From Sphingomonas hankookensis (GTDB lineage Bacteria; Pseudomonadota; Alphaproteobacteria; Sphingomonadales; Sphingomonadaceae), in NCBI RefSeq assembly GCF_028551275.1, contig NZ_CP117025.1, positions 3,278,001 through 3,342,000 on the forward strand: 64,000 bases of DNA, read 5' to 3'. The translations under genes were made by a program, and so were the position numbers. Below are positions 1 through 64,000 of the stretch, in pieces. Position 1 is the stretch's first letter; each line of letters opens with the position of its first letter. Below the pieces are notes generated by a model, which was not told where the DNA came from, did not search any database, and saw only the letters and a list, made by a program, of their open reading frames with translations.

Positions 1-76
1 CGGCGATCGTGCTGACGATGAGCGCGGACAAAGCCGCTCCGTGGCGCAACGACGTGCGCATTGAGATGGCAACCAT
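1..76 (-). CDS. Partial 5' end of an exported protein gene
   Basis: Only the first codons lie inside the window. Reading leftwards from an ATG at 76 (or an in-frame ATG at 61) gives a basic N-terminus followed by a hydrophobic stretch (ALSALIVSTIA), which looks like a Sec signal peptide. An AAAGGGG Shine-Dalgarno-like stretch lies about 12 bases before the ATG at 76, so I prefer that start. The AT-rich region behind it (about 160-255) would hold its promoter. The product cannot be identified; a TonB receptor or periplasmic protein would fit the rest of the window, but that is only a guess. Confidence 0.45.
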   Translation of the reverse strand, partial: MVAISMRTSLRHGAALSALIVSTIA

Positions 77-163
77 GGAAACAGCAATCCCCTTTAACCC
101 AGACGGGCGTTCCAAGCGGCCGACCCGCATCGCTGGCGGGCCGAACCGGGCAAGTATCGGGCG

Positions 164-181
164 TTACAAGCCTATTTGTAA
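164..181. promoter_or_regulatory. Perfect inverted repeat TTACAA-N6-TTGTAA upstream of the left-edge gene
   Basis: TTACAA at 164-169 and TTGTAA at 176-181 are separated by six bases, in an unusually AT-rich patch about 90 bases upstream of the minus-strand start at 76. The position suits an operator or promoter element for that gene. No regulator is known. Confidence 0.3.
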
Positions 182-344
182 ATACGGATGGCTGTATTCT
201 AGAAATTACGTGTCAGCTGTAACTATTGCGCAACACTTTGTCATAGAACGGATAGTGTGAGGAAACGATCCGCCCGTGGCGAAGCGGCATGCCGCCGCCT
301 CGCAAGCGTTGCGAAGACCCGCCCGGACCGGTCGGAAAACGGCG

Positions 345-965
345 TTACAGGAAGCTCGCGCGGACCCCGTCGATGACGAACTGCGCCGCCAGCGCCGCCA
401 GCAGCACGCCGAGCAGGCGGGTGATGACCGCCTCGATCCGCGCGCCCAGCAGCTTCATGATCGGGCCGGCCGCCAGCAAGGCCGCAAGCGTCAGGGCGAG
501 GATCGTGCCCAGCGCCCCCAGCACGACGGCGCGCGCGCCCCAGTCGCCGACCTGGCTCATCAACAGCATGACGGAGGCGATCGACCCCGGCCCGGCGATC
601 ATCGGCATCGCCATGGGGAAGGTCGAGACGTCCTCAACCTCGGGGGTTTCGATGATCTTCTGCGCGCGGTCCTCGCGGCGCTGGGTGCGCTTTTCGAACA
701 CCATTTCCAGCGCGATCAGGAACAGCATGATGCCGCCCGCGATGCGGAAACTGTCGAGGCTGATCCCGAGCGCCTTCAGCAGCGCCTGTCCGAACAGCGC
801 GAAGACGACGAGGATCGCGGTGGCGATGCCGACCGCGCGGATCGCCATCGACCGGCGCTGGATGTTCGACGCGCCAGTGGTCAGGCCGGCATAGATCGGC
901 GCGCAGCCCGGCGGATCGATCACCACGAAAAAGGTGATGAACGACGAGACGAACAGCTCGATCAC
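345..965 (-). CDS. MarC family integral membrane protein
   Basis: 206-residue inner-membrane protein of the MarC/UPF0056 family. It has about six hydrophobic segments, an N-terminal stretch [14 protein letters not shown] typical of the family, and the central [14 protein letters not shown] motif. Members were once linked to multiple antibiotic resistance; their substrate is not established. The GTG start overlaps the folD stop (GTGA, 4 bp), so the two are translationally coupled. The reading frame stays open far upstream through folD, but that part is a shadow frame. Family assignment is firm, function is not. Confidence 0.85.
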
Positions 966-1837
966 AGTGTCTTGTCGTCGAACGCGATGCCTGCCCGGCG
1001 ATACGCCGCGACCAGCGTGTTGCGCAGCAGGCAGGCGATGGTCATCGGCCCGACCCCGCCCGGCACCGGGGTGATCGCGCCCGCGACCTCCTTCGCCGAC
1101 GCGAAGTCGACATCGCCGACCAGTCCCGCATCGGTGCGGTTGATGCCGACATCGATCACGGTCGCACCGGGCTTGATCCAATCGCCCGGCACAAAGTTGG
1201 CCCGCCCCACTGCCGCCACGACGATATCGGCGCGGCGGACATGGTCGGCCAGGTCGCGGGTGCGCGAATGGGCGATGGTGACGGTGCAGCTCTCGGCGGT
1301 CAGCAGCGCCGCCATCGGCTTGCCGACGATGTTCGAGCGGCCGACGACGACCGCGTCCATCCCCGAGAGATCGCCCAGCACGTCGCGCAGCAGCAACAGG
1401 CAGCCATAGGGGGTGCAGGGCACCATCCCTGGCAGGCCGGTCGCCAGCCGGCCGGCATTGACCGGGTGAAAACCGTCGACATCCTTGTCCGGGTCGATGG
1501 TCAGCAGCACGGCGTCGCTGTCGAGATGCTTGGGCAGCGGCAGCTGGACGAGGATGCCGTCGACCGCCGGATCGGCGTTCAGCTGTTCGACCCGCGCGAT
1601 CAGGTCGTCCTGCGACACATCGGTCGACAGGCGATGTTCGAAGCTGGCCATGCCCGCCTCGCGCGTCGCCTTGCCCTTCGAGCGGACATAGACGGAGGAC
1701 GCCGCATCCTCGCCCACCAGCACGACCGCGAGCCCCGCCGGACGACCGGCAGCGGCCGCGAAGGCGGCGGCATGGGTGGCGACACGCGCGCGCAAATTCG
1801 CGGCGAAGGCTTTTCCGTCGATGATCCGGGCAGTCAT
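962..1837 (-). CDS. folD: Bifunctional methylenetetrahydrofolate dehydrogenase/cyclohydrolase
   Basis: Cytosolic enzyme of one-carbon metabolism that interconverts 5,10-methylene-, methenyl- and 10-formyl-tetrahydrofolate with NADP. At 291 residues it matches the usual FolD length. Visible signatures are the YxxxK active site (Tyr50, Lys54), the [10 protein letters not shown] segment, PCTPYG, the [11 protein letters not shown]ossmann loop, and [10 protein letters not shown] near the C-terminus. The ATG at 1837 is chosen because homology begins at MTARIIDGK; the frame is open for 36 more codons upstream, into repeat sequence, without similarity. It forms an operon with the marC-like gene, overlapping it by 4 bp. 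Confidence 0.96.
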
Positions 1838-1899
1838 AGGGGTTGCATAGAGGGTGGCGGCAGGGTTCGCCACCCCCGGATTTTGCTCCCCCACACACA

Positions 1900-1938
1900 C
1901 GTCACCCCGGGCTTGACCCGGGGTCTCGCTTCTTCTTC
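1900..1938. repeat. Family A palindromic repeat, left copy next to the GIY-YIG gene
   Basis: Contains the arm GTCACCCCGGG, a CTTGA loop and the arm CCCGGGGT, followed by a CTCGCTTCTTCTT tail. The same unit lies inverted at 2251-2285, so the two copies bracket the small nuclease gene. Related copies lie near 2326, 6354, 6404, 32513 and 34409. Confidence 0.85.
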
Positions 1939-1948
1939 TCTTCACATC

Positions 1949-2251
1949 ATGGACGGAGAGCGGCAGGGAGGCTGGGTGTACATCATGGCCGACCGCTATC
2001 GTGGTGCGACCTATGTCGGTGTTACCGCTGATCTCTTAATTCGTATTCATCAGCATCGAACCGGTCACGGTTCGATCCATTGCGCCAAGTACAATCTTGC
2101 CCGCCTTGTCTGGGCCGAACGCGGTGACGACATTCTCGCGTGCATCGCGCAGGAAAAACGCATGAAGCGCTGGCACCGGGACTGGAAGTTCGAACTGATA
2201 GAACGCGGCAATCCAGATTGGCGTGACCTTTCTACAACCATCTTCGGGTGA
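1949..2251 (+). CDS. GIY-YIG domain endonuclease-like protein
   Basis: 100-residue single-domain protein of the small GIY-YIG (UPF0213/YhbQ-like) family. It shows the VYIM...YVGVT core near residues 10-26, followed by Arg in LLIRIHQHR, and the C-terminal block QEKRMKRW...[12 protein letters not shown] usual for the family. Such proteins are predicted DNA nucleases; the biological role of the small stand-alone forms is unclear. The ATG at 1949 is chosen because the domain starts a few residues later. Inverted copies of one palindromic repeat lie immediately on both sides, 10 bases before the start and at the stop codon. GC content is visibly lower than that of its neighbours. Confidence 0.85.
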
Positions 2252-2285
2252 AGAAGCGGGACCCCGGGTCAAGCCCGGGGTGACG
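2251..2285. repeat. Family A palindromic repeat, right copy, inverted
   Basis: Reverse complement of the unit at 1900-1938, including the GAAGAAGCG tail, beginning at the stop codon of the GIY-YIG gene. A further partial copy in the same orientation lies at 2326-2350, in the short space before otsB. Confidence 0.85.
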
Positions 2286-2325
2286 AGGTGGAAGCGGCTA
2301 AGCCAACTCCCCGCCGTTGCGATCC

Positions 2326-2350
2326 GGGCGGGGTCAAGCCCGGGGTGACG
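2326..2350. repeat. Family A palindromic repeat, additional copy upstream of otsB
   Basis: Contains the GGGTCAAGCCCGGGGTGACG half of the family A hairpin, with a degenerate left arm (CCGGGCG). It lies 84 bases before the otsB start. Confidence 0.7.
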
Positions 2351-2433
2351 TGGAGGCGCGGAGGATGCGCCCCCACGTCAAAATACACCGCACCTGCGAA
2401 ACGATTTCCCCCGACCCGGCGTTCATCGGACCG

Positions 2434-3177
2434 ATGCCCTACCAGGACCTCCCTCCCCCGCCCGCCGGCCTGCTCGACGACGCCGGCCTGTTCCTCGATT
2501 TCGACGGCACGCTCGTCGACCTGGCCGACCGGCCGGACGGCGTGGTCGTCGGCGACTCGCTCCACGCGCTGCTGCGCCGCCTGCCCGACCGGCTGGGCGG
2601 ACGGGTCGCGATCGTCAGCGGGCGGTCGGTCGAGCAGATCGACGGCTTTCTGGGCGATACGATCCGCGACTTTGCCGTCGTCGGCAGCCACGGCGCGGAA
2701 ATCCGCCCGGCCGGTGGCACCACCCTGCTGCCCGATCGCCCGGCCAGCCTGACCGCCGCCGAACGCGCGTTCAAGGATCGCTTCGCCGACGACCCGCGCA
2801 TTGTGATCGAGATCAAGACATTGGGCGTCGCGATCCATTATCGCGGCGCTCCCGAAGTCGAACAGGAGGCGCATGCGCTGGTCGACGCCTTCGCGCAACG
2901 CGACGGGCTCACGGCACAGGCAGGCAAGATGATGATCGAACTGCGCATGGCCGGCCATGACAAGGGCACCGCGATCGCGACCCTGTGCGAGGACGCGCCC
3001 TTTGCCGGCCACGCGCCGGTGTTCGTCGGCGACGACCTGACCGACGAACCGGGCATGGTGGTCGCCGCGCATCATGGCGGGGCGGGCATCTTGATCGGAC
3101 CGATGCGCGATACCGCCGCCGCCTACCGGCTGGACGATGTCGCCGCCTTTCTCGACTGGCTGGAGAAGAATGCATGA
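2434..3177 (+). CDS. otsB: Trehalose-6-phosphate phosphatase
   Basis: HAD-superfamily phosphatase that removes phosphate from trehalose-6-phosphate, the second step of cytosolic OtsAB trehalose synthesis. The 247 residues include the nucleophile motif DFDGTLVD (Asp22, Asp24), the VSGR motif II region, SHGAEIR, and the C-terminal acidic motif GDDLTDE. The ATG at 2434 is chosen because similarity begins just after it; the upstream open part covers repeat sequence. Its TGA overlaps the ATG of the next gene by 4 bp, and that gene overlaps otsA in the same way, so the three are one operon. Confidence 0.93.
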   Translation: MPYQDLPPPPAGLLDDAGLFLDFDGTLVDLADRPDGVVVGDSLHALLRRLPDRLGGRVAIVSGRSVEQIDGFLGDTIRDFAVVGSHGAEIRPAGGTTLLPDRPASLTAAERAFKDRFADDPRIVIEIKTLGVAIHYRGAPEVEQEAHALVDAFAQRDGLTAQAGKMMIELRMAGHDKGTAIATLCEDAPFAGHAPVFVGDDLTDEPGMVVAAHHGGAGILIGPMRDTAAAYRLDDVAAFLDWLEKNA

Positions 3178-4970
3178 CCGCGACGATGGACCTTTGGCCG
3201 ATCGGGAATTGCCAGGTATCGGCGCTGGTCGACCGTAACGGACGGTTCGTCTGGGGCTGCCTGCCGCGAGTCGATGGCGATCCGGCCTTTTCCTCGCTGC
3301 TCGACGACCGGCGGCGCGGGTCGGACGGCGCGTTCGGCTTCTGGGAGATCGATCTCGACGGCTGTGTCGAGACGCAGCAGACCTATATCCGCAACACGCC
3401 GGTGCTGGTGACGCGCCATGTCGACGGCGACGGCAATGCGATCGAGGTCGTCGATTTCTGCCCGCGCTTCAAACGGCACGACCGCATGTATCGCCCGGTC
3501 GCCTTCTGCCGGATCGTGCGCCCGATCGCGGGGTCGCCGCGCATCCGCGTGCGGCTGCGCCCGTCGGTCAACTGGGGCAGCGCGCAGGCGGAGCGGACGC
3601 GCGGGTCGAACCATATCCGCTACCTGCTCGACAGCGAAGCGATCCGCCTGTCGACCAGCGCGCCGGTCGGCTGGATCGAGGACGAGCGGCTGTTCCGGGT
3701 CGAGCGCACGCTGCATTTCTTCCTTGGGCCGGACGAGAGCTTTTCCGACGAGCTGCCGGCTTCGGTCGAGCGGATGCTGAAGAACACCATCGACGAATGG
3801 CGCCACTGGGTCCGCGGCCTCGCCACCCCGGTCGAATGGCAGCAGGCGGTGATCCGCAGCGCCATCACGCTGAAGCTATGCCAGCACGAGGAAACCGGCG
3901 CGATCGTCGCCGCGCTGACCACCTCGATCCCCGAACATGCGAATAGCGGGCGCAACTGGGACTATCGCTACTGCTGGATCCGCGACGCCTATTATACGGT
4001 GCAGGCGCTGAACCGGCTGGGCGCACTGGACGTGCTGGAGGGGTATCTCGAATATTTGCGCAACATCGTTGACAATGCCGCCGACGGGCAGATTCAGCCG
4101 CTCTATGGCGTGGGCGGTGAGGCGACATTGGTCGAACGCGAGGCGGAGGGGCTGGACGGCTATCGCGGCATGGGTCCGGTGCGCGTCGGCAACCAGGCCT
4201 ATGAGCAGATCCAGCACGACGCCTATGGCCAGATCATCCTGTCGAACGCACAAGGGTTCTTCGACCAGCGGCTGTTCCGCGTCGGCAAGCAGGCCGATTT
4301 CGAGGCGCTGGAGCCGATCGGCGAGCGGGCATGGGAAAGCTACGACAAGCCCGATGCGGGCCTGTGGGAACTGCGCACCAAGAGCCATGTCCACACCTAT
4401 AGCGCGGCGATGTGCTGGGCGGCGTGCGACCGCCTCGCCAATGTCGCCGGCACGCTGGGCCTGACCGAGCGCGAGATCTTCTGGCGCGACCGGGCGACGG
4501 CGATGCGCGCCAAGATCGAGCGCGAGGCATGGCGGCCCGAGACGAACCGCATGTCGGCGACCTTCGGCGGCGACGATCTCGACGCCAGCATCATCCAGCT
4601 GCTCGACCTGCGCTTCCTCGAACCGAGCGACCCCCGCTTCATCGGCACGCTGGAGGCGGTGGAAAAGGGTCTGCGGCGCGGCAGCCACATGCTGCGCTAT
4701 GCTGTCGAGGACGATTTCGGCCTGCCGCACACCGCGTTCAACGTCTGCACCTTCTGGCTGATCGAGGCGCTGCACGCGACCGGCCGCTATGACGATGCGC
4801 GCGAACTGCTGGAGGAGATGCTGTCGCGCTGCACCCCGGCGGGCCTGCTGTCCGAGGATATCGACCCCGAAACCGGGGAATTGTGGGGCAATTATCCCCA
4901 AACCTACTCGCTGGTCGGCATGATCAATTCCGCCGTCCTGCTGAGCAAGTCATGGAATGTCGTCAGATGA
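3174..4970 (+). CDS. Glycoside hydrolase family 15 protein (glucoamylase/trehalase type)
   Basis: 598-residue cytosolic protein without a signal peptide. Residues about 1-210 form the N-terminal beta-sandwich (MDLWPIGNCQVSALVDRNG), and the rest forms the (alpha/alpha)6 barrel with NWDYRYCWIRDAYYT, a hallmark of bacterial GH15 enzymes. Acidic candidates for catalysis lie in that segment and in LLSEDIDPETGE near residue 560. Family members are glucoamylases or, in mycobacteria, trehalases. Its position between otsB and otsA, with 4-bp overlaps at both ends, suggests a trehalose-linked or glucan-linked role, but substrate cannot be read from sequence. Confidence 0.88.
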   Translation: MTATMDLWPIGNCQVSALVDRNGRFVWGCLPRVDGDPAFSSLLDDRRRGSDGAFGFWEIDLDGCVETQQTYIRNTPVLVTRHVDGDGNAIEVVDFCPRFKRHDRMYRPVAFCRIVRPIAGSPRIRVRLRPSVNWGSAQAERTRGSNHIRYLLDSEAIRLSTSAPVGWIEDERLFRVERTLHFFLGPDESFSDELPASVERMLKNTIDEWRHWVRGLATPVEWQQAVIRSAITLKLCQHEETGAIVAALTTSIPEHANSGRNWDYRYCWIRDAYYTVQALNRLGALDVLEGYLEYLRNIVDNAADGQIQPLYGVGGEATLVEREAEGLDGYRGMGPVRVGNQAYEQIQHDAYGQIILSNAQGFFDQRLFRVGKQADFEALEPIGERAWESYDKPDAGLWELRTKSHVHTYSAAMCWAACDRLANVAGTLGLTEREIFWRDRATAMRAKIEREAWRPETNRMSATFGGDDLDASIIQLLDLRFLEPSDPRFIGTLEAVEKGLRRGSHMLRYAVEDDFGLPHTAFNVCTFWLIEALHATGRYDDARELLEEMLSRCTPAGLLSEDIDPETGELWGNYPQTYSLVGMINSAVLLSKSWNVVR

Positions 4971-6343
4971 GTCGCTTGATCGTCATCTCGAACCGGGTGC
5001 AGGCCCCGCAGCCGGGCACCGGCGGCGGTGCGCAGGGCGGCCTTGCCGTCGCGCTGAACGCCGCGCTGGCCGAGGAGGACGGTATCTGGTTCGGCTGGTC
5101 GGGCGATACCAGCGACAATCGCGAACTCCGCTTCCAGACCTATGGCGGCGTCACCAGCGCGGTGATGGATCTGTCCGAGCAGGACGTGGAGGAATATTAT
5201 GACGGCTATGCCAACCGGACGCTGTGGCCGCTGTTCCACTACCGGCTCGACCTGACAGAGTTCGAACGCGATTTCCAGGGCGGCTATGAACGGGTCAACC
5301 GCGTGTTCGGCGAACGCATCGGCCCGCATATCGAACCCGACGACCTGGTGTGGGTCCATGATTACCACATGATCCCGCTGGGCTGGGTGCTGCGGCAACA
5401 GGGGATCACCAACCGCATCGGCTTCTTCCTGCACATCCCGTGGCCGCCGCGCCGGCTGCTGACCGCGCTGCCCGACCATCGCCGGCTGGTCGAGGCGCTG
5501 TTCGCCTATGACGTGGTCGGGTTCCAGAACGAGGAATGGCTCGACAGCTTCTTCAACTATGTGAAGGAGGAGATGGACGGCACGGTCGACGGCAACAACG
5601 TCACCGTCGGCGGGCGCACCATCTGCGCGATCAGCTGCCCGATCGGGATCGAGGCGAAGGACTTCATCGCCGGCGCCGCTGGGCCGGTGGCGCGCGCGGC
5701 GCAGCTCAACCAGCTCGAAAGCGCGGTCGGGCGCAGCCTGATCGTCGGCGTCGACCGGCTGGACTATTCGAAGGGGCTGCCCGAACGCTTCGCCGGCTAC
5801 GAACGCTTCCTGCAGAACCATCCCGACCGGCGGGCGTTGGTCTATCTGCTGCAGATCGCCCCGCCGTCGCGCACCGCGGTGCAGACCTATCGCGACATCC
5901 GCAACAACCTCGAACAGATGTCGGGGCGGATCAACGGGGCCTATGCCGATACCGACTGGGTGCCGATCCGCTATGTGAACAAGGGCTATCCGCGCGAGGT
6001 GCTGGCCGGCATCTACCGCGCGGCGCGGATCGGGCTGGTAACCCCTTTACGCGACGGCATGAACCTGGTTGCGAAGGAATATGTCGCGGCGCAAGATCCG
6101 CGCGATCCGGGCGTGCTGATCCTGTCGCGCTTTGCAGGTGCCGCGCAGCAGCTGTCGGTCGGGGCGCTGATGATCAATCCCTATAGCGCCGAGGACATCG
6201 CCGACGGCATCGACAAGGCGCTCCGCATGCCGCGCGCCGAGAGGATCGACCGGTGGCAGGCGATGATCGAAAATGTGGTGGAAGAGGACGTCATCTGGTG
6301 GCGCAAGCGGTTCATCGACGCGCTGTCGGCGGAGACGCAATAG
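4967..6343 (+). CDS. otsA: Alpha,alpha-trehalose-phosphate synthase (UDP- or other NDP-glucose dependent)
   Basis: GT20 glycosyltransferase that joins nucleotide-activated glucose to glucose-6-phosphate, giving trehalose-6-phosphate. At 458 residues it is the usual length. Signatures are LIVISNRV at the N-terminus, GGLAVAL, WFGWSG, VWVHDYHMIPLG, GVDRLDYSKGLPERF, and the C-terminal PLRDGMNLVAKEYVA. The ATG at 4967 overlaps the GH15 stop by 4 bp. Product is dephosphorylated by OtsB, encoded at the start of the same operon. Trehalose made this way usually protects against osmotic, heat and desiccation stress. Confidence 0.95.
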   Translation: MSRLIVISNRVQAPQPGTGGGAQGGLAVALNAALAEEDGIWFGWSGDTSDNRELRFQTYGGVTSAVMDLSEQDVEEYYDGYANRTLWPLFHYRLDLTEFERDFQGGYERVNRVFGERIGPHIEPDDLVWVHDYHMIPLGWVLRQQGITNRIGFFLHIPWPPRRLLTALPDHRRLVEALFAYDVVGFQNEEWLDSFFNYVKEEMDGTVDGNNVTVGGRTICAISCPIGIEAKDFIAGAAGPVARAAQLNQLESAVGRSLIVGVDRLDYSKGLPERFAGYERFLQNHPDRRALVYLLQIAPPSRTAVQTYRDIRNNLEQMSGRINGAYADTDWVPIRYVNKGYPREVLAGIYRAARIGLVTPLRDGMNLVAKEYVAAQDPRDPGVLILSRFAGAAQQLSVGALMINPYSAEDIADGIDKALRMPRAERIDRWQAMIENVVEEDVIWWRKRFIDALSAETQ

Positions 6344-6353
6344 CCGACCTGCG

Positions 6354-6437
6354 CGTCACCCCGGGTTTGACCCGGGGTAACGCTTCCTTGCGGCGGTAGA
6401 AGAAGAAGCGGGACCCCGGATCAAGTCCGGGGTGACG
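6354..6437. repeat. Family A palindromic repeat pair (inverted, REPIN-like)
   Basis: Two family A units, 6354-6384 and 6404-6437, face each other across a short spacer just after otsA. Each forms its own hairpin (ACCCCGGG...CCCGGGGT and ACCCCGGA...TCCGGGGT) and the pair can form a larger stem. It may serve as a transcription stop for the trehalose operon, although no clear T-run follows. Confidence 0.8.
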
Positions 6438-6478
6438 TGGGCGGGAAGGAAGTGTCCCGCCCCCGGCCCCCGGCCCCC

Positions 6479-6571
6479 GTCATCCCGGCGCAGGCCGGGA
6501 TCCAAGGTTCCGCATGCGCCGAAGTCTTGGGGGTATGCGGTACGGTGGATCCCGGCCTTCGCCGGGATGAC
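6479..6571. repeat. Family B palindromic repeat pair
   Basis: Left arm ATCCCGGCGCAGGCCGGGAT at 6481-6500 and right arm ATCCCGGCCTTCGCCGGGAT near 6549-6568 form hairpins and are inverted relative to each other, about 50 bases apart. Sequence type is the widespread CGCAGGC/GCCTTCG proteobacterial repeat. With 6354-6437 and 6609-6700 it fills the gene-free stretch 6344-6735, where I see nothing else. Confidence 0.85.
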
Positions 6572-6608
6572 GAAGGGGAGAGGTAACGGCTCCGTGCCAC
6601 TCCCTCGT

Positions 6609-6700
6609 CGTTCCCGCGCAGGCGGGAACCCATAGACGCTGACGGTTCGGATAGAGGCGCGAGCGTTGCGGCTATGGATTCCCGCCTTCGCGGGAATGAC
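6609..6700. repeat. Family B palindromic repeat pair, TTCCCGC variant
   Basis: Arms CGTTCCCGCGCAGGCGGGAA (6609-6628) and ATTCCCGCCTTCGCGGGAAT (near 6678-6697) are inverted copies separated by about 50 bases. It ends 36 bases from the stop of the fumarase gene on the minus strand. Confidence 0.85.
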
Positions 6701-6735
6701 GACGGGGGCGTTACCGGCACACCTCGAACGAGTGG

Positions 6736-8268
6736 TCACGCCCCCTCGAGCAACCGCTCCTTCGCAATCTTCTCCCGCCACACCAGCGGGGCGAGGTGGT
6801 GGACATTCTGCCCTTCGCTATCCACCGCGACGGTGACCGGGAAGTCCTGCACCTCGAACTCGTAGATCGCTTCCATGCCGAGGTCCTCGAAGCCCACGAC
6901 CTTCGACCCCTTGATCGCCCGAGCGACGAGGTACGCCGCCCCGCCGACCGCCATCAAATAGGCCGACTTGGCCTCCGCAATCACCTTGGTCGCGTCGGCA
7001 CCGCGCTCCGCCTTGCCGACCATCGCCAGCAGCCCCTGGTCGAGCATCATGCGGGTGAACTTGTCCATGCGGGTGGCGGTGGTGGGGCCGGCCGGGCCGA
7101 CCACTTCCTCGCCCACCGGATCGACCGGACCGACATAATAGATCACCCGGCCCCGGAAATCGACCGGCAGCTCCTCGCCCTTGGCGAGCATGTCGGCGAT
7201 CCGCTTGTGCGCGGCGTCGCGGCCGGTCAGCATCTTGCCGTTGAGCAGCAGCCGGTCGCCATGCTTCCACGTCGCGACGACTTCGGGCGTCAGCGTGTCG
7301 AGATCGACGCGGATCGCCGCCTTATCCGGCGTCCAGTTGACGTCGGGCCAGTCGGCCAGATTTGGCTGTTCGAGATAGGCGGGGCCGCTGCCATCCAGCG
7401 TGAAATGCGCGTGGCGGGTCGCGGCGCAGTTGGGGATCATCGCGACCGGCTTGGACGCGGCGTGCGTCGGCCAGTCGAGAATCTTGACGTCCAATACGGT
7501 CGACAGGCCACCCAGCCCCTGCGCACCGATGCCGAGCGCATTGACCTTGTCCATCAGCTCGATGCGCAGCGCCTCGACATCGCTCTGGGGCCCGCGTGCC
7601 TTCAGCTGGCCCATGTCGATCGGTGCCATCAGCGATTCCTTGGCGAGCAGCATCGCCTTTTCGGCGGTGCCGCCGATGCCGATGCCGATCATGCCCGGCG
7701 GGCACCAGCCGGCGCCCATCTGCGGGATCATCTCCAGCACCCAGTCGACGATCGAATCGCTGGGGTTCATCATCTTGAACTTGGACTTGTTCTCCGACCC
7801 GCCGCCCTTGGCCGCGACATCCACATAGACCTTGTCGCCCGGCACCATTTCGACGTGCAGCACCGACGGCGTATTGTCCTTGGTATTGCGCCGGGTGAAC
7901 GCCGGATCGGCGAGGATCGAGGCGCGCAGCTTGTTCTCCGGGTGCAGGTACGCGCGGCGCACGCCTTCGTCGACGACCTCCTGCAACGACCGGTCGCTGT
8001 CGAGCCGGCAATTCTGCCCCCACTTCACGAACACGGTGACGATGCCGGTATCCTGGCAGATCGGGCGATGCCCCTCCGCACACATCCGGCTGTTGGTCAG
8101 GATCTGCGCGATCGCGTCCTTGGCGGCCGGCGACGTCTCGGCGGCATAGGCCTCGCCCAGCGCGCGGATGTAATCCATCGGGTGATAATAGCTGATGAAC
8201 TGGAGCGCGTCGGCGACGCTGTCGATCAGGTCGGTTTCGGTGATGGTGACGGTCATCGCGTGGTCCAT
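6736..8268 (-). CDS. fumA: Fumarate hydratase, class I (iron-sulfur)
   Basis: Interconverts fumarate and malate in the TCA cycle using a [4Fe-4S] cluster. The 510 residues comprise the alpha domain (about 15-290) and the beta domain (about 295-500) fused as in the FumA/FumB type. Cluster-ligand cysteine candidates are in NSRMCAEGHRPICQDTG, GAGWCPPGMIG and AMIPNCAATRH; GPTTATRMDKF is typical of the beta domain. ATG 8268 is used; an ATG four codons later (8256) is an equally possible start. It is transcribed divergently from the cyclic-di-GMP gene across about 108 bases. Confidence 0.95.
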   Translation of the reverse strand: MDHAMTVTITETDLIDSVADALQFISYYHPMDYIRALGEAYAAETSPAAKDAIAQILTNSRMCAEGHRPICQDTGIVTVFVKWGQNCRLDSDRSLQEVVDEGVRRAYLHPENKLRASILADPAFTRRNTKDNTPSVLHVEMVPGDKVYVDVAAKGGGSENKSKFKMMNPSDSIVDWVLEMIPQMGAGWCPPGMIGIGIGGTAEKAMLLAKESLMAPIDMGQLKARGPQSDVEALRIELMDKVNALGIGAQGLGGLSTVLDVKILDWPTHAASKPVAMIPNCAATRHAHFTLDGSGPAYLEQPNLADWPDVNWTPDKAAIRVDLDTLTPEVVATWKHGDRLLLNGKMLTGRDAAHKRIADMLAKGEELPVDFRGRVIYYVGPVDPVGEEVVGPAGPTTATRMDKFTRMMLDQGLLAMVGKAERGADATKVIAEAKSAYLMAVGGAAYLVARAIKGSKVVGFEDLGMEAIYEFEVQDFPVTVAVDSEGQNVHHLAPLVWREKIAKERLLEGA

Positions 8269-8364
8269 GTCTGTCGAAAAATCTTTCCCGCCCTACAGGG
8301 GGACGACACTGGCTTGCAAAGAATTCGTTCACTTGTCGCACGCTATCCTCCCTTCGTATCACCC

Positions 8365-8379
8365 GGGGGAAGCGCATTG
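8365..8379 (+). promoter_or_regulatory. Ribosome binding site that fixes a TTG start
   Basis: GGGGGA at 8365-8370 is followed by six bases and TTG (8377-8379). It is the only good start signal ahead of the PAS domain, since no in-frame ATG occurs between here and residue 150. Confidence 0.6.
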
Positions 8380-10443
8380 GCGAGCGGCGGTTTGAAGGCG
8401 GCACTGCGATCGTTGGTCCAGGGGACCGACGACAACGCACGCTCGCCCGGCGACCCCAGCCGGCGCCTGATCAGCGAAGCCGAGCATCACAGCCCCAACT
8501 GGTTCTGGCAGACCGACCGCAATGGGCGGATCTCCTATCTGAGCGACAAGATCGTCTCGGTACTGGCCGCCGCCGGGATCGATGCGATCGGCGCATCGTT
8601 GGTCGACGTGCTGCGCATCGCCGGCAGCGATTCGACCGCCGGCGACAACGAACGCACCATCGCCTTTCACCTGTCGGCCCGCACCGCCTTTACCGACTAT
8701 GCCGTCACCCCCGCCTCAGCCACGCATACCGACCGCAGCTGGACCGTATCGGGCAGCCCGTTCACCGACCCCTATGGTCGGTTCGAAGGGTTCGTCGGCA
8801 CCGGCACCGACATGGCCGCCGTGCGCCAATCGGATGCGGCGATCACCCGCCTCGCGCTGTTCGACAGCCTGACCGGCCTTGCCAACCGGCAACGGATGCG
8901 GATGTCGCTGGAACAGACCCTGGCCCAGCCGGGCTATGACGGCACCGCGCTGTTCCTCCTCGATCTCGACCGATTCAAGGCGGTCAACGACACGATGGGC
9001 CATCCGGTCGGCGACGCGCTGCTGAAGCAGGTGGCGCAGCGGCTGGAGCGGACGGTCGGCGATGCCGGGCTGGTCGGGCGGCTGGGCGGAGACGAGTTCC
9101 AGGTGATCCTGCCGCGCATCGCCAGCCGGTCGGACATGGTGACGCTGGCGCAGGCGATCATCACCGCGCTGTCGCAGCCCTATTTCCTGAACGGCGCCGC
9201 GGTATCGATCGGTTGTTCGATCGGCATCGCCGTATCGCCCGATCACGGCGCGACCCCCGACGCGCTGGTCGCCAATGCCGACCTCGCCCTCTATGCCGCC
9301 AAGGATGCCGGGCGCGGCGTCGCCCGCTTCTTCCACGACACCCTGCTGGATGGCGCGCGGTCGCGGCGACAGATGGAATCCGACCTGCGCGTCGCGCTGT
9401 CGCTCGACCAGATGCGCATCGTCTACCAGCCGGTCGTGGCGCTCGACGACAGCCGCATCACCGCGTTCGAAGCACTGCTGCGCTGGGAGCATCCGACGCG
9501 CGGGTCGCTCGAACCCGCCGAGTTCGTCGGCGTGGCGGAGGAGTGCCAGCTGATCGAATCGATCGGCGAATGGGTGTTGCGCACCGCCTGTCACGATGCC
9601 GCCGCCTGGCCCGGCGAGTCGCGGCTGGCGGTGCCGTTGTCGGGGGCGCAGTTCGCCAACCCCGCCCTGCCCGCGATCATCGCCAATGCCGTCGCGCGGT
9701 CGGGCCTGTCGCCCGAACGGCTGGAACTCGACCTCGACGAAGCCAGCGTGCTGCGCGACATGCGCGCCGCGGTCGGCAGCTTCGCCGCGCTGCACGGGAT
9801 CGGCGTCCGCCTCGCGCTCGACGATTTCGGCGCGGGACCGGCGTCGATGTCCTGCCTGCGCCGGTTGCCGTTCGACCGGATCAAGCTCGACCGATCCTTC
9901 GTGCGCGGCGTGAGCGATCCCGAAGGCCGCAACGCCGCCGTCGTCCGCGCGATCACGACTCTGGGCGAGGCGCTGGGCATCGATGTCACCGCCAAGGGCG
10001 TGGAATATCAGGACGAACTGAACGCGCTGCGCGATCTGGGCTGCTCCGACGTGCAGGGTCTGCTCTATGGCCCGCCGGTCGACAATGCGGCGGCGGCATC
10101 GCGGCTACTGGCGGAGGGCGGCGCGATGACCCCGCGCGGTCCCAAGGCGCCGCGCGCGCCGCGCACCCGCATGCTGCGCTCGACCACGATCGAGCTGAAC
10201 GGCACGCGCCGCTCCGCCCGCATCCGCGACCTGTCGAGCGACGGCGCGCTGATCGATCTCATCGATTTCGACGAAGCCGCGATCGGCACGACGCTCCGGA
10301 TCGATACCGGCGGCGGGCAATGGGTGGCGGCGACGCTGCGCTGGGCAGAGGACGGCCGCGCCGGGCTGCACTTCGACCACCCGATCACCGTCGAACGCCG
10401 CGTGACCATCCGCCGCAGCAGCGTGCGCGAACCCGGGGCGTAA
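8377..10443 (+). CDS. PAS-GGDEF-EAL-PilZ cyclic-di-GMP signalling protein with degenerate EAL
   Basis: 688-residue cytosolic protein without transmembrane segments. A PAS-like domain (about 35-150) precedes a GGDEF domain with an intact GGDEF motif (237-241), an EAL domain starting at EAL 365-367, and a C-terminal PilZ-like domain (about 595-680, DLSSDGALID). The GGDEF half should make cyclic-di-GMP. In the EAL half several conserved residues differ: Pro420 replaces Asn of the NxS motif, Asp452 stands where Glu is usual, and Lys540 replaces the Glu of EGVE (AKGVE here), so phosphodiesterase activity is doubtful. Start is TTG 8377, chosen because GGGGGA lies six bases before it and no ATG is in frame nearby. 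Confidence 0.88.
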   Translation: MASGGLKAALRSLVQGTDDNARSPGDPSRRLISEAEHHSPNWFWQTDRNGRISYLSDKIVSVLAAAGIDAIGASLVDVLRIAGSDSTAGDNERTIAFHLSARTAFTDYAVTPASATHTDRSWTVSGSPFTDPYGRFEGFVGTGTDMAAVRQSDAAITRLALFDSLTGLANRQRMRMSLEQTLAQPGYDGTALFLLDLDRFKAVNDTMGHPVGDALLKQVAQRLERTVGDAGLVGRLGGDEFQVILPRIASRSDMVTLAQAIITALSQPYFLNGAAVSIGCSIGIAVSPDHGATPDALVANADLALYAAKDAGRGVARFFHDTLLDGARSRRQMESDLRVALSLDQMRIVYQPVVALDDSRITAFEALLRWEHPTRGSLEPAEFVGVAEECQLIESIGEWVLRTACHDAAAWPGESRLAVPLSGAQFANPALPAIIANAVARSGLSPERLELDLDEASVLRDMRAAVGSFAALHGIGVRLALDDFGAGPASMSCLRRLPFDRIKLDRSFVRGVSDPEGRNAAVVRAITTLGEALGIDVTAKGVEYQDELNALRDLGCSDVQGLLYGPPVDNAAAASRLLAEGGAMTPRGPKAPRAPRTRMLRSTTIELNGTRRSARIRDLSSDGALIDLIDFDEAAIGTTLRIDTGGGQWVAATLRWAEDGRAGLHFDHPITVERRVTIRRSSVREPGA

Positions 10444-12765
<2,322 letters not shown>

Positions 12766-12918
12766 CGTTTTTGCAACGCACACAAAGAGACTGAGTTCCC
12801 CGCTTTCGGTTGTCGCAAAATAGAAATATGGCGCGTCCATTGGCGCCGGGACGGTGAATGCCACCGCCTGAACCAGCGTACCGAGTCGCGCCACGACCTT
12901 GCGATTCAAAGGGGACTT

Positions 12919-15435
12919 ATGAACACCAAGCTCTATGCCGGCGTGGCCTTTGCCGCGCTCCTGCTCCCGGCCTCCGCCTTTGCGCAGTCGACCGGCTCGA
13001 CCGATTTCGAATCGGAAGAAATCGTCGTGACGGGTTCGACCGTGAACAACGGCGTCGACGGCATCAAGATCCCCGACGGCCCCAAGGCGCGCGTCGTGCT
13101 GGATCAGGAATTCCTGGCCAAGCAGACCCCGGGCAACACCGTCCTCGACGCGTTGAACATCGTTCCCGGCGTCAACTTCACCCAGAGCGATCCGTTCGGT
13201 TCGTCGGGCGGCAACATCCGTATCCGCGGCTTCGACGGCAACCGCGTCTCGCTGACCTTCGACGGTTTCCCGCTGAACGATTCGGGCAACTACGCGATCT
13301 ATTCGAACCAGCAGCTCGACCCCGAGCTGGTTGACGAAATAAACGTCAACCTCGGCGCGACCGACGTCGACAGCCCGACCGCATCGTCGTCGGGCGGCAC
13401 GATCAACTATCGCACGCTGATCCCGTCGGAAACGCTGTCGGCGACGCTGGTCGCGTCGTATGGTGATTTCGATTTTCACCGCGTGTTCGGCCTGATCGAG
13501 ACCGGCAACCTGACCTCGTTTGGCACCCGCGCCTTCCTGTCGGCGTCGAAGGCGTCGAACGACAAATTCCGTGGTCCGGGCGAAATCCGCAAGCAACAGT
13601 TCAACGCCGGCATCTATCAGCCGCTCGGTGATAATGGCGACTTCATCCGCATCTCGGGCCACTATAATGAGAACCGGAACAACCAGTATCGCAACCCGTC
13701 GGTCGGCGACATCCGCAACCTTCTGGGCACTGGGGTCATCCCCGCGAACGCATCGGCGACCCCGGAAAATCCGATCCGCATCGATCTGAACAACAGCCAG
13801 TTCGAAACGGTCAGCAACTTTGAAAATAACGAATTCTGCAACCGCCCGACCCCGATAAACGGTGCCGTTCAGAACGAATCGACCGGCGATGCTGCCAACT
13901 GTTCGAACTATTATGGCGTCCGTATCAACCCGTCGAACACCGGCAACGTGCGCGCCAACTCGCGCTTTTCGCTGACCGACAACCTGACGCTGACCCTCGA
14001 CGGGTCGTATCAGTATGTGCTGGCACATGGTGGCGGTACCTCGACTTTGGAAGAGACGTCCGCGCGTGCGCGTGGCACGGCGAATGTCCAAGGTGTCGAC
14101 TACAACGGTGATGGCGATTTCGGCGCAGTTGTCGGCGGTGTTTTCCGTCCTGATGTCGTCCGCTTCTTCTCGCCAAACATCACCAACACCAACCGCTACA
14201 CCGGCATCGCGTCGCTGCGCTACGACTTCAACGAAGACCAGCGCGTCCGTGTCGCCTACACCTACGACAATGCGCAGCATCGTCAGACCGGCGAATGGGG
14301 CTATCTCTATTCGAACGGCATGCCGGAAAACCCGTTCTCGGGCCGCAACGGCCGTCCGGTGCTGACCGCCGACGGCTTCACCCTGACCCAGCGCGACCGC
14401 AAATCGGTGGCGTTGCTCAACCAGATCTCGGGCGAGTACATCGGCCGCTTTTTCGACCGTAACCTGACGATCCAGGCCGGATTGCGCGTGCCGTTTTTCA
14501 AGCGCGATCTGGAAACCTACTGCCCGATTGAGGCACGCGGTTCGGGCTTCGCCTATTGCACCAGCGAACCGGCGGCGGGCCTGCGTATCATCGCGCCGGA
14601 CGCGGTTGTGCCCACGACCGGTGCGACCCCCTATTACGCGCCGTTCGCAACGACCTATAAGTACGACGCGATCCTACCGAACGTGGGCTTCACCTACAAT
14701 TTTGTCGACACCAACGTCAGCATGTTCGGCAGCTACGCCAAGGGTCTGTCGGCGCCGCGTACCGACAACCTGTATCGCGCGCCGTTCATCGGCGTGGAGC
14801 CGGAAAAGACCGACTCGTTCGATCTCGGTCTGCGCTACAACAGCCGCATGATCCAGTCGCAGCTGACCGGCTGGTACATCGGCTACAAGAACCGCATCGT
14901 GACCTCGTTCGATTTCGATCAGGGCATCTCGTTCGACCGCAACATCGGCGCGGTGGAAAGCTACGGCTTCGACGGCACCGTCACCGTGCGTCCGGCCAGC
15001 TGGCTCGGGCTGACGGCGATCGCGTCGTACACCCACACCGAACTGCTCTCGAACGTGCAGACCACCGGCACCACGGTCGTTGCGACCCGTGGCAAGAAAG
15101 TCACCGAAACCCCCGAATGGCAGTTCGGCGGACGTGCCGAGTTCAACTACGGCCCGCTGAACGTCGGCGTGCAGGGCAAGTGGGTTGACGAACGCTTCGC
15201 AACCGACCTGAACGACGTGGTCGTCGGTGCCTATACGCTGGTCGATCTCGATGCACGCTTCAGCCTCGAGCCTTATGGTCTGCGCCGTACCAGCCTCGCG
15301 CTGAACGTCCGCAACCTCTTCGACGAACGGTATTTCGGCAACATCAGCACGCAGGTCGACGCACGTTCGGGCAATCCGAACTTCACCGTCGGCTACCCGC
15401 GCACGGTCATCGGTTCGATCAAGTTCGGCTTCTAA
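12919..15435 (+). CDS. TonB-dependent outer-membrane receptor
   Basis: 838-residue outer-membrane receptor. It begins with a Sec signal peptide (LLLPASAFA, cleavage near residue 23), then a TonB-box-like EEIVVTGS near 35-42, a plug domain (about 60-165, IRIRGFDGNRVSLTFDG) and a 22-strand barrel ending in the terminal aromatic SIKFGF. Codon use and GC are less extreme than in the neighbours, with many AAC and GGT codons, which suggests strong expression. Substrate is unknown. A good terminator follows at 15461. The kinase and regulator genes downstream are candidates for controlling it, by position only. Confidence 0.9.
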   Translation: MNTKLYAGVAFAALLLPASAFAQSTGSTDFESEEIVVTGSTVNNGVDGIKIPDGPKARVVLDQEFLAKQTPGNTVLDALNIVPGVNFTQSDPFGSSGGNIRIRGFDGNRVSLTFDGFPLNDSGNYAIYSNQQLDPELVDEINVNLGATDVDSPTASSSGGTINYRTLIPSETLSATLVASYGDFDFHRVFGLIETGNLTSFGTRAFLSASKASNDKFRGPGEIRKQQFNAGIYQPLGDNGDFIRISGHYNENRNNQYRNPSVGDIRNLLGTGVIPANASATPENPIRIDLNNSQFETVSNFENNEFCNRPTPINGAVQNESTGDAANCSNYYGVRINPSNTGNVRANSRFSLTDNLTLTLDGSYQYVLAHGGGTSTLEETSARARGTANVQGVDYNGDGDFGAVVGGVFRPDVVRFFSPNITNTNRYTGIASLRYDFNEDQRVRVAYTYDNAQHRQTGEWGYLYSNGMPENPFSGRNGRPVLTADGFTLTQRDRKSVALLNQISGEYIGRFFDRNLTIQAGLRVPFFKRDLETYCPIEARGSGFAYCTSEPAAGLRIIAPDAVVPTTGATPYYAPFATTYKYDAILPNVGFTYNFVDTNVSMFGSYAKGLSAPRTDNLYRAPFIGVEPEKTDSFDLGLRYNSRMIQSQLTGWYIGYKNRIVTSFDFDQGISFDRNIGAVESYGFDGTVTVRPASWLGLTAIASYTHTELLSNVQTTGTTVVATRGKKVTETPEWQFGGRAEFNYGPLNVGVQGKWVDERFATDLNDVVVGAYTLVDLDARFSLEPYGLRRTSLALNVRNLFDERYFGNISTQVDARSGNPNFTVGYPRTVIGSIKFGF

Positions 15436-15460
15436 GCCCGACCCGATCCAACCAACCGCG

Positions 15461-15497
15461 AACCGCCGTCCCGGCAACGGGGCGGCGGTTTTCGTTT
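15461..15497 (+). terminator. Rho-independent terminator after the TonB receptor gene
   Basis: AACCGCCG (15461-15468) pairs with CGGCGGTT (15483-15490), extended by CCC/GGG pairs inside, and is followed by a T-rich run (TTTTCGTTT). It lies 25 bases after the receptor stop codon. Confidence 0.8.
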
Positions 15498-15583
15498 GGG
15501 GGCCGCTTGCGCTAAGGCCATTTTGCCAACCCGCCCCCGCCCCGCTATGACCATGCGGGGGCACAAGACGACTGACGGAGCGC

Positions 15584-16684
15584 ATGACGCCGAAGCCCGC
15601 CATTTTCTCGCGCCCCTTCTTCGAACAGAAGAACCGCGCCTTCTGGCTGCTGCAGGCGGCCGGCTGGACCGGCTATCTGCTGCTGCGCTCGGTCTCGACC
15701 GTGGCCAGCGCCGCGTCGCTCAAGAATGTGCTGGGCAATATCGTCGAGGTGATCGTCGGCTATTGCCTGACGCTGCTGATGAGCGTGCTCTACGGCTATT
15801 ATCGCTCGCTGCCGCGCGTGCCGGCGATCTTCCTGACGATGTGCACCTTGTCGGCGGCGACCTTCGCCTATTCGCTGATCGACGCCTTCGTCTTCACCTT
15901 CATCCGCAACGTGTCGCCCGATGTCAGCCTGTCGCTGGTGCTCGGCACGCTGTTCCTGAACTTCACCGTGCTGACCGGCTGGTCGGCGCTCTATTTCGGG
16001 ATCAATTTCTACCTGGTGGTCGAACAGCAGGTCGACGAGATGCGGATGCTGGAGATGCAGGCGTCGTCGGCACAGCTCGCCATGCTGCGCTATCAGCTGA
16101 ACCCGCATTTCCTGTTCAACACGCTGAATTCGATCTCGACCCTCGTCCTGCTGAAACAGACCGAGAAGGCGAATGTGATGCTCAGCCGCCTGTCGTCGTT
16201 CCTGCGCTACACGCTCGCCAACGAACCGACCGCGCACGTCACGCTGGAGCAGGAGGTTGAAACCCTCAAACTCTATCTCGATATCGAAAAGATGCGGTTC
16301 GAAGATCGCCTGCGTACCTGTTTCGACATCGATGCCCGCGTGGCGCACGCGCGGTTGCCGTCGCTGCTGCTGCAACCGTTGGTCGAAAACGCGATCAAAT
16401 ATGCCGTCACGCCGCAGGAGGACGGGGCCGATATCGCGATCACCGCTCGACTGGCCGGGGATCGGGTGCAGATCGCCGTGTCCGATACCGGGCCCGGCTT
16501 GATCGACGGACCGAAGCGGCCGACGCTTTCCACCGGTGTCGGCATTCAGAATATCCGGGACCGGCTGGCACAGGCGTACGGCCCCGACCATCGTTTCGAA
16601 ACCCGCGCCGGCAACGACGGCGGGTTCGTGGTCGAGATCGAACTGCCCTACCAGACGCAAGACGTTACCAAAGAGGCTGCATGA
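15584..16684 (+). CDS. LytS/YehU-type sensor histidine kinase
   Basis: 366-residue membrane kinase. Four hydrophobic segments between about residues 20 and 150 form the sensor, then a His_kinase domain carries the phospho-acceptor His175 in QLNPHFLFNTLNS, and an HATPase domain (about 260-355) shows VENAIKYA and SDTGPGL. This family signals to LytTR-type regulators; the next gene is one and overlaps it by 4 bp (ATGA), so they form a two-component pair. The signal sensed is not evident. Confidence 0.92.
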   Translation: MTPKPAIFSRPFFEQKNRAFWLLQAAGWTGYLLLRSVSTVASAASLKNVLGNIVEVIVGYCLTLLMSVLYGYYRSLPRVPAIFLTMCTLSAATFAYSLIDAFVFTFIRNVSPDVSLSLVLGTLFLNFTVLTGWSALYFGINFYLVVEQQVDEMRMLEMQASSAQLAMLRYQLNPHFLFNTLNSISTLVLLKQTEKANVMLSRLSSFLRYTLANEPTAHVTLEQEVETLKLYLDIEKMRFEDRLRTCFDIDARVAHARLPSLLLQPLVENAIKYAVTPQEDGADIAITARLAGDRVQIAVSDTGPGLIDGPKRPTLSTGVGIQNIRDRLAQAYGPDHRFETRAGNDGGFVVEIELPYQTQDVTKEAA

Positions 16685-17493
16685 CCATCCGTACCATCCT
16701 TGTCGACGACGAATCGTTGGCGATTCAGGGCCTCGAACTGCGGTTGCAGGCGCATGAGGATGTCGAGATCATCGACAAATGCCAGAACGGCCGCGAAGCG
16801 ATCCGGTCGATCAAGACCCATAAGCCCGACCTCGTCTTCCTCGACATCCAGATGCCGGGGTTCGACGGCTTTTCGGTGGTGCAGGGGCTGATGGAGGTCG
16901 AACCGCCGCTGGTGGTGTTCGTGACCGCGTACAGCGACCACGCGATCCGCGCGTTCGAGGCGCAGGCGGTCGATTACCTGATGAAGCCGGTCGAGGAATC
17001 GCGCCTCGCCGATACGCTCGATCGCGTGCGCCAGCGCCTGTCGGAAAAGCGCGGCCAGGCCGAGGTCGAGAAGCTGAAGGAAGTGCTCGCCGAAGTCGCG
17101 CCGGACACCGCGGCGGAAATGGAAGCGGCCGATGGCGCGAACGACGACGCGGTCGGCGCCAACCGCTTCGAAAAGCTCATCAACATCAAGGATCGCGGCC
17201 AGATCTTCCGCGTCGATGTCGACACGATCGAGATGATCGAGGCGGCGGGCGACTACATGGTCATCAACACCGGCGACAATTCGCTGGTGCTGCGCGAGAC
17301 GATGAAGGACCTTGAAAAGCGGCTCGACCCGCGCCGGTTCCAGCGGGTGCACCGCTCGACCATCGTCAATCTCGACCTCGTCAAGCAGGTGAAGCCGCAC
17401 ACCAATGGCGAATGTTTCCTGATCCTCGAATCGGGTTCGCAGGTGAAGGTCAGCCGCTCGTACCGCGACGTGGTGGCGCGCTTCGTCCACTGA
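16681..17493 (+). CDS. LytTR-family response regulator
   Basis: 270-residue regulator. The receiver domain (about 1-120) has DDE acidic residues at 9-11 and phospho-acceptor Asp55 in LVFLDIQMPG, plus the conserved Lys in LMKPVEE. The C-terminal LytTR DNA-binding domain (about 165-268) shows RFQRVHRSTIVN and VSRSYRD. It is coupled to the kinase gene by a 4-bp overlap, and its stop overlaps the following trhO start (TGATG). Targets are unknown; the upstream TonB receptor gene is a reasonable first guess. Confidence 0.92.
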   Translation: MTIRTILVDDESLAIQGLELRLQAHEDVEIIDKCQNGREAIRSIKTHKPDLVFLDIQMPGFDGFSVVQGLMEVEPPLVVFVTAYSDHAIRAFEAQAVDYLMKPVEESRLADTLDRVRQRLSEKRGQAEVEKLKEVLAEVAPDTAAEMEAADGANDDAVGANRFEKLINIKDRGQIFRVDVDTIEMIEAAGDYMVINTGDNSLVLRETMKDLEKRLDPRRFQRVHRSTIVNLDLVKQVKPHTNGECFLILESGSQVKVSRSYRDVVARFVH

Positions 17494-18425
17494 TGACCGG
17501 GCTGACCGTCGCGGCACTCTACCGCTTTACGAAGATTGCCGACCCGCAGGCGGTCCGCGACACGCTGGAAACTGTGCTGGCCGAGGCGGGGGTTCGCGGC
17601 ACGCTGCTGATCGCCTCGGAAGGGGTCAACGGCACCATCGCCGGCAGCGCGGAGGGCATCGCCACCGCGCTCGCCGCGATCCGCGCCCTGCCCGGCTGCG
17701 AAGACCTGACACCGAAGTTCAGCCATGCGGCGACGATGCCGTTCCACCGGCTGAAGGTGCGGGTGAAGCGCGAGATCGTAACGATGGGCGTGCCCGGCAC
17801 CGATCCCAATCGGATCGTCGGCACCTATGTCGCCCCCGCCGACTGGAACGCGCTGATCGCCGACCCGGAAACGGTCGTGATCGACACCCGCAATGCCTAT
17901 GAGGTGAAGGTCGGCACTTTTGCCGGCGCGGTCGATCCACAGACCGACAGCTTCCGCGACTTTCCCGACTGGTTCCGCGCCAATCGCGACATGCTGCTGG
18001 CCGGCAAACGCAAGGTCGCGATGTTCTGCACCGGCGGCATCCGTTGCGAGAAATCCACCGCGTTCCTGAAGGGCGAAGGCGTCGAGGACGTCTATCACCT
18101 CGACGGCGGCATCCTGAAATATCTGGAGGAAGTGCCCGCGCAGGCGAGTGCGTGGGAGGGCGAATGCTTCGTCTTCGACGAACGCGTCGCGGTCGGCCAT
18201 GGGCTGACGCAAGGCACCCACGCGCTATGCCGCGGCTGCCGCATGCCGGTCAGCCCGGAAGAGCGCACGTCACCGTTGTTCGAGGAAGGCGTACAATGCC
18301 CCGCCTGCGCCGGCACCCGCGACGCCGCGACGCTGGCGGCGAAGGCCGAACGGCACCGACAGGTGATGCTGGCCGCCAGACGCGGCGAACAGCATGTGGG
18401 TAAGCGGATGGCGCGGGAAGCCTAG
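17493..18425 (+). CDS. trhO: tRNA uridine(34) hydroxylase, rhodanese-like (TrhO/UPF0176)
   Basis: 310-residue cytosolic protein of the TrhO (YceA) family, which hydroxylates U34 of certain tRNAs as a step toward 5-carboxymethoxy/methoxyuridine. An N-terminal acylphosphatase-like region (GTLLIASEGVNGTI) leads into a rhodanese domain with active-site Cys in FCTGGIRCEKS (near residue 177) and a C-terminal cysteine-rich block (CRGCRMP...CPAC). ATG 17493 overlaps the regulator stop by 1 bp, so it is probably cotranscribed with the two-component pair, although the functions look unrelated. Confidence 0.9.
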   Translation: MTGLTVAALYRFTKIADPQAVRDTLETVLAEAGVRGTLLIASEGVNGTIAGSAEGIATALAAIRALPGCEDLTPKFSHAATMPFHRLKVRVKREIVTMGVPGTDPNRIVGTYVAPADWNALIADPETVVIDTRNAYEVKVGTFAGAVDPQTDSFRDFPDWFRANRDMLLAGKRKVAMFCTGGIRCEKSTAFLKGEGVEDVYHLDGGILKYLEEVPAQASAWEGECFVFDERVAVGHGLTQGTHALCRGCRMPVSPEERTSPLFEEGVQCPACAGTRDAATLAAKAERHRQVMLAARRGEQHVGKRMAREA

Positions 18426-18447
18426 CCTCCACAATCCGCGCCACGAA

Positions 18448-18530
18448 CGTCACCCCAGCGCAGGCTGGGGTCTCTCCGTAATCAGGCGCGCTCCTCGCCG
18501 CAGGAGGCCCCAGCCTTCACTGGGGCGACG
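18448..18530. repeat. Family B palindromic repeat pair, CCCCAGC variant
   Basis: Arms GTCACCCCAGCGCAGGCTGG (from 18449) and CCCCAGCCTTCACTGGGGCG (to 18527) are inverted copies. It separates the convergent trhO and DUF3297 genes and may act as a bidirectional stop. Confidence 0.8.
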
Positions 18531-18537
18531 CCCTCTA

Positions 18538-18828
18538 TTACTCCGCCTCGCCGCCCTTCGTTTCGTCCGCAGGCGCATCCGCACCCTCGGCCGGCGTCTG
18601 GAAATAGGCTTCGACCGGGCCCGACAGCTTGATGGTCAGCGGCTGGCCCTTGCGGTCGACCTTCTTGCCGAGGCCGACGCGGATCCAGCCTTCGGAGATC
18701 GAATATTCCTCGACATCGTTGCGCTCGGCGCCCTTGAAGCGGATGCCGATGCCGCGCTCCAGCACGGGCTGGTCGAAATGCGGGCTGCGCGGATTGATCG
18801 AGAGGCGATCGGGGGGCGTATCAGTCAT
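18538..18828 (-). CDS. DUF3297 family protein
   Basis: 96-residue soluble protein matching the small DUF3297 family: PPDRLSINPRSPHFD at the N-terminus, then GIGIRFKGAERNDVEEYSISEGWIRV and a KVDRKGQPLTIKL segment. The C-terminal 15 residues are acidic and of low complexity. No function is established. It ends 8 bases from the repeat at 18448-18530. Family recognition is from conserved text only. Confidence 0.75.
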   Translation of the reverse strand: MTDTPPDRLSINPRSPHFDQPVLERGIGIRFKGAERNDVEEYSISEGWIRVGLGKKVDRKGQPLTIKLSGPVEAYFQTPAEGADAPADETKGGEAE

Positions 18829-18865
18829 GGGCGCGGCCCATGCCGCAAAACGCCGCGCCCGCCAA

Positions 18866-18898
18866 GCGGAAAGGGCGGAGGATCGCTCCCCCGCCCCG
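18866..18898 (-). terminator. Possible terminator for the glycine-zipper gene
   Basis: On the minus strand, GGGCGGGGGA (18896-18887), a GCGA loop and TCCTCCGCCC (18882-18873) form a GC-rich stem with one mismatch, followed by TTTCC. It lies about 25 bases downstream of the stop at 18921. The short T-run makes this uncertain. Confidence 0.4.
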
Positions 18899-18920
18899 CC
18901 GCATGTCGTGCGGTCAACAA

Positions 18921-19334
18921 TCAGTTACAAACGCGCACGCGCACCGTCTGGTCGTAATAGGGATCGTAGCGCCGCTCGACCCAGCACCGCTGATAGTTGT
19001 TGTAGCGATAGGCGTAATAGCCGTCGTTCGGATAATAGCCCCGCTGGCGATAGAAGCGGTCGTCGTAATTATAGGCATAGCCCCGGTCGCGATAATAGCG
19101 ATCGCGGAACCGCCGGTCGTTCGCGCTCGACGCCAGCGCCGCGCCGATCGCGAGGCCCGCAATGCCGGCGACGACCGCCGCACCGCCATTGTCGCGGCCC
19201 CGGTGCCAGCCGCGGTCGTAGCCACGGTCCCAGCCATAGCCGCGGCGCCACTGTGCATCGGCCGGCGCGGCAGCGGTCAGCGCCGTCGCGGCCAGCGACA
19301 ACCCCAGGCCCGCCTTGGTCAGCAAGCTATTCAT
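18921..19334 (-). CDS. Exported glycine-zipper protein rich in Arg and Tyr
   Basis: 137 residues. A Sec signal peptide (LSLAATALTAAAPADA, cleavage near 27) precedes RG/WDRG repeats, a glycine-zipper segment (AAVVAGIAGLAIGAALASS, about 52-70) that could span or insert into a membrane, and a C-terminal region with many Tyr, Arg and Asn and two cysteines (near residues 118 and 136). Similar small proteins are common in sphingomonads and are described as envelope proteins of unknown function. ATG 19334 has GAGGAG six bases upstream. Confidence 0.75.
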   Translation of the reverse strand: MNSLLTKAGLGLSLAATALTAAAPADAQWRRGYGWDRGYDRGWHRGRDNGGAAVVAGIAGLAIGAALASSANDRRFRDRYYRDRGYAYNYDDRFYRQRGYYPNDGYYAYRYNNYQRCWVERRYDPYYDQTVRVRVCN

Positions 19335-19475
19335 GCCAATCTCCTCAACCTGCGTGGGGGCCAGCAAGGCCCTTGTCACGACGACGCATCTGCGCCGATG
19401 ATCGAGTCGATAGCACCGGGCGACTGAACGGACGCGGAACCGGCCATTCACCGGCGGTTTAGGGAAGGGGTAACC

Positions 19476-19874
19476 ATGGCACACTGGCTGTTGAAGTCCG
19501 AACCCGACAGCTATGGCTGGAACGATCTGGTCCGCGACGGCGGCACCGAATGGGACGGGGTGCGCAACCACGCCGCCGCAAAGCATCTGCGCGCGATGGC
19601 GGTCGGCGACGACGCGATCTTCTATCATTCGGGCAAGGACAAGGCGGCGGTCGGCATCGCGCGCATCGCCCGCGCGGCGCAGGCGGATGGCGACGAAGGC
19701 TGGGTGTCGGTCCGCGTGGAGCCCGACCGCGCCCTGCCCCGCCCCGTGACGCTGGCGGCGATGAAGGCGGCGGTCGGGTTGCAGGACATGGCGATGCTGC
19801 GCCAGTCGCGGCTGTCGGTGTCGCCGGTGACGGACGGGGAATGGACGGCGCTGATGCGTTTGGCGGGGGAGTAG
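19476..19874 (+). CDS. EVE domain protein
   Basis: 132-residue single-domain EVE (PUA-like) protein: AHWLLKSEPDSYGWNDLV at the start, then WDGVRNHAAAKHLRAMAVGDDAIFYHS, all typical of the family. EVE domains bind modified bases in RNA or DNA; the stand-alone bacterial protein has no settled role. The gene is monocistronic and followed by two kinds of inverted repeat. Confidence 0.9.
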   Translation: MAHWLLKSEPDSYGWNDLVRDGGTEWDGVRNHAAAKHLRAMAVGDDAIFYHSGKDKAAVGIARIARAAQADGDEGWVSVRVEPDRALPRPVTLAAMKAAVGLQDMAMLRQSRLSVSPVTDGEWTALMRLAGE

Positions 19875-19894
19875 CGACTTCTCTCCAACAACCC

Positions 19895-20014
19895 CGTTTG
19901 GTTCGAGCAGCTTCGAGCCTGTCGAGAAGCGGCCGTCGAGAACTCCCCGTTTGGGGCAAGGCGTTCTCGACAGACGCTTCTCGACTACGCTCGAAGCTGC
20001 TCGAACCAAACGGA
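19895..20014. repeat. Family C inverted repeat, well-conserved copy
   Basis: Left arm CGTTTGGTTCGAGCAGCTTC (19895-19914, continuing to GAGAAGC at 19930) and right arm GAAGCTGCTCGAACCAAACG (19993-20012) are near-perfect inverted copies about 60 bases apart, with a second small palindrome CCGTTTGGGG between them. Confidence 0.85.
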
Positions 20015-20030
20015 GAAAACCAACCCCCAC

Positions 20031-20140
20031 CGTTCGTCCTGAGTAGCCGCTGAGCCTGTCGAAGCGGCGTATCGAAGGACCGCCCCAAATGCTTCGATAC
20101 GAGCCTTCGACTTCACTCAGTCTCTACTCAGCACGAACGG
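20031..20140. repeat. Family D inverted repeat (CGTTCGTCCTGAGTAG type)
   Basis: CGTTCGTCCTGAGTAG at 20031-20046 faces CTACTCAGCACGAACG at 20124-20139, with inner arms GTCGAAGCGGCGTATCGAAG and CTTCGATACGAGCCTTCGAC. It lies directly before the stop of the MFS carrier gene and seems unrelated in sequence to families A to C. Confidence 0.8.
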
Positions 20141-20152
20141 AGTGGCGGAGCC

Positions 20153-21436
20153 TCAAGCCCCCTCCACCCGCGCCAACCGCGGCGACAACACATGCACCAG
20201 CAGCAACGCCACGAAATACGCCGACCCGGCAACGAAGAACAACGGCGCATAGCTGCCGATGCTGTCCAGCACATAACCGGCGTACTTCGCCATCAACATG
20301 CCGCCGACCGCGCCGACCGTCCCGCCGATGCCGACGACCGACCCCACCGCCGCGCGCGGGAACAGGTCGGACGGCAGCGTGTAGAGGTTCGCCGAAAAAG
20401 CCTGATGCGCCGCGGTCGCGATCCCGATCACCAGCACCGCAACCCACAGATTGTCGATCGACTGCGCGAACAGCACCGGCAGCACCGCCACCGCGCAGAC
20501 GAACATCGTCGCCTTGCGCGCGAAATTGACGGTCCGCCCGCTGGCGATCAGCCGCGACGACAGCCATCCGCCCGCAACGCTGCCCAGGTCCGACAACAGA
20601 TAGATCGCGACCAGCGGCGGCCCGAAGCTGAGCAGATCGAGGTCGTAGCGGTCGCCCAGATAGCCCGGCAGCCAGAACAGGAAGAACCACCAGATCGGAT
20701 CGATGCAGAATTTGCCCAGCGCATAGGCCCAGGTCTCGCGCTTCGTTACCAACCGGCGCCACGCGATCGGCTGCACCGGATCGGCCGGGTCCTGCTCGAT
20801 CCATGCCAGTTCGGCCGTCGACAGCTTCCTGTGCTCACGGGGGGAACGGTAGAAGGCCAGCCACGCGACCAGCCACACCAGGCTGACGACGCCGGTCACG
20901 ACGAACGCCATGCGCCACCCATAGGCGAGCGTCAGCACCGGCACCGCCAGCGGGGTGATGATCGCGCCGACATTGGCCCCGGCGTTGAACACGCCGATGG
21001 CAAAGGCGCGTTCCTTGGCCGGGAACCATTCGGTCACCGCCTTGATACCGGCGGGGAAATTGCCCGCCTCGCCGACGCCCAGACCGAAGCGCGCCATCGC
21101 GAATTGCGTCACGCTATACGCGCCGCCATGGGCGATATGCGCGACCTGCCAGATGACGAAGGCGACGGCATAGCCCATGCGCGCGCCGATCACGTCGACG
21201 ATCCGCCCGAACCCGATATAGCCGATCGCATAGGCCATCTGGAAAAAGAAGATGACGTTGGCGAAATCGGTTTCGGTCCAGCCAAGGTCCTTGGACAGGG
21301 TGGGTTTCAGCACCCCGATCATCTGCCGGTCGACATAGTTGATGACCGTCGCCATGAACAACAGCGCGACGATCCCCCAGCGATAGCGGCCCGCGCGCGT
21401 CGCCGCACGTTCGATGCCGTCAGCCTGCTCCGTCAT
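20153..21436 (-). CDS. MFS transporter, hexuronate/anion (ExuT-like) type
   Basis: 427 residues with about 12 hydrophobic segments. The N-terminal RYRWGIVALLFMATVINYVDRQMIGVLKP is characteristic of the anion:cation symporter group that includes ExuT and GarP, which take up galacturonate, glucuronate or other sugar acids. Gene neighbours (FAH-type hydratase, LacI regulator, pectate-lyase-like protein) fit sugar-acid use. Exact substrate is not visible. It starts with ATG 21436 and lacks an obvious LacI operator of the kind seen nearby. Confidence 0.87.
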   Translation of the reverse strand: MTEQADGIERAATRAGRYRWGIVALLFMATVINYVDRQMIGVLKPTLSKDLGWTETDFANVIFFFQMAYAIGYIGFGRIVDVIGARMGYAVAFVIWQVAHIAHGGAYSVTQFAMARFGLGVGEAGNFPAGIKAVTEWFPAKERAFAIGVFNAGANVGAIITPLAVPVLTLAYGWRMAFVVTGVVSLVWLVAWLAFYRSPREHRKLSTAELAWIEQDPADPVQPIAWRRLVTKRETWAYALGKFCIDPIWWFFLFWLPGYLGDRYDLDLLSFGPPLVAIYLLSDLGSVAGGWLSSRLIASGRTVNFARKATMFVCAVAVLPVLFAQSIDNLWVAVLVIGIATAAHQAFSANLYTLPSDLFPRAAVGSVVGIGGTVGAVGGMLMAKYAGYVLDSIGSYAPLFFVAGSAYFVALLLVHVLSPRLARVEGA

Positions 21437-21527
21437 TCCACGCCTCCGCTTGCATCCTCTGCGGATCGGCCCGTCTGTCGGGGCCGATTCCGCGGTGTTG
21501 GTTAGGGGTGACGGCTCGCTGCTTCAC

Positions 21528-21616
21528 CGTACCCCCGCGCAGGCGGGGGTCCAGAGCCACGAGATCAAGCCGTCGCGATCAGGAACCCTGGACCCCCGCC
21601 TGCGCGGGGGTACGGT
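21528..21616. repeat. Family B palindromic repeat pair that forms the 3' end of a gene
   Basis: Arms CGTACCCCCGCGCAGGCGGG (from 21528) and CCCGCCTGCGCGGGGGTACG (to 21615) are inverted copies. The right arm contains the last codons and part of the final frame of the minus-strand hydratase gene (stop at 21579). Confidence 0.85.
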
Positions 21617-22409
21617 CTGAATCCGCCGCACCGCCCGCCGCCACGATCCCGCACGCGACGCGCATCGCCCCGAACTCCGCCTCGAACCGCTGCCCCGGCC
21701 GGATCTGGTGCACGCCCGTCACCGCGCCCGACGACACCCAGGTCCCCGGCGTCAGCGGCACCCCGCGCGCGGCGAGGCAGTCGACCAGGAACGCCACCGC
21801 GCCGATCGGCCCGTCGAGCATCGTCCGCGCGGTCGCCGTGCCGACCACCGCGCCGTCGATCCGCGATTCCACCGGCCAGTCGAGAAAGCCCAGTTCGCGC
21901 CAGCCGGGCACTTCCGCCCCGATCAACAGCCCGTAATTATTGCCATAATCGCTGATCGTGACCAGCGGCCCGTCGGCATTGATCCCGGCATAGGGCGAAC
22001 TGGCGATCTCGATCCCGACATGGACCGCATCGACCAGGTCCAGCGCCTCGTCCAGCGACAGCCCGGTCCGCCCCGGCTCCGGCGCCCGGCCGATCCGCAC
22101 GCAATATTCCGCTTCGGCCGCGGCAAAGCCGTCGGCGATCACCGCCATTGCGCCCGCCTCCGTGCCGACGACCTGATCGGCGAAGATCGGCCCGGCCAGC
22201 CGGTTGGCACCCAGCGCGGTGTCCAGCGGCGCGTTGATCCGCCCGACCTTCCATCCCGCGACCGTGCGGCCGTCGATGGCGATCGCGCGGTCCTGAATGG
22301 CATAGGCCTCGGCCAGCGTCGTCGGCGCCTCCCCCGGATAGGGCGACAGGCCCACCGCCTGCCGCCGTGCCGTCACGAACGCCTGCGCGATCCGATCGCG
22401 ATTACCCAT
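21579..22409 (-). CDS. FAH/2-keto-4-pentenoate hydratase family enzyme
   Basis: 276-residue soluble enzyme of the MhpD-like fumarylacetoacetate-hydrolase fold. Recognisable parts are YAIQDRAIA, GWKVGRIN, the metal-site region AEAEYCVRIG (EYC in place of the usual E-x-E) and the C-terminal SSGAVTGVHQIRPGQ. Homologues hydrate or decarboxylate 2-oxo acids in aromatic or sugar-acid breakdown. The last 13 residues or so (DRTPAQAGVQGS) are translated from the dispersed repeat, so the natural C-terminus was probably replaced. It is divergent from the LacI gene, with a shared operator candidate 39 bases before its start. Confidence 0.8.
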   Translation of the reverse strand: MGNRDRIAQAFVTARRQAVGLSPYPGEAPTTLAEAYAIQDRAIAIDGRTVAGWKVGRINAPLDTALGANRLAGPIFADQVVGTEAGAMAVIADGFAAAEAEYCVRIGRAPEPGRTGLSLDEALDLVDAVHVGIEIASSPYAGINADGPLVTISDYGNNYGLLIGAEVPGWRELGFLDWPVESRIDGAVVGTATARTMLDGPIGAVAFLVDCLAARGVPLTPGTWVSSGAVTGVHQIRPGQRFEAEFGAMRVACGIVAAGGAADSDRTPAQAGVQGS

Positions 22410-22447
22410 GCCCCACAGCCTCTCTCAAATCCGCGATCGGCGTATAG

Positions 22448-22460
22448 GAAACCGGTGTCA
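22448..22460. promoter_or_regulatory. LacI-type operator candidate (site 1)
   Basis: GAAACCGGTGTCA lies between the divergent hydratase and LacI genes. Its exact reverse complement occurs at 27895-27907, and related sites are at 23580 and 27923. The form TGAnACCGGTnTCA, with a central CCGG, is the usual shape of a LacI-family operator. The position allows control of both flanking genes, including autoregulation. Confidence 0.6.
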
Positions 22461-22527
22461 CACGCAAGGCGGCGAAATCGTCCTTCGGGACATTGGCGGA
22501 TCGTTCCGGTCAAGCTATCGAAGCTGC

Positions 22528-23565
22528 ATGAAGAAAACCGGCCAGCCGACCATCAACGACGTCGCCCGACTGGCCGGAGTCTCGAAAAAGACGGTCAGCC
22601 GGGTCATCAACCAGTCGCCGCTCCTGAATGGAGAGACGCGGGACAAGGTTCAGGCGGTCATCGCCGACCTCGGCTACATTCCCAATCCTCAGGCGCGCGC
22701 GCTGGCACTGCGCCGCAACTTCCTGATCGCGCTCATCCACGACAATCCCAATGCGCAGATGGTGTTGCGCGTGCAGCAGGGCTTGCTGGAGGTGTTGCGC
22801 GACACCGAATTCGAACTGCTCGTCCATCCGGTCGATCGGGGCGCGCCCGACATGCGCGACGAAATCCGCCGCTTCCTCGAACGGCAGCGTCCCTATGGCG
22901 TGATGCTGCTCCCGCCCATTTCCGAAAACGACGCGCTCGCGGCGCTGTGCGCGCAGATCGGCTGCCGCTATGTCCGCATGGGGTCCGCCGCGTTCGACGA
23001 TCCCGCCCACATGGTCTCGTCGAACGACCGGGAGGCGGTGCGCGGCGCGATCGATCATCTGCTCGCCGCCGGCCATCGCCGCATCTGCATGATCGCCGGC
23101 CCGCACGGCTTCCGCTCCGCCTTCGAACGGCAGCAGGGGTATGAAGCGGCGATGGAGGCGGCGGGGCTCGGCGTGCAGCGCACCTGGATCGCGCAGGGCG
23201 ACTATACCTTCGAATCCGGCATGCGCGCGGCCGAACGGCTGCTCGACCTGTCGCCGCGTCCGACCGCGATCTTTTCCTCGAACGACGAAATGGCCGCAGG
23301 CGCGCTGCACATCGCGCGGCAGCGCGGGCTGGACGTGCCGGAAAACCTGTCGATCGTCGGGTTCGACGATACCTCGATCGCCTCGCACCTCTGGCCGCCG
23401 CTCACCACGGTCCGCTGGCCGATCGCCACCATGGCCCGCGCCGCCGCGCTGAAGCTGATCGGCGACGATGACGACGAACCCGACGCCGACGCCCCCCCGG
23501 CGGAAGAGACGATGTTCGTCTCGACCCTGATCCGCCGCGCCTCGGTCGCCAAACCGCAGGAGTGA
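22528..23565 (+). CDS. LacI-family transcriptional regulator
   Basis: 345 residues. An N-terminal HTH (TINDVARLAGVSKKTVSRVIN, about 8-30) and hinge helix (NPQARALA) are followed by a periplasmic-binding-protein-like sensor domain (about 62-330). ATG 22528 is chosen because the HTH begins seven residues later; the frame is open for 40 codons upstream, across the promoter. Neighbours point to a plant polysaccharide or sugar-acid effector. Four similar candidate operators (22448, 23580, 27895, 27923) mark likely targets. Confidence 0.92.
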   Translation: MKKTGQPTINDVARLAGVSKKTVSRVINQSPLLNGETRDKVQAVIADLGYIPNPQARALALRRNFLIALIHDNPNAQMVLRVQQGLLEVLRDTEFELLVHPVDRGAPDMRDEIRRFLERQRPYGVMLLPPISENDALAALCAQIGCRYVRMGSAAFDDPAHMVSSNDREAVRGAIDHLLAAGHRRICMIAGPHGFRSAFERQQGYEAAMEAAGLGVQRTWIAQGDYTFESGMRAAERLLDLSPRPTAIFSSNDEMAAGALHIARQRGLDVPENLSIVGFDDTSIASHLWPPLTTVRWPIATMARAAALKLIGDDDDEPDADAPPAEETMFVSTLIRRASVAKPQE

Positions 23566-23579
23566 CTTGCGGGGAAGAA

Positions 23580-23592
23580 TGACACCGATTAC
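23580..23592. promoter_or_regulatory. LacI-type operator candidate (site 2), upstream of the carboxylesterase gene
   Basis: TGACACCGATTAC differs from the site at 27895 (TGACACCGGTTTC) at two of 13 positions. It lies 15 bases after the LacI stop codon and about 104 bases before the esterase start. Confidence 0.45.
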
Positions 23593-23695
23593 CTTGCCTC
23601 GATAGCGTCGCTCCGGCGCAGGCTGGAACATCCCTCCGCAAGCGCGCCGTCAGCCGCACGCACGGAGTCAGCGCGACGTCGAAGGGAGAGGACCC

Positions 23696-25237
23696 ATGCA
23701 CCATCTACCGATCGCCCGCCGCGACCTGATCGCCGGCGCCGCCGCACTGGCGCTGGTCCGCCCCGCCCGCGCCGCACCGCGCACCGCCGACCCCGTCGTC
23801 ACCGCGCCGGCCGGACGCTGGCGCGGAACCACCGAAGCTGGCGTCCACGTCTTTCGCGGCATCCGCTACGGCGTCGACCCGACCCGCTTTCGATTTCAAC
23901 CCGTTACGGCGCCCGCTCCGTCCCGCGACACGCTGGCCGCGACCGATTTCGGGCCGTCCTGCCCGCAACGTGCCAACATCGACGACCAGAATGAGGATTG
24001 CCTGTTCCTCAACGTCTGGACCCCCGATGCCCGGCGCGGCGCCAATCGCCCGGTCATGGTCTATTTCCATGGCGGCGCCTACACGACCGGCACGGTGGTC
24101 GATCCGCTGGTCTACGGCCACAAACTGGCGGCGGACGGCGACGTCGTGGTGGTGACGGTCAACCACCGGCTGAACGCGCTGGGCTATCTCTATCTCGCCC
24201 GGCTCGACCCGCGCTTTCCCGACAGCGGCAATGTTGGACAACGCGATCAACTGCTCGCACTACGGTGGATACGCGACAACATCGCCACCTTCGGCGGCGA
24301 TCCGTCCCGCGTCATGCTGTTCGGCCAGTCGGGCGGCGGGGCGAAGATCGCGACCCTCCTGGCGATGCCCGACGCCACCGGCCTGTTCCACGCCGCCGCG
24401 ACCATGAGCGGCCAGCAGGTCACCGCCTCCGGCCCCCTCAACGCCACCCGCCGCGCCCAGGCATTCCTCGCCCGGCTCAAGGCCACCCCCGCCGAAGCCG
24501 CGACCCTGCCGATCGCCCGCCTGGTCGACGCATTGGCGGCCGAGGACCCGATCCTCGGCGGCGGGGTCTATATGGGGCCGGTGCTCGACATGCGGTCGCT
24601 TCAGCGCCATCCCTTCTGGCCCGACGCCCATCCGCTCGGCCGCCATATTCCGTTGATTCTAGGGAATACCCGCGAGGAGACCCGCGCCTTCATCGCGCCG
24701 CAGCCGGACCTCCACTGGACCAATCTGGCCGAACGCATCGCCCCGCAGCTGCGCGTCGACGCCCCGCCCGAATGGGTCGTCGCCCAGTATCGCGCGCAAT
24801 TCCCGGCGATGACGCCGGAGGATATCCTCTACCGCGCGACCACCGCCGGGCGCAGCTGGCCGGGACAGGTGATCGAGGCGGAGGCCCGCGCCGCCGCCGG
24901 TTCGCCCGCCTGGGTCTACCAGCTCGATTATGCCTCGCCCGTCCGCCCCGGCGGCCGCGCTGCGCATACCGACGACATTCCGCTGGTGTTCGGCACGCTC
25001 GACGCCCCCGGTTCGATGAGCGGCACCGGCCCCGCCGCCCGCGCCCTGTCGCAGCGGATGATGGCCGCCTTCGTTTCGCTCGCCACCCATGGCAATCCCG
25101 GCCGCGACTGGCGGCACCACACCCTGCCGACCCGCGCGACGATGGTGTTCGACACCACCAGCCAGGCGGTCAACGACCCCCGCCGCTGGGAACGCGAACT
25201 CTTCGCCCGCTTCCCCTATATTCAGCCGGGAACCTAG
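23696..25237 (+). CDS. Carboxylesterase type B, exported
   Basis: 513 residues, alpha/beta-hydrolase fold. A Tat-like signal (RRDLIAGAAALALVRPARA) is followed by DCLFLNVWTP, the oxyanion segment VYFHGGAY, and the nucleophile elbow GQSGGGAK (Ser about 217). The catalytic His probably lies in AAHTDDIPLVFG near residue 423. It would hydrolyse carboxylic esters in the periplasm; the carbohydrate neighbourhood suggests acyl groups on plant polysaccharides. A candidate LacI operator lies upstream. Confidence 0.88.
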   Translation: MHHLPIARRDLIAGAAALALVRPARAAPRTADPVVTAPAGRWRGTTEAGVHVFRGIRYGVDPTRFRFQPVTAPAPSRDTLAATDFGPSCPQRANIDDQNEDCLFLNVWTPDARRGANRPVMVYFHGGAYTTGTVVDPLVYGHKLAADGDVVVVTVNHRLNALGYLYLARLDPRFPDSGNVGQRDQLLALRWIRDNIATFGGDPSRVMLFGQSGGGAKIATLLAMPDATGLFHAAATMSGQQVTASGPLNATRRAQAFLARLKATPAEAATLPIARLVDALAAEDPILGGGVYMGPVLDMRSLQRHPFWPDAHPLGRHIPLILGNTREETRAFIAPQPDLHWTNLAERIAPQLRVDAPPEWVVAQYRAQFPAMTPEDILYRATTAGRSWPGQVIEAEARAAAGSPAWVYQLDYASPVRPGGRAAHTDDIPLVFGTLDAPGSMSGTGPAARALSQRMMAAFVSLATHGNPGRDWRHHTLPTRATMVFDTTSQAVNDPRRWERELFARFPYIQPGT

Positions 25238-25263
25238 CGTTTGATCCCCCTGCATCGAACCAG

Positions 25264-25347
25264 ACGTCATCCCAGCGCAGGCTGGGATCTCCCGGTGATG
25301 GCACGCGGCAAGAGCCGCTTGACACCCCAGCCTTCGCTGGGGTGAGG
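25264..25347. repeat. Family B palindromic repeat pair, CCCAGC variant
   Basis: Arms GTCATCCCAGCGCAGGCTGG (from 25265) and CCCCAGCCTTCGCTGGGGTG (to about 25345) lie between the convergent esterase and ThuA-cupin genes. Confidence 0.8.
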
Positions 25348-25371
25348 CTTCCAATCGGATGGATCAGGCCC

Positions 25372-26460
25372 TTACCGCACCGGCATCGCCAGCGGATAGG
25401 CGATCGTCAGCGCCAGCGGCTTGGCCCCACGCTGCGCGATCCCGACCTCGGCCCCGGCATAGAGATAGACGGTCGTGCCCGCCGCCACCCGGCGCGTCAC
25501 GCCGTCGCTGGTCACGTCGCCCTCGCCCGACAGCAGCTGATACACCTCGTCATGGTCGATGCGGTGGACGCCGATCGCGGCGCCCTTGTCCAGCGTGCGG
25601 CGGCGGAACTCCATCGTCCGGCCGGGCACGCGGTCGGTGATCCGCCAGGCGGTGCTCATGCCGATCTTTCCATGCGGCGGCGCCTCGCGCACCCGCGTCG
25701 TCGCCTCGTCGATCACGACCATGGCCGGCGCCTTGCCCCGACCGGTCGCCCAGTCGAGCGCTCCGCCGACATGGGCGAGCACCCGCGCATCGGCCCAGCT
25801 CTCCTTGCGGTGGCCAAGGCCGGAGTAGACCACCCGCCCCTGCCCGACCCGGTGTGCCCACGCCAGCGGCTTCGGGTTCACGTCGCTCGCCCCGATCGAC
25901 TGCGGATCGAACGTCAGCAGCTGATCGAGATCGGTCGACAGGTCGCGAAAGCCGTACCATTCGTCGGCAATGCGGAAGCGCTCGGGCAGGCCGTCGATCG
26001 CCGGATGCCGCTCGGCCGATCGCATCACCTCCGCCTCCGGCACACCCGGCGGATGCTGCGCGAAGCGCCCGCCGATCATCCGCGCATACCAGGGCCAGCT
26101 ATAGTGCGAATCGGCTGCCGCATGGATCGCGACGATCCCGCCGCCGCCTTCGACATAGCGTTGCAGCGCGTCCCGCCGCGGCCCCACGAACCATTCGCTC
26201 TCCGGGCGTTTCGGGTCGGTCGTGGTCGATACCAGCACGATCGCGGCATAGTCGAGCGGACGGTCGAACACCGCCGGATCATCGCTCGCCACCGGCTCCA
26301 GCCCTCGCGCGCGCGCCATCTGCGTCAGTGCGACGACGGCGACCGGAATCGAATCATGCACGAACCCGGTCGCGCGGTGGAACAGCAGCACGCGCTCTGC
26401 CGCCTGTCCCGGCACCGCGAACAGCAGCGCCAGCAGCGCGACGATCAGCCGCACGATCAT
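25372..26460 (-). CDS. ThuA-like domain protein fused to a C-terminal cupin
   Basis: 362 residues with a Sec signal peptide (IVALLALLFAVPGQA). Residues about 22-235 form a ThuA-like (glutamine-amidotransferase-fold) domain: LLFHRATGFVHDSI, GGGGIVAIHAAADSHYSW, HPAIDGLP. The remaining 120 residues read as a cupin (GVHRIDHDEVYQLLSGEGDVTSDG, then VAAGTTVYLYAGAE), which is not part of ordinary ThuA proteins. ThuA proteins are linked to disaccharide (trehalose, sucrose) use, but the reaction is uncertain. Its ATG overlaps the stop of the pectate-lyase-like gene by 4 bp. Confidence 0.78.
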   Translation of the reverse strand: MIVRLIVALLALLFAVPGQAAERVLLFHRATGFVHDSIPVAVVALTQMARARGLEPVASDDPAVFDRPLDYAAIVLVSTTTDPKRPESEWFVGPRRDALQRYVEGGGGIVAIHAAADSHYSWPWYARMIGGRFAQHPPGVPEAEVMRSAERHPAIDGLPERFRIADEWYGFRDLSTDLDQLLTFDPQSIGASDVNPKPLAWAHRVGQGRVVYSGLGHRKESWADARVLAHVGGALDWATGRGKAPAMVVIDEATTRVREAPPHGKIGMSTAWRITDRVPGRTMEFRRRTLDKGAAIGVHRIDHDEVYQLLSGEGDVTSDGVTRRVAAGTTVYLYAGAEVGIAQRGAKPLALTIAYPLAMPVR

Positions 26461-27836
26461 TGCCGCATCGCCCGGTCGCGCGCCGACAGCGATTCCTGGA
26501 TCGGCCCCTTCTGCCCCGGATAGCGTCCCGATTTCGGCTCCATCGTCACCAGATCCCATTCCGCCTCGACGAACGGCGCCGCAGTCGGCACCGGATGGGG
26601 ATATTCGCTCACCTCGCGTTCGTCGTCGATGATCTTTCCACGCCCCTCGGCGACGAAGAACAGCACGCGGATGTCGTCGGCATCGCGGTCCCATGGCCGC
26701 GCGCCGGCATTGGCCAGCACATGCGTCTCGACATCCTGCGCCGGCAGCACCGGCAGCCCGGTCGGCCAGACCGGCGGGGTCTTCGCCTCGATCAGCTTCG
26801 CCCGCGTCACGCCATAGCGGCCGAACATCGGCAGCGGATTGCCATGCTTGTCGACCGCCACGTTATCGCGCCCGTGATAGCGCAGGTCGCCATCGCCGCC
26901 GAGCATCAGGAACGGCAGACCGGCATCGGTCGACGGCCCGGCGCGCATCACATTGCCGACCGCCGACAGCTTGCCCTCCTGATAGTCATGCCCGGCCCAT
27001 TCCAGCGCCATCAGGTTGTAATGCACCGCCCGCGTGCCGGGGTCGTAGATCAGGTTATTGACCACCGCCGCCTGCACGCCGCCCTTCAGCAGCGGGCTGC
27101 GTTCGACATTATGGGCATAGATGTTGCGCCAGATCAGCACGCCGGTCGCGTTGTCGTGGATCAGCGACCCCTTGCTGTGCTCGCCCTTGGGATGGCTGGC
27201 ATCGGCAAGGCCCTCCGACAGCAGGTTGTAGCTGAAGGTGATGTTATGGCTGGTCCCACGCCGCCAGTCGTCGGGTGTCGCCCCCTCGAACCGTGGACCG
27301 GAGGCGGAGAGATTCTCGTCCAGCGCCCAGCTCATCGTGCAATGGTCGACGATGACGTTGCGCGCCGACACGGTGTTCATCGCGTCGACCTCCCACCCCG
27401 ACCGCTTGGGCTGTCCGTCGAGGCCCGGGCGCACGCGCAGGTGGCGGACGATCACGTCATGCGCGCGAATGTCGATCCCGCCGCGGATCAGCGTGATGCC
27501 GGGCGACGGCGCGGTCTGTCCGGCGATGGTCAGGAACGGTTCGGTGATGGTCAGCGTGGTGCGGCCGAGATCGATCACCCCGCCCACCTCGAACACGACG
27601 ATGCGCGGCCCCTTGGCCTCCAGCGCAGCCTTGAGCGAACCGGGCCCATCCGCCGCCAGCGTCGTCACGCGGAGGATGCGTCCGCCACGCCCGCCGGGCG
27701 TCGCCGCCGCCCATCCCTGCGCGCCGGGAAACGCGCTAACCCCCGAAGACACCGCGACATTCTGTGCCTGAGCGACCGGCGTGGCCAAAGCGAATGGCAA
27801 CAGCCCGTATAGGGCCAGGGCAATCCGTCGGTTCAT
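26457..27836 (-). CDS. Pectate-lyase-like exported polysaccharide lyase
   Basis: 459 residues with a Sec signal (LYGLLPFALATPVAQA). The mature protein is a right-handed beta-helix of the pectate-lyase superfamily: AFPGAQGWAAATPGGRGG, then VIVRHLRVRPG, NVIVDHCTMSWALDEN, and repeated N-rich turns. Similar proteins (PL1-like) cleave pectate by beta-elimination. ATG 27836 has GAGAGGAAA just upstream. It is the first gene of an operon with the ThuA-cupin gene and is divergent from a TonB receptor gene; two candidate LacI operators lie in the shared promoter region. Confidence 0.82.
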   Translation of the reverse strand: MNRRIALALYGLLPFALATPVAQAQNVAVSSGVSAFPGAQGWAAATPGGRGGRILRVTTLAADGPGSLKAALEAKGPRIVVFEVGGVIDLGRTTLTITEPFLTIAGQTAPSPGITLIRGGIDIRAHDVIVRHLRVRPGLDGQPKRSGWEVDAMNTVSARNVIVDHCTMSWALDENLSASGPRFEGATPDDWRRGTSHNITFSYNLLSEGLADASHPKGEHSKGSLIHDNATGVLIWRNIYAHNVERSPLLKGGVQAAVVNNLIYDPGTRAVHYNLMALEWAGHDYQEGKLSAVGNVMRAGPSTDAGLPFLMLGGDGDLRYHGRDNVAVDKHGNPLPMFGRYGVTRAKLIEAKTPPVWPTGLPVLPAQDVETHVLANAGARPWDRDADDIRVLFFVAEGRGKIIDDEREVSEYPHPVPTAAPFVEAEWDLVTMEPKSGRYPGQKGPIQESLSARDRAMRQ

Positions 27837-27894
27837 ATTGATTTCCTCTCCGCGCGCTTCTTGACAGCTTCGTCGTGACGGCACAATGTCGCGT

Positions 27895-27907
27895 TGACAC
27901 CGGTTTC
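27895..27907. promoter_or_regulatory. LacI-type operator candidate (site 3)
   Basis: TGACACCGGTTTC is the exact reverse complement of the 13-mer at 22448-22460. It lies 59 bases upstream of the pectate-lyase-like start and 163 bases upstream of the TonB receptor start. Confidence 0.6.
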
Positions 27908-27922
27908 TCAAGCCGAAAACGG

Positions 27923-27937
27923 CGAAACCGGATTCTC
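27923..27937. promoter_or_regulatory. LacI-type operator candidate (site 4)
   Basis: CGAAACCGGATTCTC shares GAAACCGG with the site at 22448 and keeps the TTC half site. It lies 15 bases beyond site 3 in the same divergent promoter region; CCGGTTTC of site 3 and GAAACCGG here form a perfect inverted repeat with a 16-base spacer. Confidence 0.45.
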
Positions 27938-28069
27938 GCGGCGAATCATACCATCGCGAGGAGGATCGACGGAGGCGCGGGCCGAACCGGGAACCGTGTC
28001 GCCGAAAGCAGATGGCCGGAGCAGGAGCAATAATGCTCCCGGTGTCATCGGGCAGGGAGAGGGATTGCC

Positions 28070-30907
28070 ATGGAAGTTCGCACCGACCGCCGCCTCATTC
28101 GCGCGCTACTTGCCGCGACGTCGCTCATCGCCGTTGCCGGCGCAGCCCACGCACAGGACGCACCCGCCCCCGCCGAACCGGCCCAGACGGCGGACGATGC
28201 CGAGGGCGAGATCGTCGTCACCGGGTTTCGCGCGTCGCTGAATGCCGCGCTGAACGTGAAGCGTACGTCGGTCGGCGCGGTCGATGCGATCGTGGCGGAG
28301 GATATCGCCAAATTCCCCGACCAGAACCTCGCCGAATCGCTCCAGCGCATTCCTGGCATCGCGATCCAGCGCGACGGCGGCGAAGGCCGCGCGATCACCG
28401 TTCGCGGTCTCGGCGCGCAATTCACCCGCGTCCGCGTCAACGGCCTCGAAACCGTCACCACGTCGAGCGACGGCGCCTCGGCCAATCGCGACCGGTCGTT
28501 CGACTTCAACGTCTTCGCATCCGAACTGTTCAGCTCGATCGTGGTACACAAGACCGCTTCGGCCGATCTGGACGAAGGGTCGCTGGGCGCGGTGGTCGAC
28601 CTGAACACCGGCAATCCGCTGGCCGGCAAGACCGGCGTGACCATCGCCGCCTCCGCCGTCGCGAACTATAACGACCTGTCGAAGACGGTCGGACCGCGCT
28701 TCGCCGGCCTGATCGGCTGGAAGTCGCCCGACGGGACGCTCGGCGCGTCGGTTTCCGCCGCCTATCAGGATACCCGCACCAAGGAGATCGGCAACAACAC
28801 CGTCCGCTGGGCGCAGGCGCGCTTCGATTCGGTCGACGGCACGCGCTGCTGGACCGCGCCGAACCGGGGCGGCACCTATATCGCCAGCGCCGCGTGCGAC
28901 CGTGCCGCTCTGTCCTTCCACCCGCGCATCCCGCGCTATGGTGAGGTCGAGCATAGCCGCGAGCGATTGGGTCTGACCGGCAGCGTGCAATGGTCGCCGA
29001 CCGATGCGACCAAGGTGTCGATCGACGGCCTCTATTCGCGCTTCCGCGCCGACCGTCGCGAGAAATGGGGCGAGGTGCTGCTGCGCTCCAACGAGCGGCA
29101 GATCGACGTGCTCAACCCGACCTATGACGACAACAACAACATGGTGTCGGCGACGCTGAACGACGCGTGGGTGCGGACCGAGCATTTCTATCGCCAGTCG
29201 CAGACCGAATTCTACCAGATCGGCGGAACCTGGGATCAGGACGTCACCGACAAGTTCCGCTTCACCCTGCTCGGCGGCTATTCCAAGTCCGACGCCAGCG
29301 TGCCGGTCGAAACGACCCTCGTGTTCGACGACCGCGATGCCCAGGGCTATCGCTACGATTACAGCGACAAGAATTCGCCGCTGCTCGCGTTCGGCACCAG
29401 CGTCACCGATCCCGCGAATTTCCAGCTGGCCGAAATCCGCGACCGTCCCTCGGACGTGGTGAACCAGTTCAAGACCGCGCAGTTGCGCACCGAATGGGAC
29501 GTGGCGGAGGGGTTCCAGGTCCGCGTCGGCGGCATGTGGCGGCGCTACGACTATGACATCACCGCCTTCACCCGCGACACGGCGGTGTGCGGCAATGGCG
29601 GGCGCGATCTGGTGCTGGGCACCATCACCTGTTCGGCCAGCACCGCGTTCGGCCCGAGTGCCGTTTATGGCTTCCAGGCGACGCCGCAGCTGTCGGAGCT
29701 GTTCACGCTGCGGGGGGCAAAGGCGCCGGCGGGCACCACGACCCAATGGCTGATCCCGAACCTCGACGCCGCGACGCAGTTCACCGGGCTGTACGACCGT
29801 CCGCTCGCGCTCGACGTCGGCAATAACCGCGGCGTCGTCGAGGAGACAAAGGGCGGCTATCTGCAATTCGATGCCAAGGGCACGGTCTTCGGCCTCGAAT
29901 ATGCCGCCAATGCCGGTATCCGCTATGTCCGCACCGACCAGTCGTCCTATGGTATCAACAGCGGCGTCAACGTGACGGTGAAGCGCGATTACGAGGACTG
30001 GCTGCCCTCGATGAACGTCGCGCTGTACCCGACCAGCGACATCATCGTGCGCGGCGCGATCGCCAAGGTCATCACCCGCCCGTCGCTCGGCAACCTGACG
30101 CCGGGCGGGTCGGCCGACGGCTTCAACTTCCGCGTGACCAGCGGCAATCCGTTCCTCGAACCGTTCCGCGCGACCAATTACGACCTTGCCGCCGAATGGT
30201 ATTTCGCGCCGCAATCGGCCTTCTCGGTCGCGCTGTTCCGCAAGGATATTGCGAGCTTCCCGGTCGCCGTCACGCGCAGCGGCACCTTTACCGAAACCGG
30301 TCTGTCGCCCTCGGTCCTCGTCCCCTCCTCGCCCGCCGCGGTGAACCCGGCGCTACAGGGACAGGATATCTGGACCATCGCGACGACGACCAACGGCACC
30401 GGCGCGACGCTGGACGGGATCGAGATCGCGTTGCAGGCGCCGTTCCGCTTCCTGCCCGGCGTTTTGCGCAATTTCGGCGGCATCGTGAACGCGACCTTCG
30501 TCCGGTCGGAGGCCGATTATACGCAGCAGGCGCCCGCGACCGTTCCCGGCGGCGCGCTGCCGACCGTTACCCGCACCGAAACCCTCTACAATGTGTCGAA
30601 GCGACAGTTCAACGCGACGCTCTATTACGAAGACGCGAAGTTCAGCGCGCGGACCTCGGTCGCCTATCGCGGGCCCTATGTCGATGGCGGGTCGGGCACC
30701 GGCAACATCTTCGAAGGGTATGATTCGATCGCCAATGTCGATGCGTCGATCCGCTACAAGCTGACCGACTTCCTCGAACTGTCGCTGGAGGGCACGAACC
30801 TGACCGATGCCTATCGCCGCCGGATCGTCGACGTCGATGCGCGCCGCAATTACGAGAACAACCATTTCGGGCGCACGCTGCTGGTCGGCGCGCGGGTGAA
30901 GATGTGA
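28070..30907 (+). CDS. TonB-dependent receptor, oligosaccharide (CAP) type
   Basis: 945-residue outer-membrane receptor. Signal peptide (LIAVAGAAHA), TonB-box region GEIVVTGFRASLNAAL, and a plug with FPDQNLAESLQRIPGIAIQRDGGEGR, the pattern of the Caulobacter-type carbohydrate receptor group. The barrel ends in GRTLLVGARVKM; the last residue is Met rather than the usual Phe/Trp. The GTG of the GH43 gene overlaps its stop by 4 bp, so uptake and hydrolysis are cotranscribed. A poly- or oligosaccharide ligand is likely. Confidence 0.9.
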   Translation: MEVRTDRRLIRALLAATSLIAVAGAAHAQDAPAPAEPAQTADDAEGEIVVTGFRASLNAALNVKRTSVGAVDAIVAEDIAKFPDQNLAESLQRIPGIAIQRDGGEGRAITVRGLGAQFTRVRVNGLETVTTSSDGASANRDRSFDFNVFASELFSSIVVHKTASADLDEGSLGAVVDLNTGNPLAGKTGVTIAASAVANYNDLSKTVGPRFAGLIGWKSPDGTLGASVSAAYQDTRTKEIGNNTVRWAQARFDSVDGTRCWTAPNRGGTYIASAACDRAALSFHPRIPRYGEVEHSRERLGLTGSVQWSPTDATKVSIDGLYSRFRADRREKWGEVLLRSNERQIDVLNPTYDDNNNMVSATLNDAWVRTEHFYRQSQTEFYQIGGTWDQDVTDKFRFTLLGGYSKSDASVPVETTLVFDDRDAQGYRYDYSDKNSPLLAFGTSVTDPANFQLAEIRDRPSDVVNQFKTAQLRTEWDVAEGFQVRVGGMWRRYDYDITAFTRDTAVCGNGGRDLVLGTITCSASTAFGPSAVYGFQATPQLSELFTLRGAKAPAGTTTQWLIPNLDAATQFTGLYDRPLALDVGNNRGVVEETKGGYLQFDAKGTVFGLEYAANAGIRYVRTDQSSYGINSGVNVTVKRDYEDWLPSMNVALYPTSDIIVRGAIAKVITRPSLGNLTPGGSADGFNFRVTSGNPFLEPFRATNYDLAAEWYFAPQSAFSVALFRKDIASFPVAVTRSGTFTETGLSPSVLVPSSPAAVNPALQGQDIWTIATTTNGTGATLDGIEIALQAPFRFLPGVLRNFGGIVNATFVRSEADYTQQAPATVPGGALPTVTRTETLYNVSKRQFNATLYYEDAKFSARTSVAYRGPYVDGGSGTGNIFEGYDSIANVDASIRYKLTDFLELSLEGTNLTDAYRRRIVDVDARRNYENNHFGRTLLVGARVKM

Positions 30908-32490
30908 GCACCCTCTCGCGCCGGGGGGTGATGGCGGGCGCGGCGCTGGGCGGAGCACTGTCCGCCCTGCCTGCCACCGGACTGGCGACCCCGGTCGCCG
31001 CCCCCACGCCCCGGCGCGGCTATGACAACCAGCGGATCGCCGATCTCGGCGACGGACGGTTCCTCAACCCGCTGATGGCGGGCGACCATCCCGATCCGAC
31101 GATCCTGAAGGACGGTCGCGATTATTACATGACCTTCTCGACCTTCGATTCCTATCCCGGGCTGGTCATCTGGCATTCGCGCGATCTGGTGAACTGGACC
31201 CCGCGCACGGCGGCGCTCAGGACCAATATCGGGGCGGTCTGGGCGCCCGAGCTAACGAAGCACAAGGGCCGCTATTACCTCTACGTGCCCACCAAGAACC
31301 CGACGACCAGCTGGGTGATCTGGGCCGATCATATCGACGGGCCATGGTCGGAACCGATCGACCTGAAGCTGCCCGACCATATCGATCCGGGCCATGCCGT
31401 CGGAGAGGACGGGTCGCGCTGGCTGTTCCTGTCGGGCGGCGACCGCATCCGCCTGTCCGACGACGGGCTGTCGACGGTGGGCACGGTCGAGCATGTCTAC
31501 GACCCGTGGCGCTATCCCGATACGTGGGATGTCGAGGGGTTCAGCCCGGAGGGACCGAAGGTCACAAGGCGCGGCGACTGGTTCTATCTCGTCACCGCCG
31601 TCGGCGGTACGGCCGGGCCGCCGACCGGCCATATGGTGATCGCCGCCCGTTCGCGATCGATCCATGGCCCGTGGGAGCATCATCCCGGCAACCCGATCGT
31701 CCGCACGACCTCCCTGCAGGAAAAATGGTGGTCGCGGGGGCACGCGACACTGGTCGAGGGACCGGACGGCAGCTGGTGGTCGGTCTATCACGGCTATGAA
31801 AATGGCTATTGGACGCTTGGGCGACAGACGTTGCTCGATCCGGTCGAATGGACGCCCGATGGCTGGTTCCGCATGACCGGCGGCGACCTGTCGCGCCCGA
31901 TCGCGAAACCGCGCGGCGGACAGGCGGTGCGGCACGGCCAGCCGCTGACCGACGATTTCGGCACGCTGGCGCTCGGCACCAAATGGAATTTCTTCCGTCC
32001 GACGCCCGAGGATCGCGCGCGGGCGCGGGTGCAGGACGGCGCGCTGCTGCTCGATGCGAAGGGCAAGGCGCCATCGGACGGTGCGCCGCTGCTGCTGATC
32101 GCCGGCGACACCAGCTATCGCTTCGAATGCGATATCGAGATCGCGCCGGGCGGAACCGCCGGGCTGATCCTGTTCTACGACGACCAGCTCTATTGCGGCC
32201 TCGGTTTCGACGAACGGCGCTTCGTCACCCACCAATATGGCATCGAACGCGGACGGCCGGCCAATCCCCGTGGCCGCCGGATGCGAATGCGCGTCACCAA
32301 CGACCGGCATATCGTGTCCTTCCATACCAGCGGCGACGACGGCAGGACATGGCAGCGCTTCGACCGGGGGATGGAGGTATCGGGCTATCACCACAATGTC
32401 CGCGGCGGCTTCCTGATGCTGCGGCCGGGGCTGTACTCGGCTGGCGCCGGCACCGCCCGCTTCCGCGACTTCCGGTTCACCGCGCTGTAG
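30904..32490 (+). CDS. Glycoside hydrolase family 43 enzyme, exported
   Basis: 528 residues starting with GTG, coupled to the receptor gene. A Tat-like signal (SRRGVMAGAALGGALSALPATGLA) precedes a five-bladed GH43 propeller (about 50-330): GDHPDPTILKDG holds the catalytic-base Asp, WAPELTKHKGRYYLYV and DVEGFSPEGPKV follow, the latter containing a probable acid Glu. A C-terminal concanavalin-like domain (about 345-525, FGTLALGTKWNFFRP) is of the beta-xylosidase type. Likely acts on arabinosyl or xylosyl side chains of hemicellulose or pectin. Confidence 0.9.
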   Translation: MSTLSRRGVMAGAALGGALSALPATGLATPVAAPTPRRGYDNQRIADLGDGRFLNPLMAGDHPDPTILKDGRDYYMTFSTFDSYPGLVIWHSRDLVNWTPRTAALRTNIGAVWAPELTKHKGRYYLYVPTKNPTTSWVIWADHIDGPWSEPIDLKLPDHIDPGHAVGEDGSRWLFLSGGDRIRLSDDGLSTVGTVEHVYDPWRYPDTWDVEGFSPEGPKVTRRGDWFYLVTAVGGTAGPPTGHMVIAARSRSIHGPWEHHPGNPIVRTTSLQEKWWSRGHATLVEGPDGSWWSVYHGYENGYWTLGRQTLLDPVEWTPDGWFRMTGGDLSRPIAKPRGGQAVRHGQPLTDDFGTLALGTKWNFFRPTPEDRARARVQDGALLLDAKGKAPSDGAPLLLIAGDTSYRFECDIEIAPGGTAGLILFYDDQLYCGLGFDERRFVTHQYGIERGRPANPRGRRMRMRVTNDRHIVSFHTSGDDGRTWQRFDRGMEVSGYHHNVRGGFLMLRPGLYSAGAGTARFRDFRFTAL

Positions 32491-32512
32491 GCCCAAGCGC
32501 CAGCAGCCACTC

Positions 32513-32541
32513 CGTCACCCCGGGCTTGACCCGGGGTGACG
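32513..32541. repeat. Family A palindromic repeat, perfect hairpin
   Basis: CGTCACCCCGGG, loop CTTGA, CCCGGGGTGACG: a perfect 12-bp stem with a 5-base loop, 22 bases after the GH43 stop. It may act in transcription termination or mRNA stability. Confidence 0.85.
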
Positions 32542-32627
32542 TTGGTGTTCAGGATTAAGGCAGTTTCCCACAACCCCCTTGCCGCCCGTCCGATAACCCG
32601 CCACCACCTCTCGCGAAGGGAAAGGCG

Positions 32628-33905
32628 ATGAACGACGGCGGCACGCAGCACGGCCTTTCGCGCCGGTCGATGACCATCGCCGCCTTTTCGACGGTCGTCG
32701 AATGGTACGACTTTACCCTCTATCTCTATCTGGCGACCGTGTTGTCGCGCGTCTTCTATGGCGGCGGTACGACGTCGCTGGCGGTGACGCTGGGCGGGTT
32801 CGCCGTATCCTATCTGATGCGACCGCTGGGCGCGCTGGTGTTCGGGCAGGTCGGCGACCGGTTCGGGCGACGGCGGATGATGTTGCTGTCGATGGCGCTG
32901 ATGACGATCGCCATGCTGGGCATCGCATTGCTGCCAACGCGCGACGCGATCGGCCCGGCGGCGGGGTGGCTGTTGCTGGGCTTGCGCTGCGTCATGGCCT
33001 TCTCGGTCGGTGGCGAATATACCGGGGTCGTCGCCTATCTCTACGAAGGGGCAAGGCCCGACCGGCGCGGACTGGTCACCTCGTCGGCCTCGGCGGCGAG
33101 CGAGGTCGGCGGGCTGCTCGCGGTCGGCATCTCGGCGGCGGTCGTCTCGCTGCTGTCCGCCGAACAGCTGGCGGCATGGGGCTGGCGCATCCCCTTCTTC
33201 ATCGGTGCGGCGCTGGCCGCGACCATCGGCATCGCCCGGTCGACACTACAGGAATCGCCCGAATTCGAACGCCAGCAGCGCGACGGATCGGTCCCGACCA
33301 ACCCGATCGCCCATGCCCTGACCCATCACCGCGTGGCGATCGCGCGCGGCTTCGCCATCTCGGCGCTGGGGTCGATCACCTATTATGTCGGCATCGTCTA
33401 TCTGCCGTCGTTCCTGACCAGCACCGGCGCGATGGGCGAAGGCGATGCGCTGTGGCTGGCGACCGCCGCCGCCGTGATGGTGATCGCGGTCACGCCACTG
33501 GTCGGGTTGTTGTCCGACCATGTCGGGCGCAAGCCGGTGCTGATCGCCATCTGCATCGCCGCCGCGATCCTGCCGATGACGATGTTCGCGTGGATGGCGG
33601 GTGCCGGTTCGTCAGCGCTGATCGGGGCGCTGGTGCTGGCGGCCCTGGGCGGGGCGATGAGCGCGGTCGGTGCCGTCGCGACCGCCGAACAGCTTCCCGG
33701 CGAAGGACGGCTGAGCGGCCTCGCGCTCGGCGCCACGGCGGCCACCGCGATCTTCGGCGGGCTGACCCCGCTCGTCTCGCACTGGCTGCTGGAATCGACC
33801 GGATGGGTGATGGTGCCCGGCGCGATGATCGCGGTCGTGGCGCTGGCGGTCGCTCCGGCGCTGCTGACCCTGCGCACAGCCCCGCACGCTCCGATCCGCG
33901 ATTAG
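32628..33905 (+). CDS. MFS transporter, metabolite:H+ symporter (ProP-like) type
   Basis: 425 residues, about 12 transmembrane segments. VVEWYDFTLYLYLATVLSRVFY in the first helix and GQVGDRFGRRRMM in the first loop are characteristic of the MHS subfamily, which carries betaine, proline, citrate, dicarboxylates or aromatic acids. AAGGGAAAGGCG precedes the ATG. The MarR regulator gene follows 39 bases later on the same strand and may control it. Substrate cannot be determined. Confidence 0.87.
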   Translation: MNDGGTQHGLSRRSMTIAAFSTVVEWYDFTLYLYLATVLSRVFYGGGTTSLAVTLGGFAVSYLMRPLGALVFGQVGDRFGRRRMMLLSMALMTIAMLGIALLPTRDAIGPAAGWLLLGLRCVMAFSVGGEYTGVVAYLYEGARPDRRGLVTSSASAASEVGGLLAVGISAAVVSLLSAEQLAAWGWRIPFFIGAALAATIGIARSTLQESPEFERQQRDGSVPTNPIAHALTHHRVAIARGFAISALGSITYYVGIVYLPSFLTSTGAMGEGDALWLATAAAVMVIAVTPLVGLLSDHVGRKPVLIAICIAAAILPMTMFAWMAGAGSSALIGALVLAALGGAMSAVGAVATAEQLPGEGRLSGLALGATAATAIFGGLTPLVSHWLLESTGWVMVPGAMIAVVALAVAPALLTLRTAPHAPIRD

Positions 33906-33944
33906 AATTTGACGCGGTTCGCGGAACATGGCTTCCCCATCGGC

Positions 33945-34397
33945 ATGACCGAACCGCAACCCCATACCACGACGCTCGGCCGGCTGGTCGGCTATCGCCT
34001 GCGCCGCGCCTCCGCCGTCTTCGCCAGCGACTTCGCCGTGACGCTGGAGGGCACCGGTATCCGCCAGATCCCGATGGGCATCCTGGCGGTCGTCGCCGAC
34101 AATCCGGGGATCAACCAGGGCACGGTCGGCCGCCTGCTGGGGATCAAGCGCGCCAATATGGTGCCGCTGATCAACGAACTGATCGAGGCGGGGCTTATCG
34201 TCCGCGAAACCGACCCGACCGACCGCCGTGCCTTCACCCTCGGCATGTCGGCGGAGGGCCAGCGCATGCTGACCGAATGCGTCGCACGGATCGAGGCGCA
34301 CGAGGAGCGGCTGCTGTCGGGCTTCACCGCTGCCGAAAAGGCGACCCTGCTCGACCTGCTGGAGCGGATCGAACAGCGCGCGGTGACGACCGACTGA
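33945..34397 (+). CDS. MarR-family transcriptional regulator
   Basis: 150-residue winged-helix regulator. The HTH (INQGTVGRLLGIKRANMVPLINELIEAGLI) and wing (RETDPTDRRAFTLGMSAEG) are typical; DPTDRRA is the usual MarR signature. Members often respond to phenolic compounds. ATG 33945 is preferred over one 12 codons earlier because the alignment begins there. It follows an MFS carrier gene and precedes a convergent ferredoxin gene. Confidence 0.88.
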   Translation: MTEPQPHTTTLGRLVGYRLRRASAVFASDFAVTLEGTGIRQIPMGILAVVADNPGINQGTVGRLLGIKRANMVPLINELIEAGLIVRETDPTDRRAFTLGMSAEGQRMLTECVARIEAHEERLLSGFTAAEKATLLDLLERIEQRAVTTD

Positions 34398-34408
34398 GCC
34401 AATTCCGT

Positions 34409-34437
34409 CGTCACCCCGGGCTTGACCCGGGGTGACG
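34409..34437. repeat. Family A palindromic repeat between convergent genes
   Basis: Same perfect 12-bp stem and CTTGA loop as at 32513-32541. It lies between the MarR gene and the oppositely oriented ferredoxin gene. Confidence 0.85.
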
Positions 34438-34461
34438 TTGAGGGATTGGGCATTGCCCGGC

Positions 34462-34770
34462 TCAGTCCTCCGGCGCAACCTCCACCCGCAGCCCGTCGAA
34501 CACCGTGATCTGGCACGACAGCCGCGACCGCGCGGTGCGATGCTCCGACGCGTCGAGCAAGTCGTCCTCATCCGCCGTCATCGGTGGCAGCAGCGCCATG
34601 TCGCCAGCATCGACATAGACATGGCAGGTCGCGCACGAACAGCATCCGCCGCACACTGCTGCCAGCTCGTCGATCCCGCCGTCGCGGATCGCCTCCATCA
34701 CCGACAGTCCAACCGGCCCATCGATCTCGCGCACCGATCCGTCGCGAGTGGTCACGCGCAGCATCGGCAT
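34462..34770 (-). CDS. 2Fe-2S ferredoxin of a Rieske oxygenase system
   Basis: 102-residue adrenodoxin-type ferredoxin. Cluster ligands follow C-x5-C-x2-C in [15 protein letters not shown], with the fourth Cys in RLSCQI near residue 86. The motif carries two additional adjacent cysteines (CGGCC). It should pass electrons from the reductase encoded just upstream to the Rieske oxygenase. ATG 34770 overlaps the reductase stop by 1 bp (TGATG); the open frame before it lies inside the reductase gene. Confidence 0.93.
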
Positions 34771-36008
34771 CACAACAACTCCTTGAGGGGCGCGCTCGTA
34801 TCGGCCAGCCGCTCGCGCGGCGGCGATGCGCCCTGTTCGACCAGCTTGCGCCCCTGCACATAATCCCGCGTGACGTTGACGCAATCGAGCGCGATCACCT
34901 GCCCCCGACGCAGATAGACGAGCGAAAAGGCGCGCGCGGCCATATCGCCACGGACCACGACATCGTCATGCCCCATCGACAGCCCGACCGTCTGCAACCG
35001 CAGATCATATTGGTTCGACCAGAACCAGGGCAGCGCGGCATGCGGCGGCGCTTCACCGGTCGCGATCAACGTCGCGACGGTCGCGGCCTGATCATTGGCA
35101 TTCTGCACGCTTTCGACCCGGATGCGCGCATCTTCCGCAAAGCGGTTCGCCTGCACCGCGCAATCGCCGATGGCGAAGATATCCGGCAGCGTGGTGCGGC
35201 ACCACGAATCCACCTCAACGCCGTTACCGCCCACAGCGCCGGCCGCCAGCAACGGCTCGACCGCCGGTACTATGCCGATGCCGACGATCACCATCTCGCA
35301 CGGGAACACGCCACCATCGGCGGTCCGTACCGACAACCCGCTCTGCTCGCCCCGCTCGATACAGTCGACCGTCACCCCGGTCCGCAGGTCGACCCCCGCC
35401 GCACGGTGTTCCGCTTCGTAGAACGCCGATAGCGGCGCCCCCGCGACCCGCGCCAGCACCCGGTCCTGCGCTTCCAGCAGCGTGACCTGCTTGCCGAACT
35501 TGGTCAGCACCGCCGCCGCTTCCAACCCGATATAGCCGCCGCCGATGATGCAGACGCGCCGCACCCCGGCCAGCTCGGCCATGATCGCATCGACATCGGC
35601 GCGCGTCCGCACGCCATGGATGCCGGGCAGGTCGTGCCCGCTGCACGTCAGCCGCCTTGGGCTGCCGCTGGTCGCCCAGATCAGTTGCCCATAAACGAAC
35701 GCCTCGCCCGCCGCCGTCTCGACCCGGTGGGCATCGGCATCGACCCGCACCACCCGCCGGCCGAGCAGCAACTCGATCGATCGCTCGGCCCAGAAGGCGA
35801 GCGGACGCAGCAGGATGCGTTCGAACGCCTTGTCCCCGGCCAGATATTCCTTGGACAAGGGCGGTCGTTCATAGGGCGGATCGACCTCTTCGCCGACGAT
35901 GGCGATGCTGCCGGCAAACCCCTTTTGCCGCAGCGCAATCGCCGCCTGCGCACCGCCATGGCCGCCGCCGACGATCAGCACGTCGAACCGGCGCGGGTCC
36001 GTACTCAT
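34770..36008 (-). CDS. FAD-dependent NADH:ferredoxin reductase
   Basis: 412-residue rubredoxin/putidaredoxin-reductase-type flavoprotein. FAD-binding [10 protein letters not shown] near the N-terminus, [11 protein letters not shown], a second Rossmann loop [14 protein letters not shown] for NAD(P), and DIFAIGDCA near residue 280. It would oxidise NAD(P)H and reduce the adjacent ferredoxin. Start overlaps the oxygenase stop by 4 bp; the three genes are one operon. Confidence 0.93.
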
Positions 36009-37108
36009 TCGGCCTCGACCTGTTCGCGCGCGATCGCCCGGTCGATCATCAGCCGCGACCGCACGCCACCGGCATCGATGTTCAGTTTCAGCAACTTGCG
36101 CTCAGGAAATTGGGTCAGGTTGCGCTGCTGCTGTTCGAGCATGTCGAGATCCTCGGAGAAAATCTTCCCCTGCCCTTCGCGGATCGACTCGGTCAACGCC
36201 GCATCGTCCACCGCGAACTGCCGCGCCATGCCCCAGAAATACCAGTGCGACGTCTCGGTCTCGGGCGTGATGAAGTCGACGACGATGCTCGCCGCCTTCT
36301 TGTCCGCCGGCGCGTCATAGCCGCCCTCGCCCTGCATCGCGACGCCGACCTCGATCATCACATGGCTGGGCAGGCTGAACCGGCATTTCTGCCACCGGTC
36401 GACCACCGCATCCTCGGGCAATCCGGCGCCCCGCAGCGCCATCCGCCAGAAGGGCGGCGCCGTCACCCCGTCCATCACCCGGCTGGTGACGACCTCTTCG
36501 GGCGTCACCTCGGTCTTGACCGGCGCCTCGTCGATCTCCTTCTGCCCGATGCTGCTGGCATGGACATAGGTTTCGTGGGTCAGGTCCATCAGGTTGTCGA
36601 TCATCAGCCGATAATCGCACGCGATATGGAACAGCCCGCCGCCATAGGCCCAGTCGGGGCTTTCCGCCCAGGGCAGCGGATGCAGCTTGTCGGCCGATGC
36701 CTGTTCGGGATCGCCCGGCCATACCCAGATGAAGCCATAGCGTTCGATCACCGGAAAATTCTGCGCCGAGGGAAACTTGCCGACCTGCTGCCCCGGCATA
36801 TTGTCCGGCCGTCCTTTGCAGTTCAGCGCCAGCCCGTGATAGCCGCACACGATCGTATCGCCGCGCACGAAGCCCAGCGACAGCGGCGCACCGCGATGCG
36901 GGCAGAAATCCTCGAGCGCGACCACGCCGCCGCTCGCCGGACGGAAGAACACCATCCGCCGTCCGGTGATCTGGCGCGTGAGCGGCTTGTCGGTGATCTC
37001 GGCGGCGGTCGCGGCGACATACCATGCGTTGACCGGCCAGGTCGTGCGCGGTGCCTGCGGTACAGCGGCACGCGGCTTAGGCGGGGCGACGAGCGTATCG
37101 ATGGTCAT
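36005..37108 (-). CDS. Rieske non-haem iron oxygenase, aryl O-demethylase type
   Basis: 367 residues. The Rieske domain has CPHRGAPL...CGYHG (about 68-92), and the catalytic domain has the mononuclear iron motif [13 protein letters not shown] (Asp, His, His). The sequence groups with vanillate O-demethylase oxygenase VanA, dicamba monooxygenase and the dehydrodivanillate demethylase oxygenase, enzymes that release formaldehyde from aryl methyl ethers. Partner ferredoxin and reductase follow in the operon. ATG 37108 has CAGGAG at good spacing and is preferred to the ATG at 37150. Substrate, perhaps vanillate or a methoxybenzoate feeding protocatechuate cleavage, is inferred. Confidence 0.88.
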
Positions 37109-37177
37109 GTCCTGCTCCTGTCCGGCCGTTCGCGACGGCTCTCGGTTCATGGCGCGATGCTATCAGCCACTACGCTC

Positions 37178-37201
37178 ATAAGCATCGCATATCCCGCTTA
37201 T
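37178..37201. promoter_or_regulatory. LysR-type operator candidate, ATAAGC-N12-GCTTAT
   Basis: A perfect 6-bp inverted repeat with 12-base spacer lies in the 113-base divergent region between the oxygenase and LysR genes. Its size and position match a LysR recognition or activation site for the oxygenase operon. Confidence 0.55.
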
Positions 37202-37212
37202 ACCTCGTATAA
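37198..37212. promoter_or_regulatory. Second palindrome TTATAC-CTC-GTATAA at the LysR promoter
   Basis: Perfect inverted repeat that overlaps the right arm of the neighbouring palindrome by four bases and ends 9 bases before the LysR ATG (37222). The position suits autorepression by the regulator. Confidence 0.5.
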
Positions 37213-37221
37213 CTACACGAC

Positions 37222-38172
37222 ATGCCGCCGCTCGACCTGAACCTGCTCCGTGTCCTCGACGCGCTATTCTCGCAAGGCAGCGTCTCCGGCGCCGCCCGCA
37301 CGCTCGGCCTGACCCAGCCGGGCGTCAGCATTGCGCTGCGCCGCCTGCGCGACCATTTCGGCGACGACCTGTTCGTGCGGCAGGGCGGCGCCATGGTGCC
37401 GACCGCACTGGCGGAAGGATTGCGCGAACCCGTGCTACGGACGCTCGCGACGATCCAGTCCGAAATCCTGCCCGCCGGCCGGTTCGATCCCGCGCGCTCC
37501 GACCGCAGCTTCACCATCAGCCTGTCGGATCTGGGCGACCTCGTCTTCCTCCCCGACCTGATGGCGCGGTTGCGCGAACGCGCGCCGGGGGTGACGGTGC
37601 ATTCCGTCGCGGCCGATCCCGCCCAGCTGATCGACGGCATGGCGCGCGGCACGATCGACCTCGCCATCGGTCACCTGACCGACGCCAATTCGGCCAGCCT
37701 GTTCGAACAGACGCTGTTCGTGCAGCATTTCGTCTGCCTGGTACGCGGGGATCATCCGACGATCGGTGACACGCTCACCCTCGACCAGTTTCTGGCACTG
37801 GACCATATCGTCGTGTCGCAGGAGGGGCGCAGTCAGGAACGCTTCGAACGACAGGTGCGCGAGCTGGGCCTCGACCGCCGCATCGCGCTGCATTCGCCGC
37901 ATTTCATGAGCGTGCCGCTGCTGGTCGCCGGATCGGACATGATCACCGTGGTGCCGCAGGCGGTCGGGCGCATCTATGCCCGGCTGCTGGGCCTGAAACT
38001 GTTGCCGCTGCCCTTCACCGTCCCCGGCGTCGAGCTGCGCCAGTTCTGGCACCGGCGCTCGCACACCGACCCGGCGGTGTCGTGGTTGCGGAGGCTGGTC
38101 GCCGAATGCTTCATCGGCCGCGATCCGACCCAGGCGCGGGATTCGGTCTTCTGGTCCGATTACAGCGAGTGA
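37222..38172 (+). CDS. LysR-family regulator divergent from the O-demethylase operon
   Basis: 316 residues. N-terminal HTH (LNLLRVLDALFSQGSVSGAARTLGLTQPGVSIALRRLRDHFGDDLFVR) of the NodD/LinR-like subgroup, then a substrate-binding domain (about 95-300). Two palindromes lie between it and the oxygenase gene, so it is the likely regulator of that operon. The inducer would be an aromatic methoxy acid by inference. Confidence 0.92.
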   Translation: MPPLDLNLLRVLDALFSQGSVSGAARTLGLTQPGVSIALRRLRDHFGDDLFVRQGGAMVPTALAEGLREPVLRTLATIQSEILPAGRFDPARSDRSFTISLSDLGDLVFLPDLMARLRERAPGVTVHSVAADPAQLIDGMARGTIDLAIGHLTDANSASLFEQTLFVQHFVCLVRGDHPTIGDTLTLDQFLALDHIVVSQEGRSQERFERQVRELGLDRRIALHSPHFMSVPLLVAGSDMITVVPQAVGRIYARLLGLKLLPLPFTVPGVELRQFWHRRSHTDPAVSWLRRLVAECFIGRDPTQARDSVFWSDYSE

Positions 38173-38181
38173 GCAGGCGTG

Positions 38182-38271
38182 CCGTACCCCCGCGCAGGCG
38201 GGGGTCCAGGGTACCACGCACGAACCGTCGTTCTTGCGGCTCTGGACCCCCGCCTGCGCGGGGGTACGGTG
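38182..38271. repeat. Family B palindromic repeat pair, CCCCCGC variant
   Basis: Arms CGTACCCCCGCGCAGGCGGG (from 38183) and CCCGCCTGCGCGGGGGTACG (to about 38269) are nearly identical to the pair at 21528-21616. It separates the convergent LysR and TonB receptor genes. Confidence 0.85.
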
Positions 38272-38333
38272 AGGGTGCTCTGCGAGACGTGAGGAACGAC
38301 CGGAGCGGCTACGCACCGCCCCGGCCTTCCGCC

Positions 38334-40706
38334 TCACCGCAAATTCATGCCCAGCCGCACGCCATAGGTGCGCGGCGGATCGTAATTGGCGGTGGTCGAA
38401 CTCCACACCGTCACCAGCGTGTTGGGCACGCGGCTGTCCTCGACATTGTTGACGAAGGCGGTGATCGAATAGCGGTCGTCCGCATCCTCGAACCGCAGGT
38501 TCAGGTCGGTCTTGGTGTACGCATCGCGCCGGCTCTGCGCATAATTCTGCACGTCGCTATAGGTCGGCGACTGGGCATAGAAATCGACGCTCGGGATCAC
38601 CCGCCCGCCGCTCGACAGGTCGAAGGTGTGGGCATAGCTGAACCGCCCGCTCCATTTCGGTGCGTTGGCCAGCCGGTTGCCCGACGCATCGAGGATCAGG
38701 TTGGCCGGCAGCGGCCGGAACCCGAACGCCGGCGCAAACGCATTATAATTGCCGCTCGCCGAATTGAGATTGTCCGACGCGGTCGGGAAGGATTTGATCC
38801 GCGCGTCGAGGTAGGAGACATAGCCGCCGATCCGGTCACGCGGGGTCGGGCGCAAGCTCGCCTCCAGCTCGATCCCGCGCAACCGCGCCGTCGCGGCATT
38901 GGTGGTGACGGCCGATACCTGGTTGGTCAGTGGGTTCAGCACGATGCTGGACACCTGCAGGTCCTTATACTCCATGTTGAAGCCGGTGGCGCTGAGATAC
39001 AGCTTGCCGTCCATCAACGTGGTGCGCACGCCCGCTTCGTAGTTCGTCACGGTCTCCGGTCGATATTGCCGGAACTGCGGCGCATTGCCGCTCGCCTCCA
39101 GCCCGCCGCCACGGAAGCCGGTGCTGACCGTCGCATAGACGAGCGTGGTCGGGCTGACCTCGTAATTCGCGCCGACCTTCCAGCTGATATTGTCGAACTT
39201 CGCCTCGGGCCGGTTGGTATCGTTCGACAGCGCAAAGACGAACGGGATGCCGGGGCAGGTCGTGGGCGTAATGTTCTGCCGGTTGATCGTGTCGCCGGGG
39301 CACACCAGCTCGATGTTGCGTGCGTTCACCTGTTCCCAGGTCGAACGGATGCCGCCGATCAGCTTGAGGCCCGGCAGGATTTCCAGCGTCCCCTGCCCGA
39401 ACACCGCCTGCGACTTGGTGCCCTGCCCGCGATAGCTGGTGACGACATCGACGCCGCTGATCGTCGAGATGCCGGTGCCGGTCCCCGCGATCTTCGCGCC
39501 GATCAGGTTGTAGACGGTGTTGAACGGCGCGGGCGCGGTGTCGCCAGCATGCAGCAGCCGCGTGCCCGACGGCTGGCGATCCTGATACAGGAACCCGCCG
39601 AGCACGAGGTTCAATATGCCGCGGTCGTAATTGACGTTGACCTCATGCGACCAGCTTTCGGTGCGTCGATCGATCGATTCCTGCGAAAACACGCCGGTCG
39701 CGGCATCGATGCCGTCGTTCTTCAGCAGCGTATAGCCCGCCAGATAGGTCAGTGAGAGCCCATCGGCGACCTGCCACCCCAGCCGCGAGCGGGCGGAATA
39801 ATATTCGAGGTCCATGCGGTTGTCGCGCACCGCCGCCTGTCCGACGTTCAGCGCGTCGGTCTCGATCACCTGCCGCGGCCCGAAGGTGCCAGCGGCAAGG
39901 TTGCCCTGCGGATAAGTGTTGATGCTGGTCAGGTAGCTCGCCGGAACCGTCCCCTCGTTGCGGCCATAGTTCAGCGACAGCCGCCACGTCACCGGCCCGA
40001 CGTCGAGCAGCGAGGTGACGCGCAGCCCCGACTGGTCGGTCTTGCCGTATCCGTGCCGCGCGCCGAAATTATCGTCCACCCCGTCATCGACCTGGCGATA
40101 GGCGGCAAAGCGCAGCCGCCACGCATCGCTGACCGGCAGATCGACGGCGGCGCGCGCGCGGACTTCGTTAAAGCGGCCGATCTGCAGATCGGCGGTGACA
40201 CCGCGCGTCCTGCGCGGGTCGGCGGTGTTGATATTGACCACACCGGCGGTCGCGTTGCGGCCATAGACGGTGCCCTGCGGCCCGCGCAGCACTTCCACCG
40301 CGCCCAGGTCATAGAGGCCGAACGACAGCGCCTGCGCCGAGGGTTCGTAGATGCCGTCGATCTGCGTCGCGACCGTCGAATAGCCGCTGAAGCTGTTGTT
40401 GCTGCCGATGCCGCGCACCGCGAAGCCATTGGCGCTCAACTGCAAATTCGGCACGGTGGTCGCCAGTGCGGAGGCGGAATCGACGCCCTGCCGGGTCAGC
40501 GAATCCTGCGACACCACGCTGATCGCGATCGGCGCGCGCGACAGGCGCTCGGACGTCTTCTGCCCCGTCACGATGATCTCGCCCACCGCGCTGTCGTCGC
40601 TGGCGGCGGTCGCGGTGACCGGGTCGCTCGGCGGCGCGGCATCCTGTGCCCAGGCACCTGCCGGCAACAAGGCGGTTCCCGCCAGCAGCAACGTCCACTT
40701 ACGCAT
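38334..40706 (-). CDS. TonB-dependent receptor, probably for an aromatic or iron compound
   Basis: 790 residues. Signal peptide (LLLAGTALLPAGAWA), TonB-box region VGEIIVTGQKTSERLSRAP, plug with VPNLQLSANGFAVRGIGSNN and VEVLRGPQGTVYGRNATAGVVNI, and a barrel ending in RLGMNLR, without the usual terminal Phe. This receptor type is frequent next to aromatic degradation genes in sphingomonads. ATG 40706 has GGGAGGATC upstream. Transcribed divergently from a set of exported esterases across a region with a 12-bp palindrome. Confidence 0.9.
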   Translation of the reverse strand: MRKWTLLLAGTALLPAGAWAQDAAPPSDPVTATAASDDSAVGEIIVTGQKTSERLSRAPIAISVVSQDSLTRQGVDSASALATTVPNLQLSANGFAVRGIGSNNSFSGYSTVATQIDGIYEPSAQALSFGLYDLGAVEVLRGPQGTVYGRNATAGVVNINTADPRRTRGVTADLQIGRFNEVRARAAVDLPVSDAWRLRFAAYRQVDDGVDDNFGARHGYGKTDQSGLRVTSLLDVGPVTWRLSLNYGRNEGTVPASYLTSINTYPQGNLAAGTFGPRQVIETDALNVGQAAVRDNRMDLEYYSARSRLGWQVADGLSLTYLAGYTLLKNDGIDAATGVFSQESIDRRTESWSHEVNVNYDRGILNLVLGGFLYQDRQPSGTRLLHAGDTAPAPFNTVYNLIGAKIAGTGTGISTISGVDVVTSYRGQGTKSQAVFGQGTLEILPGLKLIGGIRSTWEQVNARNIELVCPGDTINRQNITPTTCPGIPFVFALSNDTNRPEAKFDNISWKVGANYEVSPTTLVYATVSTGFRGGGLEASGNAPQFRQYRPETVTNYEAGVRTTLMDGKLYLSATGFNMEYKDLQVSSIVLNPLTNQVSAVTTNAATARLRGIELEASLRPTPRDRIGGYVSYLDARIKSFPTASDNLNSASGNYNAFAPAFGFRPLPANLILDASGNRLANAPKWSGRFSYAHTFDLSSGGRVIPSVDFYAQSPTYSDVQNYAQSRRDAYTKTDLNLRFEDADDRYSITAFVNNVEDSRVPNTLVTVWSSTTANYDPPRTYGVRLGMNLR

Positions 40707-40832
40707 GATGATCCTCCCATGTCCGTCGTCTTTCGGACGCGAACGTGGATCGGGACCGTCGCGAAACGCGAACGGTCGGCGGCGATCCGCCTGTTCCTCT
40801 CCTGCGTTGGCATCCTCCAACTGCAATAGTTC

Positions 40833-40903
40833 ATAACAATATCTAAAATCGTTTGCAAACGCATTCCGCGCAGCGCAGACACGAAGTTATAGAACATATC
40901 TAA
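40833..40903. promoter_or_regulatory. Divergent promoter region with palindrome CGTTTGCAAACG and repeated ATATCTAA
   Basis: Between the TonB receptor (minus) and the esterase (plus). It contains CATAACAATATCTAA (40833-40847), the perfect palindrome CGTTTGCAAACG (40851-40862) and GAACATATCTAA (40893-40904). ATATCTAA recurs inverted, and CATAACAATAT recurs directly, at 43024-43045 ahead of the DUF3237 gene. These may be shared operator or promoter elements. Confidence 0.45.
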
Positions 40904-40945
40904 GCAGCGGGCGGCGGAAGCCGTGGCGGCTGCGGGAGAGGTGGC

Positions 40946-42004
40946 ATGACACTGGAACGGCGGGACGTATTGCGCGGCGTAGCACTGGCCGGGGTGGCAA
41001 CGGCACTACCCATCGGTGCCCTCGCCCGCGCTACGGCCGCCCCGCCCGATCCGATCGCGGCGGTCGCCCCCGAACTGCGCGCCGGCGCCCGCCAGATCCA
41101 GGCGATGGTCGCCGCCATGCCGCCGATTACGCAAGCCTATAAGACGATGCGCGCCGGGCCCCAGCCGCCGCCCGCGACCGACATTCCCCATGTCGAACGC
41201 CGCATTCCGGGTGCGCCGGGCCAGCCGCCTGTGACGATCTACGTCATCAACGCCAAGCCCGGCACCCGCCGCCCCGCCATCCTGCACACCCATGGCGGCG
41301 GCTATATCGTCGGCTCGGCCACCGGATCGATCCTGCAATGCCAGGACATCGCCCGGCAACTCGACTGCGCAGTCGTCACCGTCGAATACCGGCTGGCCCC
41401 CGAAACCAGCTATGTCGGCTCGGTCGCCGACAATCATGCCGCGCTGCTGTGGCTCCACGCCAATGCCGCCACGCTCGGCGTCGATCCCGCCCGGATCGCG
41501 GTGATGGGCGAGAGCGCGGGCGGCGGCCATGCCGCACTATTGGCGCTGATGGCGCGCGACCGCCGCAGCGTGCCGCTGTGCGCGCAGATCCTGATCTACC
41601 CGATGCTCGACGACCGCACCGGCAGCACGCGCAAAGTGCCGCCGTTCATCGGCCGCATCGGCTGGGACGCCCCGGCCAATGTCTTCGGCTGGCGATCATT
41701 CCTGGGACAGGCACCGGGCGGCCCCTCCGTCCCCGCCGCCGGGGTGCCGGCGCGCGTGCGCGACCTGTCGGGCCTGCCGCCCACCTTTATCGGCGTCGGC
41801 GGGGTCGACCTCTTCGTCGACGAGGACATGGACTATGCCCGGCGGCTGAACGCGGCGGGCGTGCCGACCGAGCTGGTCGTGACGCCGGGCGCGTTCCACG
41901 GCTTCGATGCCGTCGCGCCCGAAACCGGGCTTGCCAAGCGCTTCACCGCCGCCAAGATCGCCGCGCTGCGCCGCGCCTTCGGGATCGATGGCGCGGCGAC
42001 ATGA
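40946..42004 (+). CDS. Exported alpha/beta hydrolase, hormone-sensitive-lipase (acetyl esterase) type
   Basis: 352 residues. A Tat-like signal (ERRDVLRGVALAGVATALPIGALARA) precedes the HSL-family oxyanion motif HTHGGGYIVG and nucleophile motif GESAGGGH (Ser near residue 192). An Asp in VDLFVDEDMDYARR and a His in GAFHGFDAVAP (near 318) complete the triad. It would hydrolyse short-chain esters in the periplasm. Two more exported ester-related genes and a tannase-family gene follow on the same strand. Confidence 0.88.
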   Translation: MTLERRDVLRGVALAGVATALPIGALARATAAPPDPIAAVAPELRAGARQIQAMVAAMPPITQAYKTMRAGPQPPPATDIPHVERRIPGAPGQPPVTIYVINAKPGTRRPAILHTHGGGYIVGSATGSILQCQDIARQLDCAVVTVEYRLAPETSYVGSVADNHAALLWLHANAATLGVDPARIAVMGESAGGGHAALLALMARDRRSVPLCAQILIYPMLDDRTGSTRKVPPFIGRIGWDAPANVFGWRSFLGQAPGGPSVPAAGVPARVRDLSGLPPTFIGVGGVDLFVDEDMDYARRLNAAGVPTELVVTPGAFHGFDAVAPETGLAKRFTAAKIAALRRAFGIDGAAT

Positions 42005-42025
42005 TACTCCGACAGGATATTGCCC

Positions 42026-43009
42026 ATGGCCGCCCTTTCCCTGCCCCTTCGCGCCGCGTTGCTGCTGTCCCTCGCCCTCGGTACGGGCGTCGCCGTCGCG
42101 CAGAAACCCGCCGCCATGGCTGAACGCCCCGCCCCGCCCGCCGCATGGACCGCCGCGCCGTTCGTGCCGCTATGGACCGGCACCCCGCCGGGCGGCGGCT
42201 TCCGCCCGGTCACGGTCCCGGCCGACAGCCCGGCCACCTTCCTGAGGAATATCGAACAGCCCGGCCTGCGCCTGTTCCGCCCGGCGCGCGCCAACGGGGC
42301 GTCGGTGCTGGTCGTCCCCGGCGGCGCCTATGACTTCCTGTCGATCGGCAATGAAGGCGTCGATATTGCGCAGCGGCTGAACGCGCTCGGCTATACCGTC
42401 TATGTCCTTGTCTATCGCCTGCCCGGCGAAGGCTGGGCCAACCGCGCCGACGTGCCATTGCAGGATGCGCAGCGCGGCCTGCGCATGGTCCGCGCCGCCG
42501 CATCGAAGGACGGCCTCGACCCGCACCGGGTAGCGGTGCTGGGCTTTTCGGCGGGCGGGCACCTCGCCGCGACACTCGAAACCGACTTCGCGCAGACCGT
42601 CTATCCGGCGCGCGATGCGGTCGACCGGATCGATGCCCGGCCCGATGCCGCCGCGCTGATCTATCCGGTGATCGCCGCCGCCCCGCCCTTCACCCACGCG
42701 CTCTCCGCCGAACGGCTGCTGGGCAAGAACCCCAACGCAGCGGCCATCGCCCGTCGTTCGCCGGCCGACCATGTCACCGGCACAACCCCGCCGACCTTCC
42801 TGCTGCACGCGATGGACGACGGCGCGGTCGTGCCCGACAACAGCATGGCGATGATGGCCGCGCTGCGTCGCGCCGGTCGCCCGGTCGAGGCGCATTTCGC
42901 AGCGGAGGGCGGCCACGGCTTCGGCGTCGGCTCCCCCGCCCTGCCGGTCGGGCACTGGGTCGAGACGTTCGACCACTGGCTCCAGCGCCAGTTCGCCAAG
43001 ACCGGTTGA
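42026..43009 (+). CDS. Exported alpha/beta hydrolase (BD-FAE/acetylxylan-esterase-like)
   Basis: 327 residues with a Sec signal (AALLLSLALGTGVAVAQ). Motifs are VLVVPGGAYDFLS (oxyanion region), the nucleophile elbow GFSAGGHLAA (Ser about 184), Asp in LLHAMDDGAVVP and His in EGGHGFG. Similar proteins deacetylate or deferuloylate xylan. ATG 42026 is preferred over a TTG two codons upstream because ACAGGA is at better spacing. It lies 21 bases after the previous esterase. Confidence 0.86.
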   Translation: MAALSLPLRAALLLSLALGTGVAVAQKPAAMAERPAPPAAWTAAPFVPLWTGTPPGGGFRPVTVPADSPATFLRNIEQPGLRLFRPARANGASVLVVPGGAYDFLSIGNEGVDIAQRLNALGYTVYVLVYRLPGEGWANRADVPLQDAQRGLRMVRAAASKDGLDPHRVAVLGFSAGGHLAATLETDFAQTVYPARDAVDRIDARPDAAALIYPVIAAAPPFTHALSAERLLGKNPNAAAIARRSPADHVTGTTPPTFLLHAMDDGAVVPDNSMAMMAALRRAGRPVEAHFAAEGGHGFGVGSPALPVGHWVETFDHWLQRQFAKTG

Positions 43010-43023
43010 CGCCGGCAACGCAC

Positions 43024-43045
43024 ATTAGATATATACCATAACAAT
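43024..43045. promoter_or_regulatory. AT-rich promoter/operator element shared with 40833-40903
   Basis: TTAGATAT (inverse of ATATCTAA) and CATAACAATAT occur in 22 bases, just before GGAGGGGAGAG and the DUF3237 start at 43064. Both pieces occur in the divergent region at 40833-40903. This may be an internal promoter. Confidence 0.4.
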
Positions 43046-43063
43046 ATTCGGAGGGGAGAGAAG

Positions 43064-43594
43064 ATGGTCGATTCGATGACGGACGGCTGGACACGGCGCG
43101 CGATGCTCGGCGCCTCCGCCGCGCTGGCCGGATCGGCGGCGCTCCCCGGCGGCGCGGCGGCGGCAACCCCCGAACGGCTGACCAGCATCGGCCTGACCTT
43201 CGTCTATGAAGCGATCGTGACGCTGGGCAAGGCGGAGGAGGTCGGCGCTACCCCGATGGGCAAGCGCATCCGCATCCCGATCACCGGCGGCCGCTTCGCC
43301 GGTCCGCGCATCTCCGGCACGATCCTGCCCGAGGGGATGGACTGGCAACTCGTCCGCGCCGACGGATCGACCCTGCTGGAGGCCGCCTATCTGATGCGCG
43401 AGGCCGACGGCACCCTCATCCACATCACCAACAAGGGCGTGGTGTTCGACGGAAAGGTCCGCACGACCCCGGTGTTCGAAGTACCCCTGGGCAAGCATGG
43501 CTGGCTGAACCAGGGCAATTTCCTCGGCACGGTCGGCCCCGCCGATCCGGCGGACGGGGCGGCGGTGCGGATCACCGTCTATCAGCTGGCATGA
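43064..43594 (+). CDS. DUF3237 domain protein with Tat-type signal
   Basis: 176 residues. A twin-arginine signal (TRRAMLGASAALAGSAALPGGAAA) is followed by a DUF3237 domain (about 40-175): GLTFVYEAIVTLGKAEEVG, GKRIRIPITGGRFAGPRISGTILPEGMDWQ read as its core. The family has no proven activity, though members often sit with aromatic or carbohydrate catabolic genes. A strong GGAGGGGAGAG lies before the ATG. The following tannase gene overlaps or begins within a few bases of its stop. Confidence 0.85.
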   Translation: MVDSMTDGWTRRAMLGASAALAGSAALPGGAAAATPERLTSIGLTFVYEAIVTLGKAEEVGATPMGKRIRIPITGGRFAGPRISGTILPEGMDWQLVRADGSTLLEAAYLMREADGTLIHITNKGVVFDGKVRTTPVFEVPLGKHGWLNQGNFLGTVGPADPADGAAVRITVYQLA

Positions 43595-43608
43595 CGATGG
43601 AGAGCAAC

Positions 43609-45349
43609 ATGACGCGACGGCATGTCACCCTGGCCGCGATCCTTGCCGGCTCGGCACTCGCCGGATGCGCGACGCCGGTCACGCCGATGGCCACGACGCA
43701 AGCCTCGGCGCCGCAGGGTTGCGCCGCGCTGATGGCGGGCGGCTGGAGCGATCCGAGCATGCGCATCCTGACCGCCGACGACCGCGCCGCCGGTCTGGTG
43801 CTGGATCTGGGCATGGGGGCGAAGACTGCGCCCCTTCCCGCGCATTGCGAAGTCACCGGCGTCTTGCGGGAACGCACCGGGCAGGACGGGCAGAAATACG
43901 CCATCCGCTTCCGCATGCGCCTGCCCGACCAATGGAACCGCCGTTTCCTGTTCCAGGGCGGCGGCGGCACCAATGGCGACATCGGCTCGGCGGTCGGGCC
44001 GCTCAACGCCGGCGCAACCGCGCTGGCGCAGGGCTTTGCCGTCATCAGTCAGGATTCGGGCCATTCCAACGAAACCAATGCCGACCCGGCACGCGGCGGC
44101 GCGGTCGCGTTCGGCTTCGATGCACAGGCGCGCGCCGATTACGGCCATGCGTCGCTGAAGGCCAGCTACGACGCCGCCCGCGCGATCCTGAAGCGGCGCT
44201 ATGGCGGCGACCCGGCGCACAGCTATTTCGCCGGCTGTTCGAAGGGCGGACAGGAGGGCATGGCCTTCGCCCAACGCTACCCGGAGGCGTTCGACGGCAT
44301 CCTTGCCGCCGCCCCCGGCTTCGCCCTGCCCAAGGCAGCGATTGCCGGAGGCATGGGACACGCAAAGCTATGCCGCCCAGGTCCGCGCGCCCGGTGAAAA
44401 GAGCGTACCGGTCGCCCGTCTGGCGCAGGCATTCTCCAACGCCGACCTGCTGCTCGCACGGCAAGCGGTGCTGGCGGCGTGCGACGCGAAGGACGGGCTC
44501 GCCGACGGGTTGGTCGGCGCGTTCGCCCAATGCGGCACGGTCGAAGTCGTGCGCGAACTGCGCGCGCGCCAGTGCAGCGGGCAGAAGAACCAGAGCTGCC
44601 TCGCCCCCGCGCAAATCGACGCGATGGTGCGCGGCTTCGGCGGTCCGCGCGACAGCCGGGGACAATCGCTCTATGCCAGCTTCCCCTGGGATGCCGGCAT
44701 GGCCGACAATGGCTGGCGCATCTGGAAACTGGGGCTGGAAACCCCGGCGGTGCCGTCGATCAACGCCGGAATGGGCGCGCCGGCACTGGCGACGATCTTC
44801 TCCACCCCGCCGCGTGCGCTGGGTCCGGGGCCGCAGGCCGGCATGGACTATTCCATGGCCTACGACTTCGACCGCGATCCGGCCGCGATCCACGCCACCG
44901 CGCCGGGCTTTCCGCGTTCGGCATGGGAAGACATCGCTGCCCGGTCGAGCGACCTGTCGCGCTTCCGCAAGCGCGGCGGGCGGATGATCGTGCCGCACGG
45001 CGCATCCGATCCGGTCTTCTCGATCAACGACACCATCGCGTGGTGGAACGACGTGAACCGGTCCAACGCCGGACAGGCCGCGAGCTTCGTCCGCATCTTC
45101 CCGGTGCCCGGCATGGCGCACTGTCAGGGCGGTCCGGCGACCGACCAGTTCGACGGCCTCGGCGCCTTGGTCCGCTGGGTCGAACAGGGCCAGGCCCCCG
45201 ACCGGATCGAGGCGAGCGCCGGTCCGATGACGCCGTGGCCCGGCCGCACCCGCCCGCTCTGCCCCTATCCCCTGGTCGCACGACCGGTGGCGGGGGCGAC
45301 CGACACGGAAAAGGCGGCGGCGTTCGAATGTCGGGCGGTGGTTGGGTAG
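43609..45349 (+). pseudogene. Tannase/feruloyl esterase family gene with a single-base frameshift
   Basis: Two frames together encode one tannase-family protein (about 580 residues). The first runs from 43609 to 44397, the second continues to 45349. The first has a lipoprotein-type signal (LAGSALAGC) and the nucleophile motif GCSKGGQEG; the second has Asp in PHGASDPVFSIND and His in PGMAHCQGG, with the Cys pair that normally links Ser and His loops. Similarity crosses frames at ALPKAAIA / EAWDTQSYAAQ, which needs one G removed from GCCGGAGG (44345-44351). All catalytic residues survive, so this is a recent mutation or a sequencing error. ATG 43609 has GGAG upstream; ATG 43591 would give a 4-bp overlap with the DUF3237 gene. 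Confidence 0.85.
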
Positions 45350-45371
45350 AGCTGCCCGGCTACCCACCAAT

Positions 45372-45467
45372 CGTCACTCCCGCGCAGGCGGGAGTCCATA
45401 CACGCTGTCGTCGCGCATCCAGCCGAAACGGCAGCGTCTATGGACTCCCGCCTGCGCGGGAATGACG
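45372..45467. repeat. Family B palindromic repeat pair, ACTCCCGC variant
   Basis: Arms GTCACTCCCGCGCAGGCGGG (from 45373) and CCCGCCTGCGCGGGAATGAC (to about 45467) are inverted. It lies between the convergent tannase and ligI genes. Confidence 0.85.
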
Positions 45468-45477
45468 AACGTGGGGT

Positions 45478-47409
<1,932 letters not shown>

Positions 47410-47417
<8 letters not shown>

Positions 47418-48081
47418 ATTTCAGCCCCATCGCTTCCAGCCGCGGCCGCATGTCGTATATGTCGAGGCCGAGTTCACCTGCCGCCAGCCGCACCCGCTTG
47501 CCCTCTTCCGCCGCTTCGCGCGCGCGGGCCTTCTCCAGCACCGCCGCCGCATCCGCCCGCTTCACCACGCATACGCCGTCGTCATCGGCCACGATCACGT
47601 CGCCCGCCTCTACGCCCGCCCCGGCGCAGACCACCGGGACATTGACCGACCCCAGCGTGTTCTTCACCGTCCCTTGCGCGAACACTGCCTTCGACCACAC
47701 CGGAAAGCCCATCTGCGTCAGGTCGCGCACGTCGCGTACACCCGCATCAATCACCAGCCCGCGACAGCCCCGCGCCATCGCGCTGGTCGCCAGCAGGTCG
47801 CCGAAATAGCCGTCGATGCACGGCGAAGTCGGTGCGAGGACGAGGATATCGCCCGCCTTCAATTGTTCGATCGCGACATGCACCATCCAGTTGTCGCCGG
47901 GCGCTGCGGAAATCGTCACCGCGCTGCCGGCAATCCGCGCACCGGGATAGATCGGCCGCAGATAGGCGCCCAGCAGCCCGATCCGGCCCTGCGCCTCGTG
48001 CACCGTGGCGACACCCGCCGCCGCCAGCCCGTCGATGACCGCCGCGTCGGCCCGTTCGATATTCTGCACGACGACGTTCAT
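47410..48081 (-). CDS. ligK: 4-carboxy-4-hydroxy-2-oxoadipate aldolase/oxaloacetate decarboxylase
   Basis: Class II (metal-dependent) pyruvate aldolase of the HMG/CHA family. It splits 4-carboxy-4-hydroxy-2-oxoadipate into pyruvate and oxaloacetate, the final step of the pathway. The 223 residues show [51 protein letters not shown] (metal-site Asp and Arg) and [14 protein letters not shown] 48081 is chosen at the start of similarity; the longer frame lies in the promoter. First gene of the minus-strand operon, divergent from the LysR gene. Confidence 0.94.
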
Positions 48082-48160
48082 GGCGATCCTTTCTGCCGGC
48101 AAATCGCATCGTCCGTCCCGCGTCGCGCCGGCCAAGGCCAATCCATCTTGCGCGCACGTC

Positions 48161-48177
48161 ATAAGTTTTTGCTATAT
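48161..48177. promoter_or_regulatory. Possible LysR binding site between ligK and the LysR gene
   Basis: ATAAGTTTTTGCTATAT is an AT-rich, imperfectly symmetric element (ATAAG / CTATAT) in a GC-rich 105-base divergent region, 9 bases before the regulator start. It resembles T-N11-A LysR sites loosely. Confidence 0.35.
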
Positions 48178-48186
48178 CCGCGTGCC

Positions 48187-49383
48187 GTGAAGCCGTTCGA
48201 TCTTAACCTGCGCCATCTGCGTGCCATCGGCCATATCGTCGCCGAACGCAGCCTCAACCGCGCCGCCGAGGTCGCCGGTCTGTCGCAGCCCGCGCTGACG
48301 CAAGGGTTGAGCAAGATGGAGCGGCAACTCGGCACCCGGCTGTTCGAACGCCAGCCCGACGGCATGGCCGCAACCGCCGCCGGGCTGGCGCTGGCCGAGC
48401 GGACCGAGCGTGCCTTCGCCCTGCTGGCGGGGGTCGGACGGCGCAGCGGCAAGCGCGGCTTCGCCCGGCCCGACGCGCTGATGACCGCGACCCAGGCCGA
48501 GGCGTTCCTGCACTTCGCCGATGCCGGCGGCTTTGCCGGGGCGGCGGCGAGCAGCGGCCTGTCGCAACCGGCGATCCACCGCGCGGTACGCGAACTGGAA
48601 CAGATCTGGGCGACGCCGCTGGCCGAACGGCGCGGGCGCGGCATGGTGCTGACCCCCGCCGGTCGCGCGCTGGCGCGCGGCGTGCGACTGGCGGCGGGGG
48701 AGATCGCCGCCGGTATCGCCGAGGCACGCGGCGATGCGGCGGAAGGTGGCCGGATCGCCGTCGGCGCGATGCCGCTCAGCCGCGCGCTTTTGCTGCCCCA
48801 TGCGCTCGCCATTTTCCTGCCCGATGCCCGCGGGACGCTCATCGACGTGGTGGAAGGGTCGTGGCGCGAGTTGATCGACCCGCTGCTCGACGGGGTGATC
48901 GACCTGATGATCGGCGCGCTGCGCAGCGACCCGCCGCCCGGGATCGATCAATTGCCCTTGTTCACCGACCGGCTCGCCATCTTCGCCCGCGCCGGCCATC
49001 CGCTTGCCGGGCAGGCGGTCGATCTGGAACGGCTGGCCGCGCAGAACTGGGTCGTCGGGCCGATCGGCACACCGCTGCGCAGCCATTGGGAGACGCTGTT
49101 CGCCGGCCGCCCGCTTCCCAACGTACCGGTCGAATGCGGGTCGGTGATGGTGATCCGCGGGCTGCTGGCGACCAGCGATCTCCTGACGCTGTTGTCGCCC
49201 GATCAGGTCGCGCTGGAGGTGGATGCCGGGCTGCTGGTACGGATCGGTCCCGAGCTGACCGATACGGTGCGGATGATCGGCATCACCACCCGCACCGGCT
49301 GGCGCCCGACCGCAGGGCAGGCGCGGTTGATCGCTCTACTGGAACGCGCATCGCAGGAAACCAGACTTCAGGAAAACCGATAG
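48187..49383 (+). CDS. LysR-family regulator of the lig operons, with two HTH domains
   Basis: 398 residues, about 100 longer than ordinary LysR proteins. The first HTH (FDLNLRHLRAIGHIVAERSLNRAAEVAGLSQPALTQGL begins at residue 4) is followed after a 40-residue linker by a second complete one (ATQAEAFLHFADAGGFAGAAASSGLSQPAIHRAV, about 97-150), then a substrate-binding domain (about 185-385). Start is GTG 48187, with no clear ribosome binding site. By position it should control ligK-ligU-ligI and the ligJABC operon, probably in response to protocatechuate or a ring-cleavage product. Confidence 0.85.
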   Translation: MKPFDLNLRHLRAIGHIVAERSLNRAAEVAGLSQPALTQGLSKMERQLGTRLFERQPDGMAATAAGLALAERTERAFALLAGVGRRSGKRGFARPDALMTATQAEAFLHFADAGGFAGAAASSGLSQPAIHRAVRELEQIWATPLAERRGRGMVLTPAGRALARGVRLAAGEIAAGIAEARGDAAEGGRIAVGAMPLSRALLLPHALAIFLPDARGTLIDVVEGSWRELIDPLLDGVIDLMIGALRSDPPPGIDQLPLFTDRLAIFARAGHPLAGQAVDLERLAAQNWVVGPIGTPLRSHWETLFAGRPLPNVPVECGSVMVIRGLLATSDLLTLLSPDQVALEVDAGLLVRIGPELTDTVRMIGITTRTGWRPTAGQARLIALLERASQETRLQENR

Positions 49384-49442
49384 GCTCCGGCGCTTTCCGA
49401 TTGGCCGGACCGATGGCCGCCTGCCACCCAGGGGGCATGGCA

Positions 49443-50267
49443 ATGACCATCGCATCGATCGGGTTCGGAGAGGCAGGACAGGCATTCGCCCGGCCGGGCA
49501 TCCGCGCCTATGATCGGAAGGGCGCGGCGATCGGTGATGCGTACGGCGCGACTGGTGTTATCGGCTGCCAAACACCGGCTGAGGCGCTCGCCGATGCCGA
49601 TGCCGTCTTCTCGCTGGTAACGGCGGATCAGGCGCTACCCGCCGCCCGCGCCTATGCCGCCCTGCTCGCGCCCGGTGCGCTCTGGCTCGATATGAACAGC
49701 GTCGCTCCCGACACCAAGCGTGCGGCGGCGCAGGCGGTCGCCACCGCCGGTGGCCGCTATGTCGATGTCGCGGTGATGGCACCGGTCCTGCCTGCGCGCC
49801 TTGCCGCGCCGCTGCTGCTCGCCGGTCCGCACGCGGCAGAGGCCGAGGCGGTATTGCGCGACCATGGCTTCACCAATGTCGCCATCGCCGGCCCCGCGAT
49901 CGGCGCGGCATCGTCGATCAAGATGATCCGGTCGGTCATGGTGAAGGGGCTGGAGGCACTGACCGCCGAATGCGCACTCGCCGCCGAACGCGCCGGGGTG
50001 CTGGACCCGGTCATCGCCTCGCTCGACGCCAGCTGGAAGCCGCAAGGATGGGAAACGCGGATCGACTATAATCTCGACCGTATGATGGCGCATGGCCTGC
50101 GCCGCGCCGCCGAGATGGAAGAGGTCGCCGTCACACTGGCGGCGCTAGGCGTCGACCCCGCGATGACGCGCGGCACCATCGAACGTCAGCGGACGCTCGG
50201 CGGCCTCGGCCTCACCCCGCCCGCCGGCCTGACCGCCAAGCTCGCCGCTTTGGGAGACACGCAATGA
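49443..50267 (+). CDS. NAD(P)-binding DUF1932 dehydrogenase-like protein
   Basis: 274 residues. An N-terminal Rossmann fold of the 6-phosphogluconate/3-hydroxyisobutyrate dehydrogenase type (IASIGFGEAGQAF; Gly-rich loop) and a C-terminal all-helical DUF1932 domain (GAASSIKMIRSVMVKGLEALTAE, with the conserved Lys of this superfamily). ATG 49443 is preferred because AGGGGG lies seven bases before it. It lies 59 bases after the LysR gene and overlaps ligJ by 4 bp (ATGA), so it belongs to the operon, but no known step of the pathway needs it. Confidence 0.82.
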   Translation: MTIASIGFGEAGQAFARPGIRAYDRKGAAIGDAYGATGVIGCQTPAEALADADAVFSLVTADQALPAARAYAALLAPGALWLDMNSVAPDTKRAAAQAVATAGGRYVDVAVMAPVLPARLAAPLLLAGPHAAEAEAVLRDHGFTNVAIAGPAIGAASSIKMIRSVMVKGLEALTAECALAAERAGVLDPVIASLDASWKPQGWETRIDYNLDRMMAHGLRRAAEMEEVAVTLAALGVDPAMTRGTIERQRTLGGLGLTPPAGLTAKLAALGDTQ

Positions 50268-51279
50268 TCATCGACTGCCACGGCCATTACACCGTGCTGC
50301 CCAAGGCCCATGATGCATGGCGCGAGGCACAGGTCGCGGCATATCAAGCCGGCGAACCCGCCCCGCCCTATCCCGACATCAGCGACGCCGACATTCGCGA
50401 GACGATCGAAGCGAACCAGCTGCGCCTCATCAGGGAACGCGGCGCCGACCTCACCATCTTTTCCCCCCGCGCCTCCGCGATGGCGCCGCATGTCGGCGAC
50501 GAAGCCGTGGCGATCGACTGGGCACGCCGCTGCAACGACCTGATCGCGCGCGTCGTCGGCCTTTTCCCCGAAACCTTTGTCGGCGTGTGCATGCTGCCGC
50601 AAAGCCCGAAGGCGGACATGACCGCCTCGATCGCCGAACTGGAGCGCTGCGTGCGCGAGTTGGGCTTCATCGGCTGCAACCTGAACCCCGATCCGGGCGG
50701 CGGCCATTTCACCCACCCGCCGCTGACCGACCGCTACTGGTATCCCTTCTACGAGGCGATGGTCGCGCTCGACGTGCCGGCGATGATCCATGTGTCGGGC
50801 AGCTGCAACCCGGCAATGCACGCGACCGGCGGCTATTACATCGCCGCCGATACTGTCGCCTTCATGCAGTTGCTGCAAGGCGACCTGTTCGCCGATTTCC
50901 CGACACTGCGCTTCATCATCCCGCATGGCGGCGGCGCGGTCCCCTATCACTGGGGACGTTATCGTGGGCTGGCCGATATGCTCAAGAAGCCCGCGCTCGA
51001 CACGCATCTGATGAACAACATCTTCTTCGACACCTGCGTCTATCACCAACCCGGCATCGACCTGTTGGCGGACGTGATCGACAACAAGAACATCCTGTTC
51101 GGCAGCGAGATGGTCGGCGCGGTGCGCGGCATCGATCCGACGACCGGGCAGTATTTCGACGACACCAAACGCTATGTCGATGCGCTGGATATCAACGATG
51201 CGGAGCGGGCCGCGATCTTCGCAGGCAATGCCCGCCGCGTCTTCCCGCGCCTCGATGCGTTGCTGAAGGAGCGCGGCCG

Positions 51280-51283
<4 letters not shown>
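50264..51283 (+). CDS. ligJ: 4-oxalomesaconate hydratase
   Basis: Zinc-dependent amidohydrolase-fold hydratase that adds water to 4-oxalomesaconate to give 4-carboxy-4-hydroxy-2-oxoadipate. The 339 residues begin IIDCHGHYTVLPKA (His6, His8 metal ligands) and include NPDPGGGHFTHPPLTDRYWYP, IHVSGSCN and IPHGGGAVPYHWGRYRG, all typical of LigJ. Translationally coupled to the DUF1932 gene before it and, through GTGA, to ligA after it. Confidence 0.94.
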
Positions 51284-52532
<1,249 letters not shown>

Positions 52533-52650
52533 AGCCCTCTCCCCTTCAGGGGAGAGGGTTGGGAGAGGGGCAGTCGACAACCGAAAACGATAGGGCTGGC
52601 GTGAGAGACTGCCCCTCTCCCCAGCCCTCTCCCCGCAAGCGGGGAGAGGG
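52533..52650. repeat. Family E inverted repeat (CCCTCTCCCC type) between ligB and ligC
   Basis: Left unit AGCCCTCTCCCCTTCAGGGG (52534 onward, to about 52575) and right unit CCCTCTCCCCGCAAGCGGGG (52625-52644) each form hairpins; GAGAGGGGCAGTC and GACTGCCCCTCTC make a further outer pairing. The whole fills the ligB-ligC gap. The GGGAG end of the right unit serves as the apparent ribosome binding site of ligC. Confidence 0.85.
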
Positions 52651-52658
52651 AGATCAAT

Positions 52659-53606
52659 ATGAAAATCGCACTCGCCGGCGCCGGCGCCTTCGGTGAAAAG
52701 CATCTCGACGGCCTGAAGAACATCGACGGCGTCGACGTCGTCTCGCTGGTCGGTCGCCGTCTGGAACCGACCCAGGCGATCGCCGCCAAATACGGCATCG
52801 GCCACGCCACCACCGACCTTGCCGAAGCGCTCGACCAACCCGGTCTCGACGCCGTCATCCTGTGCACCCCGACCCAGATGCATGCCGCACAGGCGATCCA
52901 GTGCCTCGACGCGGGCAAGCATGTGCAGGTCGAAATTCCGCTGTGCGACAGCCTGGCCGATGGCGAGGCGGTGCTGGCCAAGGCGAACGCGACCGGGCTG
53001 ACCGCGATGTGCGGCCATACCCGCCGTTTCAACCCCAGCCACCAGTACGTCCATGACCGCATCGCGCGGGGCGAGTTCGCCGTGCAGCAGATGGACGTGC
53101 AGACCTATTTCTTCCGCCGCAAGAACATAAATGCGAAGGGGGAGCCGCGCTCGTGGACCGACCATCTGCTGTGGCACCATGCCGCGCACACCGTCGACCT
53201 GTTCGCCTATCAGGCGGGGCCGATCGTACAGGCCAACGCCATCGAAGGGCCGCACCATCCCGACCTCGGCATCGCGATGGACATGTCGATCCAGCTGAAG
53301 GCGCAAAGCGGTGCGATCTGCACCCTGTCGCTGTCGTTCAACAATGACGGGCCGCTCGGCACCTTCTTCCGCTATATCGGCGACACCGGCACCTATATCG
53401 CCCGCTACGACGATCTGGTGACGGGCAAGGAAGAGCCGATCGACCTGTCGGGCGTCGCGGTGTCGACCAACGGCATCGAATTGCAGGACCGCGAATTCAT
53501 CGCCGCGATCCGCGAAGGCCGCGAACCCAATGCCAGCGTCGCACAGGTCATGCCCTGCTACCGCGTGCTCGACGCGCTCGACAAGCAACTGGCGGCGGCC
53601 CGGTGA
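52659..53606 (+). CDS. ligC: 4-carboxy-2-hydroxymuconate-6-semialdehyde dehydrogenase
   Basis: GFO/IDH/MocA-family NAD(P) oxidoreductase that oxidises the hemiacetal form of the ring-cleavage product to 2-pyrone-4,6-dicarboxylate. 315 residues: N-terminal Rossmann loop LAGAGAFGEKHLDGL, CTPTQMHA, GKHVQVEIPLCDSLAD with the family's EIP (EKP-like) motif, and TRRFNPSHQYVH. Its SD (GGGAG, eight bases before ATG) comes from the upstream repeat. The stop overlaps pobA by 4 bp (GTGA). Confidence 0.95.
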   Translation: MKIALAGAGAFGEKHLDGLKNIDGVDVVSLVGRRLEPTQAIAAKYGIGHATTDLAEALDQPGLDAVILCTPTQMHAAQAIQCLDAGKHVQVEIPLCDSLADGEAVLAKANATGLTAMCGHTRRFNPSHQYVHDRIARGEFAVQQMDVQTYFFRRKNINAKGEPRSWTDHLLWHHAAHTVDLFAYQAGPIVQANAIEGPHHPDLGIAMDMSIQLKAQSGAICTLSLSFNNDGPLGTFFRYIGDTGTYIARYDDLVTGKEEPIDLSGVAVSTNGIELQDREFIAAIREGREPNASVAQVMPCYRVLDALDKQLAAAR

Positions 53607-54772
53607 AGACCTCGGTCGTCATCATCGGCGCGGGGCCGTCGGGACTGTTGCTGGGGCATCTGCTGCGGGCGAGCGGGGTCGACTGCATCGTCGTCGAACG
53701 CCAGTCGCCGGACTATGTCCTCGGCCGCATCCGTGCAGGCGTGCTGGAGGCGGTGACGACCGACTTGATGGAGCGGCTCGGCCTCGACCGGCGGTTACGC
53801 GCGGAAGGGATGGTCGAGGAAGGGTTCAATCTCGCCACCGCCGACCATCTGATCCGCATCGATATCTTGGGCCTCACCGGCAAGCACGTCACCGTCTATG
53901 GCCAGACCGAAGTCACGCGCGACCTGATGGACGCGGCGCCGACGCGCGACCTGACGATCCTGTACGATGCGAAGGACGTCGCGCTGCACGACCTCGACAG
54001 CGATGCGCCGTTCGTGACCTTTGCGAAGGACGGCGAACCGATGCGGATCGATGCGCAGTTCGTCATCGGCTGCGACGGATTCCACGGCCCCTCGCGCAAG
54101 GCGATCCCGGCATCGGCGGTGCGCGAGTTCGAACGCGAATATCCGTTCGGCTGGCTCGGCATCCTCGCCGATGTGCCGCCCTGCCATCCCGAACTGATCT
54201 ATGCCAACACCGATCGCGGCTTTGCCCTCGCATCGATGCGGTCCGCCACGCGCAGCCGCTATTATGTGCAGGTGCCGCGGACCAACCGGATCGAGGACTG
54301 GAGCGAGGAGCGGCTGTGGGACGAACTGGCCGAGCGGTTCGACCCGATCTCCGACCATGGCGTCACGCGCGGGCCGGCACTGGAAATGTCGATCGCGCCG
54401 CTGCGCTCCTATGTGTTCGAAACCATGCGCCATGGCCGGCTGTTCCTGGCCGGTGACAGCGCCCATATCGTGCCGCCGACCGGGGCGAAGGGGCTGAACC
54501 TCGCCGCGTCCGACGTCGCCTATCTCTCCGACGCGCTGATCGCCTTCTTCAAGCACGGCGACGACGCCGGGCTGAACGGCTATCAGGCACGCGCGCTGGC
54601 CCGCATCTGGAAGGCGGAACGGTTCAGCTGGTATCTGACCAAGCTGATGCATCGCTTTCCGGAGGACGGCGCATTCGAACACCGGATGCAGACTGCCGAG
54701 CTCGACTATGTCGCCGCATCGCGCACCATGCAGACCGCGATCGCCGAAAACTACGTGGGTCTGCCGCTGTAG
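53603..54772 (+). CDS. pobA: 4-hydroxybenzoate 3-monooxygenase
   Basis: FAD-dependent hydroxylase that makes protocatechuate from 4-hydroxybenzoate with NAD(P)H and O2, feeding the LigAB step of the same operon. 389 residues, standard length. FAD loop VVIIGAGPSGLLLGHLL, RIRAGVLE, the substrate-region block ASMRSATRSRYYVQVP, and LAGDSAHIVPPTGAKGLN match PobA. Start is GTG 53603, coupled to ligC. It is the last gene of the operon; a 233-base spacer follows. Confidence 0.95.
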   Translation: MKTSVVIIGAGPSGLLLGHLLRASGVDCIVVERQSPDYVLGRIRAGVLEAVTTDLMERLGLDRRLRAEGMVEEGFNLATADHLIRIDILGLTGKHVTVYGQTEVTRDLMDAAPTRDLTILYDAKDVALHDLDSDAPFVTFAKDGEPMRIDAQFVIGCDGFHGPSRKAIPASAVREFEREYPFGWLGILADVPPCHPELIYANTDRGFALASMRSATRSRYYVQVPRTNRIEDWSEERLWDELAERFDPISDHGVTRGPALEMSIAPLRSYVFETMRHGRLFLAGDSAHIVPPTGAKGLNLAASDVAYLSDALIAFFKHGDDAGLNGYQARALARIWKAERFSWYLTKLMHRFPEDGAFEHRMQTAELDYVAASRTMQTAIAENYVGLPL

Positions 54773-55005
54773 CGGACCGGCGGAGCGCCGCTCGCCAACG
54801 ATGGACGCCCGACAACGCGGAACCGACCGGCCGCGGGGTCGGGCGTTCGCGCGTCCTGAGTTTCGATGGCAGACTGAACGCTTCATCGCACGCCCCCATC
54901 AATTTATCGATGTTCATTTGAGATTAATTGAACGTCGTGTATTTAGGATTGCGAGGCCGACATCGGCTTCCGACCCCGGATCGACCGGGACGAAGGAGAG
55001 AGACG

Positions 55006-55401
55006 ATGGATCGCAAACCCTGGATCGCCGCCGTTGCGCTCGCCCTGTCGACGATCGGCATCGCCCAGCCCGCCGCCGCCTATCCGCTGCGGATCACGGG
55101 ACAGACCCGCGCGACGCAGCAGCTCCAGCTCGACGTGCTGCGCGCGATTGCCGAATATTCCAGCCGCACCGGCGGCTGTCGCATGATGACCTCGGCGCAC
55201 ATGACCATCATGCCGCGCACCTATGTCCCGCGTCAGCCGACGCGTCCGGCCCCGTCGATGGGCGGCCATTACGAGGTGTGGACCGTCAGCATCTGCGCCG
55301 CCAAGCAGCGGTTCCAGGTCGCGATGTGGCCTGCGCGTCAGGGCGGGGCGGACTATGCCATCACGCCCCTGACCGGCCGCATGTCGTTGCTGGCCAAGTG
55401 A
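55006..55401 (+). CDS. Hypothetical exported protein
   Basis: 131 residues that I do not recognise. A Sec signal (WIAAVALALSTIGIAQPAAA, cleavage near 25) precedes a basic mature part of about 105 residues with two cysteines (GGCRMM and SICAAKQ), possibly a disulfide. ATG 55006 has AAGGAGAGAGACG upstream, so the 26 open codons before it are not coding. It lies 65 bases before another small exported protein gene. The 54773-55005 spacer before it is AT-rich near 54905-54950 and probably carries its promoter. Confidence 0.65.
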   Translation: MDRKPWIAAVALALSTIGIAQPAAAYPLRITGQTRATQQLQLDVLRAIAEYSSRTGGCRMMTSAHMTIMPRTYVPRQPTRPAPSMGGHYEVWTVSICAAKQRFQVAMWPARQGGADYAITPLTGRMSLLAK

Positions 55402-55466
55402 AGCGCAACGCCGCTTCGAACGTTACATCCCCGTTCTGACCCTTTCGCTCGACAAGGAGAAGGATC

Positions 55467-55928
55467 GTGAAGACCATATTCCTCGGCATCGCGTGGGCGA
55501 CGCTGACGCTGGCAGCCGTCGCATCCCAGCCGGCATCCGCGCAGGTCGCCACATGGCAGGGCCGCTATATCTGGGAAGAGGATGTCGGCCGTTACGGCGG
55601 ACCCGACAAGCGCGACAGCGTCGTCGCGTTCATCACCTACACCCTGCACATCGGTCCCTCGGCCGGCGCCACCGGCTGCTCCCTGGAGGGCCAGGGGTTT
55701 CAGACCAACAAGCGCATCCGCTGCACCGTCACGCCGCAGGGACGATCGGCGATCGTCAAATTCTACGGCTATGGTCCCGACAATATGTTCGACAGCGGCT
55801 ATCGGCGCGGACAGCCGCTCTTCACCCTGACGCGCGGTCCGCGCGGCATCGTCACCACGCTGCAGGGGCTCAAGGCATCGAGCCGCACGACCCCGCGCTC
55901 CGGACCGCTGTTCCACCGCCTGCGCTAA
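55467..55928 (+). CDS. Hypothetical exported protein (possibly DUF5991-like)
   Basis: 153 residues. Signal peptide (AWATLTLAAVASQPASA, cleavage near 25), then TWQGRYIWEEDVGRYGGPD, a core with two cysteines (GCSLEGQG, IRCTVTP) and a basic C-terminus. The WxGxYxWEEDxG opening resembles small exported domains of unknown function that I tentatively relate to DUF5991. Good ribosome binding site (CAAGGAGAAGG). Likely in one unit with the genes before and after it. Confidence 0.65.
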   Translation: MKTIFLGIAWATLTLAAVASQPASAQVATWQGRYIWEEDVGRYGGPDKRDSVVAFITYTLHIGPSAGATGCSLEGQGFQTNKRIRCTVTPQGRSAIVKFYGYGPDNMFDSGYRRGQPLFTLTRGPRGIVTTLQGLKASSRTTPRSGPLFHRLR

Positions 55929-55969
55929 GGCGGTCCTCCGCGACCGCCCCGGATTTGGGAGTGACCGAG

Positions 55970-56587
55970 ATGGGACTCATCAAGGGTTACGGCATCTTCA
56001 TGAAGCGGCAGTTCCAACGGACGCCGACCGGCTATGTCTACCGCTTCGATGGCAAGGGACAGCCGGTACCGGTATCCGAACGCGAATATCACCGCTATGT
56101 CCGCCGCGCCGGCTGGAGTTTCGTCTTCCACTGCATCGGCCTGCTGCTGGCCGTCGTCGCGGCGGCGATGGTGAACGAAACCCTGTTCCCCTATGGCGGC
56201 GCGGGCGGCGTGCTCTTCATGGGCGTCCTGCTGGTGGCGATCGTCTTCGCGCTTTACAAGTCGATCGCCTGGGGCCTGCGCGCGCCCGAGCGGGAACTGG
56301 GCAACCGCACCACCCCGCCGCCCGGCCCGGTAAGCGATGCCCGACCCCGGCCGAAGGTGTCCGGCTTCGTCATCTTCGCCTATGCCATCCTCGAAATCGT
56401 GGTCGGCGGCCTCGCCGGACTGGTCCTGTTCGGCCTGTTCGAGCCGTGGAACAGCGATGCGGCGCTGGTCGCCTTCTTCGTCGGTTTCTTCCTGGGCGCA
56501 TGGGCCATCGACCGCATCTGCGAACGGCGCACCGGTACGAGCGTCCTCGAGGCACTGCCGCCGTTCCACGTGTTTCACATTCCCTGA
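55970..56587 (+). CDS. Hypothetical membrane protein with four transmembrane segments
   Basis: 205 residues, not recognised. A basic cytoplasmic N-terminal region with KRQFQRTPTGYVYRFDGKGQ is followed by two hydrophobic segments (about 48-70 and 80-100), a proline-rich loop (NRTTPPPGPVSDARPRP) and two more (about 130-155 and 165-182). ATG 55970 follows GGGAG at eight bases. It lies 41 bases after the previous gene and 12 before the next, suggesting joint transcription. Confidence 0.65.
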   Translation: MGLIKGYGIFMKRQFQRTPTGYVYRFDGKGQPVPVSEREYHRYVRRAGWSFVFHCIGLLLAVVAAAMVNETLFPYGGAGGVLFMGVLLVAIVFALYKSIAWGLRAPERELGNRTTPPPGPVSDARPRPKVSGFVIFAYAILEIVVGGLAGLVLFGLFEPWNSDAALVAFFVGFFLGAWAIDRICERRTGTSVLEALPPFHVFHIP

Positions 56588-56599
56588 CGGAGCAACGCC

Positions 56600-57259
56600 A
56601 TGGCCTTTTGCACCCGATGCGGCAGCGCGCTGCCGACCGACGCCCGCTTCTGCCCCGCGTGCGGCAACGCCGTCGATGCCCCGACCCCCGCCGCGCCGCC
56701 GGTCGATACCGGACCGACCGACGCAGCCCCGCGCCCCGCGCCGTCCGCGAAGCCCCGACCGGCCGAGAAACGATCGAGCGGCGCGGGCGGGCTGATCCTG
56801 CCGGTCATCATCGCGGTCGCACTGTTCGTGATCCTGGTCATGCTCTGGTCGCAGCGCGACGGCCCCCGACCGATCGCCGCCCCCGACCGCAACGAAGCGC
56901 CGGCAACCGCCGCGAAGGAGTCCGCCACCGCCCCCGAACCCAGCGCGAGCGCCGCAGCCGACGCCACCCGCACCACCATCGCCAGCCTCGACGCGGCGTT
57001 TCGCGACGATCCGCAGGGCGCGCGGACCCGCTATCCCGGCCCGATCACCGCCACCGGCACCGTCGCCGGGGTCACGCCGGGCAGCAACGCCGCCCTCTCG
57101 CTCGAAGGGCGCACCCCGTTCAACTTCGTCGTTGCGAACGTCGCCGATGCCACGCAGATCGCGAACCTCGCCAAGGGCAGCCGCGTCACGCTCACCTGCG
57201 ACCGGGTGACGGCGCTCGCCGGCACGACGATCCTGCAGGGCTGTGCGCTCGGCGAATGA
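56600..57259 (+). CDS. Zinc-ribbon membrane protein with OB-fold (tRNA_anti-like) domain
   Basis: 219 residues. An N-terminal zinc ribbon (FCTRCGSALPTDARFCPACG, two CxxC pairs), a proline/alanine-rich linker, one transmembrane helix (GLILPVIIAVALFVILVMLW, about 64-84) and a C-terminal OB-like domain (about 125-218, ASLDAAFRDDPQGARTRYPG, ITATGTVAGVTPG, VTLTCDRV) typical of the tRNA_anti-like group. Such proteins are predicted envelope or stress proteins with unknown ligand. The stop overlaps the cytochrome start by 4 bp. Confidence 0.75.
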   Translation: MAFCTRCGSALPTDARFCPACGNAVDAPTPAAPPVDTGPTDAAPRPAPSAKPRPAEKRSSGAGGLILPVIIAVALFVILVMLWSQRDGPRPIAAPDRNEAPATAAKESATAPEPSASAAADATRTTIASLDAAFRDDPQGARTRYPGPITATGTVAGVTPGSNAALSLEGRTPFNFVVANVADATQIANLAKGSRVTLTCDRVTALAGTTILQGCALGE

Positions 57260-58908
57260 CGCCGCGGCGGATCACCCTGCTCCGCCGGTTCGCGGTGGCG
57301 GGCGCGGCATTGGTGCTGGGCGGCACGCTGCTCTGGGCGGGCGCACGCCCGGTCGGCGACGCGGTCACCCGCCCGGCTGTCGCCCCGTCCGCCGGCATGG
57401 TCGCTCAGGGCGCCGCAGCCTTCGAAGGCGCGGCGTTCGGCGGCATCAGCGTGGCGGCACTGGAGCGCAGCGCGCTGCCATGGCGGCTGGTCGCCGCCGC
57501 CCTCGTCCTCGACGAACAGGCGCGCGATCCCGCCACGCGGATCGAGCCGGCGACGCTGTCGCGCATCCTCGCCCGTTTCGGCTTCCTCACCGCCGCGCAG
57601 GTCGTCAACCGCCCGCCCGGCGTCGGCATGCGGCCGGGCGGCATGCTGCTGGGCTTCACCGCCGGCGACGTCGCCCCCGTCGGCGGCAGCATCGTGCGGG
57701 TCGCCAATCTCGGCTGCGCGGCCTGCCATGCCGGCATCGCTTATCGCGCCGATGGCACCCCCGATCCGTCGCGCGCGGTGCTCGGCATGCCCAACACCTC
57801 GCTCGATCTCGAAGCCTATACGATGGCGGTGTTCGTCGCACTGCGCCGCCATGTCGACAGCGACCGGCTGCTCCCGACCGCCGCCGCGCTGTTTCCCGAC
57901 ATGGGGGCGCGCGAACGGCTGAGCCTGCGTCTGCTGGTGCGGCCGCTGGTCCGGCAGCGGCTGGCCGATTTGCGCGATGCCGAACGCCCCCTGCCCTTTC
58001 CCAACGGCACGCCCGGCAGCACCAACGGCGTCGCGGCGCTCAAGGCCGCGCTGAACGTGCCGCTGATCGGCGGCGGACGCGGCGATGTCGGCACGGTATC
58101 AATCCCGGATCTTGGCGCCCGGCTATGGCGTACCCGGCTGCTGGCCGATGGTGCCTACGGCATCCCCGGGGAGGCGACGCGCGCGACCACCCGAGACGAC
58201 CTGACTCCGGCGCATCGCACGGCACTGGCGCGGATCACGACCTTCTTCACCGTACCCAGCATGGGCGTGCATCCCGACGCGGCGATCGACGCATTGGCGG
58301 ATGCCGATGCGGTCCTCGCCTTCCTCGCGGCCTATCGCCCCGCCCCCTTCCCCGGCGCGGTCGACCTGCCCCGCGCGCGAACGGGCGCCGTGCTCTACGC
58401 TCGGCACTGCGCCGCCTGTCACGGCGACTATCGGCTGGAGGGTCGCCGCGCACGGCTGGTTCGGTTTCCCAACTGGATCGGCGATGTCGGCACCGACCCG
58501 CTGCGCGCCACCGCGTTCGACAGGGCGCTGGCCATGGCGGTCGGGAGCAGCGCCTATGCTGGTCGGATCGATGTCACGACCGGATCGGGCTATGCCGCGC
58601 CGCCGCTGGCCGGGCTGTGGGCGTCGGCGCCCTATCTCCACAACGGATCGGTGCCGACACTCGACACGCTGCTGACGCCCGCCCGGCGGCCGATCCGGTT
58701 TCAGGTCGGCGGCCATGCGCTCGATATCGAACGGGTCGGCCTGCGCCTGACGCCGGATGGCGCCTATCCCGCCGGCTATCGCCCCTTTGCCCGCCCCGCC
58801 TGGCTCGACGCCCGCCAGCCCGGACGCGGCAATGGCGGCCACAGCTTCGGCACCGACCTGTCCGACACCGACAAACAGGCGCTGACCGCCTTTCTGAAAC
58901 TTTTGTAA
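57256..58908 (+). CDS. Di-haem c-type cytochrome
   Basis: 550 residues, anchored or exported by an N-terminal hydrophobic segment (RFAVAGAALVLGGTLLWAGA). Two haem-binding CxxCH motifs are visible, CAACH in NLGCAACHAGIAY near residue 158 and CAACH in ARHCAACHGDYRL near 395. The arrangement and PYLHNGSVPTLDTLL near the C-terminus recall di-haem peroxidase or thiosulfate/alcohol-dehydrogenase-type cytochromes and the RoxA-like group, but the first CxxCH is unusually far in and no peroxidase signature is certain. ATG 57256 overlaps the previous stop. It converges on the nitroreductase-like gene. Confidence 0.8.
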   Translation: MTPRRITLLRRFAVAGAALVLGGTLLWAGARPVGDAVTRPAVAPSAGMVAQGAAAFEGAAFGGISVAALERSALPWRLVAAALVLDEQARDPATRIEPATLSRILARFGFLTAAQVVNRPPGVGMRPGGMLLGFTAGDVAPVGGSIVRVANLGCAACHAGIAYRADGTPDPSRAVLGMPNTSLDLEAYTMAVFVALRRHVDSDRLLPTAAALFPDMGARERLSLRLLVRPLVRQRLADLRDAERPLPFPNGTPGSTNGVAALKAALNVPLIGGGRGDVGTVSIPDLGARLWRTRLLADGAYGIPGEATRATTRDDLTPAHRTALARITTFFTVPSMGVHPDAAIDALADADAVLAFLAAYRPAPFPGAVDLPRARTGAVLYARHCAACHGDYRLEGRRARLVRFPNWIGDVGTDPLRATAFDRALAMAVGSSAYAGRIDVTTGSGYAAPPLAGLWASAPYLHNGSVPTLDTLLTPARRPIRFQVGGHALDIERVGLRLTPDGAYPAGYRPFARPAWLDARQPGRGNGGHSFGTDLSDTDKQALTAFLKLL

Positions 58909-58937
58909 ATTTGGCCCGGCAAAGCTGGGGCGAACAC

Positions 58938-59915
58938 CTAAACCAGCAGCTCGCCGATCGGGCGGCGGGCACGCACCGAGACCGATCCGGGCGGCCGACG
59001 CCCGATGCGAAACGCGCTGACGATGCGGCGATCTTCCCCTAGGCCAGCCCGCCGCGCCATATCCGCCGCGGCATCCGGGTCATCGGCCAGCGCCGCCAGT
59101 ACCGCCGCGCCGAACCCGGCCGCCTCGAGCCGCAACCACAGCCGGTAGAAGGCCGCGCCGCTGTCGAACGGCGCCTCGTCGCGCGGCCGGTGGAACAGCA
59201 CCACGCCCGCCGCCTTCGCGATCTTCGCCCCCTCGGCCAGCAGCGGCCGGGCGAGGCCCAGACGGTCGAGCAGGCGGAATGCCGGACCCAGCACGATCCG
59301 CGCGCCCTGCGCCTCAATCCCGCCCATCGCCATCGCCCGCGCGTTCAGTCCGTCTAAATCCCAGCGGGGATGGCGACGGCGCAACCGCATCCATCCCAGG
59401 AGCTCCGCGCGAAACGCATCGTCGCGCAAAAAGTAATAGCTTGCCGCATCATAGCGGGTGGCGACCTGTCGCAGCACCGCCGCATCGGTCAGTATCGCCG
59501 CGTCGTCGGCCACCAGAGCCGCCGCCATCGCCCGGTCCATCAACGTCGGCGCTGCAAACGCCCCCCGCCACGACCGGCGCGCTTCGACGACATCGCCGAG
59601 CGGCTCGACCGTCCCACCCACCACAAGCTGCCACGCCGCGACCGCGCGCAGATCCTGCTCGTCCGCTGGGCGCGCGACCTCCCGCAGCGCCAGTCCGCGC
59701 CGCGCCGCCGCCAGTCGCATCCCTTCCGCCGCAGCCCCCAGGCTGATCACCGCATCGTTCGCATGGGGGTCACCGACCGACAGGCGGCAACGCAGATCCT
59801 CGAACAGTGCGACGCCGTCGTCACCGGTCAGCCGCCAGCGGGCGGGCTGAACATTATGGACGCTGGGGGCAAGCGCCGCTTCGGCGACCAGCGCGATGCG
59901 ATCGATGCCGCTCAT
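58938..59915 (-). CDS. Nitroreductase-like FMN protein (Acg type)
   Basis: 325 residues. The N-terminal block ALAPSVHNVQPARWRL resembles the FMN/phosphate-binding start of nitroreductases (HNxQPW) and is closest in style to Acg-family proteins; ARRSWRGAF and the C-terminal LWLRLEAAGFGAAVLAAL fit the same fold. The usual Trp after QP is Ala here, and overall conservation is loose, so activity is uncertain. Last gene of a five-gene operon; ATG 59915 overlaps the GNAT stop by 4 bp. Confidence 0.72.
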   Translation of the reverse strand: MSGIDRIALVAEAALAPSVHNVQPARWRLTGDDGVALFEDLRCRLSVGDPHANDAVISLGAAAEGMRLAAARRGLALREVARPADEQDLRAVAAWQLVVGGTVEPLGDVVEARRSWRGAFAAPTLMDRAMAAALVADDAAILTDAAVLRQVATRYDAASYYFLRDDAFRAELLGWMRLRRRHPRWDLDGLNARAMAMGGIEAQGARIVLGPAFRLLDRLGLARPLLAEGAKIAKAAGVVLFHRPRDEAPFDSGAAFYRLWLRLEAAGFGAAVLAALADDPDAAADMARRAGLGEDRRIVSAFRIGRRPPGSVSVRARRPIGELLV

Positions 59916-61009
59916 GCCAGCGTCTTTCGAAACAGATGGAGCCGATGCAGCGGCTGTGCGCCGATCCTGTCCATCTGGCGGAGGCTGGCCGCGTTGACGT
60001 CGGCGATCCAGGTGATGCCGAGCCGGCGGTAGCCCGCCTCGCGCAGCGCCGTCACCGTGCGCGCCAGCATTCCGCCCATCACGCCCTGTCCCTGCATCGC
60101 CTGTAGCACCGAATAGAAGATGATGACCGCCCGCCGTCGTCGCAGGCGATAGCGCAGGTAATGAAACGGCGTCGTCCACCCGATCCGTGACCCGGTGGCG
60201 GCCAGCAGCCCGTTCAGGTCGGGAATGCAGACCACCGTCCCCACCGGCTGCCCGTCATGCAGCAGGACCGACGACAGGCGCGGGTCGAGAATCGACATCA
60301 TCTCCCCCGCCTGGAACCGGAACTCCTCCGCCGTCAGCGGCACGAACATCGGATTGTCGGCGAACCCGTCGTTCAGCACGATCCGCGCCTCCTCCATCCG
60401 CTCGGCAAAGCTCGCCTTCTCGATCGGCGCGAAGCGAAAGCCGTCGTCGCCGTCCAGCACCCGCAACCCGTCGATCCGCGCCGACTCCAGATCCAGTTCG
60501 AACGTCCGCATCGGAAAGAACGGCGCGAACCCGTTGACCGTCAGCAGGCGCGGGATATGCGGCGCGCCGACCACCATGTCGGTATAGGCCCGCGCGCCGA
60601 AGCCATCGGTCATCACGCCGCATTGCTGCATCGCGGTCAGGTTGAAATTGCCGACCAGCTCGGTGGGCCCATGCTCCCGTGCAAACCCCTCGGCCGCGCC
60701 CAGCAGGGCGGCGGCAGCCTCGTCATCGTCGGCGCAATCGAAGAATCCGAACTGGGCGCGGCGCGTGCCGTGCGCGGCATTCGACTGGCGATGGACATGC
60801 GCGACGATCCGCCCGACCGGACGTTCGCCCCGATTTGCCGTCCAGAAGGCATAAGGATTGCCGGCCGACCACAGGGGGTTGGCGCGCGGGTCGAGCATCC
60901 GCCGCACATCGCCGCGCATCGGCGACACATAGCCGGTATCGCGGGAATAGGCATGGAACGGCGCGGCAAAGAACGCCTCCTCGTCGCCTTGGCGCAGCTC
61001 GACGCTCAT
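59912..61009 (-). CDS. GNAT-fold N-acyltransferase
   Basis: 365 residues. The C-terminal third has a GNAT acyl-CoA loop, MQGQGVMGGMLARTVTALREAGYRRLGITWI, and ends NAASLRQMDRIGAQPLHRLHLFRKTL, a typical GNAT finish. The N-terminal part (ANPYAFWTANRGERPVGRIVAH, FNLTAMQQCGVMTDGF) suggests a second GNAT-like half, as in large acyltransferases. Acceptor unknown. Overlaps its neighbours by 4 bp on both sides. Confidence 0.8.
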   Translation of the reverse strand: MSVELRQGDEEAFFAAPFHAYSRDTGYVSPMRGDVRRMLDPRANPLWSAGNPYAFWTANRGERPVGRIVAHVHRQSNAAHGTRRAQFGFFDCADDDEAAAALLGAAEGFAREHGPTELVGNFNLTAMQQCGVMTDGFGARAYTDMVVGAPHIPRLLTVNGFAPFFPMRTFELDLESARIDGLRVLDGDDGFRFAPIEKASFAERMEEARIVLNDGFADNPMFVPLTAEEFRFQAGEMMSILDPRLSSVLLHDGQPVGTVVCIPDLNGLLAATGSRIGWTTPFHYLRYRLRRRRAVIIFYSVLQAMQGQGVMGGMLARTVTALREAGYRRLGITWIADVNAASLRQMDRIGAQPLHRLHLFRKTLA

Positions 61010-62136
61010 GCCGCCGCCTCGATCAACCGCGCCGCGACCGCGATCTCGTCGTCCAGCTCGGCCCCGGCCAGCCCGCCCGCCGCGATCGCCAGCCATCGCG
61101 GCGGTGTCCGCGACAGGCGGATCAGATGCGTCGCCTGCGTCGCCTGCAACAGGTCGCGTCCGGCATCGCCCGCCTCGTCGTCCAGATCGGCGTCGATGAC
61201 GGGGTGACACAGCAACCGTTCGATACTGTCCGGCGGATAGGCGGTCAGCATGTCGCCATCGATCACCTGTCCGCTTTCGAGCAGGGGATGCGCCGACAGG
61301 ATCATGTCCCGGCGCATCATCGGCGCGCGGGCCAGCGCGGCGATCAGCCCCGATCCGCGCGTGTCTCGACCGCTCCGCCGCTCGACCAGCAACAGCAATG
61401 CCACCACCGCCCATCCGGCCGCCGCGATCCGCACCGCCGCTGCCGCGTCGATCGCCGGCCACGACAGCCATGCCGCCAGCACGATCAGGCCGCAGGCACC
61501 GCTCGCGACCGCCAGATCGGCGATCAGTCCCGATGGCCGTCCCCGGCCATCGGCCAGGCGCGACGATCCCAGCACGATCACCAGCACGGCGATGGCGCCG
61601 CCGCGCACTGGCAGTTCGGGGAACAGGGCATGGAAATCGCTGAGCGCCAGCGGAATGGTCAGCAACAGCGCAAGCAGGAAGGTATCGAGCGTCCGCCGCT
61701 CGGCCGGCTTCAGTTCGGCGCGTTCGTGCGCCAGCAACAGGATCGTCAGCGCCAGCATGACCGATTGATAAACGGCCAGCGCCACGATCGCCGCCTCGCT
61801 CCACACCACGCCCAGCGTCAATGCGACCAGGGTGAACGCCACGCCGCCGCCCAGCCCGAGGAGCTTCACCCAGCGCTGCGCATGACGGCGGCACAACTCC
61901 TCCGCCAGGCGTAGGCCGGCGAGCGGCAGCCATGCCGCGACGATCATCAGCGCGACGACGAACGGCACCGCATTGCTGACCGAACCGATTAGCCGTAGCG
62001 CCAGCAGCAGCACGGTCAGCCCGTACACACGACGCAATGCCCTGGCGACCGGAGAGCGTGACGCAGCCTCGCCGGCGGCGACGCGGGCGATCGCCGCCGC
62101 GCCCAGCGCGATCACGGTGACCAGCGGGTCGATCAC
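61006..62136 (-). CDS. Polytopic membrane protein of unknown function
   Basis: 376 residues with about nine hydrophobic segments between residues 5 and 280, then a soluble C-terminal tail of about 95 residues containing RAPMMRRDMILSAHPLLESGQVIDGDML. I do not recognise the family. GTG 62136 is chosen because it overlaps the ThiF stop by 4 bp (GTGA) as elsewhere in this operon. The frame is open for much longer upstream, but that part is the antisense-like shadow of the ThiF gene. Confidence 0.7.
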   Translation of the reverse strand: MIDPLVTVIALGAAAIARVAAGEAASRSPVARALRRVYGLTVLLLALRLIGSVSNAVPFVVALMIVAAWLPLAGLRLAEELCRRHAQRWVKLLGLGGGVAFTLVALTLGVVWSEAAIVALAVYQSVMLALTILLLAHERAELKPAERRTLDTFLLALLLTIPLALSDFHALFPELPVRGGAIAVLVIVLGSSRLADGRGRPSGLIADLAVASGACGLIVLAAWLSWPAIDAAAAVRIAAAGWAVVALLLLVERRSGRDTRGSGLIAALARAPMMRRDMILSAHPLLESGQVIDGDMLTAYPPDSIERLLCHPVIDADLDDEAGDAGRDLLQATQATHLIRLSRTPPRWLAIAAGGLAGAELDDEIAVAARLIEAAA

Positions 62137-63005
62137 GCCATCATCCGCCGCAGGAACCGCCGGACGACGACGCCGCGGACGGCGGCGACCGGTGCCGCGC
62201 GCGGGCGCTCGACCCGCATCCGGTGCGGGTTGAAGAAATAACCGCGATGGTCGGTGCCGCTGGGTCGCCGCAGGATGACGCGGATCGCCTCTTCGGCCAT
62301 CATCGTGCCCGCCATCGTCACCATCGTGGCAAAGGAAAAGCGCGACCGCTTGCCTGCGGCGACCTCGGCCGCAATGTCCAGGTCGACATGCGCGTGGCTG
62401 CTGCTGTGGATCAGCACATATTCGATCTCGCGCTGGAGACAGAGGGTGCGCATGTCGGCCGTCACCTCGGTCCATGGAATGCCGACCGTCGGATAGCGTA
62501 GCCGCACTTCGGGTCGCGGGTCCTCGGGGCGAACGACCGTCACCGACGGCAGCGGCGAGGCATAGGCGTCGATGACGGTACGGCCATGCGCCTGCGCCCG
62601 GCGGTACAGGTGCACGCCTGCCGCCGCATCGTCCATGCCGTTGACGATCACGTCGCTCTCCGGGATCAGCCGGTCCAACGCGTCGGTCCATTCCGCGCCC
62701 AGCAGCTCGATCTCGACTTCCGGGTTGATCCGCAGCGCGCCGGCCCGCGCCGCCGTCGCCTTGTCCTCGCCGATGGTGTCCAGCGTGGCGAACAGCTGGC
62801 GGTTCAGGTTCGACAGCTCGAAACGGTCGATATCCGCGATGGCAAAGCGGCCGACGCCGGCGCGCACCAGTGCCATGAACGCGGCCCCGCCCATGCCGCC
62901 GACCCCCGGAATCAATATCTTAGCCGCCCGCAACCGCGCCTGCTCGTCCGCCGTGACGAACCCGCGGTTGCGTACCGTCATCCCATCATAGCAAAACCCG
63001 CTCAT
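62133..63005 (-). CDS. ThiF/E1-like adenylyltransferase
   Basis: 290 residues. The ATP-binding loop GVGGMGGAAFMALVRAGVG, the DIDRFELSNLNRQ block and the later NGMDDAAAG are hallmarks of the ThiF/MoeB/E1 superfamily, which adenylates the C-terminus of ubiquitin-like proteins or of other carboxylates. The C-terminal zinc-binding CxxC pairs of ThiF/MoeB are not present, and no ThiS/MoaD-like gene is nearby. ATG 63005 overlaps the upstream stop by 4 bp; ATG 62981 is the alternative. Confidence 0.85.
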   Translation of the reverse strand: MSGFCYDGMTVRNRGFVTADEQARLRAAKILIPGVGGMGGAAFMALVRAGVGRFAIADIDRFELSNLNRQLFATLDTIGEDKATAARAGALRINPEVEIELLGAEWTDALDRLIPESDVIVNGMDDAAAGVHLYRRAQAHGRTVIDAYASPLPSVTVVRPEDPRPEVRLRYPTVGIPWTEVTADMRTLCLQREIEYVLIHSSSHAHVDLDIAAEVAAGKRSRFSFATMVTMAGTMMAEEAIRVILRRPSGTDHRGYFFNPHRMRVERPRAAPVAAVRGVVVRRFLRRMMA

Positions 63006-63946
63006 CCCCCCCTCAATCTTCCCAACGGTTGATCCGCAGCCAACCACTGAACCAGCGGCGCGACGATGGCCTGGATCGTCAGGATGATCGCCTGCACGCC
63101 CAGTTGCGGAATGGCGCTGCGAGGAACGCTTTTCGCCAGAAACCGCCGCGCGGTCGACAGGTCGATACGACCGATCTGCAGCACGTCGTCGCCTCGGACA
63201 TAGTCCAGCGTTTCGGCGCAGAACCGGTTATAGCGTTCATCGCGATGCTTGGCGGCGACGGCGAAGCTCTTCTTCAGATTGTCGGACCCGCCGGTATAGG
63301 CATTGGTAATGACCTGCGTTGCCGGGTCGAACCCTGCGTCTTCGCCGACGCCGAACGCCGCGCGCTCCTTCCGCATGATCTGATAGGCAAGGTGCTGGTG
63401 GGCGAAGCTCGGCCGGGTGCCCGCCTGTGCGGGATACACGTCGTCGAACGTCTGCGCGACCATGCCGACGACGGCGGGCACCTGTGTCACGCTGCTGATC
63501 CATAGCGGGCGCAGGCCACGCCGGACGAAGAGCGCAAAGCAGGTCAGGCCATAGAGAATCCATGACAGCCCCCCACTCCGCTCGGCCGGATCGACCATGA
63601 CAAGTCCAAGATGCAGCACGTCGTCCGGCAGGCCGCCACGCTGCACCCTGAGCAACGGCATGGCGTTGAACGCAATGGGTCGGCTGTCGCCGGCCCGCCG
63701 GACCAAGGTGACCACGCTGCGGTCCCATGCGGCCCCGTCAGGCGCGAACAACCCGTAATCGAGCTGCCGCCCGTCCAGACAGCTAGCCACAACGTCGCGG
63801 CAGGCGGCCTGCAGTGCTGCCAGATCAGTCGGCGACAGGATGCTAGTGGGGCGTTCGGCGATTTCGACGCGGTACTGGCGCCCGGCAGGAAAGCGTAGGA
63901 GCAGGTATTTCCCGGAGAATGCGCTGAAGATTGCCGTTGGCCGCAT
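63002..63946 (-). CDS. GNAT-like hypothetical protein, first gene of the E1/nitroreductase operon
   Basis: 314 residues. No signal peptide. The middle part LGLVMVDPAERSGGLSWILYGLTCFALFVRRGL resembles the beta4-alpha3 acyl-CoA loop of GNAT enzymes (VxPxxRxxGxS), though the match is loose. A hydrophobic stretch near the C-terminus (LGVQAIILTIQAIVAPLVQWL) could contact the membrane. ATG 63946 has GAGGAA five bases upstream. The next four genes follow with 4-bp overlaps. Confidence 0.65.
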   Translation of the reverse strand: MRPTAIFSAFSGKYLLLRFPAGRQYRVEIAERPTSILSPTDLAALQAACRDVVASCLDGRQLDYGLFAPDGAAWDRSVVTLVRRAGDSRPIAFNAMPLLRVQRGGLPDDVLHLGLVMVDPAERSGGLSWILYGLTCFALFVRRGLRPLWISSVTQVPAVVGMVAQTFDDVYPAQAGTRPSFAHQHLAYQIMRKERAAFGVGEDAGFDPATQVITNAYTGGSDNLKKSFAVAAKHRDERYNRFCAETLDYVRGDDVLQIGRIDLSTARRFLAKSVPRSAIPQLGVQAIILTIQAIVAPLVQWLAADQPLGRLRGG

Positions 63947-64000
63947 GCGTTCCTCGTCGGGACGTCGGTGGCAATGCGTATCACGACGCGCACGACTGGC

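Follow-up and report, generated by a model that had tools for sequence, protein, structure and literature searches.

In a 64,000-nucleotide stretch of DNA from Sphingomonas hankookensis (the window), five overlapping genes stand beside a convergent gene for a RoxA-like di-heme protein, and it is about an even call that the six together serve as a single cassette for the biosynthesis of a fatty-acylated small molecule. Its gene order and linkage are established, as are the homologies, folds and motifs of its proteins, while its product is probably a fatty amino-acid-type compound, a chemistry which we infer. An earlier sequence-only reading had seen a five-gene unit with a non-zinc E1 enzyme, had compared it with Rv1355c and had proposed acyl transfer, activation and redox chemistry. 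This is partly borne out, the reactions themselves being conjectural, but it overlooked the RoxA-like gene, the ceramide-synthase family of gene 4 and the leaning of gene 5 towards Acg/Rv3131.

The five genes lie on the minus strand, where all of their ORFs are open in the window sequence, and each junction is, as had been claimed, a 4-bp overlap, the letters of which are, in gene order, ATGA, GTGA, ATGA and ATGA. In external loci an in-frame start with a 4-bp overlap recurs at 65/66, 60/66, 59/63 and 48/63 of the respective junctions. The expectation that the genes form one unit is borne out by a gene-neighbourhood survey, which finds the complete set, in unchanged order and on one strand, at 62 of 67 loci of other genomes. 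Five of these complete loci (L041, L044, L072, L093 and L096) have one gene broken over two reading frames; gene 4 is missing at three further loci (L060, L061 and L063), and contig ends truncate the last two (L095 and L101). The hosts are Sphingomonadales, Caulobacterales, Rhizobiales, one Halomonas-labelled MAG and two Bacteriovoracaceae MAGs, with copies also carried on rhizobial megaplasmids, and occurrence is rare and patchy. Chance would not explain a gene order that two phyla share while the flanks differ, and this order counts for the cassette proposal. No promoter or terminator was picked up by a scan of the region preceding gene 1, a PHROGs search gave nothing useful, and no description of this gene set was found in the literature as judged on titles and the opening lines of abstracts.

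Gene 2 (62133–63005, minus strand, 290 aa) encodes an E1/ThiF-like adenylating enzyme (PF00899 at 2.3e-39 for the window protein), proposed to be an ATP-dependent cyclase or activator, in which the GxGGxGG motif, D60, N66/N68/R69/Q70, K82 and D125 are invariant across 14 sequences. That it lacks the zinc cysteines of ThiF and MoeB had been noticed at the outset, and indeed a zinc-type CxxC occurs in none of 65 cassette E1 sequences, as against a CxxC somewhere in frame in all 21 of the MoeB-like proteins compared. Nor does the best tree group the enzyme tightly with MoeB/ThiF; instead, it places the cassette proteins with ThiF–nitroreductase fusions at a support of 96/88, with long branches meeting at that point and with the rival grouping of cassette and MoeB/ThiF not rejected (AU p 0.098). 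The tree compared 17 of the 65 cassette proteins, eight uncharacterised fusions and one FeeM triple fusion with E. coli MoeB, ThiF and TcdA, in a set without OxzB, TyzB and TrzS sequences and from which L118 (long branch), L017 and 10 of the 21 MoeB-like rows had been dropped. The grouping with the fusions counts in favour of the fatty-acylated product, the long branches and the AU value against it. A molybdopterin or thiamine E1 was discarded as the likely role on account of the missing CxxC and the best tree, that p value notwithstanding. Among annotated neighbours on three megaplasmids no ThiS/MoaD is named, and the PRK14852 family gave a single, ThiF-only match, below cut-off, in 190 genomes of the class.

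Gene 5 (58938–59915, minus strand, 325 aa) encodes a nitroreductase-superfamily flavin oxidase, proposed to be a desaturase, and the parallel with Rv1355c (MoeY), which holds for the E1 protein, is doubtful here: gene 5 scores 128.6 bits (3.5e-37) with NF047509 (Acg/Rv3131), below the cut-off of 199, as against 40.6 bits with the Rv1355c family. All six cassette gene 5 proteins scored, from the window and five other lineages, behave alike (128.6–146.8 versus 37.7–72.7 bits), with the proviso that the FeeM triple fusion reaches 128.5 bits with NF047509, such that the profile separates the oxidase groups poorly. On these scores gene 5 leans towards Acg/Rv3131 and not towards the Rv1355c oxidase domain; a PDB sequence search returned no match for it. 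According to Grigg and colleagues, this FDO-B side has on current data no part in oxazolone synthesis, and the reaction of the Acg/Rv3131 group, to which gene 5 leans, is open in Mycobacterium tuberculosis (PMC10404671). The leaning counts against the cassette proposal, an objection weakened by the poor separation of the profile.

Rv1355c is itself now TrzS, a characterised cyclase–oxidase giving oxazolones from N-acyl tryptophan (PMC12856293); oxazolones do not survive acid or methanol, according to the same source. In the eight fusion loci examined, a TIGR03694 acyltransferase gene is adjacent in six and one long ORF away in two, a neighbourhood much like that of OxzAB/TrzAS as far as the two sources describe it (PMC12856293, PMC10404671). 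Both this proximity and the existence of a natural FeeM–ThiF–nitroreductase triple fusion count for the cassette proposal. Against it counts a glutamine, invariant in the eight fusions and replaced in 20/20 cassette proteins aligned, which is presumed to be Gln651 of TrzS, the TrzS sequence itself being outside the alignment.

Gene 1 (63002–63946, minus strand, 314 aa) had been called GNAT-like, and structure prediction gives it a GNAT fold in spite of there being no Pfam match for the window protein; weak Acetyltransf_1 matches occur in 10 of 40 gene 1 sequences (best 0.0055). The protein, which has a C-terminal hydrophobic helix, is proposed to act as an N-acyl amino acid synthase. It matches GNAT folds only in a generic way, and its sequence is related neither to the acyltransferases of TIGR03694 (hhalign probability 0.2) nor to the FeeM triple fusion, which counts against the proposal. 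A PDB sequence search gave no match, and FeeM (2G0B) is not among the best 50 structure matches listed, an absence that carries no weight as exclusion. The second acyltransferase, gene 4 (59912–61009, minus strand, 365 aa; PF00583 at 1e-7; no match in a PDB sequence search), is by sequence a full-length relative within the bacterial ceramide synthase (YghO/CerS) family. Against the family profile, YghO of E. coli BL21 scores 153.7 bits over profile positions 5–369 of 371, and a CerS-like paralogue of the Sphingomonas genome, placed separately after two LptF/LptG-family genes, scores 133.4 bits over nearly the full length. In BL21 the gene for YghO lies near spt, and YghO and CC_1154 are listed among acyltransferases for dihydroceramide synthesis (PMC9386255); the match counts for the proposal. 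The absence of gene 4 at three loci counts against it; those three genomes have no copy elsewhere either, whereas four control genomes gave a match.

Gene 3 (61006–62136, minus strand, 376 aa, GTG start) encodes a polytopic membrane protein with nine predicted helices, N-out/C-in, and a cytoplasmic C-terminal domain, as judged by hydropathy and by loop charges over 53 sequences; its AlphaFold model has a pLDDT of 90.2. Pfam assigns no family to the window protein and nothing consistent to 38 relatives (best, a single NnrS match at 0.0078), and a PDB sequence search gives two matches only, at E 0.11–0.16. A structure search brings up a seven-helix receptor topology at weak E-values.

Beyond the five genes, the RoxA-like gene 6 (57256–58908, plus strand, 550 aa; PF21419 at 2.2e-19) belongs to the cassette and is a proposed periplasmic oxygenase. 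Two CxxCH motifs (154–158 and 385–389) and H529 are present in 34/34 sequences and H462 in 29/34; F331 is conserved, and the window protein carries the MauG motif PYLHNGSVP. F331 and H529 may correspond to F317 and H641 of RoxA. The gene stands beside gene 5 in the window and in 33 of 65 external loci, co-directional with the cassette in both Bacteriovoracaceae, which counts for the proposal; its absence beside the other 32 counts against it. In 25 genomes among the 31 Rhizobiales loci without a linked gene, a search for PF21419 gave a match in 19, 16 of them over cut-off, and 10 of these unlinked matches were compared further. Of the 32 loci that lack a linked RoxA-like gene, 10 encode, immediately before gene 1, a protein of ~1135 aa that combines MFS, acyltransferase and AMP-binding domains, and a 61% identical version is found downstream of the cassette in Ensifer/Shinella; as a further lipid gene, this neighbour counts for the proposal. 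A Pfam scan of five flanking ORFs from two loci gave no family for two of them. The flanking genes identified, in the annotated minority of flanking clusters, are lipid or redox genes.

Taken as one pathway, gene 1 would N-acylate an amino acid with a fatty chain, and gene 2, by analogy with the OxzB/TyzB/TrzS group, would adenylate the carboxylate with ATP, leading to oxazolone cyclisation or passing the activated acyl group on. Gene 5 would then desaturate the alpha–beta bond with FMN and O2, and gene 4 would add a second acyl group or acylate a related long-chain amine. Gene 3 might conceivably hold the enzymes at the membrane or carry the product across it. The exported di-heme protein may, once in the periplasm, oxygenate or cleave one of the product's C=C bonds, such bonds being the ones on which RoxA and PA2077 act, the latter in the periplasm (PMC6311187, PMC4496055).

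It is possible, though doubtful, that the E1 enzyme forms no ring, activating instead a carboxylate for coupling to an amine or alcohol, such that the product is a doubly acylated amino acid or membrane amino lipid with chains modified by the Acg-like and RoxA-like proteins. Two acyltransferases, one of ceramide-synthase family, would suit such a lipid, as would the leaning of gene 5 and a phospholipid-acyltransferase-type gene found next to the cassette at 10 external loci and on three plasmids, but characterised ThiF and nitroreductase pairs give oxazolones (PMC10404671, PMC12856293). Improbable, by comparison, is a signalling system in which gene 3 is a receptor-like sensor for a small signal made by genes 1, 2, 4 and 5: its Foldseek E is not below 0.0078, a score common for helical bundles, and the identified flanking genes, from a minority of clusters, concern lipids or redox. 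More improbable still is an E1 working in a sulphur-carrier, cofactor or peptide pathway, after the manner of MoeB, ThiF, MccB and PaaA, all of which are among the PDB sequence matches of gene 2. The AU value leaves that grouping room, but the missing CxxC, the placement with fusions, the conserved acyltransferases alongside and the absence of a carrier-protein or peptide gene within the overlapping unit all speak against it.

Returning to the fatty-acylated product, a bolder and decidedly tentative version is that of a horizontally mobile six-gene pathway, in Alphaproteobacteria and Bacteriovoracaceae, to undescribed lipids: an N-acylated dehydro or oxazolone amino acid with a second chain from a ceramide-synthase cousin, moved through a membrane protein of a new nine-helix type; a double bond, perhaps of the pathway's own making, would then be oxygenated in the periplasm. 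If true, this would be a first case in nature of an Acg/Rv3131-type flavin oxidase paired with a ThiF-type activator, and the orphan oxidase group would gain a testable reaction. The cassette itself is small and self-contained. The linked RoxA-like subfamily suggests, moreover, that di-heme proteins can serve as tailoring enzymes.

Among known systems, the RoxA rubber oxygenase and the fatty-acid di-heme proteins PA2077/PA2078 resemble gene 6 in the two CxxCH motifs, PYLHNGSVP and the conserved F331 and H529, the significant match to RoxA (4b2n) being confined to ~37 residues; gene 6 differs as a subfamily tied to this cassette. Gene 4 is like the bacterial ceramide synthases (CC_1154, YghO, Swit_3908) over nearly its full length, but spt is not in the cassette. 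In N-acyl dehydrotyrosine clusters (Thalassotalea, Massilia, Stieleria) the genes for NAS, ThiF and nitroreductase are likewise neighbours, overlapping or separated by short gaps in the first two genera; the available text of PMC12479983 mentions no membrane protein, ceramide-synthase-type or RoxA-like gene. With OxzAB, TyzABC and TrzAS the cassette has in common a ThiF-like enzyme, a nitroreductase-superfamily oxidase and a GNAT-fold acyltransferase in one unit; it differs in an acyltransferase not alignable with TIGR03694/FeeM, in the Acg/Rv3131-leaning oxidase, and in adding membrane, ceramide-synthase-type and RoxA-like proteins, three types not described with oxazolone chemistry in the literature covered, where the cassette hosts are not named either. 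The cassette is not filed as a member of these systems, given an equivocal cyclase tree (AU p 0.098), an acyltransferase that shares the GNAT fold but no sequence relation, and an oxidase placed by a poorly separating profile. Only recently have ThiF and nitroreductase pairs been shown to form oxazolones, and the present cassette is a larger arrangement of that kind with a strict gene order.

The five minus-strand reading frames of the cassette (58938..63946) are open where the sequence-only reading had placed them, and the 4-bp overlaps that it had described at all four junctions are present, with the sequences ATGA, GTGA, ATGA and ATGA. In a Pfam scan of the window proteins, whose closest named relatives are from Sphingomonas, gene 2 matches ThiF (2.3e-39), gene 4 GNAT (1e-7) and gene 5 nitroreductase (4.4e-5), with no family being found for genes 1 and 3; nor did a literature search, confined to open-licence articles, recognise any paper on this gene set. 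The window occupies 3278001-3342000 of contig C1 in a genome of 3.95 Mb. Just past window position 64000, the end of an rRNA operon (23S-5S-tRNA-Met; L004:12085-15000) lies directly upstream of gene 1, ~140 bp away and on the same strand; none of 24 other loci scanned, some with little upstream DNA, has a tRNA within 1 kb upstream of the cassette.

The genes are conserved together, as a neighbourhood survey of the kind proposed earlier shows. A ThiF alignment searched against one genome from each of 84,980 species gave 67 external loci, necessarily only from close relatives since the search relied on two exact peptide patterns, and phmmer with the window proteins as queries finds the complete cassette, in identical order and strand, in 62 of them. 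Gene 4 is missing in L060, L061 and L063, and a search of these three genomes gave no match to it (0/3, four control genomes being positive); L095 and L101 are truncated at contig ends. Five of the 62 (L041, L044, L072, L093, L096) have one cassette gene each split over two frames, reflecting either decay or assembly errors. Gene 3 is the weakest match of the five, at 31 and 23 bits in the two Bacteriovoracaceae loci. A 4-bp overlap is possible at 65/66, 60/66, 59/63 and 48/63 of the external junctions, in gene order.

The hosts are Sphingomonadales, Caulobacterales/Hyphomonadaceae and Rhizobiales (Rhizobium, Bosea, Bradyrhizobium, Hyphomicrobium and others), together with two Bacteriovoracaceae MAGs and one Halomonas-labelled MAG. 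The cassette of the last (L062), which has a RoxA-like gene, is nested among alphaproteobacterial cassettes, and may be there by either transfer or misbinning. The distribution is patchy: an orthologue (84% identity) occurs in one of 36 other genomes of the genus, and among 289 class genomes sampled, the window's own was alone in passing E 1e-60. Of 72,556 plasmid records, 10 carry a match covering 80% or more of the ThiF protein. Regions on Rhizobium, Ensifer and Shinella plasmids are annotated hypothetical, ThiF, hypothetical, GNAT, hypothetical, with gene sizes that fit the cassette and ends that are close or overlapping; search matches here cover genes 2 and 4, plus gene 1 in Rhizobium sp. 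WL3, genes 3 and 5 being putative. From this spread, patchiness and the plasmid copies, the cassette seems to travel as one unit.

Clustering of flanking reading frames picks out a single gene that accompanies the cassette in different orders. It encodes a RoxA-like di-heme c-type protein (gene 6; 57256-58908, plus strand), is convergent with gene 5 and ends 29 bp from it. Beyond the window, it is present in 33 of the 65 external loci having genes 1 and 5: in 31 it is convergent, and in both Bacteriovoracaceae it follows gene 5 directly in the same direction; the gene next to the cassette on the Rhizobium sp. WL3 plasmid likewise belongs to the RoxA-like family PF21419. No such gene lies beside L049 or 31 Rhizobiales loci (8 Bosea, 21 Bradyrhizobium, L069, L071). 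PF21419 matches above cut-off occur elsewhere in 16 of 25 searched Rhizobiales genomes lacking the linked gene, ten of these unlinked proteins (all Bradyrhizobium) being distant at no more than 89 bits by tblastn, the linked ones giving 216-915 bits by phmmer; the window genome's single match is the gene beside the cassette. All 34 RoxA-like proteins keep the two CxxCH sites together with F331 and H529, and the MauG motif is present, with its H462 kept in 29/34. The family is tied to RoxA and to PA2077, described as using O2 on C=C bonds, the latter in the periplasm (PMC6311187, PMC4496055). A gene for a zinc-ribbon and tRNA_anti-like protein (56600-57259, plus strand) shares a 4-bp ATGA overlap with gene 6.

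Gene 4 is 25.5% identical to E. coli YghO over 99% of its length, and its family profile scores BL21 YghO at 153.7 bits and the window genome's own paralogue at 133.4 bits. YghO and CC_1154 both appear among the genes listed for dihydroceramide synthesis (PMC9386255), and the BL21 yghO neighbours encode a fatty acyl-AMP ligase, an epimerase, an acyl carrier protein and spt. Since the genome holds a separate CerS-like paralogue, gene 4 is a second, cassette-specific member of the YghO/CerS family. That paralogue comes after a pair of LptF/LptG-family genes and a gene for a fatty-acid hydroxylase (L109:5741-10123); the numbering of Caulobacter genes places LptF2 and LptG2 beside cerS (PMC11324152). 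Another lipid-type gene neighbours the cassette in some loci. Ten of the 32 loci that lack a RoxA-like gene (8 Bosea, L069, L071) encode, immediately upstream of gene 1 and on the same strand, a ~1135-aa protein that combines MFS, acyltransferase and AMP-binding domains; in L068 its gene (L068:3632-7039) has a 1-bp overlap. On the Ensifer and Shinella plasmids, a protein with 61% identity to it, annotated acyl-[ACP]--phospholipid O-acyltransferase, is encoded convergently downstream of gene 5 (L120:13220-16618; L121:13347-16745). No protein of this kind turned up in the other 57 external loci, nor beside the window's cassette. Upstream in one Bradyrhizobium locus there is a gene for a fatty acid desaturase (L078:3414-4589), and flanking-frame clusters suggest that it is common to 13 Bradyrhizobium loci, perhaps through plain genus synteny.

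Turning to the E1-like protein, gene 2 retains the adenylation residues in alignment and, as the sequence-only reading had it, lacks the zinc cysteines of ThiF and MoeB, CxxC occurring in none of 65 cassette sequences. C189, outside any CxxC, is invariant in 14 aligned close relatives, but its replacement in more distant cassettes makes a general catalytic thioester at this position unlikely. When placed in a tree with E. coli MoeB, ThiF and TcdA, gene 2 groups with the ThiF-nitroreductase fusions (support 96/88, at a point where long branches meet), and an AU test does not reject the rival grouping with MoeB/ThiF (p 0.098). The former placement would fit the parallel once drawn with the mycobacterial fusion Rv1355c, there called MoeY, which is TrzS (PMC12856293).

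For gene 5, the Acg-type assignment survives in part. Six cassette proteins score 128.6-146.8 bits with the Acg/Rv3131 profile NF047509, against 37.7-72.7 with the Rv1355c family. Four fusions from order relatives give 73-103 bits with NF047509, below their own Rv1355c-family scores, which include the E1 domain. A FeeM-ThiF-nitroreductase triple fusion reaches 128.5 bits too, however, and none of the scanned proteins attains the cut-off of 199, so the oxidase may be said to lean towards Acg/Rv3131. The triple fusion is a single 989-aa protein of a Nitratidesulfovibrio vulgaris plasmid, encoded among PEP-CTERM genes (L123:5053-8022).

Gene set, linkage and families are what the analysis shows; on the best-supported reading of them, the cassette would make and modify an N-acylated amino acid. 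The compound, formed by acylation, would be activated or cyclised with ATP and desaturated, would receive a second acyl group, and would be handled at the membrane and oxidised in the periplasm. We judge this predicted chain, taken as a whole, to be evenly balanced between right and wrong. In this regard, the nearest described chemistry is that of TrzS, reported to cyclise N-acyl tryptophan with ATP and to desaturate it with O2 (PMC12856293), and of TyzABC, in which separate proteins carry out like chemistry on tyrosine (PMC10404671). The order relatives' fusion loci (L110-L117) have a layout much like OxzAB and TrzAS: all eight fetched have a gene for a TIGR03694 exosortase-associated acyltransferase with the fused ThiF-nitroreductase gene, adjacent in six and separated by one long reading frame in L114 and L117. 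They are uncharacterised OxzAB-like clusters in Sphingomonadales kin, and at a guess from their reading frames stand in PEP-CTERM surroundings. The FDO-B oxidases, which include Acg/Rv3131, have no tie to oxazolones on current data according to Grigg and colleagues (PMC10404671). If the lean of gene 5 is right, the cassette would hold an unusual pairing, and a simple transfer of oxazolone function from these known systems would be weakened.
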